This document shows, in pieces, positions 1-64,000 of a DNA stretch of 64,000 bases. The position numbers were made by a program, and so were the translations under genes. The DNA is from a virus. How positions within the stretch are numbered: the first letter of the stretch is position 1; each line of letters opens with the position of its first letter. The notes under the pieces are model-generated. The model was given only the letters and a program-made list of their open reading frames with translations. It did not search any database and was not told the DNA's origin. The DNA lies in IMG/VR virus record IMGVR_UViG_3300025098_000012, positions 124,001 through 188,000 of that record; one strand, given 5' to 3'.

Positions 1-2
1 AT

Positions 3-737
3 CCTAGAACTGGCACATTACATGAAACTCCTTTAGAGCATTGTAAACCATTTTCGGATCGTGAGCTTGAGCGTGTAGATTATATGTGGAGAGAAGGTAT
101 TCGCAGAAACAACTGGATACTTGAACAGGGAGGTGAGCGAGTTAAGTTATTTACTCGCAGGATAGCAGGTATTCCTTGTTATTGTACCTCCTTCGACAAA
201 GAGACTCTTAAATATGCGAAGCAACCCGACAGTCTTTGTACTATCTGTTTCGGTACAGGCATTAAGGGTGGGTATGATGGCCCTTACGACATCATAGTCG
301 GCCCTAATGACAGTGAGCGTAGGATTTCTCAAGAGGATCGAGGTAGACGCAAGGAACATTCATATGAAGTATGGATCGGTCCAAGTCCTATCGTGAGTCA
401 AAAAGACTTTATCGTTAAACCTAATAATGAACGGTACTCCTGTGGTGCAGTTAATATGCCATCCAATAGGGGTAATGTTTTACAACAGCATTTCAATATA
501 GCGTATCTTGATAGTGGCGACATACGATATAGATTCCCTATTGAGGGTGTTCCTGTATCATGGCCAGAGACTCGTTATGGGTATTGGCCTCAGAGAGATA
601 CCTACACAGCTCGTGGTGATGCTGTTTATCCTGTTACACCCGACAGTGCTTATCCTATGGATTCAGACAAGGCTACTGTATCTAATGCGTTGGAGAAGCG
701 AGGTCGTACTGCAACTTGGGAGAATCAGAACTATTAA
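3..737 (+). CDS. Partial putative head/neck structural protein
   Basis: The frame is open to the left window edge with no stop, so the true start lies outside; about 244 residues are visible. An internal ATG at 84 is not needed as a start. The protein has a CYC pair and a CTICFGTG cysteine motif about 35 residues later, which could bind zinc, followed by Gly/Pro/Tyr-rich, beta-like sequence. I do not recognise it with certainty. Its place next to terminase and head genes and its composition suggest a head-completion, neck or other virion protein; this is inference. A promoter-like motif begins at its stop codon and serves the next gene. Confidence 0.6.
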   Translation, partial: PRTGTLHETPLEHCKPFSDRELERVDYMWREGIRRNNWILEQGGERVKLFTRRIAGIPCYCTSFDKETLKYAKQPDSLCTICFGTGIKGGYDGPYDIIVGPNDSERRISQEDRGRRKEHSYEVWIGPSPIVSQKDFIVKPNNERYSCGAVNMPSNRGNVLQQHFNIAYLDSGDIRYRFPIEGVPVSWPETRYGYWPQRDTYTARGDAVYPVTPDSAYPMDSDKATVSNALEKRGRTATWENQNY

Positions 738-750
738 TAGTTTATTTATC
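736..750 (+). promoter_or_regulatory. Promoter-like motif AATAGTTTATTTATC
   Basis: One of about fifteen copies of AATAGTTTATTTATA-like sequence found 27-55 bases upstream of starts on both strands. It overlaps the stop of the upstream gene and lies 48 bases before the ATG at 799. Its recurrence and consistent orientation support a phage promoter. Confidence 0.6.
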
Positions 751-798
751 CCTATCAATAAGTGGTCATTCTAACCTTAACCAAATGGAGAACTCCCT

Positions 799-1200
799 AT
801 GAGAAGATCAGCATCAGAAATTATCAGTGAACTTGAGCAACGCATCGCTCGTCTTGAAGGTCGTAAGTCTTCTTTGAACCTCGATGGTGTGCTTGATGGT
901 ACATCCTCTATGTCTAAGGTTGAGTTAAGTGATCTTGCTGTCAATAAGATGAGAGACAGCATGGATAACTATCAAGAGAGAAAGATCCAATCTATGCTCG
1001 AAGAAGCTCAAACTCAAGGGCAGGCTGATTTGAAAACTGCTATGGAATGGAGTGCTAGGAAAGTTTCGGGTCAAGTAGCGTCTAAAAAAGGATTGAAAGA
1101 CTTTACGCACATGAGGGGTTGGCCTGTAGAGTTAGGTAGGGAAGCTCGTTATTGGATGTACTTTGCTTTGATCGCTAAAGGCATCATCAAACAACCCTAA
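799..1200 (+). CDS. Tagged protein 1, shared N-terminal helix
   Basis: A 133-residue protein whose first 20 residues (MRRSASEIISELEQRIARLE) match the tag found on seven other proteins in the window. The tag is predicted to be an amphipathic, heptad-like helix. The remaining sequence is mostly helical and charged and is unlike the other tagged proteins; I do not recognise it. The start is fixed by AATGGAG upstream and by the conserved tag. It has its own promoter motif and a leader resembling those of the other tagged genes. A role as a targeted virion or early-injected protein is inference. Confidence 0.85.
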   Translation: MRRSASEIISELEQRIARLEGRKSSLNLDGVLDGTSSMSKVELSDLAVNKMRDSMDNYQERKIQSMLEEAQTQGQADLKTAMEWSARKVSGQVASKKGLKDFTHMRGWPVELGREARYWMYFALIAKGIIKQP

Positions 1201-1206
1201 AATCTT

Positions 1207-4200
1207 TCATTTCTTCCCAAAGCGACCATTGATTGAGTCTCTTAGGTTATAGCGTGGTGATTTAGGTGCAATCCTTTTAGCATCTGAACCACCTCGCCCT
1301 GTGTATCGACCACCTGTAGCAAAGGTCTTTCCCCCTGCCATTGGGTGTCGGTATTGCCGACTGCCTTTAGAACTAGCAAAGTATCGACCTTTGCCGATGT
1401 TATTAGATGCAAGCCATGCCATGCGTACAAGTGCGTCTGACATATCGTCATGTTTGCCTTTAGTCTGTGGGGCTTCGACTGTGATGAGATGCTTACCATG
1501 CACCGTTTGCTGTAGCTCTAAGAGTTCTTGGATATACGGTTCATGTCCTTCTGTCTCATAGTTAGGTCGATTGTAAAGTTTGATCTTCTGATCCCACATC
1601 ATGTCCTTAAAGTTTTGATACATCTGTGAGGAGAGCTGTTTGGTCATATTATGAGAGGTAAGATTTTTCAATCCTCGCTTCTCAAGTGCTTGTTGAAATG
1701 GAATACCAGCCCATTGGTCAAACATACCCTCTGTGATGTAGAACTTCTTTGTGTAATCTAACACCCAGTCAGCGACATCATCGAACTCTAATCGTTCTTT
1801 GTCTTGGTAGATACCTTCACCTGCTTTAATTTGAGCTACTAGATCTACCACGATTTCTTCACCATCGAGATGTCCAATAGCTATGGCAGTTCCGTCACCT
1901 ACAAGACCCAAGTCGATCCCCATAAAGTGTGGCATTCTAGCAGGGGCTGATCTCTGAGGTTTTAACTGTGTGTCAACACAAGATAAGAGATCTTGTTCAT
2001 CTGTGATCCAACCTCTTGTTCTGTCTGTGAACTCGCCACCATACTCTGTAAAGAACACAGCGGCGTTCTTGAGATAATGCTTCTCGAACTCTTGAGCAGG
2101 AACAGTTGGGTTTACTTCCCAAGTAGGAGCTTGGACAGCAAGGATGTTATCGGCAGCCGCTCCCCCACCCATACCGATTTGGAACAGGTTATAAAACAAA
2201 CCCTGTTTACCCAAAGGAGAAGAAATCAAGATAACACGACCCTCTACCTCTCCAATAGGAACTGTGGGGTTGTTAGGGTCTTTAGCCGAGTAAGCAGAGG
2301 TCGAAGGTACAACAGCGTTATAGACTTCTTCAGCACCCGATTGACCTGTTTCAGTAAAGTGAGCCACCTCGTCAAGAATAACGCATATATTACCTGCACC
2401 ACGAAGCCCTTTAGCTACACAAGACCTAAATGTAACTTTAAGAGTAGCTTTAGCAGAGGGATCTTCAATGTATCTACCGTACTTCTCAACATCAGCAGGT
2501 GTTTGAAAGCGAGCGTAAGATAGAGTATTGTTAGCAGTATATGGGCCAAAAAAAGCACAGTTGCGATAGTGTCCAGAAACTTCTTGATAAAGCAATCCTG
2601 CTTGGTCTTTATCAGTCGCCACAGAGATGATTTGGATGTTATTGCTTTGAGGTAGTCCGTAGAACTTTTGTGGGTTTTCTTTTTTGATGAGTTTGTAGGT
2701 TTCATAAGCGGCAATACACGCAGAAATCGTAGTGTTGTGATTAGTAAACCCATTGCCGATGAACATTGCTCCGTTAGGGACATTGAGATCAAAGACATGA
2801 GCTTCACGCTGTTCTACTTTAATGATACGGTCGAAAAAGTAATCGAGGTCAATGAGGTTATATATCTGAGACTTTGTGGTTTGACTTAGACCCTTATGAT
2901 CAGCGATCTTCTTGATCTTCCAATAGGGGGTATATTTAGTTGTAGGGCTTAGATCATGTTCAAGATCGGGGTGGAACTTCTTAAGTCGTTCAGCATACTC
3001 ATAGAAGAATGGCACACCCTCATTAGCACCCCTATAAGAAACGCTCGACATCACACCTTCAAGACACTTTTTCTTACGCTCTGATATAAACCCTATATGT
3101 TGGTCGAAAATCCTCTTAGACTTAGATCCTTTGAGTCTAATACGATACTCGGTTCTATCTTCTCGATTACTTTTGGAAAGGTTAGAGGTGATGCCGAGAT
3201 TGAGTAAAAGGAGTTGTGTCTCCCTCGCAAGCTCATAAGAAGCAGATGAAAGGGTAATAGATTGTTTGTAAGCCGAACCATCTGTTTCAAACAGACCTCT
3301 TAAAAAAGCACACACCACGCTTTTAGGAGATTGCATGATCGTATGTGGGATTTGCTTGGTGGTTGTCGTGCAGTCAACCACCCAACCTAGATTATTAAGG
3401 AACTGTCTTATGTCCTTACCATGAGCTGAGACTCTACCTACATCTACTTTTCTTTTATCTGGATAGTAAGAAACTTTGCCAAACAAGTCTCTGAACAGAC
3501 CCATTAAGTATTTCTCGAATGGCTTCTCCCCTACAGTGATTGAAATAGCTTTATCATTAGTCCAATGACCATCACCTGCAAGCAGACCTAATAACTCACC
3601 CCAACGCTCATCAAGGTATTTGGGTTGGTTCACATTCGTGTGGTGTTCACTTATATCTACATATTCATTAGGCCAAAGCTGACTTGAGCGATTGATGCAA
3701 GCCACATCACCTTCTTCAATCTCTTCAAGGTACTTCCATTCGATCTTACATTCGGGAGTCATCACTTTGATACGATGATTTCCTGTACCCTCAATCCTGT
3801 ATCCACAGAATGTCTCTAGGTACTTGGTAGCTTTTACCCCTCCGTTGTAGAAATAAGCAGACCTAGAGGTTGTACCAGACTCTTGGACTACATTGACTTG
3901 TAAGGGTTGTACCTCATCTCCATTTATATCCCCTAACGAGTCAATCCTAACCATACCTCTATTTGTAGGAATGAGCGTTTCACCTGTTACGCATTTACCC
4001 GATCTACGACCAATAGAGAGGATCATCTCTCGTCTTTGTTTACCTGGTATTACTTCACCTATATTGCAACGACCTTCATCAAAGATTTTTCGCAGGTAAG
4101 ATTTCTCGGTGTGAGTCTCGATTTTGGTTCGTGTCCAATCAGAGATTTGAAAGGTCTTTTCATCATCAAGCTCAAGACCATAGTGTGCTTTAAGGATAAC

Positions 4201-4329
4201 TCTTTGCACAGGAAAAAGGGTCATCTTCAAACCCCAAGATGCTTCTACAAACTCGATGATGTCAGCATCTTTTTCAGATTTTTTACCTGCTCTCGCACTC
4301 GCAGAAATGGCTACTGAGGATAAACTCAT
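1207..4329 (-). CDS. terL: Terminase large subunit, intein-interrupted
   Basis: The ATPase-nuclease motor that packages DNA into proheads. The 1040-residue precursor contains a 420-residue intein (residues 113-532), leaving a mature protein of about 620. The extein Walker A is GRRSGK (107-112) joined to TT after splicing. Walker B follows as ICVILDEVAHF, and a coupling motif as ILISSPLGKQGLF. The C-terminal RNase H-like nuclease domain has FMGIDLG with the first acidic residue and KHDDMSDAL with the last acidic cluster. The start overlaps the upstream stop by one base (TAATG), so translation is coupled. A Gly/Arg-rich tail follows the nuclease. The family call is firm. Confidence 0.95.
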   Translation of the reverse strand: MSLSSVAISASARAGKKSEKDADIIEFVEASWGLKMTLFPVQRVILKAHYGLELDDEKTFQISDWTRTKIETHTEKSYLRKIFDEGRCNIGEVIPGKQRREMILSIGRRSGKCVTGETLIPTNRGMVRIDSLGDINGDEVQPLQVNVVQESGTTSRSAYFYNGGVKATKYLETFCGYRIEGTGNHRIKVMTPECKIEWKYLEEIEEGDVACINRSSQLWPNEYVDISEHHTNVNQPKYLDERWGELLGLLAGDGHWTNDKAISITVGEKPFEKYLMGLFRDLFGKVSYYPDKRKVDVGRVSAHGKDIRQFLNNLGWVVDCTTTTKQIPHTIMQSPKSVVCAFLRGLFETDGSAYKQSITLSSASYELARETQLLLLNLGITSNLSKSNREDRTEYRIRLKGSKSKRIFDQHIGFISERKKKCLEGVMSSVSYRGANEGVPFFYEYAERLKKFHPDLEHDLSPTTKYTPYWKIKKIADHKGLSQTTKSQIYNLIDLDYFFDRIIKVEQREAHVFDLNVPNGAMFIGNGFTNHNTTISACIAAYETYKLIKKENPQKFYGLPQSNNIQIISVATDKDQAGLLYQEVSGHYRNCAFFGPYTANNTLSYARFQTPADVEKYGRYIEDPSAKATLKVTFRSCVAKGLRGAGNICVILDEVAHFTETGQSGAEEVYNAVVPSTSAYSAKDPNNPTVPIGEVEGRVILISSPLGKQGLFYNLFQIGMGGGAAADNILAVQAPTWEVNPTVPAQEFEKHYLKNAAVFFTEYGGEFTDRTRGWITDEQDLLSCVDTQLKPQRSAPARMPHFMGIDLGLVGDGTAIAIGHLDGEEIVVDLVAQIKAGEGIYQDKERLEFDDVADWVLDYTKKFYITEGMFDQWAGIPFQQALEKRGLKNLTSHNMTKQLSSQMYQNFKDMMWDQKIKLYNRPNYETEGHEPYIQELLELQQTVHGKHLITVEAPQTKGKHDDMSDALVRMAWLASNNIGKGRYFASSKGSRQYRHPMAGGKTFATGGRYTGRGGSDAKRIAPKSPRYNLRDSINGRFGKK
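2734..3993 (-). other. LAGLIDADG intein within TerL
   Basis: In-frame intervening protein inserted between Lys and Thr of the Walker A loop. It starts with Cys113 (block A: CVTGETLIPTNRGMVRI), has a block B-like segment with GTGNHRIKV, and ends with the F/G blocks HVFDLNVPNGAMFIG and the terminal His-Asn, followed by Thr. Two homing-endonuclease motifs are visible, LLGLLAGDGHW and FLRGLFETDGS, so the endonuclease domain looks intact. The length of 420 residues is normal for a full intein. Confidence 0.95.
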
Positions 4330-5015
4330 TACTTATCACTTTCTATTGCCTTTTTTGCGTCTGTAATCCATTCTGGATCGTCTACCATTTTCCCAAAAGT
4401 AGCAAAAACGCTCTCGGCAAGTTCGGGACGAACACCAGCCTCATCACACGCTTTTCGGAATGTTTCAGCGATATGTCCGAATACTTTTTTAAATGCCTTC
4501 GACTCTAAGTCGATAGCCTTAGATGACATCAGTTCTTTTTTCTTAATCCAAGTGTCGCCCACAGCCCTTAACGCATTTACTCTCCTAAGAGAAATCTGTG
4601 AGGTAGACTCACCTCTACGCTCTGCTTCTTCTCTTTCAAAAGCAAGAGAAGCTGACTCCTCAGCTAGACCGACAAGGACATGAGTAAGTACATCAGATGA
4701 GTCTGCGTTCTTTTTAGTGGTATCAAATACAGCATCGTTATTAAGTTTAGCTTGTTTGCGTTGCTGTAGTTGATTGATGTTCGCCTGTGGGTTTGAATGT
4801 GGAACAGATGGAGTGTTGACAGGTGTCTGTTTTACATTAGCATTATTGGAACTAGGTTGGCCAGGTTTTCCAAACATGGCATAAGGTTCGCCTGTTTTAA
4901 AGTTAATACGAATTGTATCGGTGCTTAAGACTTCGGAGGGTTTTCGCCAAATTAGTTTGCCATATTCATCTTCTACTTGAACTCTTGTAGCACCTGCTGG
5001 AATAGGTATCGACAT
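4329..5015 (-). CDS. Unknown protein upstream of terL, small-terminase candidate
   Basis: A 228-residue protein. The N-terminus looks like a small beta domain (VQVEDEYGKLIWRKPSEV), followed by an Asn/Gln/Pro-rich linker (about 75-105) and a charged helical C-terminal half. A strong Shine-Dalgarno AAGGAGG precedes the start. The stop overlaps the terL start by one base. Position alone makes a small terminase subunit possible, but I see no clear helix-turn-helix, so this remains a hypothesis; a head-associated structural protein is equally plausible. Confidence 0.75.
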   Translation of the reverse strand: MSIPIPAGATRVQVEDEYGKLIWRKPSEVLSTDTIRINFKTGEPYAMFGKPGQPSSNNANVKQTPVNTPSVPHSNPQANINQLQQRKQAKLNNDAVFDTTKKNADSSDVLTHVLVGLAEESASLAFEREEAERRGESTSQISLRRVNALRAVGDTWIKKKELMSSKAIDLESKAFKKVFGHIAETFRKACDEAGVRPELAESVFATFGKMVDDPEWITDAKKAIESDK

Positions 5016-5033
5016 ATAAACCTCCTTAACTTA

Positions 5034-5699
5034 TTAAGACTCATTCATAGGTAATATACCATTAGGTCGTACTAAAAGAACACCTGCACCGCCTTCTGCA
5101 ACAGTTGGGTCATAAAGGGTGTTTCCATCCATATCCTCGATAATAAAGGGTGGGTTTCCATTAAGTAATAAATAAGAGAAGCTATACACTTTAATAAAAA
5201 GTGCTGATGACACCTCATTACTACGGACAAGAACATGATTAAGATTTTGAGGATCTACACTCGCTGAGATGTCGGTTACAGAGTCATTTAATACGAGTGC
5301 AAGATCAGAGGCGACATCATTAACATTACCTGCACCCTCACCCTCACCCCTACCAAAGTGAGTGCCTGCTTTGAGAGAGTTGATACGATCAACATCTATA
5401 TAACCAGATGTTTGGATTTGGATGAGGTCTTGATCATAAAAGGGAGGTGCATTGCCGAGATTTTCATTCCCAAAGTCAGTTGTCTCTACTTTGATGCGTA
5501 CTTGATTAGTACTTGCGTCTATATTCCCAAGAACACCAGTACCCATACTAGTTGTGATGACTTGAGTTTCAAAGACTTGACGGATAGGCTGAGGGTTTCC
5601 TGCTTCACCTTTCGAGGGGTCAGATGACTTCCTTAAGTGAGCAACGAGCATTTTAAACTGAGGGGTAGCAACGACCCTACGATTGTAAGAGGAAAGCAT
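5034..5699 (-). CDS. Unknown virion-module protein
   Basis: A 221-residue protein encoded in the head operon between the 1035-residue repeat protein and the gene upstream of terL. AAGGAGA lies before the start. The sequence is rich in Asn, Asp and Val with beta-like stretches (IRVKVETTDFGNENLG type composition) and no transmembrane segment. No family recognised. A minor structural or connector protein is the likeliest role from context. Confidence 0.75.
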   Translation of the reverse strand: MLSSYNRRVVATPQFKMLVAHLRKSSDPSKGEAGNPQPIRQVFETQVITTSMGTGVLGNIDASTNQVRIKVETTDFGNENLGNAPPFYDQDLIQIQTSGYIDVDRINSLKAGTHFGRGEGEGAGNVNDVASDLALVLNDSVTDISASVDPQNLNHVLVRSNEVSSALFIKVYSFSYLLLNGNPPFIIEDMDGNTLYDPTVAEGGAGVLLVRPNGILPMNES

Positions 5700-5710
5700 A
5701 TCCTATCTCC

Positions 5711-8700
5711 TTAAACTTCAAATCCACCAAAAAGAACATCTCCTAACTCTTCATGTGAAGGTGCATCATCGACAGAAACACTTTCACTAGCTGTTAAGTT
5801 GAACTCATTAGCATCATAGTTATTAACGAATAGTGATGCTGTTTGCTCACTATCACTTGCGTTCGCCAATCGGATCATCTCTTGCTGATAAGACTGAGGA
5901 CTCTCAACCACCTCATCTGCTGAAGCAATGATCGGTTTGTTATACTTCTGACAAGACCCATCTGTGTTGAACACGCATGAGCCACACTTAGAGGTCTTAA
6001 GAATTGTTGGGATCTGATTAGCCCTATGGACTAATGCACCTTTATCACAGCCCTCAACACCCTTAGTCATGTAAGCAGAAGCGTCTACATAAGCATGACC
6101 CGATAGACCCTCATGTTCTGATCTGATAGATGCGATCCTATTTCCATACTCATTCACTACATTATGATTAAAGCGTGTAGCGATTAAGACATCTAACTCC
6201 TCACCTGCTGATCCTTCACTCATCTTCTGTCGAACCCATGTGGCTACCTTTTTCTCGGTCGCTGTCATGGTATTTGATTTCTTGTTGCCTAGAATATGAG
6301 CTGTCTGTTCGCCTTGATACTGAGTTGCCTCAGCAGGTTTAGAAGCCATATCGAATGCTTTGCGTACAAACTCATCTGGATTATTAGAGCTTGGAATAGA
6401 ATCAACTTGACCTTGAGTTAGTAAACCTGTCTCTACGAGCTTGGCTACCTTATCTTGAGCTTTTGACCAATCAGAAGCTGTATAGTTAATCTCAGCCTTC
6501 TTAGAGAACTTCGCACCGTAATGTCCAGTCTGACCCGATGCCTTCTTCACATGGACAGGCTTGCTTACTAGCTCATAAAGAGCATGGAGTCGTGCCTGTA
6601 ATGAAGAGTGTTTGTTTACGATACGATCAAACTGATCCATAGAGACAACACCCGACTGAATAAGGGTATTGATCTGACCCATAACCTTCTTCTCATAAGC
6701 CATTTTAGATCGAGAGGCTTGTTTATTGAAGAATGTGTCTTGGATTTTCTTCAGTTGAGAGGAGGTCAAACGAGCTTCAAAGTTATCAGCTTCGCCTTGA
6801 TAAGTTGATACTTTATCTGTCTTAGACTCAATCAGCTTCAAGACAGCCCTAAGTTTGCCTTCTGGAGTAGACGCTTTCTTAGCTACTCTTTCAACTTCAT
6901 CAATCGACACTAAGTTAGCCGAGATCAACCCTGCAATCTTTTCTTGGGCTATTTCTTTTCTACGAGTAAGCTCTCTACTGCCCTTTTGAGGTACATAAGC
7001 GTTAGCGTCTGTCTGATGCTTACGCATATTGTGATAAGATGCGTTCTTACCTTGACCCTCATAAGTGGAATAGTCATCAACCTTATGTGCAATCCTGTTA
7101 AAGACAGCCGACACCTTATCTTCGGGTGTTTGGTACTTAGCAATGATTGATGTCGCTTCTTGTGCAGAAATCAAGCCTGCTTTAACAATACGAGCAATCT
7201 TGTCTTTCGCCCTAGCGTACCTTTGCTCCATAGTGATCTCAGAACGAGTCTTAAAGTCGCTCTCAATCTCATTGCGAGTAGGGAGTAGGAGTTTGACTCC
7301 AATACCTTGACCCTCATAAGTAGAGGCAAGGTTCTCTATGTTTTTAGCGATGTGATTGAATACAGCTTTAACTTTATCTTCTGGTAACTCAAATCGAGAT
7401 GAGATAGAGGAGGCTTCTTGTGATGTAATCATACCTGCTTTAACGATACGACCAATCTTATCTTTAGCTGATGCAAAGCGTTGATCGAGGTTCAGCTCAG
7501 AGCGAGTCTTAAAGTTCTCCTCGATTTTGCTCTTATGTGGGGTATGAGCTTTAATGCCAACACCTTGACCAAGATAGTCCTTCGCATCTTTCGGTGTACT
7601 TGCTAACTCATACAGACGCTCAATCTTTTTAGATGCTGTCTTGTTCGATTCAACAACAGCATTGACTTGCTCCTCATCAAGAAATCCTTGATTGATGAGT
7701 TGGCTTGCGATCCGATTGAGTTTTTGTTCAATCTTTGATTGTTCAACATCTTCATACGAAGCAACAAAGATGTTTTCTTCTCTAGCGTTTTCTAGTTCCC
7801 TACGAGCATGGTCAAGAGAGATAAGGCTAGATTGATCGAGCTGTGTTGGAAACCATGTTGCAGATTTATCTTGTCGGTTTACACGACCTTCAATGAGATC
7901 TATAAACGCTGTCTGTAAGCGAGCTTTAGTAGATCCAGATGCGAGGCGAACACCGTAAGACTCTAGCTTAGGGAGTAGGGCTTTAGATGCTTTGTTCCAA
8001 GGTACTTCATTGACGACTTCCATACCCAAGAAGCGATCAAAGGCACAGTCTTTATTTTTAGGGATGATATACATCGCTGTTGCACAACGCTTGTTGATTA
8101 CTTCATCCCAACGACCATTGAACAAACCAGGAAAGTGTTCTTCTTTAATGTAAACACGACCATGTAATCCATACTCGGAAGCGAGCTTGGATTTGATCTC
8201 TAGGACTTGAGACTCTTTTACTTCGGAGAGAACTACATTCATAGGGTGTCCATAAGCGAGCTTACGAATGTTACGCTCCATCTCTTCCCTATAATCATCC
8301 CCTGGTAGTTGAGACTGTTCGTCAGTGTAGTTATTTTTATATGGTGCGTGGTATCTATTCTCATTTGGAATGATGTCAAGACCTGTGGTGCTAGTCTGAC
8401 CCCATGACTGCTCAAGAGCTTTAAGCTGATTGCTCGCAGGGTTATTCATGTGTCCATCAGCAAGGTCTTTATATACTTGCTCCATCTCGGCTGTACCACT
8501 AAGATCGGGTTCGGGCTGAGAAGCGAGCCATGAGTGGTCAACTAAAGTCACATCTTGAGTTGCTTCACGAGTGATCTCACCCATATTAAGATCAGCTTGA
8601 TGCTCTATCCCATCGGGAAGCATTGAGATACCCGAACTATCGAGTGGGATCATTCCACTAGGTAAGTTTGCTAACCCTCTTGCTTCGGGCAATCGAGCTT

Positions 8701-8818
8701 TCTCTTGAGGACCGCCACCATATTCAGTGTCGAAATGAAACCCATCCATCATGTAGTTTGACCCTTGAGTAAGGGTGTATCCACCATTAGGCATATAGCT
8801 TTTGTTTTTACTACTCAT
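5711..8818 (-). CDS. Large virion protein with six internal repeats
   Basis: A 1035-residue protein. From about residue 360 to 880 it consists of six tandem, diverged modules of about 80 residues. Each module has a pattern like AKDKIxRIVKAGxIxxxE, then a short helix with a PEDKVxAVF-like core, then a Y-x-G-Q-G turn. The C-terminal part has a cysteine cluster (CDKG, KCGSCVF, SCQKYN) that could hold a metal or Fe-S centre. The N-terminal third is Gly/Pro/Met-rich. The stop-start overlap ATGA with the upstream gene shows coupled translation. The position suggests a structural protein of the head or portal region; I do not recognise the family. Confidence 0.85.
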   Translation of the reverse strand: MSSKNKSYMPNGGYTLTQGSNYMMDGFHFDTEYGGGPQEKARLPEARGLANLPSGMIPLDSSGISMLPDGIEHQADLNMGEITREATQDVTLVDHSWLASQPEPDLSGTAEMEQVYKDLADGHMNNPASNQLKALEQSWGQTSTTGLDIIPNENRYHAPYKNNYTDEQSQLPGDDYREEMERNIRKLAYGHPMNVVLSEVKESQVLEIKSKLASEYGLHGRVYIKEEHFPGLFNGRWDEVINKRCATAMYIIPKNKDCAFDRFLGMEVVNEVPWNKASKALLPKLESYGVRLASGSTKARLQTAFIDLIEGRVNRQDKSATWFPTQLDQSSLISLDHARRELENAREENIFVASYEDVEQSKIEQKLNRIASQLINQGFLDEEQVNAVVESNKTASKKIERLYELASTPKDAKDYLGQGVGIKAHTPHKSKIEENFKTRSELNLDQRFASAKDKIGRIVKAGMITSQEASSISSRFELPEDKVKAVFNHIAKNIENLASTYEGQGIGVKLLLPTRNEIESDFKTRSEITMEQRYARAKDKIARIVKAGLISAQEATSIIAKYQTPEDKVSAVFNRIAHKVDDYSTYEGQGKNASYHNMRKHQTDANAYVPQKGSRELTRRKEIAQEKIAGLISANLVSIDEVERVAKKASTPEGKLRAVLKLIESKTDKVSTYQGEADNFEARLTSSQLKKIQDTFFNKQASRSKMAYEKKVMGQINTLIQSGVVSMDQFDRIVNKHSSLQARLHALYELVSKPVHVKKASGQTGHYGAKFSKKAEINYTASDWSKAQDKVAKLVETGLLTQGQVDSIPSSNNPDEFVRKAFDMASKPAEATQYQGEQTAHILGNKKSNTMTATEKKVATWVRQKMSEGSAGEELDVLIATRFNHNVVNEYGNRIASIRSEHEGLSGHAYVDASAYMTKGVEGCDKGALVHRANQIPTILKTSKCGSCVFNTDGSCQKYNKPIIASADEVVESPQSYQQEMIRLANASDSEQTASLFVNNYDANEFNLTASESVSVDDAPSHEELGDVLFGGFEV

Positions 8819-9438
8819 TTTTTGACCTTTCTTGGTGATGAGAAATCTCTCTTAGGAATGTCCTTACCCTCCGAGTTTTTTTCAACCTCGCCCTCTTCTA
8901 CCTCTATAGCCCAACCTTCGGGGTCATCTTTCATTTCCTCAATTTCATCCATGACTTGATTAAGCATTTTATCTTGTTCCATTTTCCAATGGTCAGCAGT
9001 GATTTCGTCATAGAGGGTATCAGACATAGCAGAGAGAGCTTCTACTACATTCATGTACTGCCTACGAATAGCTTTGATTTCCATAATGTAGCCTCGACCA
9101 CCTAGATTACCATCGGGGCTGATGTCTCTTGATTTGATCTTGGCAAATGTAGTGTATGCACTCATTGAATGACCAAGAGCAGATAAGGTAGATCTAAGAA
9201 CCTTAGCTATATTCTTATTACACTTTTGATTAAAGGTATGGTTCGGGTCCATATTGCGTTGACTTGGAGGGTGTTGCCCCCAAGCCCAAGCGTTAGAGTC
9301 ATCGCCATGATCTTTAATGAAGCGAACTTCACCAGCAGTCTTAACCCTACCTGCTGTCTTTGACCGAGCGTTGATCTTACGAGCTTGCTTTATAAGCAGA
9401 TAGCGTTCGGCTACTGCTTTAGGGTTCGCCTTTGTCAT
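8815..9438 (-). CDS. Unknown helical virion-module protein
   Basis: A 207-residue protein starting at the ATG that reads MTKANPK. An upstream Met at 9528 is rejected because the promoter motif and a hairpin lie between it and this start. The N-terminal 40 residues are strongly basic (KARKINARSK, KTAGRVKTAGE), the middle is helical, and the C-terminus is acidic then basic. The stop overlaps the next start as ATGA. Function unknown; the head-operon position suggests a virion component. Confidence 0.8.
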   Translation of the reverse strand: MTKANPKAVAERYLLIKQARKINARSKTAGRVKTAGEVRFIKDHGDDSNAWAWGQHPPSQRNMDPNHTFNQKCNKNIAKVLRSTLSALGHSMSAYTTFAKIKSRDISPDGNLGGRGYIMEIKAIRRQYMNVVEALSAMSDTLYDEITADHWKMEQDKMLNQVMDEIEEMKDDPEGWAIEVEEGEVEKNSEGKDIPKRDFSSPRKVKK

Positions 9439-9441
9439 AAT

Positions 9442-9480
9442 ATACTCTCTCTTTCTAAATCTTACTGAAAGAGAGAGTAT
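9442..9480 (-). promoter_or_regulatory. Hairpin burying the ribosome binding site of the 9438 gene
   Basis: Perfect 14-base inverted repeat (arms 9442-9455 and 9467-9480, 11-base loop) immediately before the ATG at 9438. The GAGAG-type ribosome binding site is in the 3-prime arm. The promoter motif at 9478-9492 abuts the 5-prime arm, so a transcript starting there might lack that arm and be freely translated, as known for some T4 late genes. Confidence 0.65.
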
Positions 9481-9492
9481 AAATAGACTATT
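9478..9492 (-). promoter_or_regulatory. Promoter-like motif AATAGTCTATTTATA
   Basis: Copy of the recurrent late-promoter-like motif with one change, 39 bases before the start at 9438 and touching the upstream arm of the hairpin. Confidence 0.6.
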
Positions 9493-9499
9493 AAAAACC

Positions 9500-10564
9500 T
9501 TAGAGGCTTTCTCGAAGATGCTCTTCAACCACAGCCTTTAGACGAGCACGAAGATCATCTTTCCATTCTCTCTCTGAAGGCATCTCAGAAGCCTTAGCGA
9601 TGTAGTATACAGTACCTACAGATGGATTAGCGTTTGTGAAGCCCTGTGATACAGTGTCCATAAGGAAATAGAAAGAATTGTCTTTCTTGCTGTATCCTGC
9701 ACCTTTCATCTCGCCCTCGTAGTAAATCTTACCGTAGTCAGAAAGACCACCCTCTACGAGATCGTCAAACTCACCCGAAAGGAGGGTCTGACGAGTACGG
9801 TCAACATTTGACTTCTCTGCGTACTGGCTACGGATAGCAGGAACAGGAAGTTTTCCTCCACGCTCATAAACCATCACGAAGTTTCCAACCTTTGGCTGTG
9901 AGATTACCTTTTGGTAGTGGCTAAGGCTCTTAAATGAAGCACGATAAATACCATGACCATTATGAGGAGCAAGTGCCTTTTCACGCATTTCACCAAGAAT
10001 ACGATTTACAGCGTTTGTGTCGCCTTTAGCCTCAGCTTTTTCGAGCTTTTTGGTAAGACCACTGATACCTCTTGCTGGCATAACTGCTTTGAACTCAAAT
10101 TTCTTGCTACCAACTTTACCTGTTTTGGTGTCGATTGGTGAAACTTGGTAAGTGCAAAGTTCACGAAGGTCAGCAGGTTCGATACGAGCAACAATCAGAC
10201 AATACTGCTCATTGTCTGGAGTATGCTCAAGAACACCACAGTTTCTTTTGTTTTCGGGGTGGATACATTTTGATGGGTCAACAAGAACAATCTCACCGAT
10301 GTCAAGAGGTCCACGCTTTTTGACGGGAGCCGCTTCACCTGGCTGACGGACTTTCACACCCGAAGAAGAAAGATATGAAACAACTTCATTAACACTCATG
10401 CCTTGTGGGTTAGACATTTTAGCCCATGCCGCAAAAGCTGCCGCATCGTCTGTGTTAAGAGCAGTTGCGATTTTATCTGTCTTAAGGATGTTGATGAGTT
10501 TCGCTTTGAAAGCTGGGTCTTTCTTAGCGAGCTTTAGTAGTTGTTCTCTTTGGTTCTTGTCCAT
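9500..10564 (-). CDS. Unknown protein, first gene of the head operon
   Basis: A 354-residue protein with AAAGGAG before the ATG. The N-terminus is a charged helix, residues 100-160 contain several cysteines (SKCIHPENKRNC, ELC), and the rest is mixed alpha/beta. It is the most upstream gene of the minus-strand block that leads to terL and has its own promoter-like motif 47 bases upstream. Its C-terminus lies beyond the short promoter and hairpin for the following gene. I do not recognise the family; a virion role is inferred from operon position. Confidence 0.8.
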   Translation of the reverse strand: MDKNQREQLLKLAKKDPAFKAKLINILKTDKIATALNTDDAAAFAAWAKMSNPQGMSVNEVVSYLSSSGVKVRQPGEAAPVKKRGPLDIGEIVLVDPSKCIHPENKRNCGVLEHTPDNEQYCLIVARIEPADLRELCTYQVSPIDTKTGKVGSKKFEFKAVMPARGISGLTKKLEKAEAKGDTNAVNRILGEMREKALAPHNGHGIYRASFKSLSHYQKVISQPKVGNFVMVYERGGKLPVPAIRSQYAEKSNVDRTRQTLLSGEFDDLVEGGLSDYGKIYYEGEMKGAGYSKKDNSFYFLMDTVSQGFTNANPSVGTVYYIAKASEMPSEREWKDDLRARLKAVVEEHLRESL

Positions 10565-10611
10565 GATGGATCTCCTTTGAATGAAAAAATACAGACACCA
10601 CAGAGCGAGCC

Positions 10612-10625
10612 ATAAATAAACTATT
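10612..10625 (-). promoter_or_regulatory. Promoter-like motif AATAGTTTATTTAT
   Basis: Exact match to the recurrent motif, 47 bases before the start at 10564. It overlaps the last codons of the dCMP deaminase gene. Confidence 0.6.
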
Positions 10626-11073
10626 AAAGACTTTCTGTATCAACCCCATGTTTTAATAAATAACTTAACCCCTCTTGATGAACTTCAGTCTGTAAAGGAG
10701 CATAAACTTTAATAATGCCTGCATGATGTATTGCCTTTGCACACATAAGACATGGATCACAGGATGTGAAAATCCACTTGCCCATCGTAGACATACCGTT
10801 ACGAGTGGCATTTAAGATCGCATTGATTTCTGCATGATGGCAACCGACATCATTTTGAGTGCCACTTTTGACTTCGTACCGATCACGCAAACAGTCCGAC
10901 CCACCACATAAATTCCCATTACTCCCTCTCGGAGGTCCATTATATCCTTCGCTAACAACAACATTGCTATCGGGGTCTACGATCACTGAACCCACTTTTC
11001 TCCTACAACAAGTGCTTGCAGACGCTATTAAAGAGCATTGTTGTTTTCGTATTTCGATATGTTTCTGCTTCAT
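10624..11073 (-). CDS. dCMP deaminase (zinc deaminase)
   Basis: Converts dCMP to dUMP, feeding dTMP synthesis. The 149-residue protein has the deaminase signature HAE (80-82, zinc His and catalytic Glu) and TSCDPCLMC (103-111), giving the PCxxC zinc cysteines. An extra Cys/His-rich insert near residues 56-79 resembles the second zinc site of T4-type dCMP deaminases. The start at MKQKHIE avoids overlap with the divergent PhoH gene; a farther upstream ATG at 11133 is possible but would overlap that gene. An AT-rich phage would benefit from the extra dTMP. Confidence 0.9.
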   Translation of the reverse strand: MKQKHIEIRKQQCSLIASASTCCRRKVGSVIVDPDSNVVVSEGYNGPPRGSNGNLCGGSDCLRDRYEVKSGTQNDVGCHHAEINAILNATRNGMSTMGKWIFTSCDPCLMCAKAIHHAGIIKVYAPLQTEVHQEGLSYLLKHGVDTESL

Positions 11074-11133
11074 ATTCTTTAGATACCTTTCGCTTATAGG
11101 GTGAGGAGAATATACCCTCAGAATGGAGTCCAC

Positions 11134-12423
11134 ATGACAAAGGCAGTTTTGTTAGATACGAGTGTTTTAATACACGACCCGACCTCGATGACCTCTTTTG
11201 GTGATGATACCCAAGTCCTCATTCCAATCTATGTTATCATGGAGCTTGATGTTCTCAAAGACACACCAAAGCGTGAGAAATCTCATGTTGCACATCTTGC
11301 TCGTCAAGCATCTAATCTTATCCTTGAGCTACAGCCACAAGGTAAGGTCAAAGTAGTCTCTCACGATGGGGAGATCAGCATCAGATCTTTAGATCGTGCT
11401 AATCAGATTAGGTATGTAGACCTACTCATCCTTCAAACTGCTATCCATCTTAAAGATGATTACGATTTGACTCTTGTATCAAGAGACATCAACCTGCGTA
11501 TCATCTGTGAGTCGGTTGGTGTTAAGTCAGATGACTATACATCAGACACAAGCACAGACACTCTTAGTGGCATCGGACTCAAAGAGTTCGTTCCCGATGT
11601 TGTCTTAATGAACCAACTCGTTAAATCATATTGGCAAGGAGCTGTTAGACTCCCACACGAGTTTGACACACCTTTCCATGAAAACCAATACGGATGGTTT
11701 ATAGCACCTGGTGAAAAGACACATCTATTCGTACACAGAGACAACTCACTTTTCCCTGTCGATAAGGTGCGTACCGAGAAAGCTAAACCTAGAAATCTTG
11801 AACAACGAGCCGCTTTGGATGCTCTTTTAGATCAAGACATTGAACTAGTGTGTCTCTTAGGTAAAGCAGGTACAGGTAAAACCTTCCTTGCATTGGCAGC
11901 CGCTCTTGAACAAGCCCATACATATCAGCGTATTTTGCTCTCGAAACCTGTCGTTGATGTAGGTAACGGAATTGGTTTCTTGCCTGGTTCGCTCTCCGAA
12001 AAACTAGAACCTTGGATGCAGAGCTTCTTTGATAACCTCGATCAGATCAATCCTCTTTGGGATGCTGGTCCTATGGGTGGGGAGATGGGTAGTAAAGAGG
12101 GATTCCTAGAGAAGAACCAAATCGAGATCCAACCTATCCACTCGATTAGAGGTAGATCACTTAAACAAGCCTTCATGATTATTGATGAGGCACAGAACCT
12201 CACCAAACATGAGATCAAGTCAATCATCACAAGAGCGGCAGAAGGTACGAAGGTTGTACTTTTGGGCGACCCTTATCAGATTGACCACCCTTACCTCACC
12301 AAGCAATCTAATGGTCTTGTGTATGTGATTGAGCGTATGCTCGGTCAGCCTTTATTTGCGTGTGTGAGTCTACATAAGTCAGAACGATCTACGCTCTCGG
12401 ACATAGCGGCAGATCTTTTATAG
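11134..12423 (+). CDS. phoH: PIN-PhoH protein (PhoH2-type ATPase)
   Basis: A 429-residue two-domain protein. Residues 1-150 form a PIN nuclease domain (LLDTSVLI, acidic VSRDINLR). Residues about 225-429 form a PhoH helicase-like ATPase with Walker A LGKAGTGKTF and Walker B MIIDEAQN, plus the PhoH-typical VLLGDPYQID. The start is at MTKAVLL, preceded by ATGGAGT; an in-frame ATG 33 bases upstream lacks such a site. Bacterial PhoH2 proteins are RNA helicase-RNases. In phages the role is not settled; RNA turnover or phosphate stress are guesses. Confidence 0.9.
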   Translation: MTKAVLLDTSVLIHDPTSMTSFGDDTQVLIPIYVIMELDVLKDTPKREKSHVAHLARQASNLILELQPQGKVKVVSHDGEISIRSLDRANQIRYVDLLILQTAIHLKDDYDLTLVSRDINLRIICESVGVKSDDYTSDTSTDTLSGIGLKEFVPDVVLMNQLVKSYWQGAVRLPHEFDTPFHENQYGWFIAPGEKTHLFVHRDNSLFPVDKVRTEKAKPRNLEQRAALDALLDQDIELVCLLGKAGTGKTFLALAAALEQAHTYQRILLSKPVVDVGNGIGFLPGSLSEKLEPWMQSFFDNLDQINPLWDAGPMGGEMGSKEGFLEKNQIEIQPIHSIRGRSLKQAFMIIDEAQNLTKHEIKSIITRAAEGTKVVLLGDPYQIDHPYLTKQSNGLVYVIERMLGQPLFACVSLHKSERSTLSDIAADLL

Positions 12424-12439
12424 TTTCTTTATAGCTTCC

Positions 12440-12485
12440 CATAAGTGATCTTTAACCCCTAAACTACAATGGAGTATCACTTATG
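12440..12485 (+). promoter_or_regulatory. Inverted repeat spanning the start of tagged gene 2
   Basis: CATAAGTGAT at 12440-12449 pairs with ATCACTTATG at 12476-12485, and the second arm includes the ATG at 12483. The ribosome binding site GGAG lies just before the arm. It could fold at the start codon. The left arm is part of the leader sequence shared by tagged genes. Confidence 0.45.
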
Positions 12486-12788
12486 AGAAGAACAGCATCA
12501 GAAATCATCCGTAACCTTGAGAGTCGGATCGCAAGACTTGAAAGACAATCGTCAAGTTCTTCGAGGTTTGCACAGGAGATTTTTAAAAGAGGCGATATGG
12601 TGATGCTTCTAACCGTAAAGCCAGGACAGGCAGGGTCTTACGCTAATCCTGGAATAGTAGAGTCTGTGATGGACGATGAAGTTCGAGTTAGCGTAGGGAT
12701 GGCGTCTCTCATTGTTCCTGTAGAAGATCTTGTTAAAGCTACAGGTCGTAAAAGTGAAAATGTTAAGATTTGGATAGCAAATCATTAA
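12483..12788 (+). CDS. Tagged protein 2, shared N-terminal helix
   Basis: A 101-residue protein beginning [20 protein letters not shown], a near-perfect copy of the family tag, then a Ser-rich linker (QSSSSSR). The body from residue 30 is a small beta-rich domain (KRGDMVMLL, GIVESVMDDEVRVSVG), similar in outline to SH3/KOW-like barrels. Fold assignment is tentative. The tag-linker-domain layout is the best view in the window of the tag as a separable module. Confidence 0.85.
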   Translation: MRRTASEIIRNLESRIARLERQSSSSSRFAQEIFKRGDMVMLLTVKPGQAGSYANPGIVESVMDDEVRVSVGMASLIVPVEDLVKATGRKSENVKIWIANH

Positions 12789-12799
12789 AGATTAAATGA

Positions 12800-12838
12800 C
12801 TTACTCCTATATGAATAAACCTCTCATATAGGAGTAAG
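12800..12838 (+). promoter_or_regulatory. Hairpin containing the ribosome binding site of the 12842 gene
   Basis: Perfect 15-base inverted repeat (12800-12814 with 12824-12838, 9-base loop). GGAG at 12831-12834 lies in the 3-prime arm, 7 bases before the ATG at 12842. No T-run follows, so it is a better translational control hairpin than a terminator. Confidence 0.65.
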
Positions 12839-12841
12839 ATC

Positions 12842-13048
12842 ATGAGTGCCAAATCCTTTGAAGAAGCCCAAAGCACTACCCAACCTGTCATTTATGTTGG
12901 AGTTGAGCGTCAAGAGGCTAAAGGCTTCAATAAAGTCATTCTCATACAAGAGAACAAAGATGGGTTACTGACCTCAGAAAACCATGTTAGTGGTGAGGTG
13001 TCCGTTCAGATGGTGAACGGTGTCTTAAAGGTCTATGTTAAGAACTGA
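12842..13048 (+). CDS. Small unknown protein
   Basis: A 68-residue soluble protein with alternating hydrophobic beta-like stretches (VIYVGVERQEAKG, KVILIQENK, VSVQMVNGVLKVYVKN). The start follows GGAG inside a strong hairpin, suggesting regulated translation. Converges with the membrane-protein gene that ends at 13051. No family recognised. Confidence 0.7.
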   Translation: MSAKSFEEAQSTTQPVIYVGVERQEAKGFNKVILIQENKDGLLTSENHVSGEVSVQMVNGVLKVYVKN

Positions 13049-13050
13049 AC

Positions 13051-13407
13051 TTACATAAACTCGTTAGGGTCTGTGCTATCTGCATTAGGTTCAGAGTTAG
13101 GTGTTGGGGTAGGTTTCTGAGGTGGCTTACCCCCACCCTTTTGCTCAAGTGCAGTAGTCGCAACATGAGTGTATTTATCCAGGGCGGCTTGCCCTAAGAT
13201 GTAGCCAATCTGAATGAAACCACTAGTAACAATCATGGTGACGAGAACCATAAATGCGTAGTGGTCGATTTGAGTCTGATACTCCCACACCACATAAAAC
13301 ATAAGGACTTTCCACCCGATGTCAGCGATGAGATAAGCAAGGAACTTCTTGCTCTTTAGAGGGAGCTTATCAAAGCTCGTAGGGTCTTGTGATTTCTCGG
13401 TAGCCAT
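13051..13407 (-). CDS. Small membrane protein, two transmembrane segments
   Basis: A 118-residue protein. Residues about 25-45 and 48-75 are hydrophobic (FLAYLIADIGWKVLMFYVVW and AFMVLVTMIVTSGFIQIGYI), and the C-terminal 35 residues are a Pro/Thr/Asn-rich soluble tail. It is the second gene after 13765 on the minus strand, with AGGAGAG before the start. A holin-like or inner-membrane accessory role is possible, but no family signature is visible. Confidence 0.75.
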   Translation of the reverse strand: MATEKSQDPTSFDKLPLKSKKFLAYLIADIGWKVLMFYVVWEYQTQIDHYAFMVLVTMIVTSGFIQIGYILGQAALDKYTHVATTALEQKGGGKPPQKPTPTPNSEPNADSTDPNEFM

Positions 13408-13417
13408 AATGACTCTC

Positions 13418-13765
13418 CTATTGGTTCACTCTAAGTTTAGAGCGTTGGGTTGATTTGTTGACAGTTTTAGGGAGGTGGTTGTTACCCATATTGACACGAG
13501 TACCCATTGCCTTCTGAAACTTGTCCTCTACGATCTGAGGGTAATCTTTCGGCTTGGTGCTGAAAGCATAAATCTCATTGAGTCGATACTGCTCTTCTTG
13601 TGTCATTCCAGGCAGTAGCTTCAAGAAATCATCCCTAGCTTTCTGATTGTCATTCGATAGGAACTCTAGGATCAAGTAAGCAGGGAGTACAGGCTTATTA
13701 GTCGGGTCATCTTCCACACCCTTTAGGGTGTTTTCACCATCGGGTCGTATCCAAAAGTTTTCCAT
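13418..13765 (-). CDS. Small unknown protein
   Basis: A 115-residue, charged, mostly helical protein with a basic C-terminus (NKSTQRSKLRVNQ). A promoter-like motif and AGAGGAGA lie upstream. It precedes the two-TM membrane protein by 10 bases, suggesting a two-gene operon. No family recognised. Confidence 0.75.
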   Translation of the reverse strand: MENFWIRPDGENTLKGVEDDPTNKPVLPAYLILEFLSNDNQKARDDFLKLLPGMTQEEQYRLNEIYAFSTKPKDYPQIVEDKFQKAMGTRVNMGNNHLPKTVNKSTQRSKLRVNQ

Positions 13766-13796
13766 AACAATCTCCTCTCTTTTAAGTAGGGGATTG

Positions 13797-13811
13797 TATA
13801 AAGGAACTATT
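13797..13811 (-). promoter_or_regulatory. Promoter-like motif AATAGTTCCTTTATA
   Basis: Two-mismatch copy of the recurrent motif, 31 bases before the start at 13765. A weak inverted repeat (ACAATC/GATTGT) lies between it and the ATG. Confidence 0.45.
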
Positions 13812-13825
13812 AAAGGAGGTGTCTT

Positions 13826-14188
13826 ATGGAACGAAAGACCGTAATGAAGATCACGAGCAGTATGTTAGACTGCAAATGTAAGGGTGATGGATATATTTTC
13901 CTCAAAAAAGGGGGCATGATTAAATGCCCGACACATTATGCTTGTGCGTCTAGCGAAGATTATCGCTTAGAGATGCTAAGACTTGAGTATCAAAACTTGA
14001 GGAGGTTCGTTTTAGATATGCCCCACATGAACTCAAGTTTTATTGATCTTAGTTTGCCTACGACAGCTAAGGGTGTTGATGAGCATATCGGGTCAAATTA
14101 TGAGGTGGACTCAGCCGAGTCTTGGGTGAGAGCTATCCAACATTATGTGCGAGAATACTTACTTAACTACAAGGTGAAAGAGGATTAG
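13826..14188 (+). CDS. Unknown protein with a CKCKGDGY cysteine motif
   Basis: A 120-residue protein preceded by AAAGGAGG. Near the N-terminus it has C-x-C-K-G-D-G and, 16 residues on, CPTHYAC, which together could make a small zinc site. The rest is helical. It is divergent from the 13765 gene and upstream of the nuclease-like gene at 14219. Function unknown. Confidence 0.75.
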   Translation: MERKTVMKITSSMLDCKCKGDGYIFLKKGGMIKCPTHYACASSEDYRLEMLRLEYQNLRRFVLDMPHMNSSFIDLSLPTTAKGVDEHIGSNYEVDSAESWVRAIQHYVREYLLNYKVKED

Positions 14189-14218
14189 TAATCCTCGTCT
14201 TCATCTACTGAGGATGTC

Positions 14219-14785
14219 ATGAAGAAAAAGCTCCTAGAGGGTATAGATGCCTCTTTTGACTATTTTGTAAGACAACACCTTAACTCATACTCAAAAGTCT
14301 CACTCAGCTCGAATAAAGACGCTCAAATAAGGTCGTTCGTTAAACAGGTGATAGAGAAGAAGCGAGCAGAGGGGGGTCAATACTTTAAAGATCCAGAGTC
14401 ATTGGCTAAAAGGTATCTAACAGGTTGGGGTGGAGAGTGTGCTGTTGAAAAACACATAGGTAAACCCTTTGTCGATTTTACTATAGGAGACTCACATGAC
14501 TACTATGTACCCGACTTGAGGTCAGCAGGATATGAGGTGGGAGTTAAGACGGTGAGCATGGGCGACTTTCCCCTGTTAAGGAAACCTACACCTAGTTCAT
14601 CAAACACACCTCAGATTATCGTGATACGAGAGTCTAACCTTGATTATTACATCTGTGGGTTGGCTACCTATGATGTAGTAAACGACCCCAACAACTTCTC
14701 TCAGTTGCTAGTGCGTAGTGGGGGAGTCTTAGAGGTAGGGGTCAAATCAGCGTTTTATCGCTTTGACCTTCTCTCCCCTCTTTAG
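14219..14785 (+). CDS. Putative PD-(D/E)XK-type nuclease
   Basis: A 188-residue protein. The segment GGECAVEKHIG, then YYVPDLRSAG and YEVGVKTVS, follows the E...PD...ExK spacing of restriction-like nucleases: a helix with Glu, an Asp in a strand, then E-V-G-V-K. AGGATG lies before the start. I call it from this pattern only; a single motif match can mislead. Possible roles are host DNA degradation or recombination. Confidence 0.5.
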   Translation: MKKKLLEGIDASFDYFVRQHLNSYSKVSLSSNKDAQIRSFVKQVIEKKRAEGGQYFKDPESLAKRYLTGWGGECAVEKHIGKPFVDFTIGDSHDYYVPDLRSAGYEVGVKTVSMGDFPLLRKPTPSSSNTPQIIVIRESNLDYYICGLATYDVVNDPNNFSQLLVRSGGVLEVGVKSAFYRFDLLSPL

Positions 14786-14841
14786 CTGAGGTTGGTGGGT
14801 AGGCTTGCCTGTGTTTGATGTCGCTATCTCTCGTTACACCT

Positions 14842-15384
14842 TTACATCTTAGCAAGCTCGCTTGGGCTATATGCTAGGAAGTTCCCATCCCATTCTTTAC
14901 GAGGATCGTCCTCAAAAGGAGGCATCGATGGTCCTGCGTAAACTGTGATAAGACCTTGTTTACCACCACCTGTTGGGATGATGATAAGGGTAAGGATGTC
15001 GGTTGCTCTCATTGGTCGAGGGCGACTGATAAGACGCTGTTCTGGACGACCCTCACCACGAGACTTGTAGAAAAACTCCTCATCTCTCATGTTGATACGA
15101 TCACCCATCTTCTTGCCATGTAAACGAGTCTCGCCTCGGAAGCCTTGTACTCTAAGTTCGGTAGCTCCGTTTGGACCTCCCATATCTTCCCACATCTGAA
15201 AAGCCTTAGCGAGAGACTTAGCGTCAAACTCTTTAGCGTGGGTTTTGAAGTGAGTGGAAAGAAGCTCGATGTCGTTGCGAGCAAGAAACTCTTCAACTAC
15301 AGAGTCTACAGAGCCTGCTTGACGCTCAAGGCGAGCAACTCGTTGCTCAAGATTACGGATTACTTCTGATGCTGTTCTTCTCAT
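14842..15384 (-). CDS. Tagged protein 3, shared N-terminal helix
   Basis: A 180-residue protein beginning MRRTASEVIRNLEQRVARLE and then RQAGS. The middle holds basic/aromatic sequence (GETRLHGKKMGD, EEFFYKSRG) and the end a hydrophobic beta segment (DILTLIIIPTGGGKQGL, ITVYAGPSMPPFEDD). I do not recognise the body. Unlike the other tagged genes it is preceded by the GTAACCC-type promoter motif rather than the AATAGT type. Confidence 0.85.
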   Translation of the reverse strand: MRRTASEVIRNLEQRVARLERQAGSVDSVVEEFLARNDIELLSTHFKTHAKEFDAKSLAKAFQMWEDMGGPNGATELRVQGFRGETRLHGKKMGDRINMRDEEFFYKSRGEGRPEQRLISRPRPMRATDILTLIIIPTGGGKQGLITVYAGPSMPPFEDDPRKEWDGNFLAYSPSELAKM

Positions 15385-15417
15385 AGTGAGATCGACTCAT
15401 TGGCATTGATAAATAAT

Positions 15418-15435
15418 CTATAAATAAAGGGTTAC
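15418..15435 (-). promoter_or_regulatory. Promoter-like motif GTAACCCTTTATTTATAG
   Basis: One-mismatch copy of the second recurrent motif, GTAACCCCTTATYTATA, 33 bases before tagged gene 3. Six other copies occur in the window, all pointing at gene starts. Confidence 0.55.
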
Positions 15436-15629
15436 ACTTCCCACCAATCGTACATTGTAAATCCGTACTCCTCGCTGATCCAATCTGAGATACCATCTTC
15501 ATCCTCATAGGCGATGTCGATAGGTACGAGAACAATATGAGGTAGTCCAGCTTGTTCAACAGCGTTATCATAATCTGTATCTTCAAGCTCTGTTTGAGAA
15601 AAATCCCATTGAACACGAACTTTCATCAT
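15432..15629 (-). CDS. Small acidic unknown protein downstream of glutamine synthetase
   Basis: A 65-residue acidic protein rich in Asp, Glu and Trp (ISDWISEEYGF, YDWWEV). Two adjacent ATG codons (15629, 15626) overlap the glutamine synthetase stop (ATGATGA), and GGGG lies just upstream; either could be used. Translational coupling to the synthetase suggests co-expression. No family recognised. Confidence 0.7.
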   Translation of the reverse strand: MMKVRVQWDFSQTELEDTDYDNAVEQAGLPHIVLVPIDIAYEDEDGISDWISEEYGFTMYDWWEV

Positions 15630-16648
15630 TTACCCCAAGTGTCTGAAATAGTCCTTATCAATGCTTCACACACAAGATAAGGGTCAGCATTAGCGTTAGG
15701 TCTACGATCTTCAAAGTAGCCACAACCATTCTTATCTGTCTCCACAGGAATGCGAACCGAAGCTGTCCGATCAGACACTCCCGACTTAAATTCATCATAG
15801 CGACAAGTCTCATGGTGTCCTGTTAATCGGATCTCATACCCTGCACCATACCGATCAAGGTGTTCTTGAATCCTGTGAGACATCTTCTCTACAGCTTTGT
15901 TGATTTCCTCGATACCACCTTCTTGTCTCATTGCTTTGGTAGAGAAGTTGGTGTGCATACCTGCACCGTTCCAATCACCTGTAACTGGCTTAGGGTCAAG
16001 GGTAGCCGAGATGTCGAAATCTTCACCTACACGATAAAGAAGCCACCGAGCAATCCACAGATAGTCACTTGCAGACAGAGCATCTTGCATCGGACCACCG
16101 AGTTGGAACTCCCATTGACCAGGCATTACTTCAGCGTTGATCCCTGTGATTGGTAGTTCTGCTTTCAAGCACACATCAAGATGCTTCTCTACGAGATTTC
16201 TACCCGAAACTTCATCTGAACCAACCCCACAATAATAAGGACCTTGTTCAGCAGGAAACCTACGCTCACTAGGGAAGCCCAAAGGTCTTGATCCCTTATA
16301 GAGAGTATATTCTTGTTCAAAAGCAACCCACTCGCCTTGATCTACGAATGACTTGAGTGCCTCTACGAGTTTGGCTCTTGTATTTGAAGGGTGTTTTTCA
16401 CCATCTACTGTTTCTACTTCACAAAGAACGAGAATGTTATCTCCACCTCTGATGGGATCTTCGACAACTCGTACTGGTCTTAATACACAATCTGATGAGT
16501 TGCCTTCAGCTTGCATGGTGGAAGATCCATCAAAGCTCCAAAGGGGCAACTGTTCGGGTGAAAAAGTAGGTGCTGTGAGATACTTCGTCTTTGACCTTAC
16601 CCTTGCTGTAGGGTTTCCACCATCAATCCAAATATATTCTGCGAGCAT
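15626..16648 (-). CDS. Glutamine synthetase, eukaryotic/GlnII type
   Basis: Makes glutamine from glutamate, ammonia and ATP. At 340 residues it matches the short type II family, not the roughly 470-residue bacterial GlnA. Visible family blocks are AEYIWIDGG at the start, LPLWSFDGSSTMQAEG, SDCVLRPV, the Glu-rich FEQEYTLY, RPLGFPSERRFPAEQGPYYC, NAEVMPGQWEFQ, DWNGAGMHTNFST, LTGHHET, and the C-terminal DRTASVRIP and YFEDRRPNANADPY. These include metal-binding Glu and ATP/glutamate-binding residues. The start at MLAEYIW follows AAAGGAGAG; an upstream ATG is not needed. Carrying this gene would supply glutamine for nucleotide synthesis; that purpose is inference. Confidence 0.95.
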   Translation of the reverse strand: MLAEYIWIDGGNPTARVRSKTKYLTAPTFSPEQLPLWSFDGSSTMQAEGNSSDCVLRPVRVVEDPIRGGDNILVLCEVETVDGEKHPSNTRAKLVEALKSFVDQGEWVAFEQEYTLYKGSRPLGFPSERRFPAEQGPYYCGVGSDEVSGRNLVEKHLDVCLKAELPITGINAEVMPGQWEFQLGGPMQDALSASDYLWIARWLLYRVGEDFDISATLDPKPVTGDWNGAGMHTNFSTKAMRQEGGIEEINKAVEKMSHRIQEHLDRYGAGYEIRLTGHHETCRYDEFKSGVSDRTASVRIPVETDKNGCGYFEDRRPNANADPYLVCEALIRTISDTWGK

Positions 16649-16682
16649 TAAGCTCTCCTTTCTTAAATAAGAGAAGAGATAC

Positions 16683-16696
16683 AATAAATAAACTAT
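16683..16696 (-). promoter_or_regulatory. Promoter-like motif before glutamine synthetase
   Basis: ATAGTTTATTTATT, 34 bases before the start at 16648 and touching the stop codon of the last methyltransferase gene. Confidence 0.5.
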
Positions 16697-17517
16697 CAGT
16701 CAACATCACCAAATATGTCGAAGATAGAAATCTGTTCTCCCTTTTGAGGTTTCGCCTTGCCTACTAGAGCTTCAGATTCAATCTCTGTTCCTATAGGCAT
16801 CCAATGTCGAATACGAGCTTCACAGATTTTCGCATATTCGGGATTAAGTTCAACCCCTACAAAGTCATGACCTAAGCGACTCATAGCGATCCCTGTTGTA
16901 CCAGAACCTAAAAATGGGTCTACAACCTTTGAATTAGGTGCTATGTCTCTAGCACACCATTCCATAATTTCTATTGGTTTAACTGTTGGGTGTATATTTG
17001 CTCTAGGTTGTTGACCACTCGTGCCAGCATACGGATTTGCATCAGGTTTTCCGTTTTTTATTCTAACTAAGCCCGCAGAACCTTCTTTCCTACCCGTTAA
17101 CTCGGAGTTATTTTTTTTATTTAATCCATCTAGTCCTGCTTCTCTTTCAGACCGACTCGCTTTTGAGGTATATTGAAATGTGTTGGGTTCTTCAGCTACA
17201 AAAATAGCATCTCGGACTTCAAAACCACAGTCTTCAAGAGCAATCACACCCTTATATCCTATATCTTCTGGGATCATTACGACATGAGCACCTGGTTTAA
17301 GGATGTCCTTAATCTCTTTAGATTGTTCGTCTGTAGGTTCTCCAAGTAAGATGAGTCCATGCACCATAGGTTCATAGGTAGACAGTAAAGATCCTTCTTC
17401 AAAGACCTCTTTCTTGTAGGTAGAGAAGTCAATCTCATTAGGTTGAGAGACGATTACACAAGCATCCTCTACAGGAGGTGTGATCATTGTCTTAAAGTAT
17501 TCAATCATGTCTTTCAT
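16696..17517 (-). CDS. Methyltransferase AdoMet-binding piece (module C)
   Basis: A 273-residue protein resembling the C-terminal part of single-chain phage N4/N6 methyltransferases. Residues about 195-240 hold HPTVKPIEIMEW (motif X region) and DPFLGSGTTG (motif I, AdoMet binding), then FVGVELNPEYA. The N-terminal 110 residues resemble a catalytic half (LKPGAHVVMIPEDIGYKG, ALEDCGFEVRDAIF, SKASRSEREAGL), but where DPPY is expected there is only LLGEPT, so it should lack the catalytic motif. It is the last gene of the chaperonin-methyltransferase operon and overlaps the previous gene by ATGA. It probably needs a DPPY partner in trans. Confidence 0.85.
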   Translation of the reverse strand: MKDMIEYFKTMITPPVEDACVIVSQPNEIDFSTYKKEVFEEGSLLSTYEPMVHGLILLGEPTDEQSKEIKDILKPGAHVVMIPEDIGYKGVIALEDCGFEVRDAIFVAEEPNTFQYTSKASRSEREAGLDGLNKKNNSELTGRKEGSAGLVRIKNGKPDANPYAGTSGQQPRANIHPTVKPIEIMEWCARDIAPNSKVVDPFLGSGTTGIAMSRLGHDFVGVELNPEYAKICEARIRHWMPIGTEIESEALVGKAKPQKGEQISIFDIFGDVD

Positions 17518-17930
17518 TGATCATTCTCTTTCTTAAATTGTTTGAAGAACCTAGAAGCACCCCCTGTTTCAGTTCTCCAATCCGACTTTTCAACCATGTC
17601 TGGTATCTTGTCGGTGAAATCTTCATTGCTTCTTTTATATGAATAATTTGAGGTGTTTGTTTTGATACCACTTTGTCGATCTAACTCTTGAACAGGGCAA
17701 TCCCCAATAAGAATAAAGTTAGCAGGCCACCTACCTGTGGATTCTTTAGCTTCTATAGGCTTAGACTTCCAATGGACATCTATCTCACCCCCTAAGCTAC
17801 TCATAGCAGTTGAAACCATAGTTTCAGTTCCTACTCTAGTAGCGTCTATATCCAAAGCACCACATCCATGTTTCAGGACATTATCTGCTACACTGCCCCC
17901 TAGAGACTTTCTTAATATGGTGATAATCAT
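17514..17930 (-). CDS. Methyltransferase central module B4 (target-recognition-like)
   Basis: A 138-residue protein starting MIITILRKSLGGSVADN and GCGALDID, then GRWPANFIL, CPVQELDRQSG and GGASRFFKQFKK. In one-piece phage methyltransferases these blocks lie between the catalytic half and the AdoMet-binding end, where target recognition is expected. Here they form a separate protein with no catalytic or AdoMet motif. It overlaps both neighbours by four bases. Paralogue of the modules at 17927, 18813 and 19386. Confidence 0.8.
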   Translation of the reverse strand: MIITILRKSLGGSVADNVLKHGCGALDIDATRVGTETMVSTAMSSLGGEIDVHWKSKPIEAKESTGRWPANFILIGDCPVQELDRQSGIKTNTSNYSYKRSNEDFTDKIPDMVEKSDWRTETGGASRFFKQFKKENDQ

Positions 17931-18247
17931 AGTTCATTCTCCTTTTTAAACTTCTTGAAAAACTTCGACCCCTCACAACTAACCTCATTTGTTAAGATGA
18001 AATTAGCTGGCCATCTGCCCTTTTCTTTATACATTTGTATGTCTGAACCAACTTGAGCAACATGACCCGACCACCCGCTCTCTTTGTAGGAAGCTGTTTG
18101 TTGTCTTTGCCTAGCTTCAAAGTTTATACTTTCATTTTCATCGTAGCCTACTCTAGTGACATCTATATTCAAAGCTCCGCACCCATGTTTAAGAGTGTTT
18201 TCGGCTACGCTTCCCTCTAGGGGTTTTCTAAGGATAGTGATGATCAT
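17927..18247 (-). CDS. Methyltransferase central module B3, shortened
   Basis: A 106-residue copy of the central module. It has MIITILRKPLEGSVAEN, GCGALNID, GRWPANFIL and a terminal SKFFKKFKKE, but lacks the CPVQELDRQSG block and the variable insert seen in its paralogues. It begins inside the stop of catalytic module A2 (ATGA). It may be a minimal recognition cassette or a decaying copy; the frame is intact. Confidence 0.75.
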   Translation of the reverse strand: MIITILRKPLEGSVAENTLKHGCGALNIDVTRVGYDENESINFEARQRQQTASYKESGWSGHVAQVGSDIQMYKEKGRWPANFILTNEVSCEGSKFFKKFKKENEL

Positions 18248-18813
18248 GTTTTAACTCCAATGCAAACTGGTTCCCAAGCAGGTTTAAGAGCTGTACCCCA
18301 ACCTTCCCACTTTTTAGCTTCATCTGAAACTAAAGCCCGAATAGGTATTTGAGTTGCTTTTTGAACAATACCAACACCGCCTCGTGCAATACCCCCATGA
18401 CCTTGTGAGTCCTCAACGCTCACACCTAGTTTATGTCCGATGACTTCTCCCTCAACTCCTAGCTTCTTTTCAAACTGCTTGGCTAGATTATGAGATTTCG
18501 GAAAACCAGACCCGTATGCCCATGCTTCTACTTTCAAGTCTGCGAAGCCTATTTCTCCCATCATTGCTATTAAATGATGAAAGGTTCTCGTACCGCTAAA
18601 AGCCTTAAGGACACCGTTAGGTTTAAGGACTCTATGAGCTTCTCTAATCCAAGCTCTATGCCATTCTCTTTGTTGAGATCCTTCCCCAATGTCATCCCAA
18701 CCTTTAGACATAAACTTAAGTCCGTAAGGGGGGTCGCAGATAATAGCGTCTACGGAGTTATCTTCTAAGTCTTTAAGTCGTTGGGTGCAATCACCTATCT
18801 TGATTTCTATCAT
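18244..18813 (-). CDS. Methyltransferase catalytic half A2 (DPPY)
   Basis: A 189-residue protein equal to the N-terminal half of beta-class DNA methyltransferases: IEIKIGDCTQRLKDL, then catalytic motif IV CDPPYG (about residues 27-32), VLKPNGVLKAFSG, FHHLIAMMGEIGF, and ending GWGTALKPAWEPVCIG. In one-piece relatives the chain continues directly into RKPLEGSV; here it stops and the next gene begins with that block. No motif I is present, so it cannot bind AdoMet by the usual motif alone. Confidence 0.85.
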   Translation of the reverse strand: MIEIKIGDCTQRLKDLEDNSVDAIICDPPYGLKFMSKGWDDIGEGSQQREWHRAWIREAHRVLKPNGVLKAFSGTRTFHHLIAMMGEIGFADLKVEAWAYGSGFPKSHNLAKQFEKKLGVEGEVIGHKLGVSVEDSQGHGGIARGGVGIVQKATQIPIRALVSDEAKKWEGWGTALKPAWEPVCIGVKT

Positions 18814-19382
18814 TAGTCATTCTCTTTCTTAAGTTGTTTGAAGAACCTGGAAGCTCCACCCTCATCTCCAAATCCTGTCATTTCTCCTCCTGGGAAGTTT
18901 CCATGATAGCCTGTACCTGCTTTTTTAGTTCCTGTCGGTTTACCACTTTGTCGGTCTAACTCTTGAACTGAGCAACCCTCAACACAAGCCCAATCAGATA
19001 TGGTTTCTTTTCCATCTTTATCTGCATGACCTACCCTGTGAATACCCTCTTTAGAGTTATTCATGGAAATAGAAGTCTTAGCTTCATTACCTACAGAGGG
19101 TTTGCTTATTGCACCCTTAACTTTCTTAGTGCCTTTTAGTTCACAACCATCTTTATGGGTAAGGATAAAGTTAGCTGGCCACCTGCCTTTTGACTCAGTT
19201 GGATCTATAGGTTTAGATTTCCAATTATCATCGTGCATAACCCCTAGACTACCCATAGACCTAGAAACCATAGTCTCTGTACCTACTCTAGTGGCATCTA
19301 TATTTATAGCACTACAACCATGTTTAAGAGTATTCTCAGTTACTGAACCCTCTAACGGTTTTCTCAATATGGTGATAATCAT
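18813..19382 (-). CDS. Methyltransferase central module B2 (target-recognition-like)
   Basis: A 189-residue central module with MIITILRKPLEGSVTEN, GCSAINIDATRVG, GRWPANFILTHKDGCELKG, WACVEGCSVQELDRQSG and GGASRFFKQLKKE. Between the conserved blocks it carries a variable stretch of about 60 residues, different from B1, which is where sequence specificity could lie. It begins 3 bases after B1 ends and overlaps A2 by one base. Confidence 0.8.
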   Translation of the reverse strand: MIITILRKPLEGSVTENTLKHGCSAINIDATRVGTETMVSRSMGSLGVMHDDNWKSKPIDPTESKGRWPANFILTHKDGCELKGTKKVKGAISKPSVGNEAKTSISMNNSKEGIHRVGHADKDGKETISDWACVEGCSVQELDRQSGKPTGTKKAGTGYHGNFPGGEMTGFGDEGGASRFFKQLKKEND

Positions 19383-19385
19383 AGT

Positions 19386-19997
19386 TCATTCTCCTTTCTT
19401 AAATTGTTTGAAGAAACGAGAAGCACCTCCCTCATCATTATACCCCTCTTTATACCCTTGTCTTTGGGTTGACGAGTTATGAAAAGAGTTTCCTTGGTAT
19501 GGATTAAAAGTATTATGGTTTTGACTCGACCAACCTTTGACTTGACCACTTTGTCTATCTAACTCTTTAACAGGACAATCCTCTGCACAATCCCAATCAG
19601 CTACTGTTTCCTCTCCTTGATGGTGGTCTTTAGCTCTTTTCTTAAGTCCATCCTTATAAAGACCTACTTCTCTGTCAGAATAAAGACCTACTTCTCTGTC
19701 AGAGCCACTTTTACCCTGTTTGGTCTTCTTAATCCCTTTTAACTCACAATCGTCTTTGTGAGTAAGAATGAAGTTAGCTGGCCACCTACCTGTAGTAATC
19801 TTCCCCTCAAAGTCTTCTTTAAGACCCGATTGAAAGACAGTACTTTTATGCTTATCTGGAGAGCGTCCATTTTTAGAAGTGTCTTGAACTAAGTTCCCAA
19901 TGCGAGTGGCATCAATGTTGATAGCCCCACACCCATGTTTAAGGGTGTTCTCAGTCACACTCCCCTCTAGGGGCTTTCTAAGTAATGTAATGATCAT
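19386..19997 (-). CDS. Methyltransferase central module B1 (target-recognition-like)
   Basis: A 203-residue central module, the longest copy: MIITLLRKPLEGSVTEN, GCGAINIDATRIG, GRWPANFILTHKDDCELKG, WDCAEDCPVKELDRQSG and GGASRFFKQFKK. It contains a short internal duplication, two copies of SDREVGLY in a row, matched by a DNA repeat near 19670-19700. It overlaps catalytic module A1 by ATGA. Confidence 0.8.
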   Translation of the reverse strand: MIITLLRKPLEGSVTENTLKHGCGAINIDATRIGNLVQDTSKNGRSPDKHKSTVFQSGLKEDFEGKITTGRWPANFILTHKDDCELKGIKKTKQGKSGSDREVGLYSDREVGLYKDGLKKRAKDHHQGEETVADWDCAEDCPVKELDRQSGQVKGWSSQNHNTFNPYQGNSFHNSSTQRQGYKEGYNDEGGASRFFKQFKKGE

Positions 19998-20584
19998 AAC
20001 TTAACTCCTATACAAACTGGTTCCCAAGATTTCTTAAGGGTAGTGCCATAGCCCATGTAAAGAGAAGCCTCTTTAGTCTGAGGTTCAAGATCAAAAGCTA
20101 CTCCGTCTATCTGATAGTCTTTAGGTCGGAGGCCATGCTCTAAAAATATTTTACTATATCCTACTTTCCCTCCCCTACGACTACCTTTAAGTTTTTTAAA
20201 TGTTTTTTTGTTAGAGTTTCCAAATAAGAGTGTTGCCTCTATGCCTTTTGCCATGTCGTAGTTCCCTGTCGGCATACCACTTGTGTAAACCCATGCCTCG
20301 ACTACGAGGTTTACGAACCCTACTTCAATCATAGCAGATGTTAAATGATGCAATGTTTTAGCACTTGAGAACGCTTTAAGGACACCATTAGATTTAAGGA
20401 CTCTATGAGCTTCGGTTAACCATCCACAATGCCATTCTCTTTGTTGCTTTCCCAACCCTAAATCATCCCAACCTTTTTCCAAATACCTTACACCATAAGG
20501 GGGATCACAGATAATAGCGTCTACGGAGTTATCCTCTAGGTCTTTAAGTCGTTGGGTGCAATCACCAATCTTTATTTCTATCAT
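19994..20584 (-). CDS. Methyltransferase catalytic half A1 (DPPY)
   Basis: A 196-residue paralogue of A2, with the same IEIKIGDCTQRLKDLEDNSV opening, CDPPYG motif IV, LKSNGVLKAFSSAKTLHHL and terminal KKSWEPVCIG. It differs from A2 in the central part (SNKKTFKKLKGSRRGGKVG, basic). It overlaps the chaperonin stop by ATGA, so the whole operon is translationally coupled. It lacks the AdoMet-binding motif, which in this locus only module C provides. Confidence 0.85.
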   Translation of the reverse strand: MIEIKIGDCTQRLKDLEDNSVDAIICDPPYGVRYLEKGWDDLGLGKQQREWHCGWLTEAHRVLKSNGVLKAFSSAKTLHHLTSAMIEVGFVNLVVEAWVYTSGMPTGNYDMAKGIEATLLFGNSNKKTFKKLKGSRRGGKVGYSKIFLEHGLRPKDYQIDGVAFDLEPQTKEASLYMGYGTTLKKSWEPVCIGVKL

Positions 20585-21960
20585 TTCTTACTCCTAACGA
20601 TATGACCCACAGAGCCTAAAGTCGTGGCTATTGATATGGATTTGTCTAATAACTCTATTAGTCTACCAACAGGGAAAGGTTCATAGAGTTCTTTTATATC
20701 CCATACGCTAGAGTCATTCTCAGCCTTACCTAAGTTATGACATACGACTTTAAAAGGTGCTTTCAATGCTCGATCAAGATATGGGTTTCCTGTGTCTATA
20801 TTATAAAGGGTAGGTATTGCACCTTTAACATAACCATTTGCCTTTGCGTCCATCATAGAAATCAAGGCTTTTTCGGCTAATCCCCTTCTCCATCTTGCTT
20901 CAGCTTCGGTTGTTCCGCCAACTCTTAATCGAACAAGAGTTCCATTTAAAGCGTTGGCTCTTTTTCTAAGTTGATCTTGTGTGTGTGGGAAAGGACTACT
21001 TTCCGCTTCCCTTAAAAGTTCGTCTACTCTATTTGCTGTTGTATCTACATGATCATCATAAGGATCAACAATCATTTCATTGTAGTTAAGGACTGTGTTA
21101 ATCGCAGACCCATAGAACTCTGGTGAAAACTTTTCGTACTTTTGATCTACAACGGTTGCCCCTGTAAACGAAGCAAAGTCATCTAGCCAACCCTTACCCC
21201 AAATCACTCTAGGTGCGTCACAAGCGTACACTTCAAGCGTTCCCTTATGATTGTTCATCTTGATTGCTTGAAGGGCTTTACCCCCAACCATAGGAGCGAT
21301 AATGACTAATGGTCTTCCTTCAAACGACCCCATATACTCCATAGCGTTGAGTACATGATCTATTTCAAATACGGGGCGACTGAATAGAGCAAACATCGGT
21401 CCTTTAAGATATGCTTCTTTGTCATGGTGTACTTTTAAAGAAGCGTGGAAAGACTCTGTTTCAACCACCTCGCACCCATTACCCTCCCATTTCTCAAGAG
21501 AGACATGAGAAGATAAAGACCCTGCGAGATAGATTGCTTCAGATATTTTATCTATGGACTCCTCATCAAGCTCACTTTGTAGACCTATTTCTTTTAGTAT
21601 CTCTTGGTTTGAGTCAAATCGAGGCACATCATCCACAGCTATATTGACTGCTCCTTTAACTCCGTCTGTAATCTTAGGGTGGACTTCACCATAATGACGA
21701 TGAAAAGACCTTAACAGAGAAATCGTGACAAACGCTCCGAGCTTGCACCCATCACCAGACCTACACAGTTCTAATAAGGAAGTCTGAATGATCCTAGCGT
21801 GGGGTTCGGGATGATAAGCGTTGATGATCGACTTAGCCGAGAGGTTATTCCAAACCTTGTTGTTACGAGAGAGCAGGACTGTCCCTCCATTACTCGCATG
21901 GCTCAAAACTAAAAGTGATGATAGTTCGTTTATCGTAGGTATAAATAGAGATAACGACAT
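20581..21960 (-). CDS. Divergent GroEL-like chaperonin
   Basis: A 459-residue protein matching group I chaperonin along its whole length, though shorter than the 548 of E. coli GroEL. It has NGGTVLL near the start, SGDGCKLGAFVTISLL at the ATP-binding GDGTTTAT position, an apical-domain block GRPLVIIAPMVGGKALQAIK and FTGATVV, and RVGGTTEAEARWRRGLAEKA aligned to the GroEL segment around Asp398. The Asp398 position aligns to Lys364, so normal ATP hydrolysis may be lost. The Gly/Met tail is missing. Jumbo phages are known to carry GroEL-like proteins that fold phage products. First gene of the methyltransferase operon; only a weak ribosome binding site. Confidence 0.8.
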   Translation of the reverse strand: MSLSLFIPTINELSSLLVLSHASNGGTVLLSRNNKVWNNLSAKSIINAYHPEPHARIIQTSLLELCRSGDGCKLGAFVTISLLRSFHRHYGEVHPKITDGVKGAVNIAVDDVPRFDSNQEILKEIGLQSELDEESIDKISEAIYLAGSLSSHVSLEKWEGNGCEVVETESFHASLKVHHDKEAYLKGPMFALFSRPVFEIDHVLNAMEYMGSFEGRPLVIIAPMVGGKALQAIKMNNHKGTLEVYACDAPRVIWGKGWLDDFASFTGATVVDQKYEKFSPEFYGSAINTVLNYNEMIVDPYDDHVDTTANRVDELLREAESSPFPHTQDQLRKRANALNGTLVRLRVGGTTEAEARWRRGLAEKALISMMDAKANGYVKGAIPTLYNIDTGNPYLDRALKAPFKVVCHNLGKAENDSSVWDIKELYEPFPVGRLIELLDKSISIATTLGSVGHIVRSKK

Positions 21961-21989
21961 GAATAATACTCACAGAGAAAGGTGAAACG

Positions 21990-22937
21990 ATGTCCTCTAT
22001 AGTTATACAAACAAGAGCTAACGCTTGCTCATATAATAAAAAAGCAAGCCGATCTGTTGGTTGGGGAGGTCAAATCCCTCAGCTTGCTATCGAAGCCTAC
22101 CCTAACCTATCCAAAAAAGTAGATTCGACAGACTTCGCTCTTGCTGTAGAAGCGTTCCAAGAAGACACTTTCGGTGCAGGGTCTGGCGTTGATGGGAAGA
22201 TGGGTCGTGGAACATGGTCTGCGATGTTAAAGAGGTTTGATCGCATTGAAGATGGTCAAGCATATTGGACAATCAATGATCGCAGAGTCGGTGTAGACAT
22301 CGACCCAGATGTTGAAATGGTCAACTTCGATCAGACAGGAGGACTCGACCTACACCGCTTTGGTCACTTCTCATCTCGTAGAGGGAAGAAGCCCACTATC
22401 ATTGTGGTGCATTGGGGTGGTCTTGATCCTCACCATTGTCATAGGATCTTCTCTAGCCCCGATAGACAAGTCAGTTCACACGCAGGTATTGGACTAAATA
22501 AAGAAGGTAATCCTGCTATCTATCAATACCTTGATCTTAACCACAAGTCATGGCATGGGGGATGGGCGAACTCATACTCTGTCGGGATTGACATCTGTCA
22601 GCAACCTTCACTTAAGTGGAAGAACCACTATATAAAGAAAGGTTATGATGTACATGAAACGACCAATGAGACAGGTCGTGGAGATAAGCGTATCATCTCT
22701 TTAGATCCATATGTTGCTCTTGCAGTGAGAGAAGCTGTTAAGAGTCTCTGTACAGCTTTGGACATCCCTTATCAGTTCCCTTGTGGATCAGACGGTCAGT
22801 CTTATGATGGTGATTTCTATCATGGGGTTGTTGATAAGAGTTATCTCACAAGCGACTTCACAGGAGTCATTGGACACCACCACATCACAGCTAAAAAATG
22901 GGATTGTGCTTGTTGGTGGGATACTCTTTTCGGATAA
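21990..22937 (+). CDS. Endolysin, N-acetylmuramoyl-L-alanine amidase
   Basis: Cuts the amide bond between muramic acid and the peptide stem to lyse the host. The 315-residue protein has an N-terminal peptidoglycan-binding-like domain (about 45-85: FALAVEAFQEDTFG, VDGKMGRGTW) and an Amidase_2 domain from about 130. Zinc-site candidates are His141 in VVHWGG, a His in GHHHI near 297, and Asp305/Cys306 in KKWDCAC. There is no signal peptide, so a holin would be needed. AAAGGTGA precedes the start, divergent from the chaperonin operon. Confidence 0.9.
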   Translation: MSSIVIQTRANACSYNKKASRSVGWGGQIPQLAIEAYPNLSKKVDSTDFALAVEAFQEDTFGAGSGVDGKMGRGTWSAMLKRFDRIEDGQAYWTINDRRVGVDIDPDVEMVNFDQTGGLDLHRFGHFSSRRGKKPTIIVVHWGGLDPHHCHRIFSSPDRQVSSHAGIGLNKEGNPAIYQYLDLNHKSWHGGWANSYSVGIDICQQPSLKWKNHYIKKGYDVHETTNETGRGDKRIISLDPYVALAVREAVKSLCTALDIPYQFPCGSDGQSYDGDFYHGVVDKSYLTSDFTGVIGHHHITAKKWDCACWWDTLFG

Positions 22938-22940
22938 GAA

Positions 22941-23255
22941 ATGATCTTGCACTTGGTGTCTGATCTCAATCGAGCATTAGAAATCAAAGCTCGGTTAGGT
23001 TGTCCTCATATTCACTTTATTATTGAAGAGGATTGTGGGGCATTTACTACAAGCCTCGTCTGGATGGAAGTCCTCACGAGAGCGAGTGATCTCTGTCTTA
23101 AAGAGGGGTCATGCGTTGTTTCTCACAGCGACCTCTCAAGACATAAAGACACACTTAGCAATGAGGACATCAAGTTTTTACAAAAGATGCAAGCACAGTT
23201 AAATGATAAGATGGAAGGTATTGAGGTTGTAAAGCATGAAGTCATGGGCTTATGA
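22941..23255 (+). CDS. Small unknown protein downstream of endolysin
   Basis: A 104-residue soluble protein that starts 3 bases after the endolysin stop and overlaps the next gene by 20 bases. Contains two Cys in the first half and a helical C-terminus (EDIKFLQKMQAQLNDKM). No family recognised; operon position is the only functional hint. Confidence 0.7.
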   Translation: MILHLVSDLNRALEIKARLGCPHIHFIIEEDCGAFTTSLVWMEVLTRASDLCLKEGSCVVSHSDLSRHKDTLSNEDIKFLQKMQAQLNDKMEGIEVVKHEVMGL

Positions 23256-23667
23256 AGCGTATCAGATGTATATACAGGGCATAAGCTACCCTCTACTTGA
23301 AGAACACTTTGGTGTTAAGCAAAGTACGATCCGACACTACATCAAGAGATATGCTTATGAGAACAATCTCACCTACCCTCGACTTAAACCAGATTATAAA
23401 CTAGCTTTCAATCTATACTACAACACGATGAGTGTCGGAGACATTGCTCGATACTTGGGGGTATGTCGGTCTACGGTAAAAAATTACATTCGTAGGTATT
23501 CTGAAATGAATGGCATCTCTACGACCCAATCTTATAATAAAGGTCAAGTAGCGTACAATCTTCGACTGCAAGGTTATACCTACGGTAAGATTTCTAAAAT
23601 GCTCGGATATGAAAACAGATCGAACTGTTATCGGGCAATCAAAAACTACAAGGAAAAATTATGTTAG
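23236..23667 (+). CDS. Protein with three helix-turn-helix repeats
   Basis: A 143-residue basic protein made of three roughly 45-residue repeats, each like a homeodomain/resolvase-type helix-turn-helix: YPLLEEHFGVKQSTIRHYI, SVGDIARYLGVCRSTVKNYI, and TYGKISKMLGYENRSNCYRA. It is likely a DNA-binding regulator, or the DNA-binding remnant of a homing endonuclease, since such repeats also occur there. It overlaps both neighbours. Confidence 0.75.
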   Translation: MKSWAYEAYQMYIQGISYPLLEEHFGVKQSTIRHYIKRYAYENNLTYPRLKPDYKLAFNLYYNTMSVGDIARYLGVCRSTVKNYIRRYSEMNGISTTQSYNKGQVAYNLRLQGYTYGKISKMLGYENRSNCYRAIKNYKEKLC

Positions 23668-23774
23668 CCTTATTAATTTTCGCTGTCATTTGTTTGACAG
23701 CACATAGACTATTTACGACTAAGATAACTCCCGAAGAGATGAGTGAGATGTTGAATAGTGATGAATGGTATTAG
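23661..23774 (+). CDS. 37-residue single-pass membrane peptide
   Basis: Short gene reading MLALLIFAVICLTAHRLF and then an acidic C-terminus ending SDEWY. AAGGAAAAATT gives a ribosome binding site, and it overlaps the preceding stop. One N-terminal transmembrane segment. Its place after an endolysin makes a lysis role conceivable, but there is no specific signature. Confidence 0.6.
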   Translation: MLALLIFAVICLTAHRLFTTKITPEEMSEMLNSDEWY

Positions 23775-24202
23775 GCGATTTTTTTGCATTTATCATGGGC
23801 GACTTTCCAGTACCTGTTAGGAACTGAAACACCCACCTCTGACAAAAGATAGAAGCTGTTCCAAAAGTTTCGGGTGATAAAACCTTTCACTTTAAGTGTA
23901 GCTCCTTTTACCTCAACCTCAAACTCAACTTTTTGACCACATTCCCATCTAGGGAAGTGGTTCTCATATTCATTCCCTTCGACTGTGAACCTCCCCTCTA
24001 CATTTTGCGTTTCGGGTTGGTCAATGGCATTGGTGTAGGACGCAAAGACATCCTCGTCATTTAGACGAAAGTCATTTTTGACATTCCCTTCCTCATCTAC
24101 AACTTGAAAACTTTCGTTGTGGGTGAGGACATCAATGATCGTCATTGTTTTTAGCGTTGTTTTACCAACCAAAAATTGGTGTCCTACTCTGTATTCACTC
24201 AT
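23771..24202 (-). CDS. Unknown protein, beta-rich
   Basis: A 143-residue protein with alternating beta-like strands (GHQFLVGKTTLKTMTIIDVL, VEFEVEVKGATLKVKGFI) and no membrane segment. The 3-prime end overlaps the convergent 37-residue gene by four bases. A GTAACCCC-type promoter motif is 36 bases upstream, with AAGGGGAAACC before the ATG. No family recognised. Confidence 0.75.
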   Translation of the reverse strand: MSEYRVGHQFLVGKTTLKTMTIIDVLTHNESFQVVDEEGNVKNDFRLNDEDVFASYTNAIDQPETQNVEGRFTVEGNEYENHFPRWECGQKVEFEVEVKGATLKVKGFITRNFWNSFYLLSEVGVSVPNRYWKVAHDKCKKIA

Positions 24203-24238
24203 GGTTTCCCCTTATATATATAGATTTGTTCTACTATT

Positions 24239-24256
24239 ATATAAATAAGGGGTTAT
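24239..24256 (-). promoter_or_regulatory. Promoter-like motif ATAACCCCTTATTTATAT
   Basis: Copy of the GTAACCCC-type motif with one change, directed at the gene starting at 24202. Confidence 0.55.
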
Positions 24257-24262
24257 GATTAT

Positions 24263-24847
24263 CTACCAACGAGGATCTTTTCTGCGAAAGTTCCCACGAG
24301 GTTGATTTCGATTATCGTAATGAGGGTTGTAATGAGGATTATAGTGAGGGTTGTAGTGAGGGTTATAGTGTCGGGGTGGGTGCTGATTATAGTGTGGTTG
24401 GTTGTAGTGTTGAGGACGCTTCTCACGATACACATCCTTATCCCAACGCCTCCTTTGCTTTTGGATCACATGAGAAGGTACATTGTGTTCACACCTCTCA
24501 GAGAGCTGACGGTCAGATAAGCCTCCATCATAAAGATTGATGACCTGTACAAAGTAGTCATTCTTGTTCGCCAACTCCATGTAAGGATCACACTCCCACT
24601 TGCGAGTGAAAGTATTATGGACGACAATAGTCTGATAACTATCCTCCATAGCTTCAAGGCACTCTTTTTGACACCAAGAGTGAGCCTCTTTCAACGCTTC
24701 ATGGTTGAAGTTATAAACACCACTGTCATCAACGAAGAAATCGTCTGCTGACACCATGAACCGATCTTCCAACCCCACACAAATTGTCTCTGCGAGTGTT
24801 GTTTTCCCCGACCCACTTAACCCTCGTACCAAAATCAGTTGCTTCAC
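24263..24847 (-). CDS. P-loop kinase with (NPHY)n tail
   Basis: A 194-residue protein with Walker A GLSGSGKTT (9-17) and an AAA_33/polynucleotide-kinase-like layout (VSADDFFVDDSGVYNF, VVHNTFTRKWECDPYMELA). Such proteins phosphorylate polynucleotide ends or small substrates; the exact substrate is not clear. The last 50 residues are low complexity, a run of HYNPHYNP-type units ending RGNFRRKDPRW, His/Tyr/Asn-rich and basic, possibly RNA-binding. The start is GTG with GGAGAAATACA upstream. Confidence 0.8.
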   Translation of the reverse strand: MKQLILVRGLSGSGKTTLAETICVGLEDRFMVSADDFFVDDSGVYNFNHEALKEAHSWCQKECLEAMEDSYQTIVVHNTFTRKWECDPYMELANKNDYFVQVINLYDGGLSDRQLSERCEHNVPSHVIQKQRRRWDKDVYREKRPQHYNQPHYNQHPPRHYNPHYNPHYNPHYNPHYDNRNQPRGNFRRKDPRW

Positions 24848-24865
24848 TGTATTTCTCCAGTGCTG

Positions 24866-25036
24866 TTAAAGTTGAATCTCAATAACCCTTTTGGGTTCTC
24901 CCTGCTCATCTCTAGGTTTAGGTTTTAGCTCTGGCTCTGGAATTGGAAGCCAAAGTCTACGACCCTCCTCCTCAAGTTCTCTCTGTCTTTGCTGTTCCTT
25001 GAGGCTTTCGATCACGAGAAGGTCTATATCAATCAT
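24866..25036 (-). CDS. Small charged protein
   Basis: A 56-residue gene beginning MIDIDLLVIESLKEQQ, then a charged helix (RQRELEEEGRRLW) and a Pro-rich end (LPIPEPELKPKPRDEQ). AAAGGAGCG before the ATG gives a good ribosome binding site. Lies between the kinase and the 25139 gene in the same direction. No function can be assigned. Confidence 0.65.
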   Translation of the reverse strand: MIDIDLLVIESLKEQQRQRELEEEGRRLWLPIPEPELKPKPRDEQGEPKRVIEIQL

Positions 25037-25138
25037 ACCACGCTCCTTTCAATACCATTCCTAAAATAAATTGTAAACACAAGTCGGGGTAGACCCCAAA
25101 CTCTTTTATCTTCAACACCCATTTCTCGCTTCAATCGA

Positions 25139-25582
25139 CTATTTTTCAGTAGAACTTTCAGCTACCCACTTATCCATTCCTGTTAAAGAAGCGACACGAT
25201 TCATGGTGTCTTGACCTAAGTTTTGAGCGTCTAGCTTGGGCTTGATCTTGAGCTGTGGTACAGGATTAGTCTTGCTGTAGTCATCGACAAGGCTTGAAGG
25301 GATGTCTCCCTTTAAGACGGCATTGGCGAACTTCTTACGATCTACCTTGACCACAACCTCACCGATTGTGTTTGGGTCGATACCAAGCTGATTAAGCTCG
25401 GCTAGTAAGCCAGCTTCATCATAGCTTGTACGAGATGCGTCCACATGGTTCACATCACCAAGTGGTGTCTCGATCTTTTCCCCGACAGGGATATGCTGAC
25501 GCAGAGCTTTGATCTCTGCATCAAGAGCATCTTTGAGAGCTTTGATACGACACAGGTTTTCAGCGATTTGTTGCTTATTCAT
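25139..25582 (-). CDS. Unknown phage protein with coiled-coil N-terminus
   Basis: A 147-residue protein. The start at MNKQQIAEN overlaps the previous stop as ATGA and has GAGAAGAAG upstream; a longer reading from 25672 would lie inside that gene and is rejected. The N-terminal 35 residues are a helix (LCRIKALKDALDAEIKALRQ), followed by ETPLGDV and a C-terminal VKVDRKKFANAVLKGDIPS block. The pattern resembles small gp157-like phage proteins, but I am unsure. Confidence 0.75.
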   Translation of the reverse strand: MNKQQIAENLCRIKALKDALDAEIKALRQHIPVGEKIETPLGDVNHVDASRTSYDEAGLLAELNQLGIDPNTIGEVVVKVDRKKFANAVLKGDIPSSLVDDYSKTNPVPQLKIKPKLDAQNLGQDTMNRVASLTGMDKWVAESSTEK

Positions 25583-25839
25583 TCTTCTTCTCCTAGTAGT
25601 GAGCTGAATAGCTCTTTCATGTAAGTGGTTGTCTGTTCTATGGACTCTGAGTCCGTTAAAATGACTCTCCAAGCGTCTTTAAAGTCGAGGTGCTTATCTT
25701 CTTCAACGATGAGGTTCATGTCCTCAAATAAATCTAGGAAAGCTAGAGCTTCTTCTCTACTTTCGACCTTAGACAAAGCGTCTAAGAGCGTTTCAGTCTC
25801 TTGGGTAGTGTTGGTGATTAGTTTGTATATGTGCTTCAT
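25579..25839 (-). CDS. Small acidic unknown protein
   Basis: An 86-residue acidic helical protein with AAGGAGATCAA before the ATG. Its end overlaps the following gene by ATGA, so the two are coupled. No family recognised. Confidence 0.75.
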   Translation of the reverse strand: MKHIYKLITNTTQETETLLDALSKVESREEALAFLDLFEDMNLIVEEDKHLDFKDAWRVILTDSESIEQTTTYMKELFSSLLGEEE

Positions 25840-25863
25840 TTGATCTCCTTATGCCTTATATGA

Positions 25864-26793
25864 TTACCCTACCTCACGCATACAGACTTGCTCGTCTGTC
25901 TCGTCTTGGATTTCGGTTTGGGTCATCAGTTCCATGATGTCCTCAAGACTTACAACACCATCTGTTCCTCCAAAGTCATCGACCATGACAGCAAGGTGAG
26001 ACTTGCTCGTGGTGAACTGCTTGAACATTTCCTCACAGGTGGTTGATGACTCAACCTTGAGGACAGTACGAGTAAGCTCTTGGACAGTCGGGTTCTCATC
26101 CTTAGCGAGTGCTTGGAAAGCGTCTTTAAGGAGCATGATCCCTTGTACATCATCTCGGCTCTTGCCTAGTACGACAAGTCGTGAGTGCTGACTCTCAAAG
26201 AGAGCTGGCTTGATGTCCTCAAGACTCTCATCTGCTCGGACAGTGGTCATGTTCACACGAGGTGTACCAACCTGCTCAACAGTCGTGAGTGAAAGGTTGT
26301 ATGTACCCTCGTAGATACGCTCTACGATTGCACTAGGCTCTGCACTCTTAAAACGAGCTGTGAGCTTTCCGATGATCCAGTTGATAGGAGTGAGTACCCA
26401 TGAGAGCAAAACCATCACAGGAGCGAATATACGCCCTACAAAGAGAGGGTTATTCGTACCATACGCTTTCGGGATGATCTCTGAGCAGATTATGATAGTG
26501 AAAGTGAGGATACCCATCACCAAACCAACATACTCAGACCCAAGCCACAGACCTGCGTTAGTACCGACAACACCACTACCCATGATGTTGGCGATGTTAT
26601 TACAGATGGTATTAGTCGAGATAAAGGACTCTTTGTCGCTCATCACCTTAGATAAAGCACAAGCTCCGAAGATCTTGTTCTTACAGGCACTCTTGACCTC
26701 AGCCTTAGAGAGCGAAGCGACAGCCATTTCCCACGCACTGTGGATGGCTGAAGCGATGATGGTGATGATGAAAGCAGTAAGGGTGCTGACCAT
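25864..26793 (-). CDS. CNNM/CorC-type membrane transporter (DUF21 + CBS)
   Basis: A 309-residue protein. The N-terminal 130 residues contain several hydrophobic segments (FIITIIASAIHSAWEMAV, GLVMGILTFTIIICSEIIPK), typical of the DUF21 transporter domain. Residues about 185-295 match a CBS pair (MTTVRADESLEDIKPAL, HSRLVVLGKSRDDVQGIML, HLAVMVDDFGGTDGVVSLEDIMEL), the hallmark of CorC/HlyC/CNNM Mg2+ exporters. The start at MVSTLTAF follows CGGAGAAC; a 27-residue upstream extension runs through the promoter and is rejected. A complete copy in a phage is unusual and would alter host divalent-cation flux; the purpose is inference. Confidence 0.85.
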   Translation of the reverse strand: MVSTLTAFIITIIASAIHSAWEMAVASLSKAEVKSACKNKIFGACALSKVMSDKESFISTNTICNNIANIMGSGVVGTNAGLWLGSEYVGLVMGILTFTIIICSEIIPKAYGTNNPLFVGRIFAPVMVLLSWVLTPINWIIGKLTARFKSAEPSAIVERIYEGTYNLSLTTVEQVGTPRVNMTTVRADESLEDIKPALFESQHSRLVVLGKSRDDVQGIMLLKDAFQALAKDENPTVQELTRTVLKVESSTTCEEMFKQFTTSKSHLAVMVDDFGGTDGVVSLEDIMELMTQTEIQDETDEQVCMREVG

Positions 26794-26841
26794 GTTTAGT
26801 TCTCCGTTTGGGAGTTGGGGTTTTCGTTTCTCACACAATGG

Positions 26842-26858
26842 GATAGATAAGGGGTTAC
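26842..26858 (-). promoter_or_regulatory. Promoter-like motif GTAACCCCTTATCTATC
   Basis: GTAACCCC-type motif 48 bases before the transporter start. With the copy at 26912 it forms a divergent pair in one intergenic region. Confidence 0.6.
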
Positions 26859-26911
26859 GACCCACACCCGACAATACCTAAGCTCCTGTAAAGTAAAGCG
26901 AAGTCTGACTT

Positions 26912-26929
26912 GTAACCCCTTATCTATAG
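26912..26929 (+). promoter_or_regulatory. Promoter-like motif GTAACCCCTTATCTATAG
   Basis: Consensus GTAACCCC-type motif 56 bases before the ATG at 26986, divergent from the copy at 26842. Confidence 0.6.
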
Positions 26930-26985
26930 AGTAGTGTCGAGGTTGACAATGACCTCATCTAATCACTTCCGAACGGAGACAAAAC

Positions 26986-27276
26986 ATGAATGTAATCATC
27001 ACACAAGAAGAGATGGAGATCATCGCTTACGAGGTTGCCAAGCAAGAGCGTAAGGATCAGTGCCTTGCACAGAGCTTCAGAGGCATGAGCGATGAGGAGA
27101 TCGCTGAGTGTCTTCGCCTTGAAGAAGAACGATATGAGGCCGAACTTGCAGAGGATCGAGCTGAAGACGCTTGGCAAGCGTGGAATGGAAACCCTCTCTA
27201 TATCTCTCGTGAGGAGCTTAGACTCCATGAGATAGCACTCGACCATGAGTCGATTGAGATGAGCCTCATGGGGTAA
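26986..27276 (+). CDS. Small acidic helical protein
   Basis: A 96-residue Glu-rich, helical protein (EEMEIIAYEVAKQERKDQ, LEEERYEAELAEDRAED). ACGGAGACAAAAC precedes the start. First gene of the small operon leading to the WGR-like protein and Sir2. A frame on the opposite strand covers the same DNA but has no promoter or ribosome site. No function recognised. Confidence 0.75.
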   Translation: MNVIITQEEMEIIAYEVAKQERKDQCLAQSFRGMSDEEIAECLRLEEERYEAELAEDRAEDAWQAWNGNPLYISREELRLHEIALDHESIEMSLMG

Positions 27277-27329
27277 ACCTAAACCATAGGAGAAACAAAG
27301 AGACTCACTCACTAAAGGAGAAACATCAC

Positions 27330-27575
27330 ATGGGAATCGACCCTATCACGCAATGCAATCTTTCACCCACCTTCACCTTGCGACTTGAGCATAAGGACGG
27401 ACACTATAAGTTTTGGGAGGCTACAGGTCGCCCAAATGGAGATGTAATCATCCGTTATGGACGCATAGGGGATTGGGGTACAGCAATCACAAAAGATCGG
27501 GCTTACTTTGAGAAGAAAGCCCCCACAAAAATCGCCAAAGGCTACAAAGTAGAGAGGATGGAACTATCATGCTAA
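27330..27575 (+). CDS. WGR-domain-like small protein
   Basis: An 81-residue protein: FTLRLEHKDGHYKFWEA, then IIRYGRIGDWGTAITK, RAYFEKKAPTKIAKGY. The RYGRIGDWG core followed by a helix and K-x-x-KGY resembles the WGR domain found in PARPs and other DNA/NAD-linked proteins; here it reads YGRIG rather than strict WGR. AAAGGAGAAACATCAC precedes the ATG. It overlaps the Sir2 gene by 7 bases, so the two products are probably made together. A decayed second copy follows Sir2. Confidence 0.7.
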   Translation: MGIDPITQCNLSPTFTLRLEHKDGHYKFWEATGRPNGDVIIRYGRIGDWGTAITKDRAYFEKKAPTKIAKGYKVERMELSC

Positions 27576-28357
27576 ACTCAATCAAAACATCAGATAACAT
27601 CTTAATCGTAACGGGTGCAGGTATCAGTACCTCATCGGGCATCCAAGCATGGCGAACAGGTGATGACGCTGTGTGGGCAAATGATGTGCTTGAGAAAGGC
27701 ACACAACGCTACTTCAACCGTAATCCTGCAAAAGCGTGGGAGTGGTATCTCGACAAGTTTAAGGGTGTCTTTGCCCTTGAGCCTAATGACGCTCATAAAG
27801 CTCTCGTGGAGCTTGAAACATGGTGCGAGTCAGAGGGTAAGACCTTTGACATCATCACACAGAATGTGGATCACCTTCACAACAAGGCAGGCTCACAGAA
27901 TGTCATCGAAATACATGGTACAACCAACGCTGTGCGTTGCCCTAATCATGGGTGTGATCATGGAGAGCCGAGAGGTTCAATCCCGATGAGCGAGGTATGG
28001 GCTGACTATAAGAAGTTTGAACAGACCAAAAAACCGAAAGACTTACCTTGTTGCCCTAAATGCGAGATCCCTTTAAGGGCACACGCTCTATGGTTCGATG
28101 AGTTTTATGGAGGTCACGAGGACTATCGCTTAGATGACGCTATGGGAGCAATCGAAGAAGCAGATCTAGTGGTCTTTATCGGCACTAGCTTCTCTGTAGG
28201 GATCACGAACATGGTGGTTCAAGCTGGTAGACAGATGAGGAAACCGATGTATATCATCGACCCTAGTCCTACCCAAGAGTCCAAGAGCTTCAAATACATC
28301 ACTGAGAAGGCAGAGGACTACCTGCCAAACTTAGTGCAACAACTGACTAAGAGGTAA
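27569..28357 (+). CDS. Sir2-family NAD-dependent protein deacylase
   Basis: A 262-residue sirtuin. NAD-binding motifs are GAGIS (16-20), TQNVDHLH (97-104), and IGTSFSVG near the end; the catalytic His is His116 in EIHG. Zinc cysteines are in CPNHGC (124-129) and CCPKC (161-165). The core is complete, so activity is expected: NAD-dependent deacylation, or NAD consumption. Overlap with the WGR-like gene suggests a joint NAD-related function, perhaps countering or mimicking NAD-based host defence; that last step is speculative. Confidence 0.92.
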   Translation: MLNSIKTSDNILIVTGAGISTSSGIQAWRTGDDAVWANDVLEKGTQRYFNRNPAKAWEWYLDKFKGVFALEPNDAHKALVELETWCESEGKTFDIITQNVDHLHNKAGSQNVIEIHGTTNAVRCPNHGCDHGEPRGSIPMSEVWADYKKFEQTKKPKDLPCCPKCEIPLRAHALWFDEFYGGHEDYRLDDAMGAIEEADLVVFIGTSFSVGITNMVVQAGRQMRKPMYIIDPSPTQESKSFKYITEKAEDYLPNLVQQLTKR

Positions 28358-28362
28358 GAGGT

Positions 28363-28581
28363 ATGGCTATTGACGCTGTAACACAATGTAATCTATCACC
28401 CTCATTCACTCTTCGCCTTGAGCATAAAGACCCTAGAGGCAGGTAAGGTTCTCATACGCTCTGGTAGTCTTGGCACTACCTATCTGAAAGAGGTCATAGA
28501 GCGTACTTTGAGAGAAATGCTCCCCAAAAGATCGCTAAGGGTTATGTCGTAAAGAGGCTAGTCATAGGATCTGACGGATGA
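28363..28581 (+). pseudogene. Decayed copy of the WGR-like gene
   Basis: Starts MAIDAVTQCNLSPSFTLRLE, almost the same as the gene at 27330, but reaches a stop after 27 codons. Matching pieces continue in other frames: GKVLIRSGSLGTT and then RAYFERNAPQKIAKGYVVKR. A deletion plus frameshifts explains this. It ends inside the last codons of the convergent kinase gene. Confidence 0.85.
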
Positions 28582-29131
28582 CATCTAGCCTCTGACCCTC
28601 ATCCATGTCGTACCAATCGAGATTGATGTATTTAGTCTCTTTAGGGAGTCTGTCTGGTATCTGCATGACTTGAGCCTGTAGCTTGTGCAGGTAAGACTCC
28701 TCGATACCCGACTCGAACTCTCGACCCCTCTTAGAAATCCTTTGCATTGCTTGATCTACACTTACATGGAGATGAATACACACATCAACATGAGGGATAT
28801 AAGGTTTAAGCATCTCGAAGTGCTTCGTATACGAGCTGTGTTCGTCCTCTGTTAGCACACCGTCATCTCTTAAGATGTTAGCGAAGCATATATCTCCAAA
28901 AATCGAGCGATCAAGAAGGGTGTTTTCGGGGAGGTGCTTTGAGAACCTGTCGTAGAGGAAGTGCATCTGAAGCGTATAAGCCCACCTGCTAGGGTCATCG
29001 GAATAAAACTTTTCAAGGAATGGGTTATCATCAACCGACTCATACATGGGAGTGAGGTTGAAATACTTGCTGGCTTCTTCTGTGAATGTGGACTTACCGA
29101 CACCGATAAGACCCTCTACGATAATTCTCAT
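28562..29131 (-). CDS. Deoxynucleoside kinase
   Basis: A 189-residue kinase of the dCK/dGK/dNK family that phosphorylates deoxynucleosides for dNTP synthesis. It has P-loop GLIGVGKST (7-15), LDRSIFGD (the ERS/DRS motif), the Arg-rich lid RISKRGREFESG, and the C-terminal IPxD-like region. AAGGAGGT before the ATG. Its stop overlaps the convergent WGR pseudogene. It would salvage nucleosides from degraded host DNA. Confidence 0.9.
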   Translation of the reverse strand: MRIIVEGLIGVGKSTFTEEASKYFNLTPMYESVDDNPFLEKFYSDDPSRWAYTLQMHFLYDRFSKHLPENTLLDRSIFGDICFANILRDDGVLTEDEHSSYTKHFEMLKPYIPHVDVCIHLHVSVDQAMQRISKRGREFESGIEESYLHKLQAQVMQIPDRLPKETKYINLDWYDMDEGQRLDVIRQIL

Positions 29132-29148
29132 GTGGGAGACCTCCTTTT

Positions 29149-29163
29149 AATAACTTATTTATA
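29149..29163 (+). promoter_or_regulatory. Promoter-like motif AATAACTTATTTATA
   Basis: Copy of the AATAGT-type motif, 49 bases before tagged gene 4. Confidence 0.55.
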
Positions 29164-29212
29164 CCTCTCTACAGACATGAACCATTCAACAATCTCATTT
29201 AAGGAGAACTCC

Positions 29213-29710
29213 ATGAGAAGATCAGCCTCAGAAATCATTCGTAATCTTGAGCAAAGAATTGCTCGCCTTGAAAGACAGCCGTCAAATCGTACAGCAAGCC
29301 CGAAGATCAGGGTGTCAATCTCTACAGGATATAAAACAAGAAAGATGGTGGAGATGATGACAGTCCAAGGGATACTTTCAGAGGTCAAAAGCGAAGTAGC
29401 AGATAGATCCGTTGTAAAAATCATTCCAGATGGAAAGAGATCACAGATCAAATTCATCTTGACTAATTTCGAGGAAGGTTCATCTATACGAACAGTGGTT
29501 GATGTGAGTCTCTTTTCCTTTGCATCGGCAGTAGAAAACAGCCACTCTTCTGAAATGGATTCTCTATATATGAATGCAGGTATTGTTGACTTGGAAGATC
29601 GCTTTGATAAAGATAAAGATGTCGCATACGCTATCAAAGATTACCTACAAACAAGTCGTGGTTCTTTTGGTGGTGGTCTAGGTAGTGATTGGTTGATAGA
29701 GGTTCTTTAA
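29213..29710 (+). CDS. Tagged protein 4, paralogue of tagged protein 6
   Basis: A 165-residue protein beginning MRRSASEIIRNLEQRIARLE, then RQPSNRTAS. The body (KIRVSISTGYKT, VVKIIPDGKRSQIKFI, AIKDYLQTSRGSFGGGLG) is clearly paralogous to the tagged protein at 40598-41077. AAGGAGAACTCC precedes the ATG. Downstream sequence is also duplicated, as a remnant of the clamp-loader start, so this locus is one arm of a segmental duplication. Function unknown. Confidence 0.88.
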   Translation: MRRSASEIIRNLEQRIARLERQPSNRTASPKIRVSISTGYKTRKMVEMMTVQGILSEVKSEVADRSVVKIIPDGKRSQIKFILTNFEEGSSIRTVVDVSLFSFASAVENSHSSEMDSLYMNAGIVDLEDRFDKDKDVAYAIKDYLQTSRGSFGGGLGSDWLIEVL

Positions 29711-29775
29711 TCTTATCTCTTCTAAGGGAAATAAGTTCTCCTTAATTGTAGTACAACTTAGGGAGAGGAGAGAAG

Positions 29776-29960
29776 ATGTCCTTAGACACCAAATATAGAC
29801 CTACCTTGCGTATGCTTCTCTTGCGGGTCATGGAACAGGTCTTTGGGATCACGACCACTCCGAAGCAGAGACACTAGAAAATCTAGTTAAGCGTGATCGT
29901 AAGTGTGGCGATTTAGCAGAGAAGATTGACAACCTACCTTACGATCTTGGTCTAGCTTAA
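29776..29960 (+). pseudogene. Chimeric remnant: clamp-loader start joined to another gene's end
   Basis: Opens with MSLDTKYRP, identical to the first nine residues of the clamp loader at 40522, with a similar GAGGAGAGAAG leader, then runs into other sequence and stops. In another frame the rest encodes TYLAYASLAGHGTGLWDHD and ends LPYDLGLA, the C-terminus of a different small phage protein (GHGxGxWD type). The 316 bases between the neighbouring tagged genes hold only this remnant, its leader and a promoter. Confidence 0.8.
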
Positions 29961-29962
29961 TT

Positions 29963-29977
29963 TGTAGTTTATTTATA
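29963..29977 (+). promoter_or_regulatory. Promoter-like motif TGTAGTTTATTTATA
   Basis: AATAGT-type motif 49 bases before tagged gene 5, followed by the shared TGATCTCTTTAACC leader. Confidence 0.6.
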
Positions 29978-30026
29978 CCCTATCAATAAATGATCTCTTT
30001 AACCTCAAACCAAGGGAGAAAAAACC

Positions 30027-30452
30027 ATGAGAAGATCAGCCTCACAAATCATCAGAAACCTTGAAAATCGTATCGCAAGACTTGAGAAAGAAGCAAATCG
30101 AAAATCTGCCTCAGTTACTCTTAGACTTGACTCTAAAACTTTGCATCTCGTTGAGGATGCGATTGCAAAAAAGTTTGAATATGAAGAACAGTTCAACAAC
30201 ATCGAAGTTAGTGATGTCAACTGTGAGTCCACTGTGGAAATAACCTCCAATAGAGGTACGAGTTTAATCGAGGTGGATTGCGAGCTTCACTATACTGATG
30301 AAGATGGTGATGAAGATAGAGATGACCAGTCTTGGACTATCGAGATTGACAGCGACATCGCAAATGAGGTCGGACCTCTAACCAATCCAAACTTTATTTT
30401 TAAATTAATCAGAGAAGCTGTGAAAGATATAGATAATCTTAGCCAATCTTGA
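30027..30452 (+). CDS. Tagged protein 5, shared N-terminal helix
   Basis: A 141-residue protein starting MRRSASQIIRNLENRIARLE and then KEANRKSAS. The body is acidic, with beta-like strands (SVTLRLDSKTLHLVE, CELHYTDEDGDEDRDDQS), and ends in a short helix. Unlike the other tagged proteins outside the tag. AAGGGAGAAAAAACC before the ATG and a promoter motif upstream. Confidence 0.85.
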   Translation: MRRSASQIIRNLENRIARLEKEANRKSASVTLRLDSKTLHLVEDAIAKKFEYEEQFNNIEVSDVNCESTVEITSNRGTSLIEVDCELHYTDEDGDEDRDDQSWTIEIDSDIANEVGPLTNPNFIFKLIREAVKDIDNLSQS

Positions 30453-30462
30453 ATAATGTCGC

Positions 30463-30798
30463 CTAAAGACCATACCAGTTCTCATAAGCTCTGCGTATGG
30501 TCTTTAATACATCGTTCCCAAAGACATGGTACTCGACATCACCCTCATAAGTTAGCGTCCATTTAGAGTGTCTATACGCTATGAGATGATGCCACTTTTG
30601 TCTAGGGTCTAAGGTGATCAAGAGGGTTAGGTCTGTGTCTTGATTATGAATAAACACAATACCGTCATGATTTCTATCGTATGAAAAGCCACACTCAGAT
30701 AAGACTGTGAAGATGTATTTAGGGTAGGTAATACCCTTGAAGTTTGCTTCTACACAAACCCGAATACCATCTTGTTTTATTGTGTACGGCTTGTTCAT
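30463..30798 (-). CDS. DG-x-R paralogue family member
   Basis: A 111-residue protein with QDGIRVCVEANFKGI near the start and ends TIRRAYENWYG. It resembles three proteins at 55.3-56.3 kb that share a DG/NG-x-R opening, a central SECG or similar, and a terminal IR..W. The start ATG lies in the arm of a 12-base hairpin, so translation may be controlled. No known family. Confidence 0.75.
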   Translation of the reverse strand: MNKPYTIKQDGIRVCVEANFKGITYPKYIFTVLSECGFSYDRNHDGIVFIHNQDTDLTLLITLDPRQKWHHLIAYRHSKWTLTYEGDVEYHVFGNDVLKTIRRAYENWYGL

Positions 30799-30833
30799 TG
30801 TCTATACCCTCTAATACATAAGGTATAGACAAT
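30797..30833 (-). promoter_or_regulatory. Hairpin overlapping the start of the 30798 gene
   Basis: Perfect 12-base inverted repeat (30797-30808 with 30822-30833, 13-base loop). The arm nearest the gene contains the first bases of the ATG. No T-run follows, arguing against a terminator. Confidence 0.6.
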
Positions 30834-30840
30834 AAAAAGA

Positions 30841-31032
30841 TTACACTATATCACTGACATCCAATGGGAAATCTTCGTCCTCAACACTTAGAGTAGAGAT
30901 GAACTCAAAGATCTCTTTTGCTGTGGTCAAGATTTCTGTAATCGTAGGATATGCTTGCTCTGGGTTCGAGGCATATTTGCGAGAGTGATACTCTTCAGCC
31001 ATTTTCAGAGCTTGATAGACGGACTCATTCAT
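30841..31032 (-). CDS. Small acidic unknown protein
   Basis: A 63-residue helical, acidic protein (ending DEDFPLDVSDIV). Its AAGGAG site lies inside a 15-base hairpin directly before the ATG. Second gene after the 87-residue gene downstream of the giant helicase. No family recognised. Confidence 0.7.
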   Translation of the reverse strand: MNESVYQALKMAEEYHSRKYASNPEQAYPTITEILTTAKEIFEFISTLSVEDEDFPLDVSDIV

Positions 31033-31035
31033 AGG

Positions 31036-31087
31036 TAATCTCCTTGAGGTAATAGTAGTGATTACTTATACCACCTCAAGGAGATTA
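31036..31087 (-). promoter_or_regulatory. Hairpin burying the ribosome binding site of the 31032 gene
   Basis: Perfect 15-base inverted repeat (31036-31050 with 31073-31087, 22-base loop). AAGGAG is within the gene-proximal arm. The loop on the minus strand contains TATAAGTA, a possible promoter core that would make a transcript lacking the far arm. Confidence 0.65.
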
Positions 31088-31093
31088 TCAATC

Positions 31094-31357
31094 TTATGGG
31101 GTGAAAACACCAGAGGCGATCTCTCTAAAGCTAACGCAAGCATTGTCCATCATGTCGGGAACACGCATATCGAGATCTAAGAACCTTTTAGCGAGTGCTT
31201 GGTACATGATCATGATGTCCTCATCATCATACCCCTCATCTGATCTCTCTTCCTCGAAAGAGACAGAGCCGATGACTTTAGCGTGGCTAATCATCTCCAT
31301 CATAGGGATTTGATTGATGTAATCAATCCATTCTTCGATAGTAGCTAAATCTTCCAT
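31094..31357 (-). CDS. Small acidic unknown protein
   Basis: An 87-residue acidic protein (MEDLATIEEWIDYINQIP at the start). The start at 31357 follows AAAGGATAAATAAG and sits two bases after the stop of the helicase gene; a longer version would overlap that gene. No family recognised. Confidence 0.75.
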   Translation of the reverse strand: MEDLATIEEWIDYINQIPMMEMISHAKVIGSVSFEEERSDEGYDDEDIMIMYQALAKRFLDLDMRVPDMMDNACVSFREIASGVFTP

Positions 31358-31358
31358 C

Positions 31359-34300
31359 TTATTTATCCTTTCTTGCTTTTTGAGCTTCAATGAGATCGGG
31401 ATCTTCTTCGCCTTCGATTAACTCGGCAACAATCTGACCTTGATAGTTTTCAAGTCTTAACTGCTCCCAAATCGCTTGTAAACAAGGATCTTGCGAGTCC
31501 TCCCAAAGTCTCATGTCAGAGGCATTAAACTCAGAGCCAAGTTTAACTCTCTGTTGCACATTCTCTACACTGTATTCTTTATTAGAACTTTGCTCTTGAC
31601 CAACAGCCCTACTCTGTAGAGATCTTCGACCTGGTGCAGGAGTTCTGTGGTTAGTTTGAGGGTCAATCAAGTCATACTTCTTCATATGTGCCTTGAAAAC
31701 CTTTTCAGAACCACAAAGTCTCTCAATCTTCTCACGAAGACCCTTATGTGCATACCATGCAGTACGATACGCTTCTGGATACTGACTGACGACCTCTGTC
31801 CACTTGAGATTTTGACCCTTGACAGAAATCTGATCTACTTCTTGTTCCCAACACCAAGGATCTTCTATATTAAGGAGATCCAACGGAGTATTAAGGAAAT
31901 CATTTACATCAAGGTTCGCTTCAAGAGCCTTTTTCTTGAGATATGCGTTAGCAATCTTCATCGAAGGTGTTCCATCTTCAAGGTATAGGGTCATACTACC
32001 CCCACCACCATACAAGCCCCATAGTTTCTCACCGACAGCGACACCGTAATCAGTTGACTTCTTCGCTTTGGGTTTTGGAGGTTTAGGGTTGTCAGTATCA
32101 TATTCAGATGATCTTAGATCCCAACCGTTCATCTCTTCAAGCAATGCTGTCGTATCTACAGCAGTACGAGGTGTGATAAGGCTGATGAAATCATTGCTAC
32201 CGCTGATTGTATGTGTAGTTCCATCATCAAGTCTAATACCAATGTTTCCATTGACATCAACTCTGTAAACTTCACCTTCCACACCAAACATTTGAGGAGC
32301 GATCCTCTGCAACCTCTCGCCATCAGCTTTGACTCGATCACCAACTTGCCATCTACCTTGTGGTGGGAGTACAGGTCGCTCACCAAGAGCATTCTTCTTA
32401 GCTTCTTCCCATGCTTGCATAGCATTTTTATAAGCATCAGCATCTGACTTTTTAACCTTCATGGTTACAATGTCAGCAGTGATTACCAAGAGCTTTAAGA
32501 GGTCAACACGACCAGGATCACCCATGATCTTTTTAACAGCTTGAACATAAACTTGATTAGGGCTGTTATTTGGAACACGACCCAAGAGGTTAGAGAGACC
32601 TATATTCATAGTAAAACCGAACTTAGGCCAAACTGCATAACCACTATATGTTCCGTCTCCTGGACTACCTGCGGCAAGACAGTCGATTTTCTTTATGCCC
32701 ATGCGTTTTGCTGTGACGATTTCTGCAAATAAGAACCTTGGAGAGAACCCTCTTGGAGCACATGGTTTAGCCTTAACATAGTCATTACTGATGCGATCTG
32801 ATTGTATTTTAACACGAGCACGCTCTATGTACCTATTTCCTTCGAGTCTGATAGCACCGCTAGAAATATCACCTCTTGTGTCACCCATAAAGAAGTTAGC
32901 AAGCTGAGGTCCACCCATAAGGTCAATGATCTGCTTTTGCTTCTTAGTGAGACTAGAGCCATCTCTATTGAACCTACCTGCCAACCATAGATCAGCATCA
33001 TCATAACGACCTGGATCGTAAGTGATGTGGCTTAGTGGGTTTGCATCGTACTCCTCAAGCTCTTTTTCAGCTCTAATGCAGTTCTCTTCTGTCGGATCAA
33101 GGACAGCCCTCATCATAGCAGGTGTTTTAATCGCAACACCTGTGTCAGAGACACGAGCATCAAGTCGCTTAGTAAGGTCAGACTTCAATCCATTAACGAT
33201 GATGTCTTGGAAGAAATCTTGATCTGCCTCATTAACCAAAGACTTGATTTGGTCAATTGAGAGCATATCAAAGTCATCTTTGACAGTCGCTCGCTCTTTG
33301 ATGTCCATGCCTTCTTCAAGAACGATCCTCTTAATAGGCTCTTCAGCACTTGGGAGGTCTACAGGAGTAACATAGCCCATAGTGTTAAAGATCTCGTTGA
33401 CTTTGGCTTCAACAACCTCAGAACCATCCCCTTCAAGAGTGAATGTGAAAGTGTCTGAAAGAACCCAATCATCTTCATCCCAAATGAATGTTTGGTAAGT
33501 CTTGCCCGACTGAAGCTCTCTTCTCTCAAGAGAACGAGCATTTTTAAGGTCAACTTTAAGACCACGAGCGTTATCGCTAACAGTACCCTCTGAATCAGAG
33601 TCTGGAGCAAAGGTAGCATCAATGTAGATTTCTTCTACCTGTTGAGCTTGACCACCACGATAAGCACGAGCGGTTCTCTGCTTCAAGAGTTCAGAGTCAA
33701 ACCCTTTACCACGATCAAGGTGGATGACTTTAGTGAAGGTTTGGAAGTTGAAACCACGAGCATAGTTATCCGAACAAACAGCAGTCGCTAAAGTGCTATT
33801 CTCTTTGACATACTTTTTCGAGATGTCCATAGCCCATGTGGACTCGGTTTCAGTATCTTCTTCTTCCTCTGAAGCCATCTTGGTGTAGATGCCTGTGTCG
33901 AGATACTTTTCATCGAAAGCATCAACGCTCATGTTGTCTTTCTCTTCGACCTTAGCGACAATCTCACCGTTCTGATAGAAGATGATTTCTTTAGCCCAAA
34001 GGACAGCGTGAACCTTGTCCTTACGGATCTTACTGTTCTTCTTGATTACAGACTCAGCAAGTTTAAGGTTCGAGCAGAAGTATAGGCACTTCTCGGTTCT
34101 ATTGTCCTTAAAGACCTTAGACCCGACATCAGCCTTAAACATACCCTCAGAAGAAATCCTAATGAGCTTGTTTAGAGCTGTTCTTACTTTAGAGGTAGCT
34201 TTAGTGAGGTCTTGATATGCCTTACTCTTTGTTCGATCAAAGAACTCTCCATCAGTGTCTTTCATAGTGTGTAGTTTATGTCGGAGATCACGATACTTAG

Positions 34301-37300
34301 CCACCATTGCTTTAAGCTCACCCGAAATAGCTTTAGCTTCGTCTTTGTACTTTCGCTGTATAGCACGAGGCATACGAGTAGTAAGAGTACGAGACTTGAG
34401 TTTCAAGAGCTTCGGCAAGTGGACATCTTCGTAAGCAACACCGAAATCTGGATCAACAGAGATGTCCATCTTGGGTGCAAAGTAAGCATTTTCTTTGACC
34501 CAATTGTGGAACTGTCCTTGTAGCTCCTTATTTGGCTTCAGTGCAACCATACGACCTGCGAGAACAACACCGTATTTGTTTGCAAAGGCTTTTTCACTCT
34601 TTGCAGTAGGAACTTCACCTTTAGCTAGTGTAGCGAGCCTATAAAGGTCAACAGGATCACGATCAAGAGCAGAAGCAGTCAAGAAAACTTTGCGAGGGTG
34701 TCCAAGAGATGACACAGCATAGTTTTTGTCCTTACCTGTATTGCCCTTCTCAAAGATCTCATTGATCTCATCAAAGAAACAGGCATAGTATCTGTCTTGG
34801 TACTTCTTATTCAAAGCAGGAGAGGACTTAGCCTTAGCTTGCTTCTTGAGTTTGTTGTACTGCCTACGAGACTTAGCAAGCTCCTTCTTCTTCGCATCCT
34901 TTTCAGAAGGTGAGAGAGCAGGATAAGAAACAAGTTCTTGGACGATTTTCGTTTCAGTTCTTCGAGAGGCTGTACGAACGATTGTAGGGTCAATCAAGTT
35001 GCCGATTTGGAAATCAACTTCTTTTCTCGAAACCTCACGACCGTTCTTATACTTAACCTCATAGGTAATGGTCGCTTCTTTGCCATGATGTTTGTTTTCA
35101 CGAGCTAGACGGTTTGTCTCAGCAACAACCTCTTTACCGTTATCCATGTCTAAGATGAGGTCGTCAATGCCTTCGGAACTCCTAAAGTCTGCAACAAAAT
35201 CCTCATAAGACATCTCGTCAATGCGATCAAGAACGATCTGTTGCCAGTTTGGAGTTGTCTCAACTTCACCGTCAGCTCGAACAAAATCATCCCCACCTGT
35301 AACCATAAAGTTAAGGACTTCTTTCTTCAAGTTTCCGACAAGGCTCTTAGGTGAAACATAGAGGAATCTACGATTTGCCCCTTCGCCACCTTCTTCCATA
35401 CCCTCATTGATTGCTTTTTTAATCGCAACGAGAGAGGTAAGAGTCTTACCAACACCTGTATCAAGAGCAATAACGCCCTGCATACCCGATGCTTCGAGCC
35501 AAGCAGCCGCTTCCTTTTGTTTGTTATTGAACTTGAGAGGCTTATTGTTTGGTAGCTTTTTAACAAAACCACCAAGAGTTTCGGGAGTGAAACGCTCTGT
35601 ATTCTCAACAGTAGTAGCGTTCTCTTTCGCTCTAAGTTTAGCGTAATACTCGTCCATAAACTTAGAGGCAGACTCACTTAAAGCTACCGAACCAAGAGAG
35701 TCACGAATAGTCTCAAAGTCTTCAGCAGAGAAAGTGAAGAAGGGGTTCTTATTCATGTGTCCAGTAGGGAGAGTTGGATCTTTCACAACATTAATTGAAG
35801 AAATCTTGCTCGCAAGATCCTTCATAATGTTTCGGTCAGCCTTACTAGCATTTTCACCAGGTACACCGAGTGTAAGAACACCTGTCTTTGGGTTGACCGT
35901 AATGTAAGGCTCAATAAGTCTTTGCTTATAAGTCCAAGAGTCTCCATCTTTGATCTTATCTACAGTACGAGCATTTCCCTTGTTATCAAAAGCGATGCGA
36001 TCTGTTTCAACCTTGACCGAGCGACCACCTTCTTTTTTAACATAGCCACCCTCAATAAAGCGACCTTCCATGTTTAAGATGGTGTCGAGTTCATATCCAG
36101 CGTATCGACCCTCAACAACGATCTCCCTGTCCTTACCCTCCGAGTCTTTCAGAGTAACAAGACGGAAAGTTTTGCTCAGACCTTCTGACCCCTTAATCTC
36201 TCTGAATGAAGGGGTTAAAACTTTGTCTTTAAGACTTGGGTCAAGGTCGGGGTTTCTTCCAAGATTGATACGGTTCAAGGCTTCTTGTAAAAGATCCTTG
36301 TAGTGTACAGGATTGTAGGTGCTTCCCGATGGGTACTTGAAGCAAGCAATCTTAACCTTACGGTCTTTGTAAACAACCTTATTACCATCCCAATCGGGGT
36401 AATTTTCGACTGTGATTGTTTCGGTTGTGATCTTCGGCTGTGTAAGCCTTTCTTTCTTTTTGTCTTTACGATTCTTAATAACCTTTTTAGCGAGTGCTTC
36501 CATGTTATTAAAGCGTTTATATGTGTTGCCTAGCTCATCAGTAAAGTCACTGCTATAAACACCTTTAACAAGAGGCTTCATAGCGAGTCGGTAGTTGAAA
36601 ACTTCCGTACTATGAGCGGCTTTATTCTCACAGATCGCTCTGAACTCTAAGAGCTTGTCGAACAACCTAACAGCTCGGTTGTAAAACTTGAGGCGAGACT
36701 TAGGCACTTTATATCTAAAGTTAGGCATACCTGCTTGGTTGTAGCCTGCTTCTGGCTCACCATTAGGAAGTTTTCCATATCCCTCTTTAAACTGAGGGAT
36801 AGAGAACGCTCTAGCGTTCACTTTAGCTAAAGAAATCCGACTAATGATGAGATCATTCTTCTCTTTTTCACCAGGCTCGTAGGAAAGGAAAGGTTTACCA
36901 CTCTCATCCTTTTGAACTGAACACTTGGGAGCAACGAAAAATTCTTTTGGATCAGTATTAGATCCGTAGACAGTATCTTCAGCCACTAAGCTCTCTAAAG
37001 CAAGAATGATCTCTTTATCCTTCTTAGAGAAAACAGGTGTTTTAGGCTTGCTTCGAGGCTTAGGGATCTTGGTTGCTTGTTGATCGTAAGCAACGGTGAG
37101 ATACGCTACACCTTTGTCTCTGCCCTCTGTGATATATACAGGCTGAGTTTCTACATGATAACCTTGCTCAAGTAGAGAAGATTTGAGCTTCGCATCTCGA
37201 AGTTTCTTCAGTCTTTCAGCTTTTTTGATCTCACCTGCGACCATCTCACTTGAGTTGGCGATCAGTTCACTGATTTCATCTCCTACAGAGAACTGCACAT

Positions 37301-37904
37301 ACCGAATGTTAAACTTAGGGTTACTTTTAACTTCGGTGAGGACATTGATGCCGAGCATATTGAAGCATTGTTTAATGAAATCTGCGTAGAAGCCGACTGT
37401 TCTCTTATAATCTGAACTTCCTGCGGCTCCCTTGAGCATACCTACGATCTGATTGATGTCAGTCCCTGTAAGGGCCCCTGCCAATCCCATGTTGATGTTC
37501 TTGTCAATGACTTTGAGTCGAGCTTCAATTTTGGTTGCAAGCTCTCTTGTGCCTTTTGGGGCTTTCATTGCATACTTTTGAAGCAAGTATCTCCAACTTT
37601 TTGCAAAGTCTTGTCTGAGTGTAGACATGGGAAAAGGAGGTCTACCTGCTTTAAGCCCACCTTCATAAAGCATCTTAAAGTATTCATCAATAAGACAAAT
37701 GTTGTAGTAGATCTCAAATGTGTCAGTTACTTCTTTGCGTCTGACTTTGACGATCTGACCTTCGATGGGATTACCATCTTCATCTGTCTGCTCAACCTGC
37801 TCCCCTTTTGCGTTTAGGACAGGAACATAAGCAAAGTTCTTGACCACCATATCATAGAGCTGACCTCTATATGGCTTGACTATGCGATTTCTTCTTACAG
37901 CCAT
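31359..37904 (-). CDS. Giant SF2 helicase-like protein (about 2,181 residues)
   Basis: A single very large protein. The first 800 residues have no domain I recognise. A helicase core of SNF2/strawberry-notch/DarB-like type follows: Walker A IALDTGVGKTLTSLVAIKKA near residue 815, a DEIN-type motif II in FFDEINEIFE near 1048, motif III-like FLTASALDRD near 1071, and motifs V-VI SDNYARGFNFQTF and QRTARAYRGGQAQQ near 1380-1415. A GNAT-like stretch (KKIDCLAAGSPGDG, WPKFGFTMNIG) lies near 1730-1765 and a small KOW-like segment near 1860. The start at MAVRRNR follows AAAGGAGAACACA. It may be packaged and injected to protect phage DNA, as DarB does; that is inference. Confidence 0.85.
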   Translation of the reverse strand: MAVRRNRIVKPYRGQLYDMVVKNFAYVPVLNAKGEQVEQTDEDGNPIEGQIVKVRRKEVTDTFEIYYNICLIDEYFKMLYEGGLKAGRPPFPMSTLRQDFAKSWRYLLQKYAMKAPKGTRELATKIEARLKVIDKNINMGLAGALTGTDINQIVGMLKGAAGSSDYKRTVGFYADFIKQCFNMLGINVLTEVKSNPKFNIRYVQFSVGDEISELIANSSEMVAGEIKKAERLKKLRDAKLKSSLLEQGYHVETQPVYITEGRDKGVAYLTVAYDQQATKIPKPRSKPKTPVFSKKDKEIILALESLVAEDTVYGSNTDPKEFFVAPKCSVQKDESGKPFLSYEPGEKEKNDLIISRISLAKVNARAFSIPQFKEGYGKLPNGEPEAGYNQAGMPNFRYKVPKSRLKFYNRAVRLFDKLLEFRAICENKAAHSTEVFNYRLAMKPLVKGVYSSDFTDELGNTYKRFNNMEALAKKVIKNRKDKKKERLTQPKITTETITVENYPDWDGNKVVYKDRKVKIACFKYPSGSTYNPVHYKDLLQEALNRINLGRNPDLDPSLKDKVLTPSFREIKGSEGLSKTFRLVTLKDSEGKDREIVVEGRYAGYELDTILNMEGRFIEGGYVKKEGGRSVKVETDRIAFDNKGNARTVDKIKDGDSWTYKQRLIEPYITVNPKTGVLTLGVPGENASKADRNIMKDLASKISSINVVKDPTLPTGHMNKNPFFTFSAEDFETIRDSLGSVALSESASKFMDEYYAKLRAKENATTVENTERFTPETLGGFVKKLPNNKPLKFNNKQKEAAAWLEASGMQGVIALDTGVGKTLTSLVAIKKAINEGMEEGGEGANRRFLYVSPKSLVGNLKKEVLNFMVTGGDDFVRADGEVETTPNWQQIVLDRIDEMSYEDFVADFRSSEGIDDLILDMDNGKEVVAETNRLARENKHHGKEATITYEVKYKNGREVSRKEVDFQIGNLIDPTIVRTASRRTETKIVQELVSYPALSPSEKDAKKKELAKSRRQYNKLKKQAKAKSSPALNKKYQDRYYACFFDEINEIFEKGNTGKDKNYAVSSLGHPRKVFLTASALDRDPVDLYRLATLAKGEVPTAKSEKAFANKYGVVLAGRMVALKPNKELQGQFHNWVKENAYFAPKMDISVDPDFGVAYEDVHLPKLLKLKSRTLTTRMPRAIQRKYKDEAKAISGELKAMVAKYRDLRHKLHTMKDTDGEFFDRTKSKAYQDLTKATSKVRTALNKLIRISSEGMFKADVGSKVFKDNRTEKCLYFCSNLKLAESVIKKNSKIRKDKVHAVLWAKEIIFYQNGEIVAKVEEKDNMSVDAFDEKYLDTGIYTKMASEEEEDTETESTWAMDISKKYVKENSTLATAVCSDNYARGFNFQTFTKVIHLDRGKGFDSELLKQRTARAYRGGQAQQVEEIYIDATFAPDSDSEGTVSDNARGLKVDLKNARSLERRELQSGKTYQTFIWDEDDWVLSDTFTFTLEGDGSEVVEAKVNEIFNTMGYVTPVDLPSAEEPIKRIVLEEGMDIKERATVKDDFDMLSIDQIKSLVNEADQDFFQDIIVNGLKSDLTKRLDARVSDTGVAIKTPAMMRAVLDPTEENCIRAEKELEEYDANPLSHITYDPGRYDDADLWLAGRFNRDGSSLTKKQKQIIDLMGGPQLANFFMGDTRGDISSGAIRLEGNRYIERARVKIQSDRISNDYVKAKPCAPRGFSPRFLFAEIVTAKRMGIKKIDCLAAGSPGDGTYSGYAVWPKFGFTMNIGLSNLLGRVPNNSPNQVYVQAVKKIMGDPGRVDLLKLLVITADIVTMKVKKSDADAYKNAMQAWEEAKKNALGERPVLPPQGRWQVGDRVKADGERLQRIAPQMFGVEGEVYRVDVNGNIGIRLDDGTTHTISGSNDFISLITPRTAVDTTALLEEMNGWDLRSSEYDTDNPKPPKPKAKKSTDYGVAVGEKLWGLYGGGGSMTLYLEDGTPSMKIANAYLKKKALEANLDVNDFLNTPLDLLNIEDPWCWEQEVDQISVKGQNLKWTEVVSQYPEAYRTAWYAHKGLREKIERLCGSEKVFKAHMKKYDLIDPQTNHRTPAPGRRSLQSRAVGQEQSSNKEYSVENVQQRVKLGSEFNASDMRLWEDSQDPCLQAIWEQLRLENYQGQIVAELIEGEEDPDLIEAQKARKDK

Positions 37905-37963
37905 TGTGTTCTCCTTTGGGTTTAAAATCCACACTGATAGAGGTTTGATAAAAGAACTACAAA

Positions 37964-38215
37964 TCAATCTTCTATGATGTAGCCTTGCTTCCTTAGCTTG
38001 ATAGTTAAGTGTGCGAGTTTGATAGGGTCGTTGGAACTGACCACAATTTTATGATCTTCAATGATGCTTACATCCCAATCTTCTTTTTGAAGGTTGCGTA
38101 TAAACTTTTCCCCGAAAGGATACTCTTGAGGGTGGATCGTAATGTCATATTTCTGAGTCATCACCTCAGCGACCCATCTCTTCACGATGTCTTTAGGTAA
38201 GATTTTATCCGTCAT
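37964..38215 (-). CDS. Small unknown protein
   Basis: An 83-residue alpha/beta protein (ILPKDIVKRWVAEVM, HKIVVSSNDPIKLAHLTIKL) whose start overlaps the stop of the sigma-like gene by ATGA, so the two are coupled. No family recognised. Confidence 0.75.
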   Translation of the reverse strand: MTDKILPKDIVKRWVAEVMTQKYDITIHPQEYPFGEKFIRNLQKEDWDVSIIEDHKIVVSSNDPIKLAHLTIKLRKQGYIIED

Positions 38216-38778
38216 AAAATTACCTTTTTCCGATCCACCTCTTCTGGTAGAACTCTAAGGAGAGTGATGTTTTCACTTATAACTTTAAATGTATTGTACA
38301 CATCGCTTAATTTTGGAGATTGTTCCATAGCCTTTAAACACTTCAAGTATCTGTATCTGATCTTTCCTTGTGTATCACCTAAAAGACGAGCCACATAGCT
38401 TTGGCTAGAGTAGGTATATAAAAGAACTAATACTTCGATGTCTTTGCTGTCGATAAAAAAACTAGAAAGTAAATCTCTTAGTTCAGCCTCCTCATAAATT
38501 GTTATTTGTGCGTATATCTTCAACCTCTCTAATCCTCTATTAACCCTATAATGGACATTTGGTTGAGTATACCCAAAGATTTTTCCGAGATATGCTTGGC
38601 TGAGTCCATGCAATAGGTGTAGCTCAACCATATCAGCTTCAACAGGTGAAACTTTGCTCATGTGTTCTAGGATTGAATGTATCTTTTCAATCTGATCATC
38701 TGGAACATAATTTGGAGTTGGGCAAGTATGGAGTCCCTGCGAGTCCGAAAATATCTGTTCCATTAACTTCTGATCCAT
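38212..38778 (-). CDS. Sigma-factor region-4-like protein, duplicated
   Basis: A 188-residue protein with two sigma-70 region 4-like helix-turn-helix segments: LHLLHGLSQAYLGKIFGYTQ with NVHYRVNRGLERLK, and VLLYTYSSQSYVARLLGDTQ with KIRYRYLKCLKAM. The repeats are about 75 residues apart. The normal region 2 is not evident. It may direct RNA polymerase to the phage AATAGTTTATTTATA promoters, as T4 gp55 does for late promoters; this link is inference. Adjacent to the NusG-like gene. Confidence 0.65.
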   Translation of the reverse strand: MDQKLMEQIFSDSQGLHTCPTPNYVPDDQIEKIHSILEHMSKVSPVEADMVELHLLHGLSQAYLGKIFGYTQPNVHYRVNRGLERLKIYAQITIYEEAELRDLLSSFFIDSKDIEVLVLLYTYSSQSYVARLLGDTQGKIRYRYLKCLKAMEQSPKLSDVYNTFKVISENITLLRVLPEEVDRKKVIL

Positions 38779-38782
38779 TTTT

Positions 38783-39301
38783 TTAAGCCCCTTCTACGGA
38801 TAAACAATCTATAGTGTGTATGATTTCTACACTCCTAAAAGACAGGTGGATAGCGTACATTCGTACATCGCCATCTCTCCAAGTCATCACTACCTCTCCC
38901 TCAAAGCTCTTAAAAGGACCAGATTTTAATCGAACATAGTCTCCTTGTTTGAAAGAACCCCCTAGATTATCCACTTGCTTGACCATTCTCTTCAAATCAG
39001 AGTCGGGGATCACTCCCATACTCATAAGGCCAGTGCGAGAATCTAGTTGAGAGATGATGTCTCTTACTAACCCACATTGCTTTAAACTATAATACTCAAC
39101 AGCACCATACCCACTCTTGATGAAGATATACCCTTCCATTAACCAAATAGGTTCATGGTATCTCTGAACCATCAAAGGTATGTATACATCATCAACATTA
39201 AAAGCAGTGTTGGAAACAATTCTATCTTTGAGCGACCCTTTTAGGGCTTCTTCTTCGCCTTTAGTTGAAAGCTCAAGGACAACCCACGAAGTTTCTCTCA
39301 T
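38783..39301 (-). CDS. NusG/RfaH-like transcription factor
   Basis: A 172-residue protein. The N-terminal part resembles an NGN domain (TSWVVLELSTKGEEEAL, VDDVYIPLM, IWLMEGYIFIKSG). The C-terminal part has a KOW block, FKQGDYVRLKSGPFKSFEGE, then a beta segment IHLSFRSVEII. NusG homologues travel with RNA polymerase and control pausing and termination. A phage copy beside a sigma-like gene suggests control of phage transcription. Length is normal for NusG. Confidence 0.75.
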   Translation of the reverse strand: MRETSWVVLELSTKGEEEALKGSLKDRIVSNTAFNVDDVYIPLMVQRYHEPIWLMEGYIFIKSGYGAVEYYSLKQCGLVRDIISQLDSRTGLMSMGVIPDSDLKRMVKQVDNLGGSFKQGDYVRLKSGPFKSFEGEVVMTWRDGDVRMYAIHLSFRSVEIIHTIDCLSVEGA

Positions 39302-39328
39302 AGATAACTCACAGTAAAAAGAATGGTG

Positions 39329-40522
39329 TTAAATAGATACCATTCCTTTTACCATCTTGCTAAAATCCGATAGCGAAAGTTGTTTCTTAGGCGGTACTTT
39401 ATCCACCTGTGGTTCTGAAACAGCGATTTTTTCTTCAGAAATTGCTTGATGCACTTGTAGGGTTTGTACACCGCCGATCTTCCACTTCAACAAATCACAC
39501 TTGAACATACCACCTGTCGGTCTAATCGGACGACTCGCTAAACTGTCTGCAAGACTTAATAAAGGCATACCATACTTATCCCAAATCTCTTGCAAAAGAG
39601 GTCTGTTCCAATATGGGGGTGGCACACCTGCCTTCATACCTAGAGAAATAGCAAACATACACGCAGATTGCAACCTGTCATAAGCAATACCCACAGGAGT
39701 CGATTGCAATAACTCATCGACCAAGCTCAAAGACTTAGAGTTGTCACTCAACAAGAGCTGACAGATAACATCATTACGATCTACATGGAGATATGCCCTC
39801 ACACCTAGTAGACCCACCACACCCTCATTCGAGGAAGCTACACCCTCAATCGCTTTTAAAGCATCTCGAATATGACCCTCTGTGAAGTCAGCTATTAAAA
39901 CCAACGCTTCACGCTCATACTCGAAGCCTTCCCACTCACACACCTTTTGTAAGCGATCTGCTATTTCTTCTGAGTCCACATGGCGAATGATGAACGCAGG
40001 AGCACACCTACTCAACACAGTCTGTCTCATCTTCTCTGGTTCGGTAGTGGCAAATATACAGACGAGCTTCTTATCGAAGCTACCCCGATCATTCTCCTCC
40101 ATCGGCTTCAATAGAGCATCGAGTGCATCCTTAGATAACTGATGGGCCTCATCAAAGAGGTAGAGCTTCTTCTTCCCCGAAAATGAAGAATACCCTAGTT
40201 CCTCTAAGAGCTTCTTCACATCTGCTTTACCACTATTCGTAGCCGCATCTACCTCAATGAATGAGTCATGGCTACCTATTAACATCGCTTTACATGAATG
40301 ACATTCATCACAAGGCTCTCCATTAACAGGAGAGCCACACAATAAAGCACGAGCCATGATCCGACCTAGAGTGGTCTTGCCCGAACCATAAGGACCAGCG
40401 AATAGATAAGACTGTCTCCAACCTGCGTCTGACTTGACAAAGCCTTTGAGCGTTTGGATGGTAGCCTTTTGACCAAGCACATCGCTGTATGTTCTCGGTC
40501 TGTATTTGGTGTCTAAGGACAT
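39329..40522 (-). CDS. Clamp loader ATPase (DnaX/gp44-like)
   Basis: A 397-residue AAA+ protein that loads the sliding clamp. It has YRPRTYSDVLGQ at the start, Walker A AGPYGSGKTT (42-51), a zinc site LCGSPVNGEPCDECHSC, Walker B LFDEAHQLSKDAL, and sensor SRCAPAFIIR. The zinc finger is DnaX/tau-like rather than T4 gp44-like. GAGGAGAGAAG precedes the start. A fragment of this gene start is duplicated at 29776. Confidence 0.92.
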   Translation of the reverse strand: MSLDTKYRPRTYSDVLGQKATIQTLKGFVKSDAGWRQSYLFAGPYGSGKTTLGRIMARALLCGSPVNGEPCDECHSCKAMLIGSHDSFIEVDAATNSGKADVKKLLEELGYSSFSGKKKLYLFDEAHQLSKDALDALLKPMEENDRGSFDKKLVCIFATTEPEKMRQTVLSRCAPAFIIRHVDSEEIADRLQKVCEWEGFEYEREALVLIADFTEGHIRDALKAIEGVASSNEGVVGLLGVRAYLHVDRNDVICQLLLSDNSKSLSLVDELLQSTPVGIAYDRLQSACMFAISLGMKAGVPPPYWNRPLLQEIWDKYGMPLLSLADSLASRPIRPTGGMFKCDLLKWKIGGVQTLQVHQAISEEKIAVSEPQVDKVPPKKQLSLSDFSKMVKGMVSI

Positions 40523-40597
40523 CTTCTCTCCTCTCGTATAGGTACATATACCTTTATACTATTTCGAGAAGATTTAAGACCCTTAGAAGGGATAAGA

Positions 40598-41077
40598 TTA
40601 AATAACCTCTATCATCCAACCACGACCTAGACCGCCACCAAAAGATCCACGAGATGTCTGTAAGTAATCTTTGATAGCATACGCTATATCAACATCACCC
40701 TCAAAGCGATCTTCCAAGTCATGAATACCTGCGTTCATATATATATCATCCATCTCAACGGGATGGCTTGCTTCTACTGCTAATGCAAAGTCAAAAAGAC
40801 TCACATTGCAAGACCAATGGTTATCTGGACAGATAAAGTTGATCTTTGATCTTTCTCCATTAGGGATGATGTTTACAACACATCGACCTGTTGCTTGGCT
40901 TTTGACCATTGAAAGTAGCTCTTGGACTGTCATCCTCTCCACTTCGTTTCTTGGTGATCCTGTAGAGATTGACACCTTGATCTTCGAGCTTGCTGTACGA
41001 TTTGAAGCTGTTTTGGACTCAAGTCGAGCAATCCTTTGCTCAAGGTCTTTGATGATTTCACTAGCAGATCTTCTCAT
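40598..41077 (-). CDS. Tagged protein 6, paralogue of tagged protein 4
   Basis: A 159-residue protein starting MRRSASEIIKDLEQRIARLE, then SKTASNRTAS. The body (KIKVSISTGSPRNEVE, VVNIIPNGERSKINFI, DYLQTSRGSFGGGLGRGW) is paralogous to the protein at 29213. The upstream reading from 41113 is rejected in favour of the tag ATG with AATGGAG. It lies directly upstream of the clamp loader. Function unknown. Confidence 0.88.
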   Translation of the reverse strand: MRRSASEIIKDLEQRIARLESKTASNRTASSKIKVSISTGSPRNEVERMTVQELLSMVKSQATGRCVVNIIPNGERSKINFICPDNHWSCNVSLFDFALAVEASHPVEMDDIYMNAGIHDLEDRFEGDVDIAYAIKDYLQTSRGSFGGGLGRGWMIEVI

Positions 41078-41124
41078 GGTTTTTCTCCATTGGTTTAAGG
41101 TTAAAGAGATCACTTATGAGAGGG

Positions 41125-41139
41125 TATAAATAAACTACA
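41125..41139 (-). promoter_or_regulatory. Promoter-like motif TGTAGTTTATTTATA
   Basis: AATAGT-type motif 47 bases before tagged gene 6, followed by the shared leader CTCATAAGTGATCTCTTT. Confidence 0.6.
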
Positions 41140-41183
41140 AATAAAGTACCATTAGCATGATGTTGTTTCCTCATCTGTCTCTA

Positions 41184-41456
41184 TTACCCGATCAGACTCT
41201 TGAAGATGCTTTTGTCGAGAGGCTTCATGGTGATCTCACCATTCTTCATAGTGGCTGATTGTGCATCAAGTACCCAAGCACCCTTCTCAGAAGGTACGAT
41301 TTGGATTTGATACTGCACCCCGTCCTCGTAGTTCATCTTCTCCTCAGAGAAAGAGGGAAGTGGAGTACAGAAGAGAGTCGGTGAGTTCCCATGTGGCAGA
41401 GCATTTACTGCCTCTTTTAGATCATTAAGAGTAGGGATGATAGTTGGTTGTAGCAT
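41184..41456 (-). CDS. Small unknown protein
   Basis: A 90-residue protein, likely beta-rich in the C-terminal half (VQYQIQIVPSEKGAWVLD). AAGGAGAAAAT precedes the ATG and a GTAACCCC-type promoter motif lies 54 bases upstream. No family recognised. Confidence 0.75.
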   Translation of the reverse strand: MLQPTIIPTLNDLKEAVNALPHGNSPTLFCTPLPSFSEEKMNYEDGVQYQIQIVPSEKGAWVLDAQSATMKNGEITMKPLDKSIFKSLIG

Positions 41457-41510
41457 ATTTTCTCCTTATTGAGAGTGGAAGTTGGTGGGCTTCATTGCCC
41501 CGATACTATG

Positions 41511-41528
41511 ATATAGATAAGGGGTTAC
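41511..41528 (-). promoter_or_regulatory. Promoter-like motif GTAACCCCTTATCTATAT
   Basis: Consensus GTAACCCC-type motif directed at the gene starting at 41456; the intergenic region also serves the divergent SbcC-like gene. Confidence 0.6.
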
Positions 41529-41579
41529 ACACCACATTCTCGGTATCATTCATATAAAGGGAATGGGAGACAAGACACC

Positions 41580-42701
41580 ATGCAAGTTAAAATAGAAAAC
41601 TACCAATCAATCAAACACGCTGAGTTTGAGGTCAAAGGTCTGACTGTCATTACAGGACCGAATAACACAGGCAAGTCTGCTTGTGCGAGAGCCATTGCAG
41701 GTGCTTTCTCTAACGCTAGGGGTTATTCTCATGTTCGCAAAGGTGAAAAGTCATCAAAAGTCTCCATCGACTTTGATGATGGCAACTCGGTCATTTGGGA
41801 AAAGGGAAAAGGGGTCAACAAATATGAGATCAACGGACAAAAGCTAGATAAGGTTGGATCAAAGACTCCCGATGAACTTGATGACTTAAACATTATTTCA
41901 GTAGATGTAGATGGAAAAACTGTCTGGCCTCAGATAGCTAGACAGTTTGAACAAATCTTCTTGCTTGATATGCCCCCTAGTGTCCTCTCTAGTGCCTTGT
42001 CTGATGTCAAGACGATAGAAGCCTTAGAGAAAGCCTCAAGTTTCTCTAGGAGCGAAACTAAGAGCCTTAATCAACGCATTAAGATTAAGCATGAGGACTT
42101 AGAGTATGAGCGTAAACGATTACCTAAGTTCAATGAACTGTCAGACGCAGAAAAAGCAATCAATCATATAAATGATCTTGAGGGGTCGATTAAGACCCTT
42201 GAAGAAAGAGTTAAAAAGCTAGAGGCAATCAAAGAAAAGAGAGAAAACCTTATGTTTCAAACACAGTTCGTATCTGCCTTGCAAAATGTACACTTTCCAC
42301 AGGTCAACCCACATGACTTCATGGGGATCAAAGACCTTGAGCGTATCCGTAGAGAAAAGAACCGACTAAGGATCATGGAAGGTATCGTAGGTGTCGGCTT
42401 AACATCATTCCCATCTTTGCCCGATGTGGAGGTCAAAGACCATAGACCACTTGAGCGAGTCTTGAATAAGCGTAAAGAGCTTGACCAAACAATCAAGTCA
42501 ATCTCTATGCTAGAGGTCGAACTACCAAAAGTAGATACCACTATCGAGAATGACCTCAAAATCGCTTCGGAACGCTTTGAACTGTTCAGTCGCATCTCTC
42601 GCACCGAACGAGAGGTAGAAAAGCTCACAGAGGAGCTTGACGCTATCAAATGCGAGATTGGTGATACTTGTCCTTTATGTGAACAAGGTATCGACCACTA
42701 A
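41580..42701 (+). CDS. SbcC/Rad50-like half-ATPase ending at a zinc hook
   Basis: A 373-residue protein with SMC/Rad50 N-terminal features: VKGLTVITG, Walker A GPNNTGKSA (26-34), then coiled coil from about 150 to 355, ending CPLC (364-367) and EQGIDH. In full-length SbcC or T4 gp46 the CxxC hook is in the middle and a second coiled coil with Walker B follows; here the protein stops at the hook. No Walker B half is visible next door. It may dimerise through the hook or act with SbcD (62922), but it may instead belong to a distinct short phage family. Confidence 0.8.
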   Translation: MQVKIENYQSIKHAEFEVKGLTVITGPNNTGKSACARAIAGAFSNARGYSHVRKGEKSSKVSIDFDDGNSVIWEKGKGVNKYEINGQKLDKVGSKTPDELDDLNIISVDVDGKTVWPQIARQFEQIFLLDMPPSVLSSALSDVKTIEALEKASSFSRSETKSLNQRIKIKHEDLEYERKRLPKFNELSDAEKAINHINDLEGSIKTLEERVKKLEAIKEKRENLMFQTQFVSALQNVHFPQVNPHDFMGIKDLERIRREKNRLRIMEGIVGVGLTSFPSLPDVEVKDHRPLERVLNKRKELDQTIKSISMLEVELPKVDTTIENDLKIASERFELFSRISRTEREVEKLTEELDAIKCEIGDTCPLCEQGIDH

Positions 42702-42755
42702 CTCACTTTGTCTCTTCTTTAATCACTTTGAGGACTGAGATTTCTAGCGAGTATA

Positions 42756-43286
42756 TTAAAATCTATACCCCATGCCATAGATCAAACCCCAAACCAAATC
42801 ACCATCTGGATTATATGGTGAGGTTGTCACCCCTGCATACATAGTGCTGTCTTCGTCTTTAACGAACTTCAAACGAAACGCACCCACAGGGAAGAACTGA
42901 CCATTAAGAGTAATCGTGTGTCCGACTGAAGCACCAACATCAAGACCTAAAGATTTCTTGTCAGAGATCTCATATCCTAATAACTCATAACTCGCACCTA
43001 GCATAAGACTAGGTGGTGTCTGAGACTCTACAAGTAAACCTTCCTCTGTAAACCTTTTGTTAGAGGAGGTAGGTAGATTGAACACAACCCATAATGCAAA
43101 GTTCTCATACATCTTACGAGATAAGATGAATGTGGCAGAGTTCGTAGGTACAGGTATTGAACCCTCTTCGTACCCACCGATGAACATTTGCGTTGTGCCT
43201 AGACTCACTTCCCAGTTATTCTCTTCAGCGTGAGAAATCGTAGAGGTGAGCAAGAAAGATAAGAGTAAAGCGATAGTAAGTCTCAT
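42756..43286 (-). CDS. Secreted outer-membrane beta-barrel-like protein
   Basis: A 176-residue protein with a clear signal peptide (MRLTIALLLSFLLTSTISHA, cleavage after HA) and a mature part of alternating beta strands (VSLGTTQMFIGGYEEG, PSLMLGASYELLGYEI, SLGLDVGASVGHTITLNG). It ends in YGMGYRF, with the terminal Phe expected of proteins inserted by the BAM complex. Known phage outer-membrane proteins can change the cell surface or block superinfection; that role is inference here. AAAGGAGAGACACC precedes the start. Confidence 0.75.
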   Translation of the reverse strand: MRLTIALLLSFLLTSTISHAEENNWEVSLGTTQMFIGGYEEGSIPVPTNSATFILSRKMYENFALWVVFNLPTSSNKRFTEEGLLVESQTPPSLMLGASYELLGYEISDKKSLGLDVGASVGHTITLNGQFFPVGAFRLKFVKDEDSTMYAGVTTSPYNPDGDLVWGLIYGMGYRF

Positions 43287-43316
43287 GGTGTCTCTCCTTT
43301 ATGGATAAAAGACACC

Positions 43317-43331
43317 GATAAAGAGACTATT
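43317..43331 (-). promoter_or_regulatory. Promoter-like motif AATAGTCTCTTTATC
   Basis: Diverged AATAGT-type motif 31 bases before the outer-membrane protein gene. Confidence 0.45.
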
Positions 43332-43334
43332 AAT

Positions 43335-43392
43335 CCCTAGATACGAAAAACCCCCCCCAAAATCTCAAAGGGAGATGAGGTTCTTTATAGAC
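43335..43392 (-). terminator. Intrinsic terminator after tagged gene 7
   Basis: On the minus strand AACCTCATCTCCC is followed by a G-rich arm and then GTTTTTCGTATCTAGGG. The stem is imperfect but GC-rich with a T-run. Its tail GTATCTAGGG is shared with two other terminator-like sites. Confidence 0.6.
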
Positions 43393-43393
43393 C

Positions 43394-43801
43394 CTACAGG
43401 CTGTTTTTTGCTCTGCGAATAACAGCAGGAGATGAAAGTCGATCACCCTTATTAGCACCCTCAATGATAGCAACCCAAGCCTCAACTGGAGAACTCGCTC
43501 TCAACTTCTTCTGTAAAGCCTCTCCCCACACTTGAATGTCCTGTTTAGTCATTTTTTGTGACTTCCAAGAGATCTTCTCTGATCCACCTCTAGTGTATTC
43601 TAGCGTCATGGTAAACATAGCAATACCATTATCATCTTCAACTGTAGCTGAGTATCCTTCATCACTTTCTACAACACGACCCATAACGAGCGTAGAAAAT
43701 GCCTCCTCAGACCAAGAAAAAGCAAAAGGATTTGCTTGCTTTTCAAGACGGGCGATTCTCATCTCAAGATTTCTGATTACTTCACTAGCTGATCTTCTCA
43801 T
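43394..43801 (-). CDS. Tagged protein 7, shared N-terminal helix
   Basis: A 135-residue protein starting MRRSASEVIRNLEMRIARLE, then KQANPFAFS. The body (GRVVESDEGYSATVEDDNGI, MFTMTLEYTRGG, IQVWGEALQKKLRASS) is not like the other tagged bodies. The tag ATG follows AATGGAGAAAAAAC; a longer reading from 43837 is rejected. Promoter motif 47 bases upstream. Confidence 0.85.
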   Translation of the reverse strand: MRRSASEVIRNLEMRIARLEKQANPFAFSWSEEAFSTLVMGRVVESDEGYSATVEDDNGIAMFTMTLEYTRGGSEKISWKSQKMTKQDIQVWGEALQKKLRASSPVEAWVAIIEGANKGDRLSSPAVIRRAKNSL

Positions 43802-43848
43802 GTTTTTTCTCCATTGGTTTTTGGTTAATGAGATCACCTATGTGAAGA

Positions 43849-43863
43849 TATAAATAAACTATT
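43849..43863 (-). promoter_or_regulatory. Promoter-like motif AATAGTTTATTTATA
   Basis: Exact consensus copy, 47 bases before tagged gene 7. Confidence 0.65.
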
Positions 43864-43864
43864 G

Positions 43865-43890
43865 AAATCCCTAGATACAAAAAAACCCCA
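43865..43890 (-). terminator. Partial terminator after the homing endonuclease
   Basis: On the minus strand GAGATGGGG then TTTTTTTGTATCTAGGG, identical to the 3-prime half of the terminator at 45208. The matching 5-prime arm is missing, so it looks like half of a duplicated terminator and may not work well. Confidence 0.5.
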
Positions 43891-43892
43891 TC

Positions 43893-44804
43893 TCACTCCA
43901 CACCAAACTTAACCATCCAACGACCAATCGTACTCGCACCCACATCAAGATACTTGGCAATCCTACGCTGACTCCAACCCTTACTCCTTAAGTCCTCTAA
44001 GATGCCTTTGTCCATCTTCTTCTTGATAGCATTGTTGCGACCTTGAAAACCAAAGTCCAACTTGTAAGACATACAATCGGGTACATGAGGCTTAATGATC
44101 TCAATGAAACGATCAGCGTTATCACCCTTAAAGTGAAACTCTCCTGCCTCCCCTTTTTTATGTGTCCAGTTAGGAGCTAAACCAAACTTCTCAAAGATTA
44201 AGTAAGCGTTAGCTCGACTCCCCTGTTTTGCTCCAAAACAAATCTGAGGCCAATGTCCTGCATTACCATCATCGAGATACCACATAGCCAAAGCTAACTC
44301 ATCTACTTGGTCTATAACATCAGACTTAACAACTTTCCAACCCTTATCCCTATCCTCATAGAACAAGTCTCGATACTCATTAAGCATTGGGTGAGCGTGG
44401 GTGCGAAAGATATATGAGGTAAAATCTCGGCTCTTCGCTGTGGTTAACTCACCACTTGACCATTTGCCCCACTTCTCTTGCTTCCACTCAAGATACTCTT
44501 TCTGATTCGGTGCGTGTCGTTCCTCATAGTGTGAAGCGTTCGTTCTAAAGGCAATACGACCGTCACCTAGCATAGAACCAATAAGGATTGATCTTAACTC
44601 CCCCTCAATCTTTGGTAGCTCAAGACGATCATATTTAGCCACTGTCTCAATCTCATAGCGTAGTCTCCAACTACGGACACGCTTTATGCTTGAGTCAACA
44701 CCCTCAGAAATCAACAAATCGTTAATCTGCTCCTGTGTTAAGTATTGCTTAGTATAGAGGTCTTCAAAACGCTCTTTAGATATAGGGCATGGTATCGCTC
44801 TCAT
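43893..44804 (-). CDS. Free-standing LAGLIDADG homing endonuclease
   Basis: A 303-residue protein. LAGLIDADG-type motifs are LIGSMLGDGRI and LALAMWYLDDGNA, with a Gly/Lys-rich DNA-binding region between (SYIFRTHAHPML). Helix-turn-helix segments occur at the N-terminus (LTQEQINDLLISEGVD) and at the C-terminus (SQRRIAKYLDVGASTIGRW). The start at MRAIPCPIS overlaps the stop of the membrane gene upstream (ATGA). Such genes spread by cutting intron- or gene-free sites; here it sits just downstream of the capsid gene. Confidence 0.85.
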   Translation of the reverse strand: MRAIPCPISKERFEDLYTKQYLTQEQINDLLISEGVDSSIKRVRSWRLRYEIETVAKYDRLELPKIEGELRSILIGSMLGDGRIAFRTNASHYEERHAPNQKEYLEWKQEKWGKWSSGELTTAKSRDFTSYIFRTHAHPMLNEYRDLFYEDRDKGWKVVKSDVIDQVDELALAMWYLDDGNAGHWPQICFGAKQGSRANAYLIFEKFGLAPNWTHKKGEAGEFHFKGDNADRFIEIIKPHVPDCMSYKLDFGFQGRNNAIKKKMDKGILEDLRSKGWSQRRIAKYLDVGASTIGRWMVKFGVE

Positions 44805-45118
44805 AACCAACCACCCCCTAGATCCTCTTTTCCTGTCAGCAACCAATATACTGTCGCAATCATAAAAAGAGTCATACAGATAAGAAAGTACACAAATCCT
44901 ACGATAACAAGTACCCCAATAGAGTTCAAGTTGAGATCAGAAAAGACAAAACCCCAAAAACCTTCCCAACTGAAGTAGCCAAGTAGCCCCCCTATGACGA
45001 ATCCTGTTAAACAAGTCATAAAGACAGACAAGTACAGGCTACACAAAGTAAGGAGGAACTTCCCTACCTTATGTACTAGGAAGCATACCCTGTTGAAGAT
45101 GCGTTCAAAAGCGTTCAT
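44801..45118 (-). CDS. Small membrane protein
   Basis: A 105-residue protein with about three hydrophobic segments (LLTLCSLYLSVFMTCLTGFV, FWGFVFSDL, IGVLVIVGFVYFLICMTLFM). Its ribosome site AGAGGT lies in a 16-base hairpin just before the ATG, and its stop overlaps the homing endonuclease start. No family recognised. Confidence 0.75.
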   Translation of the reverse strand: MNAFERIFNRVCFLVHKVGKFLLTLCSLYLSVFMTCLTGFVIGGLLGYFSWEGFWGFVFSDLNLNSIGVLVIVGFVYFLICMTLFMIATVYWLLTGKEDLGGGWL

Positions 45119-45120
45119 AA

Positions 45121-45187
45121 TGACCTCTTTAGGTTCTTGTGTGGTTGGTTGTGTTCCATTTGTACCACTATGAACCTAAAGAGGTCA
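45121..45187 (-). promoter_or_regulatory. Hairpin burying the ribosome binding site of the 45118 gene
   Basis: Perfect 16-base inverted repeat (45121-45136 with 45172-45187, 35-base loop). The gene-proximal arm AACCTAAAGAGGTCA carries the ribosome binding site. The longest such hairpin in the window. Confidence 0.7.
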
Positions 45188-45207
45188 AGATTTATTTCCC
45201 CTAGATA

Positions 45208-45245
45208 CAAAAAAACCCCATCTCCCGAAGAAGATGAGGTTCTTT
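45208..45245 (-). terminator. Intrinsic terminator after the major capsid gene
   Basis: On the minus strand AACCTCATCT, loop, GAGATGGGGTT and seven T. It lies 60 bases downstream of the capsid stop. A good rho-independent terminator. Confidence 0.75.
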
Positions 45246-45303
45246 CTAAGTACCTCTTACACCTACTAAGTAGGCGAATGTACAAGCATTGTTATCTTAA
45301 AGA

Positions 45304-46182
45304 TTAACGCTGTACAGTAAGACGAGCAAGACCACGAGGGTTGTAAGCTCCGATACCCAAGTTTTCAAAGACACTGAAGCCGATTGTACGAGCTTTAGGA
45401 TCGTCAGCAGAAAGGACGGTCAACTCGGTACGAACAGGGATACGACCAAACATCTCTGGCTCACAGCAGACATAAACAGTTCCAACAGGAACAAGTCGGC
45501 TAGTGATGATCTGAGCACCCCAAAGGGTAGCCTGTAGACCAGTCTTGAGAAGTGCCGCTTGGCTCTCGATGTCGAGAATGTCACGACCGAACTTACGGAT
45601 GTCAGCGTAATCACGAGCATTCATGAATACACGAGCAACACGAAGGTCATGACGCTCAATGAGGCTGTATGCGTCAGCAAGAACAGCACCATTAAGAGGA
45701 GCGATAACAGGAATGTCAGCGTTAGTCTGACCTGCAACGCTATCAAATCCGTTAGCCGCAACTGCATCAAGGATAGCGAATACACGCTCGTCCTCAGCCG
45801 CTTGGATTTGAGCACGAGCAAGATCCTGAGCACGCTCGATAAGGTCGAACCTACGCTCTTTGATCTGTGTGAGTGGGATCTCTGGGTTAGAAGCGATCTC
45901 AAACAATGGGAAGATAACCCTGCGTGGCTTGGTGATAGCAAGGATGTTCTCACCCTCTTCACCAACTACGAAAGCAGTCACATCGGGATCTTTGTCGTAG
46001 ATAGGTAAAGCACCATCTGGAAGTTGCTCGACTAAGAAAGTCTTACGACCAACAGAGGTGTAATCTCTACGAAGGCGAAGTGGTTGAGTCATTGAAGCGG
46101 CGAGCTTCGCACGACCCTGTGGAGTCTTAATGTAGTCAGAAATGATCTTCTGTTTTACGGCATTATCAACTGTATTACTCAT
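45304..46182 (-). CDS. Major capsid protein, HK97-fold candidate
   Basis: A 292-residue protein. The pattern is that of an HK97-type capsid subunit: an N-terminal arm, a long helix with ERRFDLIERAQDLARAQIQ, AILDAVAANG, then strands VFMNARDYADIRKFG and WGAQIITSRLVPVGTVYVC, and an end-domain IPVRTELTVLSADD. It follows protease, scaffold and a small capsid-like gene, the usual order, and is followed by a strong terminator. I rely on layout and secondary-structure pattern, so MCP is very likely but not proved by a signature motif. Confidence 0.85.
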   Translation of the reverse strand: MSNTVDNAVKQKIISDYIKTPQGRAKLAASMTQPLRLRRDYTSVGRKTFLVEQLPDGALPIYDKDPDVTAFVVGEEGENILAITKPRRVIFPLFEIASNPEIPLTQIKERRFDLIERAQDLARAQIQAAEDERVFAILDAVAANGFDSVAGQTNADIPVIAPLNGAVLADAYSLIERHDLRVARVFMNARDYADIRKFGRDILDIESQAALLKTGLQATLWGAQIITSRLVPVGTVYVCCEPEMFGRIPVRTELTVLSADDPKARTIGFSVFENLGIGAYNPRGLARLTVQR

Positions 46183-46204
46183 AATAAATCACTCTTCCTT
46201 TCTA

Positions 46205-46798
46205 TCAAATGCGTTGGTCGTATACCAACTCATCAGAAGTTGAGTCGGGAGCGATTTTAAGAATACCGATAGTAGTAGTATCAGTATGAGCGTTTGCGTT
46301 TCCTGTCTCAGTAGTCAAGAAACCATTACGAGAAGCAACAAGTGAAGCACCTGGAACATATGCTTGAGTCAAAGCTCCACCACCGTTGTCAATACGGATT
46401 GTCTCATAAAGAAGGTTTGCGTAAGTACCTTGTGCAGAAACATAAGGTCCTCGGTTTGACGCAACACCTGGTTGGTTTTCAAAAGCATTGCCCGAAGCAT
46501 TGTTGATGAAAACACCAAGTACACGCTCAGTTGCAGGTGCAACAGCCTGTGAAGGCCCACCATGCTCATTAGCAGTACCACGAGTAAAAGCGATAGAACC
46601 ACTAAGTACACCGAGTACATTTGTTAAAAGTCCAGGAGCGGTGGTAGTATCACCGTTACCTGCAAAATCTACGGGGTTAGACTGAGTGAAAGCACTGCTG
46701 TGTAGTTGACCTACAGTGTTACGCACACCAACATGGAGGATACGCAACGCAGAGCTTGACTCTGTAAAACCACCACTAGCTTGTCCAAGTAGAGCCAT
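46205..46798 (-). CDS. Probable capsid-associated or decoration protein
   Basis: A 197-residue Gly/Ala/Thr-rich protein with many short beta strands and no charged helix (NTVGQLHSSAFTQSNPVD, APGLLTNVLGVLSGSI). Directly upstream of the capsid gene; AGGAGAAATCTC precedes the ATG. The composition and place suggest a head decoration or cement protein. Confidence 0.7.
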   Translation of the reverse strand: MALLGQASGGFTESSSALRILHVGVRNTVGQLHSSAFTQSNPVDFAGNGDTTTAPGLLTNVLGVLSGSIAFTRGTANEHGGPSQAVAPATERVLGVFINNASGNAFENQPGVASNRGPYVSAQGTYANLLYETIRIDNGGGALTQAYVPGASLVASRNGFLTTETGNANAHTDTTTIGILKIAPDSTSDELVYDQRI

Positions 46799-46820
46799 GA
46801 GATTTCTCCTATTTAGCTCG

Positions 46821-46843
46821 TACTCTCTGTTTTCAAGAGAGTA
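46821..46843 (-). promoter_or_regulatory. Small hairpin before the 46798 gene
   Basis: TACTCTCT at 46821-46828 pairs with AGAGAGTA at 46836-46843 (7-base loop), about 23 bases before the ATG. It does not contain the ribosome site, so its role is unclear. A promoter motif is at 46912. Confidence 0.35.
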
Positions 46844-46911
46844 GTGTTGTGTTGAAATAGGGTGGTCTTACAACCAACCCCGAAAAGGTTTTCCAATATA
46901 ATAGCGTCAGA

Positions 46912-46926
46912 TATAAATAAACTATT
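46912..46926 (-). promoter_or_regulatory. Promoter-like motif AATAGTTTATTTATA
   Basis: Exact consensus copy between scaffold and the decoration-like gene, 113 bases before the start at 46798, farther than usual. It would give capsid genes extra transcription independent of the scaffold. Confidence 0.55.
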
Positions 46927-46943
46927 ACAAGTTTATCTATATC

Positions 46944-48512
46944 TTATCCGAAGAACTTGCTTACATCGGGAGCAGACTCCCAAAGTTTAGAAAGCTCATC
47001 AGAAGCACTTGAAGCCTCACGAGAGATGTTACCGAGAGTCTTAACAGCCGCTTTACGAGCAGAGGTGCGTGGGCGATAAGAAGCCTTCTTATCAGCCTTT
47101 TCCTCTTTAGCCTCTTCCTCAGTAGCTTCTTCTTCGGTAGCTTCTTCTTCGGTAGCTTCTTCCTCAGTAGCTTCTTCCTCAGTAGCTTCTTCGGTAGACT
47201 CTTCCTCAGCGTCTTCATCAGCCGCTGTGAAGATTGAAGCGAGGCGAGGGTCCATAGCCATTGCATCTTCTGCGTCCATGTCAAGACCCATGACATCTTC
47301 ACCCATGCTCATTGTAGTTTCGACTTCTTCAGCAGTATATCCATACTCTGGATCATTCTGCTCACGAGTGTCATCTGCTTCAAGCTCTGCAAGGAGAGTT
47401 GCCATCTCATTATCAGCAGTAGTGTCCATGTCAGACATATAAGTTGAAAGAGCTTCTGCAAGACGCTCAATCTTTGCTAAACGCTGAGTAGGCTGACCCT
47501 CTGAAGGCTCACTAGCAGGAGCAGTCTCAAGTGCTACAGTGTCGTTCTGACCTTGATAGCCTGTACCAACTTGTACTGCGTTATCAGCGAGTTTACGAAC
47601 CTTGCGAGCAAGACGAGCATTAGCGGCTTTAAGAGTAGCGATTTCTTCTGCGAGAGCTTCGGCTGATGAAGAGTGATCCTCAGCCATCATCATAGCCTCG
47701 TGATCTTCAGCCATCAACATTGCTTCGTGATCTTCAGCTTCAAGATCAGCCATGATTTGTGAAAGCTCATCTTCTGCTTCAAGTTCGTCTGCGAAAGACT
47801 CACCAAGACCAAGAGCGATTTCATCACGAGAAAGGAAGCCATCCTCATTCATATCAAGATCGTCAAAGATCTCGTCAGAGCCACCCCATTCGTCCATAGA
47901 AATCATGCCATCGCCATCGGTGTCATAAGCGTCAAACATAGAGTGACCCATGTGATCGTCAGCTTCTAGTTCATCACTTGCATTTCCTGGTCCTGTGAAT
48001 TCAAGACCTTCATCATACTCAGTTCCAACTTGTACAGCATTGTCAGCAAGACGAGCAACACGAGCATTAACAGTACGACTAGGAAGATCCATCATGCGAA
48101 GTGCAAGATCCTCGATCTCACGCTGTGAAGCAGTACGACCAAGACGACTTTCAGCGATGCGAATGCACTTAGCCGCTTTACGCTCCATAGCTTTTTTAAG
48201 GTTCTCTTGGCGAAGGTCATCAGTAAGAGCATAATCTTCAACAAGCTCATCGCTTACAGCAGGATGCTCTGGCTCCCAACCATAAGATGCAGGAGCAGGA
48301 CCAGAACGGTAAGGTCCTTTACGGACTCCTTCACCGAACTCTGAGTCGAAGCCATACTGATCTACAGAAGGCTGATCGGATGAAGCAGGGTGACCGAAGT
48401 GATCCCAACCAAGATTATCGTATCCTGGGAGGCCAGAGTTTGCTCTGCGATTTCTTCTACGAGCAAGCTCTGCCCTGCGAGACATATTCTTAGAACGAGA
48501 ATACCTAGACAT
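46944..48512 (-). CDS. Scaffold-like head protein with two EF-hand loops
   Basis: A 522-residue acidic protein between prohead protease and capsid genes, where a scaffold is expected. The N-terminal 30 residues are very basic (SRRAELARRRNRRANS). Residues 197-208 (DTDGDGMISMDE) and 220-231 (DMNEDGFLSRDE) match the EF-hand consensus at every ligand position, so calcium binding is likely. Two copies of LADNAVQVGT occur, then Met/His/Glu repeats (AEDHEAMLM, AEDHEAMMM), and an ATEEE repeat run in the C-terminal region. Such acidic, low-complexity cores are typical of scaffolds removed by protease. EF-hands in this position are unusual. Confidence 0.75.
   Translation of the reverse strand: MSRYSRSKNMSRRAELARRRNRRANSGLPGYDNLGWDHFGHPASSDQPSVDQYGFDSEFGEGVRKGPYRSGPAPASYGWEPEHPAVSDELVEDYALTDDLRQENLKKAMERKAAKCIRIAESRLGRTASQREIEDLALRMMDLPSRTVNARVARLADNAVQVGTEYDEGLEFTGPGNASDELEADDHMGHSMFDAYDTDGDGMISMDEWGGSDEIFDDLDMNEDGFLSRDEIALGLGESFADELEAEDELSQIMADLEAEDHEAMLMAEDHEAMMMAEDHSSSAEALAEEIATLKAANARLARKVRKLADNAVQVGTGYQGQNDTVALETAPASEPSEGQPTQRLAKIERLAEALSTYMSDMDTTADNEMATLLAELEADDTREQNDPEYGYTAEEVETTMSMGEDVMGLDMDAEDAMAMDPRLASIFTAADEDAEEESTEEATEEEATEEEATEEEATEEEATEEEAKEEKADKKASYRPRTSARKAAVKTLGNISREASSASDELSKLWESAPDVSKFFG
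47105..47195 (-). repeat. Tandem repeat coding for ATEEE units
   Basis: Near-perfect repeats of about 15 bases (AGCTTCTTCCTCAGT type on the plus strand) encoding five or more ATEEE units in the scaffold-like protein. Likely to vary in copy number. Confidence 0.8.
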
Positions 48513-48550
48513 AAGGCTATTCCTTTCTGTGGGGTGAAACAGGGCGAGAC

Positions 48551-49990
48551 TTATTTCTGCCCGTAAGTGTTAAGGGATAAGAGTTTAGCTAATCTTACAA
48601 GACGAAGAGTGTCTTGCTTCGACAGATTTTTACCATTTAAGTAGCTTGCTTGCTCCAGATAATCAACTACATCATTATACTGACTGGTTGAGCCGAGCAA
48701 ACTAGCTAACTTATAAACATGGGTAGGAATCTGAACATTACAGTGATTATTCACTAGAGTTATGTTCAGTACAGCTTCTTCAACAGACTTAGCTGTTCTA
48801 ACAGAAGCATCTAAGAGGCTCATGTACTTGGAAGCAGACATACCCTCTTTGACAATCGTATCGTTTTGTTCAACGACAGACTTATCAATAGGTGGGTTCA
48901 TTACTTCTTGAGCCTTCTCTGCTTTGAGTTCGTTTTCTAGCTTTTGGCGAAAACGATCTACAATAGCAGTCTCGTAAACATTTTCGAGCTGTTTCAACAA
49001 AGACTCGGAAGGTGCGTCAGCTTTATCATCACCACCTTCATCCTCATCCATGTCAAAAGGTCCAGCTTTCTTGTTTAGCTGACCATGAGGGTCATACCAA
49101 GGAGAACTCTGTAAACTAGACGCTTTAGCAATCCACTTCTGTGGAACTTCATTAAGTTGATCATCAGAAGCTGATTTAGCCATGTCAGCTTTAGGGATGT
49201 CTAATACATTGCGAGCGACAGCTCCTACAAATGCAGGGGTTGCAACCCAAGATGCTTCGATGAATGTAACACCTGCTGTACCACCGATTTCTTCATGACC
49301 ACAAAGCTCTGCTACTCTATGTTGATTTCCTTGTTCATCATAGAAAACATTGCCTTTCTCATATTTGATATGAGAACACATCTCGGTTTCATCAGCGGCC
49401 ACATGACCACATTTGGTGCAAATGGTAAAGTCTACGCTACATCCCATAGACATTGAGTTCATTTGACCCGACTCAATCTGTTTAACCAAGTCTTTGTGTT
49501 TGCGATCAGTAGCGACAAGGATGTCTACATATAAAGAATCACCGATGTCTCTAAGAACAGCATCAATGATCCGACCCTTAGATAGTTCTTCAACTTGGAT
49601 ATGCTCAACAAAGTTATGAGCACCAATGAAGGTCTGATAAGATTTCTTAATCACACCTCTTGACCATGAGTCGAGGTTGTTATTGATGAACTTATCAGTG
49701 CCAGAGCTGACACGATAGTCAGCGTATTTACGATTAATAGTTTGTCCACCCTCAGTGATCGAGCCTGTCTTTGTGTTTGGAGGTGTGATTGCATCGACAG
49801 AGCAAACGATAGTGGAGTGGGTAAGTAGAAATCTATCGGGAGTGAAAGGTTCGCCTAAGATGTCCTCTGCTTGCTTTTTGAGCGAAGCATTGATGGTTTT
49901 AGCACCAGAAGCGATCCTTACCTTATCCCATTGTAGACCATGAATGGAGGGCTGAACTACATTAGCCCTAGCATATCTTAAAAATGCCAT
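48551..49990 (-). CDS. Prohead maturation protease
   Basis: A 479-residue protein. The first half shows the phage prohead serine-protease pattern: a His in FIGAHNFVEH (about 125-130), then strand VDILVATDRK, SGQMNSMSMGCSV with the candidate nucleophile Ser179 or Ser181, and later WVATPAFVGAVARNVL. A cysteine cluster CTKCG and MCSHI (about 191-207) probably binds zinc. The C-terminal 230 residues are helical and may act as a scaffold-like extension. Order with scaffold and capsid genes supports the call. It would be the enzyme to cleave the scaffold, and possibly the N-terminal tags. Confidence 0.85.
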   Translation of the reverse strand: MAFLRYARANVVQPSIHGLQWDKVRIASGAKTINASLKKQAEDILGEPFTPDRFLLTHSTIVCSVDAITPPNTKTGSITEGGQTINRKYADYRVSSGTDKFINNNLDSWSRGVIKKSYQTFIGAHNFVEHIQVEELSKGRIIDAVLRDIGDSLYVDILVATDRKHKDLVKQIESGQMNSMSMGCSVDFTICTKCGHVAADETEMCSHIKYEKGNVFYDEQGNQHRVAELCGHEEIGGTAGVTFIEASWVATPAFVGAVARNVLDIPKADMAKSASDDQLNEVPQKWIAKASSLQSSPWYDPHGQLNKKAGPFDMDEDEGGDDKADAPSESLLKQLENVYETAIVDRFRQKLENELKAEKAQEVMNPPIDKSVVEQNDTIVKEGMSASKYMSLLDASVRTAKSVEEAVLNITLVNNHCNVQIPTHVYKLASLLGSTSQYNDVVDYLEQASYLNGKNLSKQDTLRLVRLAKLLSLNTYGQK

Positions 49991-49993
49991 GCT

Positions 49994-52900
49994 TTACCCC
50001 TTAACGATGTCGGAAGGTTTGATGATAAAGAGGCAGGTATAACAAGCGAGCAGTTTCTCACTCTTACCTCCTCTTCTTTTGTAAACAGTATTGCCGAGTG
50101 GAGTTTTACACTTGGGACAACAAGGTTTTTCCTCATTCCGACATTGGCGATAAGTACGATCTTTCTTATACCAATAAATAGCTTGCTTCATGTATCTGGA
50201 GGCAACACGATTAGCTTGCTTTTTGACGGCACGAGAAGTTACAGGAACAGTACCAGCTCCACCTGGTATAGTATCTTGATCGTCAGTATAAATGTTCAAG
50301 TAATCACCCGAAGTATCTACAACAAGATCTTCTACAGGATAGCGTTGCGATCCATGAGGGAACTGCACATCGACCATACCAATTGCAGGGAAGATAGCTA
50401 TAACGAGTCCAGACCTTGACGGATTACCACCAAGAAAGGGGTATACACGCATCCCTAGCTCGAACGCTTGGGATCTACGCTGATAGTCAACATATTGTGT
50501 AGATCGTTTTTGCATGATTACAGTGCCTCCACTCTTATAGTAGGTGTCAATAAATGATCTATTAAAATTATTTGCTTGTTTATTTGATGAGGTAGACTCA
50601 ATTTCTTGTGTCGCTGTGTCATCAAATAGCTCAGTAAGCCTACTTCTTATGTCTTTGAGCCTCTGTCTCTTAGTCGCACCATCTAAACTTTTCACTTTTT
50701 CTAGTTCTTGCTGTATCTGCTCCCATCTAAACTTTTTCGTGTTATCACTGTAGAGCTGAATACCGTCAATGCTACTCCGAGTTTCTTCAATTCTCCATCT
50801 TGTCCTAAATTCTTCTCCAGCGGCTTCTCTCTCTTCTTCGGTGTATTCTTTACCAGTTGATAGATCAACACCATCAACGAACACCTCGAAAAACTTATCT
50901 TTGTTTTCTCTCCAAAAGAGCTTCATTTGCTCTTTGACTTTCTTAGAAGGACCAGAGCTATCACCTTTAGGTTTGTAGTAGCCATCCCCCTTAGACTCTT
51001 TTTCGACAGTATGGAGATTAACGAAACCTCCACTCATGTAATCCCTTAACAGTTTCTTCATGTCATCAGACAATGGGTTAGGACAGGGATCATCTGAGGG
51101 GAGGAGCTTCTTGTCTCCCACACCTGCGGCGTTATTTGTAGGCCCACCAGGACAGTAGTCGTCATCTAATAAATCCAACATATCTCCATAAGGTCCTTGC
51201 TCACCTCCAACTACAGCTTTAAAATCTTCTGTGTCGAGGTTTTCAGTGACCGACTCAATCAAATCTCGTGTCTTACTAGGGTTAGTGCCTTGTTGGGAGA
51301 GCATACTGATGCCTTCTTCCCAAGCCTCTGATCCTGTTTGTCTTGCGAGTTCAAGTAATCGGTCGGGTACTTCGGCATACCCATCAATGACACCCTCACT
51401 ATTTATCATGCGTATTGTATTGAGGGCTGTTTCAGATGCTTTTAAGTTTACGAGCTTACCCTGTAATGATTTCTTTTCTTCATCAGACAGACCTTCCCCA
51501 TCATTTTCTAGGAGTGCTTTTGCTTCACCAATCTCCTCTGCGACCCTTCCAACCATAGCATTACGCTGTTCTTCATTCATCTTCTTAAAGCGTCTGCCTT
51601 GAACTCTGCGTACATTCTGTAGGTGCTTCTCTTTATCGTGATCATCCCCATCAGTAGGGAACTCAAGTAGCCCGAACTCTGGATCTTCCACAATACTCTT
51701 TTGTGCATGGGTTGTTGCTAAGTAGCTACCTAGATTTTGTGCGTACTCCTTTTGAACAGCCTCATAGTTTTCTAAGTCTGATTTTAAGGAACTGAGAGAA
51801 TCTTCTGCATCTTTCAAAGAATTCTTAAGTTGCTTTAGAGTTTCCTCATCTGTGTCATCGTCAGCTTCCGATAACTTTTGTTGAGCTTTATTCACCTTGT
51901 CGGTGGTTTCCTTAATGTCCTTATTGAGTTGTTCTACTGTAGGAGGAGGTGTGGGGGGCTTTAAATCCTTTGCCTCTTCGTCAATGTAAGACTGTAGACC
52001 ATCGAGTCCTTGATTTCTCATCACTTCTTCGACTTTGAATGCACCGGATCCGTAAGCCTGCACCATTTGTTGAACTTGATCTTCGGTCAACTCATCAAGT
52101 GCATCTACAGTTTCACTTATCCTTTGAATAAATGTGCGAGTGCTCTTTCTAGTTGATGCAAGATCCTTCTTCTCAAGTCCTTTGATTTGTTCCTTGAGAT
52201 CACGCTTCTCTTTATCGCTTAAAGAAGGATCTTCGAGCTTTTTTTCGAGATTCTCTATCTTCTCACTCGTGCCTTTGCTTAACTTATCCCTAAAGGCTTT
52301 CTCAAGGCGATCCTTGATTTCTGCCTTTTGGACATAGCTCGGCTGTTCCAATAAAGGAGCACCTTCAACAAACGGAGGTTCTTCTTTCGGAGGTGTATCA
52401 TCCCCCTTTGCGTCATCCTTTCCCGATTCATTTCTAGGTTTTGGCTCACCCTTACCTTTGCTTTTACCCTTGCCTTTGGGTTCTTCTTCTCCTGTTTGCT
52501 TCTCACGCTCTTTAGCTCTCTCGTCCAAGACATCTTTGGTTTCTTTTACTTCTTCTTCAGTAATGTCGGATGCCTCTTGAACATCAACCTCGACAGCATC
52601 AATCCCCTCTTCTTCAAGAGATGTGGTGAGCTTTTCAGCGACTCTCTTTTTATAAGGACCTCGCTTTTTGCCTTTATCGGATCTTGTTTTTCTTTTCTTC
52701 TTAGGTGGTGGTTCACCTACTTCTTCCCGAACCTCCTCATGGATGTCCATAAGAAGAGCCATAATGTCTCTCATGGTGCGTTCTTCAACAAGAGACATAT
52801 CTCTCATATCACGACCATTGTTCATCCTTGAGAGCAGGTCATATTGTTCATCATTGAGAGTAGCGGCTACGGAATAGCTGACATCACTAGAGTCTCCCTT

Positions 52901-53239
52901 AGACCCTCTAGCTTTATCCATAGCTTTGTTAAAGTCTTGGACAGCTTTTGGGTGGGCACGATTATAAGCTGTATTAAACGACAACTCATCACCTGTCAGC
53001 CTACTCTTATACTTACGACTTTTGAGCTTGTCTTTGACCTTCTTAACGATCTTCTGCTCTTTTTTCTGTTTCCTTTTCTGCTCTGGCGTGAGCTTTTGCT
53101 TCTTTCGCTTTTTCTTTTTAGTTGGCTTACGAGATCCGTCCTCACGCTTTTGAGAAGCCGCAACTCGGTGTGCCTCTAAAAGAAGGCGATCTGTTTTCTC
53201 TAGCTCCGTTTGGAGTTCTAGTAGAAGGCGACTAATCAT
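49994..53239 (-). CDS. Large charged virion-module protein with C-terminal zinc ribbon
   Basis: A 1081-residue protein. The N-terminal 250 residues are extremely Lys-rich (KPTKKKKRKKQKLTPEQK, PPPKKKRKTRSDKGKKRG). The middle is a long run of charged coiled coil (KLEDPSLSDKEKRDLKEQIK, LKDAEDSLSSLKSDLENY). Near 895-970 is a folded beta region (GMRVYPFLGGNPSRSGLVIA). The last 70 residues have CRNEEKPCCPKCKTPLG and LACYTC, a likely zinc ribbon. It lies upstream of the protease, where portal genes often sit, but I see no portal signature. An internal head or core protein is the best guess. Confidence 0.8.
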   Translation of the reverse strand: MISRLLLELQTELEKTDRLLLEAHRVAASQKREDGSRKPTKKKKRKKQKLTPEQKRKQKKEQKIVKKVKDKLKSRKYKSRLTGDELSFNTAYNRAHPKAVQDFNKAMDKARGSKGDSSDVSYSVAATLNDEQYDLLSRMNNGRDMRDMSLVEERTMRDIMALLMDIHEEVREEVGEPPPKKKRKTRSDKGKKRGPYKKRVAEKLTTSLEEEGIDAVEVDVQEASDITEEEVKETKDVLDERAKEREKQTGEEEPKGKGKSKGKGEPKPRNESGKDDAKGDDTPPKEEPPFVEGAPLLEQPSYVQKAEIKDRLEKAFRDKLSKGTSEKIENLEKKLEDPSLSDKEKRDLKEQIKGLEKKDLASTRKSTRTFIQRISETVDALDELTEDQVQQMVQAYGSGAFKVEEVMRNQGLDGLQSYIDEEAKDLKPPTPPPTVEQLNKDIKETTDKVNKAQQKLSEADDDTDEETLKQLKNSLKDAEDSLSSLKSDLENYEAVQKEYAQNLGSYLATTHAQKSIVEDPEFGLLEFPTDGDDHDKEKHLQNVRRVQGRRFKKMNEEQRNAMVGRVAEEIGEAKALLENDGEGLSDEEKKSLQGKLVNLKASETALNTIRMINSEGVIDGYAEVPDRLLELARQTGSEAWEEGISMLSQQGTNPSKTRDLIESVTENLDTEDFKAVVGGEQGPYGDMLDLLDDDYCPGGPTNNAAGVGDKKLLPSDDPCPNPLSDDMKKLLRDYMSGGFVNLHTVEKESKGDGYYKPKGDSSGPSKKVKEQMKLFWRENKDKFFEVFVDGVDLSTGKEYTEEEREAAGEEFRTRWRIEETRSSIDGIQLYSDNTKKFRWEQIQQELEKVKSLDGATKRQRLKDIRSRLTELFDDTATQEIESTSSNKQANNFNRSFIDTYYKSGGTVIMQKRSTQYVDYQRRSQAFELGMRVYPFLGGNPSRSGLVIAIFPAIGMVDVQFPHGSQRYPVEDLVVDTSGDYLNIYTDDQDTIPGGAGTVPVTSRAVKKQANRVASRYMKQAIYWYKKDRTYRQCRNEEKPCCPKCKTPLGNTVYKRRGGKSEKLLACYTCLFIIKPSDIVKG

Positions 53240-53245
53240 TGCAGA

Positions 53246-53887
53246 CTACCCTCTCAAGTTAAGGAACTTACGAGCAACACGCTGTGCCATCTTCTCACTT
53301 CTACGAGAAAGATCGGGATCACCTTTGTCTCCACGACCAACACCTTGTAGATCGGGGTCATCGCTAATTTGTACTCTGTTCTTACGGAGGTCTTTGCGAG
53401 GAGGCTTATTCTTAGGAGATCTCCTAACGAGCTTTTCAACTGCTTCGTCCTCTTTTTCAGCTTGGGTCTTAGTCGCTACTCTCTTGTGAGGACAGATATA
53501 TGAACTTGCCTTACGCTCCATACTCGCCATCTTGCGAACATCAAAGCAATGTCCTGCAAAACTCTTTCTGAGAACTCTAAGTGCTTGAGCGAGGATGAGG
53601 TAAAACCTATGAGCGTGTTCGCTCTCTCTGGTGTCTAGCCAAACAGCTTGGAGCTTTCTAACTTCTTCAGCTTTACCGTCTAAAACATCTACATATTTAA
53701 GCTCTTTATCAAGAGAGACAGCTTCCTCAAAAAGTGCTTCTATGGTGAGGAAATGCTTACGGATGCAGTCTGGACATCTTTTACGAGGTTGGTTAAGATG
53801 ATCTTCGAGTAGGACAATCTGTTTACAGATCTCTCGTAAGTTATATAAGGGACTCATAATCGGCAATAAACCTTGATCGTTGCTCAT
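53246..53887 (-). CDS. Unknown virion-module protein with cysteine motif
   Basis: A 213-residue protein starting at MSNDQGLL, with AAAGAGGTG upstream; a 46-residue longer reading is rejected because it runs through the promoter motif. Contains RKRCPDCIRKHFLTIE and later ICPHKRVATK, a possible zinc site, and a basic C-terminus. First gene of the minus-strand block leading through the 1081-residue protein to the protease, 6 bases apart. No family recognised. Confidence 0.78.
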   Translation of the reverse strand: MSNDQGLLPIMSPLYNLREICKQIVLLEDHLNQPRKRCPDCIRKHFLTIEALFEEAVSLDKELKYVDVLDGKAEEVRKLQAVWLDTRESEHAHRFYLILAQALRVLRKSFAGHCFDVRKMASMERKASSYICPHKRVATKTQAEKEDEAVEKLVRRSPKNKPPRKDLRKNRVQISDDPDLQGVGRGDKGDPDLSRRSEKMAQRVARKFLNLRG

Positions 53888-53930
53888 AACTACACCTCTT
53901 TTTTTTGGGATACTAACTACAAGTAGGAAA

Positions 53931-53945
53931 TATAAACAAACTATT
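53931..53945 (-). promoter_or_regulatory. Promoter-like motif AATAGTTTGTTTATA
   Basis: AATAGT-type motif with one change, 43 bases before the start at 53887, and divergent from the GTAACCCC-type copy at 53959. It may drive the capsid operon. Confidence 0.6.
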
Positions 53946-53958
53946 AAACTAAGAGAGC

Positions 53959-53976
53959 GTAACCCCTTATTTATAT
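53959..53976 (+). promoter_or_regulatory. Promoter-like motif GTAACCCCTTATTTATAT
   Basis: Consensus GTAACCCC-type motif 41 bases before the ATG at 54018. Confidence 0.6.
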
Positions 53977-54017
53977 CTCTATGTAAGAACCACCAAACAC
54001 TCTTAAAGGAGAACAAC

Positions 54018-54281
54018 ATGGGCAAGAAAAGACCAGATCAAGTGAAGCGAGTCCACGAGGCTTTGAAGATGAACGCTAAAGAGGCCAAGTACGGTATGCC
54101 GTACTGTAAGTGGCGAAAAGAAGAATCTCGTTGGGAGATCTCAGACGCTTCGGGTCGAGATGCGTCAATGTTCTTCTATCCCGAAGGGGAGCGTTGGACT
54201 TATCAAGCTCCTTACTACGATGAGGAGGACTCAACCTTTAGTCGTTCACTTGGGAACGCCTACTGTTGTTACACAGGTTAA
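54018..54281 (+). CDS. Small unknown protein
   Basis: An 87-residue protein starting MGKKRPDQVKR with AAAGGAGAACAAC upstream. It is aromatic-rich in the second half (MFFYPEGERWTYQAPYYDEE), with several Tyr and Trp and a C-terminal AYCCYTG. No family recognised. Preceded and followed by GTAACCCC-type promoters, so it is probably a single-gene unit. Confidence 0.75.
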   Translation: MGKKRPDQVKRVHEALKMNAKEAKYGMPYCKWRKEESRWEISDASGRDASMFFYPEGERWTYQAPYYDEEDSTFSRSLGNAYCCYTG

Positions 54282-54305
54282 TCCTGTAGCCTTTGTCTTT
54301 GGTGC

Positions 54306-54323
54306 GTAACCCCTTATTCATAT
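54306..54323 (+). promoter_or_regulatory. Promoter-like motif GTAACCCCTTATTCATAT
   Basis: GTAACCCC-type motif 39 bases before the ATG at 54363. Confidence 0.6.
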
Positions 54324-54362
54324 AACTACATAACGAAACCCACTCCCACTAGGAGAAAAAGT

Positions 54363-54860
54363 ATGACTGTTTCAACCCCCAACCCACGATATATCTTGGT
54401 TCAAGAGGAATACGGATACCGACATTGGGTCGGTGTCCTACCCTCCGAGATGAAACGAGATAACATCATCTCGTGGTGGAAGAATCTACCCTCTGTAATG
54501 GGTATGTTCTTCAACCCAAGTGGGAGCTTCCCTCTTACTCTTATCGAGCTTGAAGATGTAGCACCCGATGGTGCTGACAAAGCCACATGGAAATGGATAG
54601 ACCCCGATGGTCAAGTGCATATCCTTGATCGCTCTAATGTGGTGCTGTTCGCCCATGTTCACATGGATGATGACAGCTACCTCAAAATCCCTCAAGGAGA
54701 GACTTTTCACCATGCAGGGTATGGAGAGATGCCCTTTGCAGATGAGGAGGACGAGGACGAGTGTGATGAGCCTACTGAAGAACAAATCAGAGAGTGGGCT
54801 TCCGAGAGCGAACTCAGTAGAAAGGTGTTCCAATCCTTGTATCCAGAGATGAAGCTATGA
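54363..54860 (+). CDS. Small unknown protein
   Basis: A 165-residue protein with Trp/Pro-rich beta-like sequence (EYGYRHWVGVLPSEMKRD, DKATWKWIDPDGQVHIL) and an acidic C-terminal half (ADEEDEDECDEPTEEQ). CTAGGAGAAAAAGT precedes the start. First gene of a stack of overlapping small genes extending to 56045. No family recognised. Confidence 0.75.
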   Translation: MTVSTPNPRYILVQEEYGYRHWVGVLPSEMKRDNIISWWKNLPSVMGMFFNPSGSFPLTLIELEDVAPDGADKATWKWIDPDGQVHILDRSNVVLFAHVHMDDDSYLKIPQGETFHHAGYGEMPFADEEDEDECDEPTEEQIREWASESELSRKVFQSLYPEMKL

Positions 54861-55024
54861 GTCCGACAGTAGTCGTGCCGAGTAGTTGGGTTTTAGCTTA
54901 CCTCATCGGTCTTGTTTTTTGTTTTTACAAGGCACACAGGACTGACAAGGTAGAGCTGTTCTTTACCTTTGGTATGATCTATCTACTAGCCCTCACCATT
55001 GGACTAAGACTCTACTATGCTTGA
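54857..55024 (+). CDS. Small membrane protein, two transmembrane segments
   Basis: A 55-residue protein overlapping the upstream stop by ATGA. Two hydrophobic stretches: VVVPSSWVLAYLIGLVFCFY and FTFGMIYLLALTIGLRLYY, with a charged loop AHRTDK between. Coupled to its neighbours. Function unknown. Confidence 0.65.
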   Translation: MSPTVVVPSSWVLAYLIGLVFCFYKAHRTDKVELFFTFGMIYLLALTIGLRLYYA

Positions 55025-55172
55025 CATCTATTATTCGGCACTCATCAGCCTACTTTTCATCTCATTTGGAATAGGTCTTTTTTACTCAACCACAAGAGCG
55101 AGATACTTCGCCTATGCAGGTGTCGGATCTTACATCATAGGACTATTTTTAGGAGTGTATTATGGCTACTAA
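55017..55172 (+). CDS. Small membrane protein, two transmembrane segments
   Basis: A 51-residue protein overlapping the previous gene by 8 bases. Hydrophobic stretches ALISLLFISFGIGLFY and AYAGVGSYIIGLFLGVYY flank a basic loop (STTRARY). It may pair with the preceding small membrane protein; function unknown. Confidence 0.65.
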   Translation: MLDIYYSALISLLFISFGIGLFYSTTRARYFAYAGVGSYIIGLFLGVYYGY

Positions 55173-55335
55173 CAAATATGCAAAAAACAAGAGATCAATC
55201 TACTTATCAGACCCGATAATCCAAGAACTTGAAGCTGAGGCAAAGCGTCAAGATAGAACGGTGTCTTGGCTAATCAAGAGAGCTTGGCTTGAGTCTCGTG
55301 AGAAGATAAAGAAGTATCCCGATGTCGAGCAATGA
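55162..55335 (+). CDS. Ribbon-helix-helix DNA-binding protein
   Basis: A 57-residue protein with the CopG/Arc-type pattern: a beta strand RSIYLSD, then helix PIIQELEAEAKRQ, turn DRTVS, and helix WLIKRAWLESREKIK. Such small dimers bind operators and regulate their own operon. It overlaps both neighbours, consistent with autoregulation of the 54-56 kb stack. Confidence 0.75.
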   Translation: MATNKYAKNKRSIYLSDPIIQELEAEAKRQDRTVSWLIKRAWLESREKIKKYPDVEQ

Positions 55336-55696
55336 ATTCACCCACATCGTAGACGGACAAAGACAATGGAGTCAGAAGGGTCTTAGAACCATCCAAAGTA
55401 CACTGTGTCTTGAGAATACTTTTTTACGATTTAATACCCTCAAAGTATTACTCACAGAGTCCTTTGAAGAGTGTGGTGGTAAGTTCAAGAAGATTCAAGA
55501 GTCAGATATGATCTGTAGGTGGATGTTGCAGACTCCCTGTTGGGATTGCAGTGTGGTACTGCACCACCAACCCACATACCGAGACTCTATTGTTCTTAGG
55601 GTAGGTGGGGGTGTCGAACCAATGAGGCCAGAGAAAGACCTTTTTCCCTTGTGGGGGATCATAAGGGATAAGTGGGAAAATGAAAACAGAGATTAG
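55322..55696 (+). CDS. DG-x-R paralogue family member
   Basis: A 124-residue protein with VDGQRQWSQKGLRTIQ near the start, FEECGGKF in the middle and IIRDKWENE at the end. It shares this layout with the genes at 55680, 56014 and 30463. The start overlaps the ribbon-helix-helix gene by 14 bases. No known family. Confidence 0.75.
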   Translation: MSSNEFTHIVDGQRQWSQKGLRTIQSTLCLENTFLRFNTLKVLLTESFEECGGKFKKIQESDMICRWMLQTPCWDCSVVLHHQPTYRDSIVLRVGGGVEPMRPEKDLFPLWGIIRDKWENENRD

Positions 55697-56045
55697 AGAT
55701 GGTCAGAGGGTGTGGACTAAAGATTCCATAGAGATCATTTTAGAGGGGTATAAACCACATCAGTCAGATGATTACTGGTATAAGTTAGGGGCGGTTTTTC
55801 GAGGTGGACTCATAGAAGCAGGTTTTAGTGAACCTAAAACCTTATTAGAAAATAAGATCACCCTCCACCTAAACACTCAAAAATGGTTTTGCCCCATACA
55901 CCTTCTTCGATTAGATGACGGACAGATCGTCTTTCTTTTTGATCTTGAAATGCACCCTGCAAGAGACTTGATCTATCTGTGGGATTATATCAGAGAGGCT
56001 TGGTCAAAAAAGATCAAGGGTAGCGATTACCCCATATCACCCTAA
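55680..56045 (+). CDS. DG-x-R paralogue family member
   Basis: A 121-residue protein with IRDGQRVWTKDSIEII, later IEAGFSE and a terminal YIREAWSKK. It overlaps the previous paralogue by 17 bases and converges with the 56014 gene, overlapping its end by 32 bases. No known family. Confidence 0.75.
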   Translation: MKTEIRDGQRVWTKDSIEIILEGYKPHQSDDYWYKLGAVFRGGLIEAGFSEPKTLLENKITLHLNTQKWFCPIHLLRLDDGQIVFLFDLEMHPARDLIYLWDYIREAWSKKIKGSDYPISP

Positions 56046-56337
56046 TCCTCTCAAAAAGGGTTCTAGGGTCTTTGACCGTCTCCAAAATAACCTCATCGCC
56101 ATCGCTCCCACAAGCGTCTTTCCCGATGAGTGTTCCTTGTCGGGTAGCTCTCACAAATAGGTGTTGAGAAATCCAAAACATACGAGAGTCATGTTTTGTT
56201 GATTTTAACCCACACTCAGAAAGAGCGTTGGTGATGACGATGAGGGTCATCATCTCATGTTCAGATTTTTGAATCTCGGTCAGTCCGTAAGCAGACCACT
56301 CCCTTCGACCATTAACTTTCTCGGTGAGCGTATTCAT
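56014..56337 (-). CDS. DG-x-R paralogue family member, opposite strand
   Basis: A 107-residue protein with VNGRREWSAYGLTEIQ, then ALSECGLKSTKHDSRMFWI and a terminal RIRVIWGNRYP. Clearly related to the 55322 protein, so the family has spread to both strands. It overlaps the convergent 55680 gene end. Confidence 0.75.
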   Translation of the reverse strand: MNTLTEKVNGRREWSAYGLTEIQKSEHEMMTLIVITNALSECGLKSTKHDSRMFWISQHLFVRATRQGTLIGKDACGSDGDEVILETVKDPRTLFERIRVIWGNRYP

Positions 56338-56521
56338 TCCTAATGTACCTCAACTTTGCTTCATACTCATCATTTGCAAACAATACATCAATCTCTACTT
56401 GTGCTTGAGAGGGTGATGACTGCACGATTTTTTCTGCTTCAAGGTCAAGATGATCCAAAGGCTTTGCAGAACCAGTGATGCGAGCATAGGTGTAAGATTG
56501 AATTAGTTGGTCGATGTTCAT
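56312..56521 (-). CDS. Small unknown protein
   Basis: A 69-residue helical protein. The start at MNIDQLIQ follows a strong GGAGGAAGAA; longer readings lack such a site. It overlaps the next gene by 26 bases. No family recognised. Confidence 0.65.
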   Translation of the reverse strand: MNIDQLIQSYTYARITGSAKPLDHLDLEAEKIVQSSPSQAQVEIDVLFANDEYEAKLRYIRNEYAHRES

Positions 56522-56543
56522 TTCTTCCTCCATAAGTGGGTGG

Positions 56544-56795
56544 TTAAGACTCGTTATATGATTTAACATCTTCCATCCCATAAGTCCGTACACCTTCTTT
56601 AGCAAACTCACGAGCGATAAGATACTCAGCGAGCTGTCCATTCAGCGTTTCTATACGCTCATCTACATACTCATAAGGGTCATTTCTCTCTTTCCAACCT
56701 TCGTACCAGTCAATCATCCTTTGGTGTGCTTCGATTTGTGCGTTGATATGATCTATTTTAGATATGTCTATTGTGTATCTTAGTAAAGGGTTCAA
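56544..56795 (-). CDS. Small unknown helical protein, TTG start
   Basis: An 83-residue protein beginning at a TTG with AAGGAGGTATCTA upstream, a convincing ribosome site for a rare start. Charged helices (DHINAQIEAHQRMIDWYEGW, ETLNGQLAEYLIAREFAKEG). Transcribed with the 56521 gene. No family recognised. Confidence 0.65.
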   Translation of the reverse strand: MNPLLRYTIDISKIDHINAQIEAHQRMIDWYEGWKERNDPYEYVDERIETLNGQLAEYLIAREFAKEGVRTYGMEDVKSYNES

Positions 56796-56807
56796 TAGAT
56801 ACCTCCT

Positions 56808-56822
56808 TGTAGTTCATTTATA
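56808..56822 (+). promoter_or_regulatory. Promoter-like motif TGTAGTTCATTTATA
   Basis: AATAGT-type motif with one core change, 27 bases before the topoisomerase start. Confidence 0.5.
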
Positions 56823-56849
56823 ATACCACTAAAGAAAAGGAGAATGAAT

Positions 56850-58277
56850 ATGCCTACACCACAAGAAGAAAGAAAAATCTCTGCGTTTCAACGCAAAGCC
56901 CTCACAGCTTTTAGGTCGCTTTTGAAAGACCTCAAAAGTTATGGTGCTCAAGCTAAGTCCGAGCATAAAGGTCGAGGACAAGCTGTTATCAATAAGAGAA
57001 AAAGACACATAGTTAAGTCGATTAAGACGCTCCCTCAAGTTCTCACCTTCATGGAGAAGTTTGTCGGATCAGACGAAGTGAGCGATAAAGCATACTCTTG
57101 GAGGAACACTACCCTTTATCTCATTCGTGATCACTTGGCAGGTCAAAAGACGCTAAAAGAGGTGAGCGAGACATTCAAAAAAAACAGCATCCGATCCTTC
57201 AAAGCACTAGAAATCCACAAGAGACAAGCACCTCTTAAGTCAATCATCCCTGTAGAGCTTAGAGCTTACTTACCCGACACAATCACTATTGATGTAGACG
57301 ATGAGGGATATATTAAGACGATCAACGATATGTTCGGCAATAAGACTTACACTTTAGCCGAGAAGATCAAGTCTCAAAAGAAGCTCATCAAAAAGTACAA
57401 CACAATCGTTAAGCTCATTAAAAGGGATCTCAAATCGAGAGATGAGATGACTAAGTTATCTGCAATCATCACTTCAATCATCATGGAAACAGGGATAAGA
57501 CCAGGACAGATTGGAAATGGGATTGTAGAAACAGTAGACGACCAAGAAGTTCAAGTTGAAACCTTCGGAGCGATCACGCTGAACACATCTCATGTTAGCT
57601 TTGTGAGGAATAACTTTGCCGAGCTAAGTTTCAGAGGGAAGATGGGAACTGTAAACACAGCGTCCATCTCAAACTCAGCAATCGTCAAAGTGCTGAAAGA
57701 TTATGTGGATAATGCTCTTTCATCTGGTTCAGATTACATTTTCATTACGAGTGAAGGTGAAAGGTTCACCTACCAAGACCTCATAAAATACTTTAGGACT
57801 AACTTTAAGGGATTTAAGATCACTGATTTTAGGAAACTAAGGGCGACACAAGAAGTTTTTGACGGACTCCAAGAAGAAAGAGATTCAATGCTTCGGAGGA
57901 TTAAAGAGGTCGCAGAGATGGAGACAGAGGATTTGACTCAGCGTGTTGTTGAGATCGTAGCCGAAACGATCAATAAAGCACACGAGAGGGCACAAGTGGC
58001 TTTGAGCCACGATAGTGGAACAACGACTAAGAAATCGTACATCAACCCCGAAGTTCTACTAAGGTTCTTGAGTACAGCTTCAATGCAAAGCACTCTCAAA
58101 GAGAGCATTACGACAGGTAAGACAAAGCTCCACTTTGACCCTATGATGTTCGTTCGAGAGGCGACTCGAACAGCAGGATTGCGTATGATTTCTGCATCGG
58201 GGAGGACGCTAGAGAGTATAGATACAATCATTGATATGTTAGAGCATATTTTTGATGGTGGTATAGTAGAAGGTTGA
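56850..58277 (+). CDS. Type IB DNA topoisomerase-like / tyrosine-recombinase-fold enzyme
   Basis: A 475-residue protein with a catalytic domain of the tyrosine recombinase/topoisomerase IB fold. Visible residues are an Arg in METGIRPGQIG, Lys in LSFRGKMGTVNTAS, Arg in ITDFRKLRATQEVF, and LSHDSGTTTKKSYINPEV with the likely nucleophile Tyr (about 397) and a His ten residues before. The layout fits viral and bacterial TopIB better than integrases. It would relax supercoils ahead of phage replication or packaging. Two ATG codons are possible; the second has better spacing from AGGAG. AT-rich promoter motif upstream. Confidence 0.8.
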   Translation: MPTPQEERKISAFQRKALTAFRSLLKDLKSYGAQAKSEHKGRGQAVINKRKRHIVKSIKTLPQVLTFMEKFVGSDEVSDKAYSWRNTTLYLIRDHLAGQKTLKEVSETFKKNSIRSFKALEIHKRQAPLKSIIPVELRAYLPDTITIDVDDEGYIKTINDMFGNKTYTLAEKIKSQKKLIKKYNTIVKLIKRDLKSRDEMTKLSAIITSIIMETGIRPGQIGNGIVETVDDQEVQVETFGAITLNTSHVSFVRNNFAELSFRGKMGTVNTASISNSAIVKVLKDYVDNALSSGSDYIFITSEGERFTYQDLIKYFRTNFKGFKITDFRKLRATQEVFDGLQEERDSMLRRIKEVAEMETEDLTQRVVEIVAETINKAHERAQVALSHDSGTTTKKSYINPEVLLRFLSTASMQSTLKESITTGKTKLHFDPMMFVREATRTAGLRMISASGRTLESIDTIIDMLEHIFDGGIVEG

Positions 58278-58299
58278 AACCCTAAAAAGAGGATGTGTT

Positions 58300-58923
58300 A
58301 TGACTAACATTAATGGCATCAAGACCGACCCGAATAAACAAAGAGGCAAGAACACATTTGGTGGAGGGAATGAAAATTCTCTTTACATTCCGATGTCGGA
58401 CATCGAGCAAGAGTTCATCGCTCGTCTTGTTGAGCAGGGAGAAATCTTGGTCGAGTTTCATGGTTGGGGTACGGTTCAGCCTATCGTGACCTTTGGTGAT
58501 AAGGTCATCCATGCTCACATTAAAATCTTGTTCCATAATGCTCCCCCTCCCCCTGGCAAACCTGTTCCTTTCTTTGACATGGATCTTCGGACTCAATCGG
58601 GGATCAGTCTCTACAGACAAAAGATGCCGACATCTTATGGCAACACACCAATCACCATCTCTAACGAGGTTGAACTTGAAATGGTGTGGGATATAGCCCT
58701 CAAATATATTGATCCGAAGCTCATCAAGACGCTCATGCCCCAAGTGAGAGGGTTTACGACAAGGCTTGAAGATCGAGATACGCACGACATCACTGTAACT
58801 GGTAATATGAGACTTAATAAAGAGCAGGTTAAGTCAGCTCATAGCCTTCATCAGAGCGAACAGAACATCAAAGTATATGATGAAAATAAGCTCGCTGAGT
58901 CGATCACTAAAATCTCAAAGTAA
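58300..58923 (+). CDS. Unknown protein downstream of topoisomerase
   Basis: A 207-residue protein, mixed alpha/beta, with beta-like VEFHGWGTVQPIVTFGDK and a C-terminal helix. Begins 22 bases after the topoisomerase stop with AAGAGGATGTGTT. Converges with the 58915 gene, overlapping by 9 bases. No family recognised. Confidence 0.75.
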   Translation: MTNINGIKTDPNKQRGKNTFGGGNENSLYIPMSDIEQEFIARLVEQGEILVEFHGWGTVQPIVTFGDKVIHAHIKILFHNAPPPPGKPVPFFDMDLRTQSGISLYRQKMPTSYGNTPITISNEVELEMVWDIALKYIDPKLIKTLMPQVRGFTTRLEDRDTHDITVTGNMRLNKEQVKSAHSLHQSEQNIKVYDENKLAESITKISK

Positions 58924-59259
58924 TAGTCTATAGGGGTGTTTATCCCACTTAACTTTAACTGCACCTTTAGGGAGAGTACATTCAGTTCTCTTGTCTTTAT
59001 CTAGGTAGTAGACCTTACGATTAGAAGATTTCTCGTAGTATTTACTCCCTAGCCGATAGAGAGTCCACTTTAGATTGTGCTTGGCTTTTAGTATGAGATT
59101 GCTTGGGTATAGTTCTTCAAGAATGTAGCCCATTTCATCCTCATACTCTTTAAGAGACTTATATCGCTTCTCTCCATCTTGAGAGTTCACATAACAAGAC
59201 TCATTTTTATAGACTATAAATACATCGTCTTTCATGTTGTATGTAAGAACGGATTTCAT
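58915..59259 (-). CDS. Small basic unknown protein
   Basis: A 114-residue protein starting at MKSVLTYNMKDDVF after GGGAGTCTACC; a longer reading from 59319 would run through the divergent gene. Lys/Tyr-rich (KRYKSLKEYEDEMGYILEEL, KYYEKSSNRKVYYLDKDK). No family recognised. Confidence 0.7.
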   Translation of the reverse strand: MKSVLTYNMKDDVFIVYKNESCYVNSQDGEKRYKSLKEYEDEMGYILEELYPSNLILKAKHNLKWTLYRLGSKYYEKSSNRKVYYLDKDKRTECTLPKGAVKVKWDKHPYRLLL

Positions 59260-59273
59260 AAAGGTAGACTCCC

Positions 59274-59939
59274 ATGAAGATTTTGATTGTAAGCACAACC
59301 ACGCATAGGGATAAATCAACTAGCAAAATGGTGCTAAGTAAACTGTCAGATAAACTAAATGAAAAGCATGATATAGACTTCATTGATGCAAATGATCTTC
59401 ACATCGTTCCTAATCTTAGTTGTTATTCTGATGGGAAAATGAACTGTGCTAATCCAGACGCAGGTAAATATAGATGTTGGGCACATAAACTTAGTCATGA
59501 CAACCCCGATGATTATCGGGGGAAAGATGAGATGAACATCATTTATGACGCTTTAGATTGGTGCGACTTGGTAATATGGGGAACGAGTGTTCGTTGGGGT
59601 AGTCATTCAGCCTTGATGCAGAAGATCATAGAGCGTATGAATACCCTTGAAAACCAACAAACAGTATATGGAGAGAAGAACCCTTTAGAGGGTAAGAAAT
59701 GTGGTGTTGTGGTAACTGGACAGCATTATAAGGCACAATCGGTATCTGAACACCTCATCACACAGTTCGGGTGGATTGGTTTTGATACAGACCCCTCTTA
59801 TGTTTTGACTTGGCAGAAATCCCAAGACATACACCTAGAGCAAGAAGATGATAACAACGACCCTCTTGAAGCATATCTCAAATCTAAAGAGGGCAAGGCA
59901 CAAGTAGATAACTTCCTTTCATTCATGGAGATCAAATGA
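59274..59939 (+). CDS. Flavodoxin-like NAD(P)H-dependent FMN reductase
   Basis: A 221-residue protein with the flavodoxin-fold start [17 protein letters not shown] (phosphate-binding loop), a central [20 protein letters not shown], and [13 protein letters not shown]. These fit FMN-dependent oxidoreductases of the flavodoxin-like family. The stop overlaps the GMP reductase gene by four bases, so the two are coupled. GMP reductase itself uses NADPH and no flavin, so the partnership is of interest. Substrate unknown. Confidence 0.8.
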
Positions 59940-61420
59940 GAATCGAAACAGACTTTAAACTCGACTTTAAAGATGTGTTGTTTAAGCCTAAGAGGTCTAC
60001 CCTCACATCACGCAAAGATGTGAAACTATCTAGGGAGATTAAACTCCCTCACAGTAAAAGAATATGGGAGGGTGTACCTATAGTAGCCGCTAATATGGAC
60101 ACCGTAGCTACCTTTGAAGCAGGTAAAGTCCTCACCGACCTCCACATGATGGTCTGTCTCCATAAGCATTACACCGAAGAACGATACATGGAGATATATG
60201 ATTGGGTGTATTCCAATCAAGGATGTGGCTACGCTCCATATTGGGCTTACTCTATGGGTATCTCAGACGAAGAATTTGATAGACTTGTGCGTATTCAAGA
60301 TAAGACCAATGGAATGATCCTCACGATCTGCATTGATGTGGCTAATGGGTATACAGAGCGTTTCATTGAGTTTGTCGCTAAGGTAAGGAAAAAGTATCCA
60401 CTCTCCATCATCATCGCAGGGAATGTAGTCACAGCAGAAATCACTGAACAGTTGATCTTAGCAGGTGCTGACATCGTAAAGGTTGGGATTGGTTCGGGAT
60501 GCTTCGTTGCTGGTACACCTATCCTCACCAATAATGGACTCAAGGCGATTGAGGAAGTTGAGGTAGGAGATAAAGTAATGACTCACATGGGTCGTGAGCG
60601 TACTGTGTCGAACACCTTCACCCATACCGATAAGAATCTACTCGTTAATGTGAATGGTATCAAAGCGACACCAAACCATGAGTTCTATGTGGTACATAAG
60701 TCTGATGCAGATAAGGTGAATGACGAGAACATCCATGAGTACGCAAAGTGGGTTCGAGCTGATGAACTGACCTATTCACATTATCTTTTAGAAGCACCCT
60801 CATTTAGTCTCATAGAAATCAATACCCTAGAAACAGAACCTAACCCATCGGGGATCGCCTATGACCTTGAGGTCGAGGAAGATCACTCATATACGATTGG
60901 GGAGAATAGGACTGTAGTTCATAACTCAGCGTGTACGACCAGAATACAGGCAGGTGTAGGTTATCCACAGTTAAGTGCTGTTATTGAGTGTGCTGATGCC
61001 GCTCATGGTTTAGGTGGACGCATCATGTCAGATGGTGGTTGTACCTGTCCTGGTGATGTAGCTAAGGCATTTGGTGGTGGAGCTGACTATGTGATGCTTG
61101 GGGGTATGCTCGCAGGACACACCGAGAACCTTAGACTTGATGAAGATGGAAACGCACTCTTCTATGGTATGTCATCAGACACAGCCATGAACAAGTATCA
61201 TGGTGGTGTTAATGACTATCGTTCGTCAGAAGGACGCACAGTAGCCATTGAGCGTAAAGGTTCAATCAAAGATACCCTCCAAGACATACTTGGAGGCATC
61301 CGATCAACCTGTACTTATATTGGTGCAAGCGAGCTAAGAGAACTGAGTAAATGCACGACATTCATTCGTGTTCGTCAGCAATATAACTCTGTGTTTGAGT
61401 CTAGGACGCTTAAGTCTTAG
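59936..61420 (+). CDS. guaC: GMP reductase with mini-intein
   Basis: Converts GMP to IMP with NADPH, linking guanine to adenine nucleotide pools. The 494-residue precursor contains a 142-residue intein (189-330); the mature enzyme would be about 352 residues, near E. coli GuaC at 347. Diagnostic blocks are [39 protein letters not shown] followed after splicing by [15 protein letters not shown] (catalytic Cys loop), [29 protein letters not shown] and [13 protein letters not shown] (read here as [12 protein letters not shown]). These favour GMP reductase over IMP dehydrogenase. It overlaps the flavodoxin-like gene by four bases. Confidence 0.93.
60500..60925 (+). other. Mini-intein within the GMP reductase catalytic loop
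   Basis: A 142-residue intein starting Cys189 ([20 protein letters not shown], block A), with block B-like [11 protein letters not shown], then [15 protein letters not shown] and TVVHN, ending His-Asn before Ser331. No LAGLIDADG or HNH block lies between, so no homing endonuclease is present. It interrupts GIGSG|SACTT, next to the catalytic Cys. Confidence 0.93.
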
Positions 61421-61677
61421 TAAGCACCTGCGATGTGCTTGATTTCTTCTTCAACCCTCATGGAGAGCGTATACCAACGCTCTGCTAAGTCAGCATAGTA
61501 GCGATCCTCCACATCTCCTCTGAATGAAGGCATCTTTTCAAGTTCACGCTCCATCTCTTGCATAGCCTTTAAGACTTTTTCTGCCGACTTACGAATCGGT
61601 GTTGAAGATTGCTTCTGTTCAAGTCTAGCAATCCTAGACTCAAGATTTCTTATCGTTTCTTCCGCTGTTCTTCTCAT
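61417..61677 (-). CDS. Tagged protein 8, diverged tag, coupled to superoxide dismutase
   Basis: An 86-residue protein beginning [20 protein letters not shown], then [11 protein letters not shown]. The tag is diverged (AEET for ASEI). The rest is helical ([34 protein letters not shown]). It starts 3 bases after the superoxide dismutase stop with AAAGGATTATGAAC, so it is the second gene of that operon and lacks its own leader, unlike its relatives. Another ATG six bases upstream is less well spaced. Overlaps the convergent guaC end by four bases. Confidence 0.82.
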
Positions 61678-61679
61678 GT

Positions 61680-62291
61680 TCATAATCCTTTCGAGGCATA
61701 GCCCCAACTTAATAGATTGTCGATTACTTGCTCTAGGAACTCTTTACGACCATTCTCATAGTCGGGGTAATAAGCGTGTTCCCATAGGTCAATGGTTAAG
61801 ATAGGTCGATGACCTCTCATCATTGGTGTGTTTTGATTTAGAGTCGAATAAACTCTAAGCTCGCCTGTCTTAGTCTCGGCTAACCAAACCCAACCAGAAC
61901 CGAAATGACTCGTTCCTTCAAGGATAAGTTCATCTCTAAGTTCTGAGTATCCACCAAAAGTCTTATTAACTTTACCTTGAAAAGATCTTGAGGTGTCCTC
62001 ATATCTAATAGGTTTAGGGGAGAGACAGTTCCAATAAAAAGCATGGTTCCAGACACCACCACCAAAGTCGATTACAGACTGTTTGATTTCTTGTGGTATC
62101 CACTTTGGGTTAGATATGAGTTGATAGAGGCTACCTACTCGTTCAAGCATTTCTGGATATTGCTCAAGAGTCGTATTGAGCTTATCTACATATCCTTTCT
62201 GGTGTGAAAGGTGATGTAGCCTCATAGCCTTTTCAGAGATAATAGGCTCAAGAGCGTCATACTTATATGGTAGTGGTTGTAGTTTAATCAT
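61680..62291 (-). CDS. Fe/Mn superoxide dismutase
   Basis: Converts superoxide to peroxide and oxygen. A 203-residue protein with all four expected metal ligands: His26 in MRLHHLSHQKGYVDKL, His83 in VWNHAFYWN, and Asp168 and His172 in TIDLWEHAYYPDY. The family features NHxFYWN and DLWEHAYY are complete, so the enzyme should be active; Fe or Mn preference cannot be decided here. Coupled to tagged protein 8. Phage-borne superoxide dismutase is rare and may protect virions or the infected cell. Confidence 0.95.
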   Translation of the reverse strand: MIKLQPLPYKYDALEPIISEKAMRLHHLSHQKGYVDKLNTTLEQYPEMLERVGSLYQLISNPKWIPQEIKQSVIDFGGGVWNHAFYWNCLSPKPIRYEDTSRSFQGKVNKTFGGYSELRDELILEGTSHFGSGWVWLAETKTGELRVYSTLNQNTPMMRGHRPILTIDLWEHAYYPDYENGRKEFLEQVIDNLLSWGYASKGL

Positions 62292-62305
62292 ATTAAGATC
62301 CTACT

Positions 62306-62854
62306 TTATGGTCGTTTAAGTATAGCTAGGCATAATCCAGATGAAGGGTATTTACGACCTAGTGATGCCCATACTCGTTTAGCATCATTGCTAGTTGAAC
62401 CTGTTTCCATACAACCATCTGGAACAAATATAAAAGGCTGACCTACTTTATTCCAGTAAGTTCTAGCAAAAGTAAGGTACATATCAGTTCCTATTTTCTT
62501 ACCTTTGTATTCATCTTTAATTGCAGTATTGTAAACTGAAAGGATAGGGGCATAAGGTCTATCCTTCCAATCATTCTGAACAAGGTGCGGGTATTTGTTC
62601 AAAAGTTTTTGAACATCATTAGAACATTTTAGGCTCTCAACCTGTGATATGTCTTGCCCCATGATAGGGTTTAGTTTTTTTTCATTTAACCCACCTTGTA
62701 TTTGACCAATGCGTTTACGACCATGAAAAATGACAAGTTGATAAAAACTCCCAACATTACCCTTAACAGTGTACTTGATCTTTTCATCTCTCAATGGGTT
62801 AGCTATCTCTAATCTCTTTGCATATTTACTAGCTACTCTTTGATATGGTTTCAT
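62306..62854 (-). CDS. GNAT-like protein
   Basis: A 182-residue protein. The segment ILSVYNTAIKDEYKGKKIGT followed by DMYLTFARTYW resembles the acetyl-CoA-binding motif A of GNAT acetyltransferases (here YKGKKIG in place of Q/RxxGxG/A). The start at MKPYQRVASK follows AAGGAATAAACAG; an ATG 27 bases upstream has no ribosome site. AATAGT-type promoter upstream. Fold call tentative; substrate unknown. Confidence 0.6.
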   Translation of the reverse strand: MKPYQRVASKYAKRLEIANPLRDEKIKYTVKGNVGSFYQLVIFHGRKRIGQIQGGLNEKKLNPIMGQDISQVESLKCSNDVQKLLNKYPHLVQNDWKDRPYAPILSVYNTAIKDEYKGKKIGTDMYLTFARTYWNKVGQPFIFVPDGCMETGSTSNDAKRVWASLGRKYPSSGLCLAILKRP

Positions 62855-62892
62855 CTGTTTATTCCTTATATGCCTAATCATATAAGTATAGT

Positions 62893-62907
62893 GATAAATA
62901 AACTATT
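62893..62907 (-). promoter_or_regulatory. Promoter-like motif AATAGTTTATTTATC
   Basis: AATAGT-type motif 38 bases before the GNAT-like gene and divergent from the SbcD-like gene. Confidence 0.55.
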
Positions 62908-62921
62908 GAAAGGTTAAATCT

Positions 62922-63896
62922 ATGATAAAGCTACTATGGAGAACCGATGTCCACATGGGGGATAAAACACCACGCAGACGCACAGGGAACTGGACGGATG
63001 ATGTGGTCAACAAGCTCAAGTGGATTGGTGATCTCGCTAAAGATAAAGAGATTGATGCTGTTCTTGATGGAGGAGACTTCTTTGATGTCAAATCACCTAC
63101 CAAGAATAGCCATAGTTTAGTCCGTAAAGCGTGTGAAGCACATGAGCATTACCCTTGCCCTACTTATGGTCTAGTCGGCAACCACGATGTAAAATATGGG
63201 AACATAGACTACCTACCCGAACAGCCTCTAGGTGTCCTATTCTCATCGGGTGTGTTCAAGCAGTTTGGGGATGATGTAGAAATCAACTTTGAAAAAGATG
63301 GTGTCAAAGTTCGTGTCGTGGGTGTGCCTTATCATGGTGTCATCTATGACTTTGATCGGCTCAAAAACATAAAGAAGAAAGATGAAGACTACCTGTTAGT
63401 AGCTTGCCACTTGTTAGCCCGACAAGGTAAGACAGGATCTATGTTTGAGAATGAGGATATAATCGGATATGACTTCCTCAACGAAAACACAGAGGTTGAC
63501 GGTTGGTTCTTTGGTCATTGGCACAAAGACCAAGGGATCTCCACGCTCTTAAATGGAGCGAGGGTAGTCAATGTAGGGTCATTAACTAGAGGCTCTTTGC
63601 ACCTTGATGACTTAGACCGTAGACCTTGTGTGGTAGAGGTTCAAGCGACCAAAGAGTCGCTTAACTTCATCAGACACGATGTTCCTGTACGAGATGCCAA
63701 TGAGGTATTCAAAATAGAGGAAACAGTGCGTGAGAAGGAAGATAAGCAACGCATGGAGGACATCGTAGACAAGATGAAAGCTGTAGCCACATCGGGTTGG
63801 TCTGAACTGACTCTTAAAGAGCGTGTAATGCAGACTATGGGTTCAAATGGAGCTAAGGAGATGGCTATCTCTTACCTTGAACGAGTCGAGGAATAA
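62922..63896 (+). CDS. SbcD/Mre11-like exonuclease
   Basis: A 324-residue metallophosphoesterase nuclease, equivalent to T4 gp47. Metal-binding motifs in order: TDVHMGD (DxH), DGGDFFD, VGNHDVK (GNHD), CHLLARQ, and FGHWHKD (GHxH). These are the complete Mre11/SbcD active-site set. It would act with an SbcC-like ATPase in recombination-dependent replication; the only candidate partner here is the half-length protein 20 kb away at 41580. Confidence 0.9.
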   Translation: MIKLLWRTDVHMGDKTPRRRTGNWTDDVVNKLKWIGDLAKDKEIDAVLDGGDFFDVKSPTKNSHSLVRKACEAHEHYPCPTYGLVGNHDVKYGNIDYLPEQPLGVLFSSGVFKQFGDDVEINFEKDGVKVRVVGVPYHGVIYDFDRLKNIKKKDEDYLLVACHLLARQGKTGSMFENEDIIGYDFLNENTEVDGWFFGHWHKDQGISTLLNGARVVNVGSLTRGSLHLDDLDRRPCVVEVQATKESLNFIRHDVPVRDANEVFKIEETVREKEDKQRMEDIVDKMKAVATSGWSELTLKERVMQTMGSNGAKEMAISYLERVEE

Positions 63897-63901
63897 GATT
63901 A

Positions 63902-63945
63902 AAGAGATCACTTATGAGGGGGGGTGTAAATAAACTATTAATAGC
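63902..63945 (-). promoter_or_regulatory. Orphan promoter and leader of tagged-gene type
   Basis: On the minus strand AATAGTTTATTTACA (63925-63939) is followed by CTCATAAGTGATCTCTTT, almost the same leader as before tagged gene 6. No tagged gene follows; transcription would run antisense into the SbcD gene. Probably the remains of a lost tagged gene. Confidence 0.55.
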
Positions 63946-64000
63946 GATCTTTATCAATAGCGTCTTGGTCAATCTCAACAAAGATACCGTACTCTACCTC
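63938..64000 (-). CDS. Partial gene, C-terminus only
   Basis: Open frame running off the right edge, encoding the last 20 residues EVEYGIFVEIDQDAIDKDRY before a TAA. Too short to identify. Confidence 0.5.
   Translation of the reverse strand, partial: EVEYGIFVEIDQDAIDKDRY

Follow-up and report, generated by a model that had tools for sequence, protein, structure and literature searches.

A probable split, multi-cassette beta-class DNA methyltransferase in large tailed phages

In beta-class DNA methyltransferases, the TRD is located between motifs VIII and X. In Type I systems, a single HsdM chain contains both motif I and motif IV, and HsdS comprises two TRDs and helical spacers. The SPR/phi3T-type phage C5 methyltransferases contain several TRDs in one chain and are multispecific. 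Natural splitting is known from M.AquI and M.EcoHK31I, which are two-polypeptide C5 methyltransferases (PMC3404938). The one-piece phage N6/N4 methyltransferases (PHROG 67/3008) are probably the actinophage methylase family, for which within-gene recombination has been reported (PMC9957025); inteins are found in relatives. The locus described here shares its A-B-Cc order, motifs and V1 types with the one-piece phage enzymes, which in contrast consist of a single ORF with one recognition region. It also differs from M.AquI and M.EcoHK31I, which belong to the C5 class and have two parts in a single copy each, with no module multiplication.

The locus lies in a window of 64,000 nucleotides of viral DNA (the whole stretch that was analysed) and consists of seven ORFs, all on the minus strand, at positions 16696-20584 in the order A1-B1-B2-A2-B3-B4-C. 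Each ORF is open and starts with ATG, and their positions agree with the preliminary description. The features are as follows.

A1, 19994-20584, minus strand: catalytic half, 196 aa; motif IV DPPY at about 20495-20506; variable block V0 of the KGIEATLLFGNSNKK... type
B1, 19386-19997, minus strand: recognition-like module, 203 aa; V1 at about 19791-19898, a cysteine-bearing insert, and V3 at about 19425-19544
B2, 18813-19382, minus strand: recognition-like module, 189 aa; V1 at about 19188-19283 and V3 at about 18855-18941
A2, 18244-18813, minus strand: catalytic half, 189 aa; DPPY at about 18724-18735; V0 at about 18310-18492
B3, 17927-18247, minus strand: short recognition-like module, 106 aa; V1 only, at about 18020-18148
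B4, 17514-17930, minus strand: recognition-like module, 138 aa; V1 at about 17736-17831 and V3 at about 17559-17666
C, 16696-17517, minus strand: whole gene, Cn plus Cc
Cn, 17164-17517, minus strand: N-terminal, putatively pseudo-catalytic half of C; 'GLILLGEPT', with E-P-T at about 17332-17340, in place of DPPY
Cc, 16696-17163, minus strand: motif X HPTVKP at about 16975-16992, motif I DPFLGSGTTG at about 16891-16920, and a variable loop ahead of HPTVKP
Flanking gene, 15626-16684: glutamine synthetase; no nuclease
Flanking gene, 20581-21960: GroEL-like; no nuclease

The A1/B1, A2/B3, B3/B4 and B4/C junctions are 4-nt overlaps (ATGA), the B2/A2 overlap is 1 nt, and B1 and B2 are separated by a 3-nt gap. 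No cognate endonuclease is present among the two flanking genes, which are the immediate neighbours of the locus.

Motifs read earlier from the letters are present in the translations as follows. Both A proteins contain DPPY and end in WEPVCIG followed by VKL (A1) or VKT (A2), and C contains HPTVKP and DPFLGSGTTG. All B proteins start with MIIT; the RFFK (B1, B2 and B4) or KFFK (B3) that had been taken as their end is also present, but a few residues ahead of the stop. The Pfam model PF01555 (N6_N4_Mtase; length 221, cut-off 26.7 bits) matches A1 (40.9 bits, model positions 1-111), A2 (52.9 bits, 1-100) and C (58.5 bits, 146-219), all above the cut-off. The Pfam search of the B genes returned no family, including no S-subunit family; these genes instead match PHROG 3008 'DNA methyltransferase' (E 1e-5 to 2e-11) at positions 2-139 of 244, and C matches the same model at positions 142-212. 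A, B and C therefore correspond to successive stretches of enzymes that consist of one chain. A search of B against the PDB detected no solved relative.

The beta-class motif IV, (D/N/S)PP(Y/F), is present as DPPY in A1, A2 and all 43 distinct A proteins, whereas motif I (D-P-F-x-G-S-G) and motif X (HPTxKP) are found in C and are absent from A. The motif order IV-VIII, TRD, X, I is not carried by one polypeptide in the window but is split over A, B and C; it is kept in one natural fusion (contig L089) and in the one-piece relatives. None of the 43 distinct A proteins has motif I, none of the 30 distinct C proteins has DPPY, and 27 of the latter have a complete motif I and TVKP. These counts rule out that the full set of motifs is contained in A or in C alone. 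As proposed, the locus distributes a beta-class methyltransferase over separate genes for the catalytic part, the recognition region and the AdoMet motif, and has several A and B genes for a single C. It is probably a DNA N6-adenine methyltransferase, and N4-cytosine is the less likely target.

Separate ORFs for A, B and C are also present on approximately 45 viral contigs, mostly of large phages, where their number and order vary. Arrays that are not cut by a contig end contain A, B and exactly one C, with unequal numbers of A and B; the orders include A-B-C, A-A-B-C, B-A-B-A-A-B-A-C, C-A-A-B-A-B-B-A-A-A and B6-C-A-A-B. Short B proteins of 103–107 aa are also encoded by L003, L006, L036, L037 and L054. 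Natural B-C fusions occur in L002 (477 aa) and L090/L091 (400 aa), and a single 577-aa ORF of L089 is a natural A-B-Cn-Cc fusion. Taken at the level of sequence, these fusions and the one-piece relatives show that the A, B and C parts belong to one enzyme. A C-profile search of bacterial and archaeal genomes yielded, among the best 80 matches, one-piece enzymes and no confirmed split array, with L227 flagged by the filter. None of the 50,697 INPHARED phage records covers 80% of C, and one of them (LR745208) encodes three one-piece enzymes. No description of a split N6 phage methyltransferase array was found in the open-access literature that was searched.

The split is also under selection. 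dN/dS is 0.05–0.11 for A (0.107 for A1 against its L002 counterpart and 0.048–0.062 for A2), 0.05–0.06 for C, 0.15 for B1 and 0.062 for B3, which indicates strong purifying selection on A, C and B3. The split that the preliminary description had read from one stretch of DNA is conserved across many phages. The presence of the same pieces on other contigs rules out chance, and the recurrence as separate ORFs, the purifying selection and the array data together rule out sequencing error, misassembly and decay.

As judged by their pairwise matches, the B proteins contain two variable blocks, V1 and V3, that shuffle independently between phages. In a non-redundant set of 30 B proteins, 11 pair with one protein through V1 only and with a different one through V3 only, and 49 B pairs have the V1 type but not the V3 type in common, versus 5 pairs with both in common. 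The V1 of B1 matches the L002 B-C fusion (89% aa), while its V3 matches another L002 B (95% aa) and L016 (97% aa). B2 and L016 7408-8013 share 78% aa (86% nt) identity in V1 and 20% in V3. A also contains a variable, apparently recognition-like block, V0: A paralogues in one array are 84–93% identical in the core and 16–31% in V0 (L034, L036, L041 and one L010 pair). The V1/V3 shuffling and the hypervariable V0 resemble the behaviour of TRDs, as in Type I HsdS, in what would be a split beta-class enzyme. In the Type I enzymes, specificity is carried by an exchangeable subunit of its own, HsdS, which has two variable blocks; this is the role proposed for B. The Type I enzymes, however, belong to another methyltransferase class with another motif order, and HsdM holds the catalytic and AdoMet motifs together; at this locus, one gene encodes motif I and others motif IV, and no HsdR was seen.

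We consider it probable that the locus encodes a split, multi-cassette enzyme of a large tailed phage, in which A, B and the single C assemble and which may provide several specificities against host restriction. One A (the DPPY half), one B (the TRD region) and the single C (the motif X and motif I half) would form one active enzyme, presumably a trimer, with the parts in the order of the one-piece phage relatives. That the three parts assemble as A:B:C is likely. With two types of A, four of B and a single C, up to eight A:B:C combinations with different target sequences would be possible, and several specificities could protect the phage DNA against several host restriction systems. Such combinatorial specificity is plausible, and the idea is strengthened because V1 and V3 shuffle independently in B and V0 is hypervariable in A. 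Its widest form is more tentative: any A and any B may join one C to give A x B specificities (8 here and 12 in L010), with new ones arising by V0, V1 or V3 swaps and the dead half of C serving as a universal docking platform. Like the SPR/phi3T-type enzymes, the proposed enzyme would place several specificities on one catalytic machinery; unlike here, the TRDs of those C5-class enzymes are in cis, and the one-piece enzyme of L064, with a double B in cis, is comparable to them.

The cassettes could instead form a reservoir, in which only one A-B-C combination is active at any given time and the remaining A and B genes are a store of variants, recombined into new specificities over evolutionary time, like silent hsdS cassettes. 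The unequal counts of A and B are in keeping with this, as is the shuffling of V1 and V3 among genes of close relatives, exemplified by B1, which combines the V1 of one L002 B with the V3 of another. In contrast, all cassettes in the window are intact, ATG-started, overlap-coupled and, where testable, under purifying selection, which points to expression and use of every one of them. We regard a reservoir as unlikely.

The C gene had been described as the AdoMet module. Motifs I and X support this part of the description, but C also holds a degenerate catalytic half, so that a module for AdoMet only is ruled out. The N-terminal half, Cn, is identified by homology as a second, conserved catalytic half without DPPY. 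It matches the one-piece catalytic halves (hhalign probability 98.2%, E 3e-14), its HG-I-L--EPT is invariant in 19 of 19 sequences, and its dN/dS is 0.062–0.094. The profile comparison of C with the split-family A gives a probability of only 8.9%, because both alignments are shallow. The one-piece phage enzymes have no pseudo-catalytic half and do not account for Cn. The Cc loop KEGSAGLVRIKNGKPDANPYAGTSGQQPRAN is common to C and the one-piece enzyme of L024. Having lost DPPY, Cn may be kept for structure, for instance as a platform for assembly or as the partner without catalytic function in a pseudo-dimer.

Modelled by itself, C reaches a mean pLDDT of 62 and gives no useful fold match, a quality too low to locate Cn. 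The AlphaFold model of the L089 fusion has a mean pLDDT of 67.7, with values above 90 in the A, Cn and Cc cores. Foldseek alignments to single-domain methyltransferases span ~530 columns, with coordinates inferred from column counts, at a target TM of 0.6–0.75 and a large rmsd (10–18 Å). From these alignments, a single composite fold seems to be formed by A together with Cc in the model, which was built from an alignment that includes one-piece relatives with A and Cc in one chain and is not an independent test of that fold. The best matches are CcrM, M.BceJIV, RsrI and EcoP15I Mod, which differ from the locus in being homodimers or Mod dimers of complete chains. METTL14 and MTA1 are among the weaker matches. 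Like METTL3-METTL14 and MTA1-MTA9, the locus would pair a catalytic partner with a dead methyltransferase-like partner; METTL3, however, has DPPW and the AdoMet site in one chain, whereas the locus has DPPY in one chain and motif I in another. A METTL3-METTL14-like arrangement, in which C (Cn and Cc) is a self-sufficient AdoMet-binding pseudo-methyltransferase, and A and B form a separate lobe in trans or a regulator with no composite Rossmann fold, would accord with these weaker matches and with the joining of a conserved second catalytic-half fold to Cc. A itself lacks an AdoMet motif, however, and the matches to the fusion model run from A to Cc, skipping Cn; we find this arrangement somewhat less probable than a reservoir.

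Still less probable is that the V0, V1 and V3 diversity has a cause other than target specificity, such as host-inhibitor escape or another substrate. Contact of V1 and V3 with DNA is proposed because B sits between motifs VIII and X, the place of the beta-class TRD. The two alternating variable blocks with conserved ends also resemble TRD organisation, and blocks such as DNLNGGAY are also found in one-piece phage methyltransferases. Programmed frameshifting into one chain, with no real split, is very unlikely: 42 of the 65 junctions across arrays are 4-nt overlaps (ATGA) in the -1 frame, but no slippery heptamer was seen at the window junctions, the B and C genes have their own ATG, and part of the junctions carry a Shine-Dalgarno-like GGAG/AGGA. 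Consecutive A or B genes, and the dCMP deaminase or other genes between modules in some arrays, are incompatible with one proper chain. Degenerating remains of duplicated methyltransferase genes, retained by chance, have a parallel in the tandem one-piece array of L066 with its damaged member, but are refuted for A and C by selection (dN/dS 0.05–0.15 in pairs of close matches for A, C, B1 and B3) and recurrence (~45 contigs; motifs retained in 43/43 and 27/30).

If its parts are interchangeable, the locus would be a natural combinatorial DNA-modification enzyme and a clear case of a one-piece enzyme split by duplication and complementary loss, with a pseudoenzyme half retained. It would also provide modular parts for the study of DNA reading by beta-class methyltransferases. 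The phage would then have a compact, expandable defence against restriction, with a single cofactor subunit shared by several catalytic and several recognition subunits, and the ways in which large phages deal with many restriction systems of their hosts would become testable.

The seven minus-strand genes A1-B1-B2-A2-B3-B4-C lie exactly where the preliminary description placed them. The source record, an IMG/VR virus of 226,698 bases of which the window covers positions 124001–188000, also contains genes for a phage major head protein and a head-maturation-protease-like protein, and is therefore assigned to a large tailed phage. Profile searches of the entire record reveal one C, two A and four B genes, the same genes as in the array, and no further clear copies of A, B or C. 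A1 and A2 align to the first half of N6_N4_Mtase and C to its last third, and the B genes correspond to the initial part of PHROG 3008. The array, its neighbours and an intein-bearing protein elsewhere in the window are as follows.

1207–4329, minus strand: 1040-aa protein carrying a LAGLIDADG intein
15626–16684, minus strand: glutamine synthetase with Gln-synt_N and Gln-synt_C domains, immediately downstream of C; it may be metabolic or may act in modification
16696–20584, minus strand: the seven-gene array
20581–21960, minus strand: divergent GroEL-like chaperonin (matches to PDB chaperonins at about 4e-18, none to Pfam), overlapping the A1 start by 4 nt

Judged from their sequences, A, B and C appear to belong to one enzyme. 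One-chain relatives from phages and bacteria carry A, B and Cc (the motif X and motif I half of C) in this same order. Natural fusions of three kinds bridge the split: B-C fusions on the relative contigs L002 (477 aa) and L090/L091 (400 aa) and a single 577-aa ORF on L089 that joins A, B, Cn (the N-terminal half of C) and Cc. DPPY is present and motif I absent in all 43 distinct A proteins; DPPY is absent from all 30 distinct C proteins, 27 of which have a complete motif I and TVKP. Two tandem B regions occur in cis within a one-piece enzyme (L064, 5989–7725), and one ORF (L253, 13484–16123) combines a B module with an intein-carrying methyltransferase, named by eye as C5-type.

For the L089 fusion, a structure was predicted from a 40-row alignment (mean pLDDT 67.7, pTM 0.65; A, Cn and Cc cores above 90). 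Its best PDB matches are CcrM (6pbd), M.BceJIV (8urk, 9c3s and 9c3u), RsrI and MboIIA, with target TM up to 0.75. The targets have 190–280 residues, yet the alignments run over about 530 columns, which suggests that A and Cc together overlay a single fold and that most of B and Cn is passed over; the result is supportive only, because the rmsd is large, the superposition is read from column counts and the input alignment contained one-piece relatives. C folded alone gives a poor model.

IMG/VR was searched with C and A2, which returned many contigs, and all ORFs of the fetched loci were scored with A, B, Cn (C residues 1–118) and Cc (118 to the end) profiles. Separate A, B and C ORFs are found on about 45 contigs, which range from short fragments to 375 kb and include near-identical ones. 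This establishes the proposed split as a conserved state. Module order and number vary (A-B-C, B-A-C, A-A-B-C, A-B-A-A-B-C, B-A-B-A-A-B-A-C, C-A-A-B-A-B-B-A-A-A in L092 and BBBBBB-C-A-A-B in L149); every array not cut by a contig end contains exactly one C, at least one A and at least one B. The stop codon overlaps the next ATG by 4 nt at 42 of 65 distinct junctions. The conserved tails of A (CIGVKK) and B (FKKEN) overlap the Shine-Dalgarno-like GGAG/AGGA of the next gene at part of the junctions, so their conservation may partly reflect a translation signal. The dN/dS values are 0.107 for A1, 0.05–0.06 for A2 and C, 0.15 for B1 and 0.06 for B3. A dCMP-deaminase-like gene, named by eye from sequence, lies within or next to the array in several phages (L037, L041, L055 and L016), and the 485-kb huge phage LR745208.1 (L001) has three one-piece A-B-Cc enzymes in place of a split array.

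In B, the ends and a GRWPANFIL core are conserved; the rest consists of the variable blocks V1 and V3 and an optional cysteine-bearing insert. V1 and V3 types recur in differing combinations. V1 of B1 resembles that of the L002 B-C fusion (89% aa, 85% nt), and its V3 resembles that of a different L002 B (95% aa, 93% nt); a B on L016 (7408–8013) combines a V1 like that of B2 (78% aa, 86% nt) with the V3 of B1 (97% aa, 93% nt). In every one of these pairs, identity in the remaining block does not exceed 27%. Of 30 non-redundant Bs, 11 resemble one B by V1 alone and another by V3 alone, and pairs alike in both blocks are few (4, versus 1.7 expected under independence). Same-array A paralogues share 84–93% of their core and 16–31% of their variable block V0 (L034, L036, L041 and one L010 pair); the two L010 A genes that share a V0 type are less divergent (54%). 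Target-recognition regions in known systems evolve by such block exchange, and the position of V0, V1 and V3 suggests that they read DNA.

C had been described as the AdoMet-binding module. Motif I is indeed there, but C is more than that, as Cn aligns with catalytic halves. Residues 1–118 lack DPPY, contain an invariant H-G-x-I-L-x-x-E-P-T segment and follow an A-like strand-helix-strand-helix-strand pattern. A Cn profile (29 sequences) matches one-piece catalytic halves with 98.2% probability (E 3e-14, 50 columns, 40% identity). Given this alignment, purifying selection (Cn dN/dS 0.062–0.094) and retention of Cn in the L089 fusion, C looks like a methyltransferase that has lost its catalytic motif and recognition region. 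Some relatives carry tandem arrays of one-piece enzymes in which motif IV of one enzyme is damaged (L066), which suggests duplication followed by complementary loss. The L066 array includes a pseudo-methyltransferase (7268–8272) with a B region and degenerate catalytic motifs. C even has the loop ahead of its motif X in common with the one-piece enzyme of L024.

Inteins interrupt C at one common site inside motif X (HP|TVKP) in L149 (4468–6303), L025 (1693–3528), L252 (7644–9890) and L253 (7824–9236). Split A genes and one-piece enzymes alike carry intein-like inserts at the shared site YG|SGFPK:

L089, 2157–4067: intein-like insert
L066, 4109–5965: intein-like insert
L077, 3529–5514: intein-like insert
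L252, 10488–12116: intein-like insert

In a rough A tree built from few columns, most split A proteins, L092 included, form one group (support 93/93), and those of L149 and L025 fall elsewhere, amid one-piece viral enzymes. The best tree requires three state changes, and the split may therefore have arisen more than once or been reversed.

Exchangeable specificity subunits are known from Type I systems, with which the multiplied B genes can be compared. The C5 enzymes M.AquI and M.EcoHK31I are also naturally split (PMC3404938), whereas the present array is beta class and in three parts. An actinophage methylase family shows inteins and within-gene recombination (PMC9957025), yet its members are one-piece. 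Splitting, exchangeable specificity subunits and within-gene recombination are thus each known already; their combination in a three-part beta-class enzyme, with A and B multiplied beside a single C that has a dead catalytic half, was not found in the open-access literature searched.

A, B and C probably assemble into one methyltransferase, and DPPY suggests N6-adenine as the methylated base. The target would be set by B, perhaps also by V0 of A, so that two A, four B and one C could give up to eight combinations. The array likely serves to protect the phage against several host restriction systems: protection by phage methyltransferases is known (PMC4190342), and the presence of several methylases in a jumbo phage has been proposed as a means of countering several systems (PMC7824862).

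Follow-up and report, generated by a model that had tools for sequence, protein, structure and literature searches.

A small WGR-type gene overlaps a sirtuin gene in an accessory cassette of one jumbo-phage sub-lineage

We analysed a 64,000-nucleotide stretch of viral DNA (the window) in which a small gene of the WGR type, here called copy A, overlaps a complete sirtuin gene, with a broken relative of the small gene, copy B, beyond the sirtuin (Table 1). The WGR-sirtuin pair is an accessory cassette of one jumbo-phage sub-lineage and is not general, and both of its genes are under purifying selection. By analogy with WGR domains elsewhere, we tentatively propose that the WGR protein may direct the co-made deacylase to nucleic acid, a reading to which we give somewhat less than an even chance.

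Table 1. Features in and around the WGR-sirtuin locus. Positions are those of the window except in the first row.
Feature	Position	Strand	Remarks
Analysed window	bases 124001-188000 of the 226,698-base virus record		
CNNM/CBS membrane protein	25864..26874	-	PF01595 1.1e-26, CBS 2.2e-10; conserved neighbour, other side
96-aa ORF upstream of the WGR-sirtuin pair	26986..27276	+	outside the conserved unit
Ribosome-binding site of copy A	27314..27324	+	AAAGGAGAAAC; anti-SD duplex -8.7 kcal/mol
WGR-type gene, copy A	27330..27575	+	81 aa
Overlap ATGCTAA, WGR stop / Sir2 start	27569..27575	+	7 nt; identical in 6/6 records
Sirtuin gene	27569..28357	+	262 aa; PF02146 4.6e-31
Near-identical tract vs L007	28328..28621	+	1 mismatch, two deletions apart
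Broken second WGR copy (copy B)	28363..28581	+	38-bp deletion at 28426/28427, 7-bp at 28497/28498
Deoxynucleoside kinase (dNK)	28562..29131	-	PF01712 1.9e-37; conserved convergent neighbour bounding the cassette

When viral contigs were scanned, the WGR query and the Sir2 query returned the same five contigs, which family searches confirmed. Together with its own record, the pair is present in six records that amount to five distinct sequences, since the pair in L003 is identical to that in L006. The WGR gene had dN/dS values of 0.05-0.17 across the 10 pairs of these five sequences, and the sirtuin gene 0.07-0.14. Such low ratios in both genes indicate that both proteins are very likely made and of use. 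Chance open reading frames are ruled out by these ratios and the family matches, the idea of a unique oddity is ruled out by the five other records, and an assembly artefact is unlikely given the same overlap in all six. The original prediction of a WGR-like gene overlapping a complete sirtuin was borne out, with an overlap of 7 nt, orthologues of the small protein above the Pfam WGR cut-off and a PF02146 match for the larger one, and the pair is not confined to this genome.

Wherever a record covers both sides, the WGR-sirtuin unit sits between the CNNM/CBS and dNK genes, and the small genes up- and downstream of it vary among the records; other small ORFs take the place of the 96-aa ORF in relatives. 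Each of the six records has a separate ribosome-binding site for Sir2 (-5.6 to -12.9 kcal/mol), from which it could be translated independently of the WGR gene; a reliance of Sir2 on the WGR gene for lack of such a site was ruled out. This arrangement would suit the main rival to recruitment, in which WGR and the sirtuin act separately from one transcript, the first as a DNA-binding regulator and the second as a metabolic deacylase that could, for instance, activate host acetyl-CoA synthetase. Acetyl-CoA synthetase activation has been proposed for a phage sirtuin (PMC5107563, excerpt), and a WGR in another jumbo phage is classed as a DNA-binding domain of the transcription-factor type, apart from SIR2 (PMC7824862, excerpt). 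Against separate jobs, the records examined contain either both genes or neither while the flanking small genes vary, and the overlap is kept in all six that have the pair. We regard a mere sharing of a transcript as somewhat unlikely.

The identity of the small protein was examined by sequence and by predicted structure. In the window, copy A scored 21.5 bits against the Pfam WGR family (PF05406), 0.5 under the curated cut-off of 22 bits, and four distinct orthologues all scored above it (22.6, 23.9, 24.7 and 25.4 bits). The W/Y-G-R motif reads YGR in 6/6 copies A; in bacterial PARP WGRs, tyrosine is the commonest first residue of this motif (PMC5966428, excerpt). With AlphaFold2 and seven sequences, the best of five models reached a pLDDT of 89.9; four lay at 88.7-89.9 and one at 58.8. 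The top match of the model in VIA-align 2 was 2ra8 (Z 8.3, 2.1 A over 63 residues, 30% identity), the start of which we take to be a WGR domain. WGR structures of PARP1/2/3 scored Z 4.5-6.3, with the PARP2 WGR-DNA structures at about 6, and triphosphate tunnel enzymes, which are not WGR proteins, scored up to 7.7, above the PARP rows and less than 1 below 2ra8, so that the structural ranking alone would not settle the WGR identity. Foldseek returned no match for the model at E <= 0.001. Since the sequence profile and the predicted fold agree, we consider the assignment of copy A as a WGR domain good, and the WGR fold that had been supposed for the small protein is what the model predicts. The WGR of PARP1-3 binds DNA breaks (PMC10789625, excerpt). 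The pI of the predicted protein, 9.2 in the window and 9.2-9.6 across the records, is consistent with DNA binding here as well.

For the sirtuin, an alignment of six sequences showed the motifs GAGIS and TQNVD and the catalytic H116-G117 to be invariant, as are C124, C129, C162 and C165, the presumed zinc ligands. Its pI in the window is 5.5. The closest PDB relatives by profile were 4twi (3.7e-31), which we take to be Archaeoglobus Sir2Af1, human SIRT5 (2b4y; 1.3e-24) and 1s5p (1.9e-22), presumably E. coli CobB. At the acyl-pocket positions the protein has Y60 and K63, where CobB has Tyr and Arg (Y92/R95, as we assume). In the sirtuin PA1125, changing a Tyr-Arg pair, Y64 and R67, abolished desuccinylation (PMC10652111, excerpt). 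The window sirtuin fell under the cut-offs of all seven NCBIfam sirtuin models that it matched, including the CobB equivalog NF040867 (163.7 bits, cut-off 320), and its AlphaFold model was poor (pLDDT 52.7). Its residues are those of a CobB/SIRT5/Sir2Af1-type deacylase, from which we infer an NAD+-dependent lysine deacylase activity; deacylation of host or phage proteins is plausible. Two other viral contigs encode sirtuins 43-44% identical to that of the window with no WGR nearby (L069 2456-3241 and L070 2501-3220), and that of L069 has Arg at the position of the window's Lys63.

The relationship to other phage sirtuins bears on a published function. In a tree of 15 rows, whose bootstrap had not settled, the V5-like, T5-like, Salmonella 7-11, SE_PL and Vibrio phage sirtuins formed a five-member clade (98/93) with the window sirtuin outside it. 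Sirtuins of the V5/T5-like/SE_PL/Vibrio clade read TTNVD or TANVS and are without the four cysteines; the sirtuin of jumbo phage BF is 51% identical to that of SE_PL. A role in RNA repair has been proposed for a clade of phage sirtuins, V5 and BF among them, that adjoins RNA ligase, Nudix and 2H genes (PMC9503650, excerpt). Since the window sirtuin lies outside the V5/SE_PL clade, this proposal does not carry over. We observed two possible RNA-repair parts in the phage: a P-loop kinase at 24263-24847 (-) of the window that matches a polynucleotide-kinase PHROG, and a tRNA-ligase phosphodiesterase-like protein at C1:201897-202451 (-) (L020), about 50 kb from the sirtuin and just under the cut-off (22.5 bits against 23). 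These two could speak for RNA end repair as in the large phage sirtuin clade; the tree and the TQNVD motif with four cysteines speak against it, as does a scan of neighbouring genes that matched neither RNA ligase nor Nudix, although the RNA-ligase family search, with 0 matches, left its controls silent too. We consider RNA end repair highly improbable for this sirtuin.

In the recruitment that we tentatively favour, the pair would be a two-gene accessory module whose overlapping frames let the WGR protein be made in step with the sirtuin. The small basic WGR protein would bind nucleic acid, as the PARP1-3 WGR does at DNA ends, and would also bind the sirtuin. Deacylation would thereby act on proteins sitting on DNA, either those of the host nucleoid, transcription or replication or the phage's own. 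Nucleic-acid binding, the WGR-sirtuin contact, the deacylase activity and its targets are all inferred from the two predicted proteins.

Since the pair had been described as centred on NAD, other genes of NAD and ADP-ribose metabolism were sought in the window's own record and two relatives (G000, G001 and G003). The PARP catalytic domain PF00644 was found in none of the three, with a search that matched the known record W14 and 0/14 controls. Neither was the Macro domain PF01661 (matched in 8/14 controls) nor NAPRTase, and a link to NAD salvage was rejected as NAPRTase was not found in the three records. The NAD-centred description thus holds for the sirtuin alone. The WGR protein and the sirtuin matched 0 families at E <= 0.01 in PADLOC 2.0.0, and the suggested interference with NAD-based defences is not supported here.

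These searches also bear on three further readings. With no PARP catalytic domain found in its own record and the DNA-break module of PARP1-3 beside a sirtuin, the pair could be a split, sirtuin-based counterpart of PARP, in which WGR would detect ends or nicks in DNA and there position or switch on an ADP-ribosylating or deacylating sirtuin; some sirtuins are ADP-ribosyltransferases (PMC9503650 and PMC10789625, excerpts). The residues of the window sirtuin are of the deacylase type, which argues against this. In bacteria, sirtuins that ADP-ribosylate are coupled to a macrodomain, and the search for one here gave no match. We hold the split counterpart, with a DNA-stimulated sirtuin activity, to be quite unlikely. 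A broader version seems to us improbable in much the same degree. In this two-polypeptide PARP counterpart, WGR would recognise ends or nicks in DNA, or a DNA state peculiar to the phage, and there recruit or switch on the sirtuin to modify DNA-bound proteins or DNA; the copy B of L007 (see below), similar to copy A at its ends and different in the middle, would have offered another specificity. A toxin-antitoxin or superinfection-exclusion function would have the small first gene restrain a growth-stopping, NAD+-consuming sirtuin. The order of a small basic protein and then a larger enzyme, in overlapping frames, would fit, and SIR2 domains are NADases in bacterial defence (PMC9503650, excerpt). 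Since TQNVD, HG and the four cysteines mark the enzyme as deacylase-type, and neither a PADLOC match nor a macrodomain was found, we judge such a function very unlikely.

The second WGR copy lies between Sir2 and the dNK gene. In the window its start resembles the WGR gene and a stop follows after 27 codons, in frame between a 38-bp and a 7-bp deletion; in L007 it is intact and encodes 87 aa. The two are identical at 222/223 positions apart from these deletions, both of which are known from the window record alone and may be errors of one record. The genes flanking the tract (sirtuin and kinase) are about 90% identical between the window and L007. A single mismatch in 28328-28621 against flanks of about 90% indicates that copy B was recently exchanged between phages. 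If the deletions are real, the breakage of copy B is also very recent.

The intact L007 copy matched no Pfam family at E <= 1, WGR included, and copy B has SGS in place of the YGR motif. The lack of a WGR match and the SGS in the intact gene indicate that copy B was a diverged paralogue before it broke. In L007, copies A and B are similar at their ends (18/23 and 15/20 identical, dN 0.14 and 0.11), where silent sites are near or beyond saturation, and less so in the middle (10/24 and 0/7 identical). In the recruitment model, the kept ends of copy B would hold the partner and the changed middle would be the nucleic-acid reader. Against recruitment, the middle may have changed simply through decay; since the intact copy B is a single example, a changed specificity looks no different from slow decay. 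In L003, L004 and L006 Sir2 abuts the kinase gene with no second copy between them, and in L005 this place is taken by an unrelated 122-aa ORF. With copy B, the 122-aa ORF or nothing at the Sir2-kinase junction, this junction appears to take in small genes. A broken copy after Sir2 had been noted, and its outer coordinates fit. Its description as a decayed WGR duplicate applies to the breakage and less to the divergence that came before. The map is compatible with a duplication across Sir2, but since the tract was recently exchanged, the duplication may have happened here or elsewhere.

How far the pairing extends was assessed with several samples. A sirtuin scan with a mixed alignment gave 175 viral relatives, of which the best 80 were kept. 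Five of these 80 loci belong to this lineage, and all five have the WGR gene; a home-made WGR profile found none near the others (0/75, flanks up to 2.5 kb). This profile recovered the Klebsiella phage PARP, which was absent from its input. The absence of WGR beside these other viral sirtuins counts against recruitment. Conserved pairing had been predicted, and it holds in six records under purifying selection but within one sub-lineage. Any WGR was present in 1/13 other sirtuin-bearing phage records (LR756511, about 220 kb from the sirtuin), two of which (L050 and L060) have neighbours resembling a bacterial chromosome. LR756511, from a 595-kb uncultured phage, encodes a sirtuin and an apparent WGR-PARP protein (L061 232-1821, -), the PARP part identified by eye. 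Among RaK2-like records with sirtuins, 2/10 have WGR, 5.7 and 8.3 kb from Sir2, a share that is not a fair sample as Escherichia phage UB was picked while seeking phages with both genes; SE_PL, related to this set, has no WGR in its record. The WGR family search is weak for the small type: copy A of the window scored 18.9 bits (E 3.5e-4, limit 1e-3), so close to the limit that a more diverged small WGR could be missed.

A capsid-based sample covered the phage's own kin. The scan returned 516 relatives, and those of the best 80 that were at least 36 kb were examined (n=18). Both genes were present in one, a 375-kb record that is a known carrier. SIR2 was absent from the other 17, many of them fragments, and a small WGR gene was found in 0 of these 17; the only WGR in one of them is of the stronger kind described below. 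Records of 290-316 kb in this sample are without both SIR2 and the small WGR. The capsid-matched records L165, L167 and L168, shorter than 36 kb, are pair carriers already counted, and the more distant L027 and L028, identical stretches on two contigs found via the kinase gene, have neither gene. Across these records, the small WGR gene and the sirtuin gene were thus either both present or both absent. The capsid-like protein (by eye) lies at 45304-46182 (-) of the window, and the best 80 of its 516 viral-contig relatives are 91-100% identical over nearly the full length, which points to an abundant jumbo-phage group.

No relatives of the sirtuin or the WGR protein were found in genome_contigs with patterns that reach close relatives only. 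At E <= 1e-20, plasmid sirtuins came from seven Pseudoalteromonas records and were 29-32% identical; plasmids gave no WGR match at E <= 0.01. Within the reach of these searches, which in genome_contigs took in close relatives only, we rejected a cellular origin of the pair. In phage records at E <= 0.01, WGR was matched only in three Klebsiella phages, and the annotation of one of these includes a PARP catalytic domain.

Several other features of the phage were observed. A second, much stronger WGR (52 bits) lies outside the window at C1:214984-215193 (-) (L001), in a longer frame behind a MRRSASEIIRNLEQRIARLE-type leader; this kind was also matched in L035, L036 and L237, and the protein is possibly a virion protein. 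Ten frames share the same leader, about MRRSASEIIRNLEQRIARLE, with different sequence after it in most: at 799 (+), 12483 (+), 15384 (-), 29213 (+), 30027 (+), 41077 (-) and 43801 (-) of the window and at C1 212772 (-), 215367 (-) and 219145 (+). The leader may be a capsid-targeting or processing signal. At C1:121916-123309 (L019), the gene of a class III nucleotidyl cyclase (Guanylate_cyc 1.2e-6) shares 4 nt with that of a 172-aa protein, which has hydrophobic stretches and matches Pfam at chance level only; the layout resembles Pycsar but had no PADLOC match. By eye, apparent inteins were seen in a terminase-like protein at 1207-4329 (-) and an IMP-dehydrogenase-like protein at 59936-61420 (+) of the window. 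Also by eye, we noted glutamine synthetase at 15626-16684 (-), superoxide dismutase at 61680-62291 (-), an adenylosuccinate synthetase-like protein at C1:188865-190064 (+), and at 18244-20584 (-) of the window a tandem arrangement of two methyltransferase-like gene pairs that resemble one another, each divided into two ORFs.

Phage sirtuins are common, and RNA repair is one published proposal for what they act on. A sirtuin from another branch with a free WGR protein, both under selection, offers a two-protein system for directly testing recruitment to DNA. If recruitment is correct, a WGR domain would serve an enzyme other than PARP and a phage would steer deacylation to chosen places.

WGR and SIR2 are each of known kinds, and their pairing in a phage appears new among the literature matches listed: their titles and abstract starts contained no description of it. 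The window sirtuin matches PHROG 2162 (E 7e-32), and the sirtuins known from jumbo phages and from V5-like and T5-like phages (Iyer et al. 2022, PMC9503650) are likewise SIR2 proteins of large tailed phages. The window sirtuin differs from them in its separate branch, its TQNVD motif with four cysteines and its WGR partner; the word WGR occurs 0 times in the main text of PMC9503650. Both genes occur at a distance in Escherichia phage UB (Asteriusvirus), with WGR AXC36881 and Sir2 AXC36890 on one strand 5.7 kb apart, and in Erwinia phage Hallingskeid, 8.3 kb apart. UB differs in that the two lie nine genes apart, in a WGR that ends a 323-aa protein and in a Nudix gene beside the sirtuin. Iyer et al. 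(2021) list a WGR, QAY00573, and a SIR2, QAY00582, from one number series in separate contexts (PMC7824862, excerpt). CobB, SIRT5 and Sir2Af1 (1s5p, 2b4y and 4twi) give long profile matches and have catalytic residues in common with the window sirtuin, which is 32% identical to the E. coli CobB row and has Lys in place of the acyl-pocket Arg. Bacterial sirtuin-macrodomain modules likewise combine a sirtuin with a co-encoded partner; here the partner is WGR, with no Macro domain in the three records searched. As in PARP1-3 and the WGR-PARP of Klebsiella phage vB_KpM_FBKp34, WGR is coupled to an NAD+-consuming enzyme, but here it stands alone as an 81-aa protein and its partner enzyme is a sirtuin. 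The two-gene layout would do the job of the domain fusion in PARPs.
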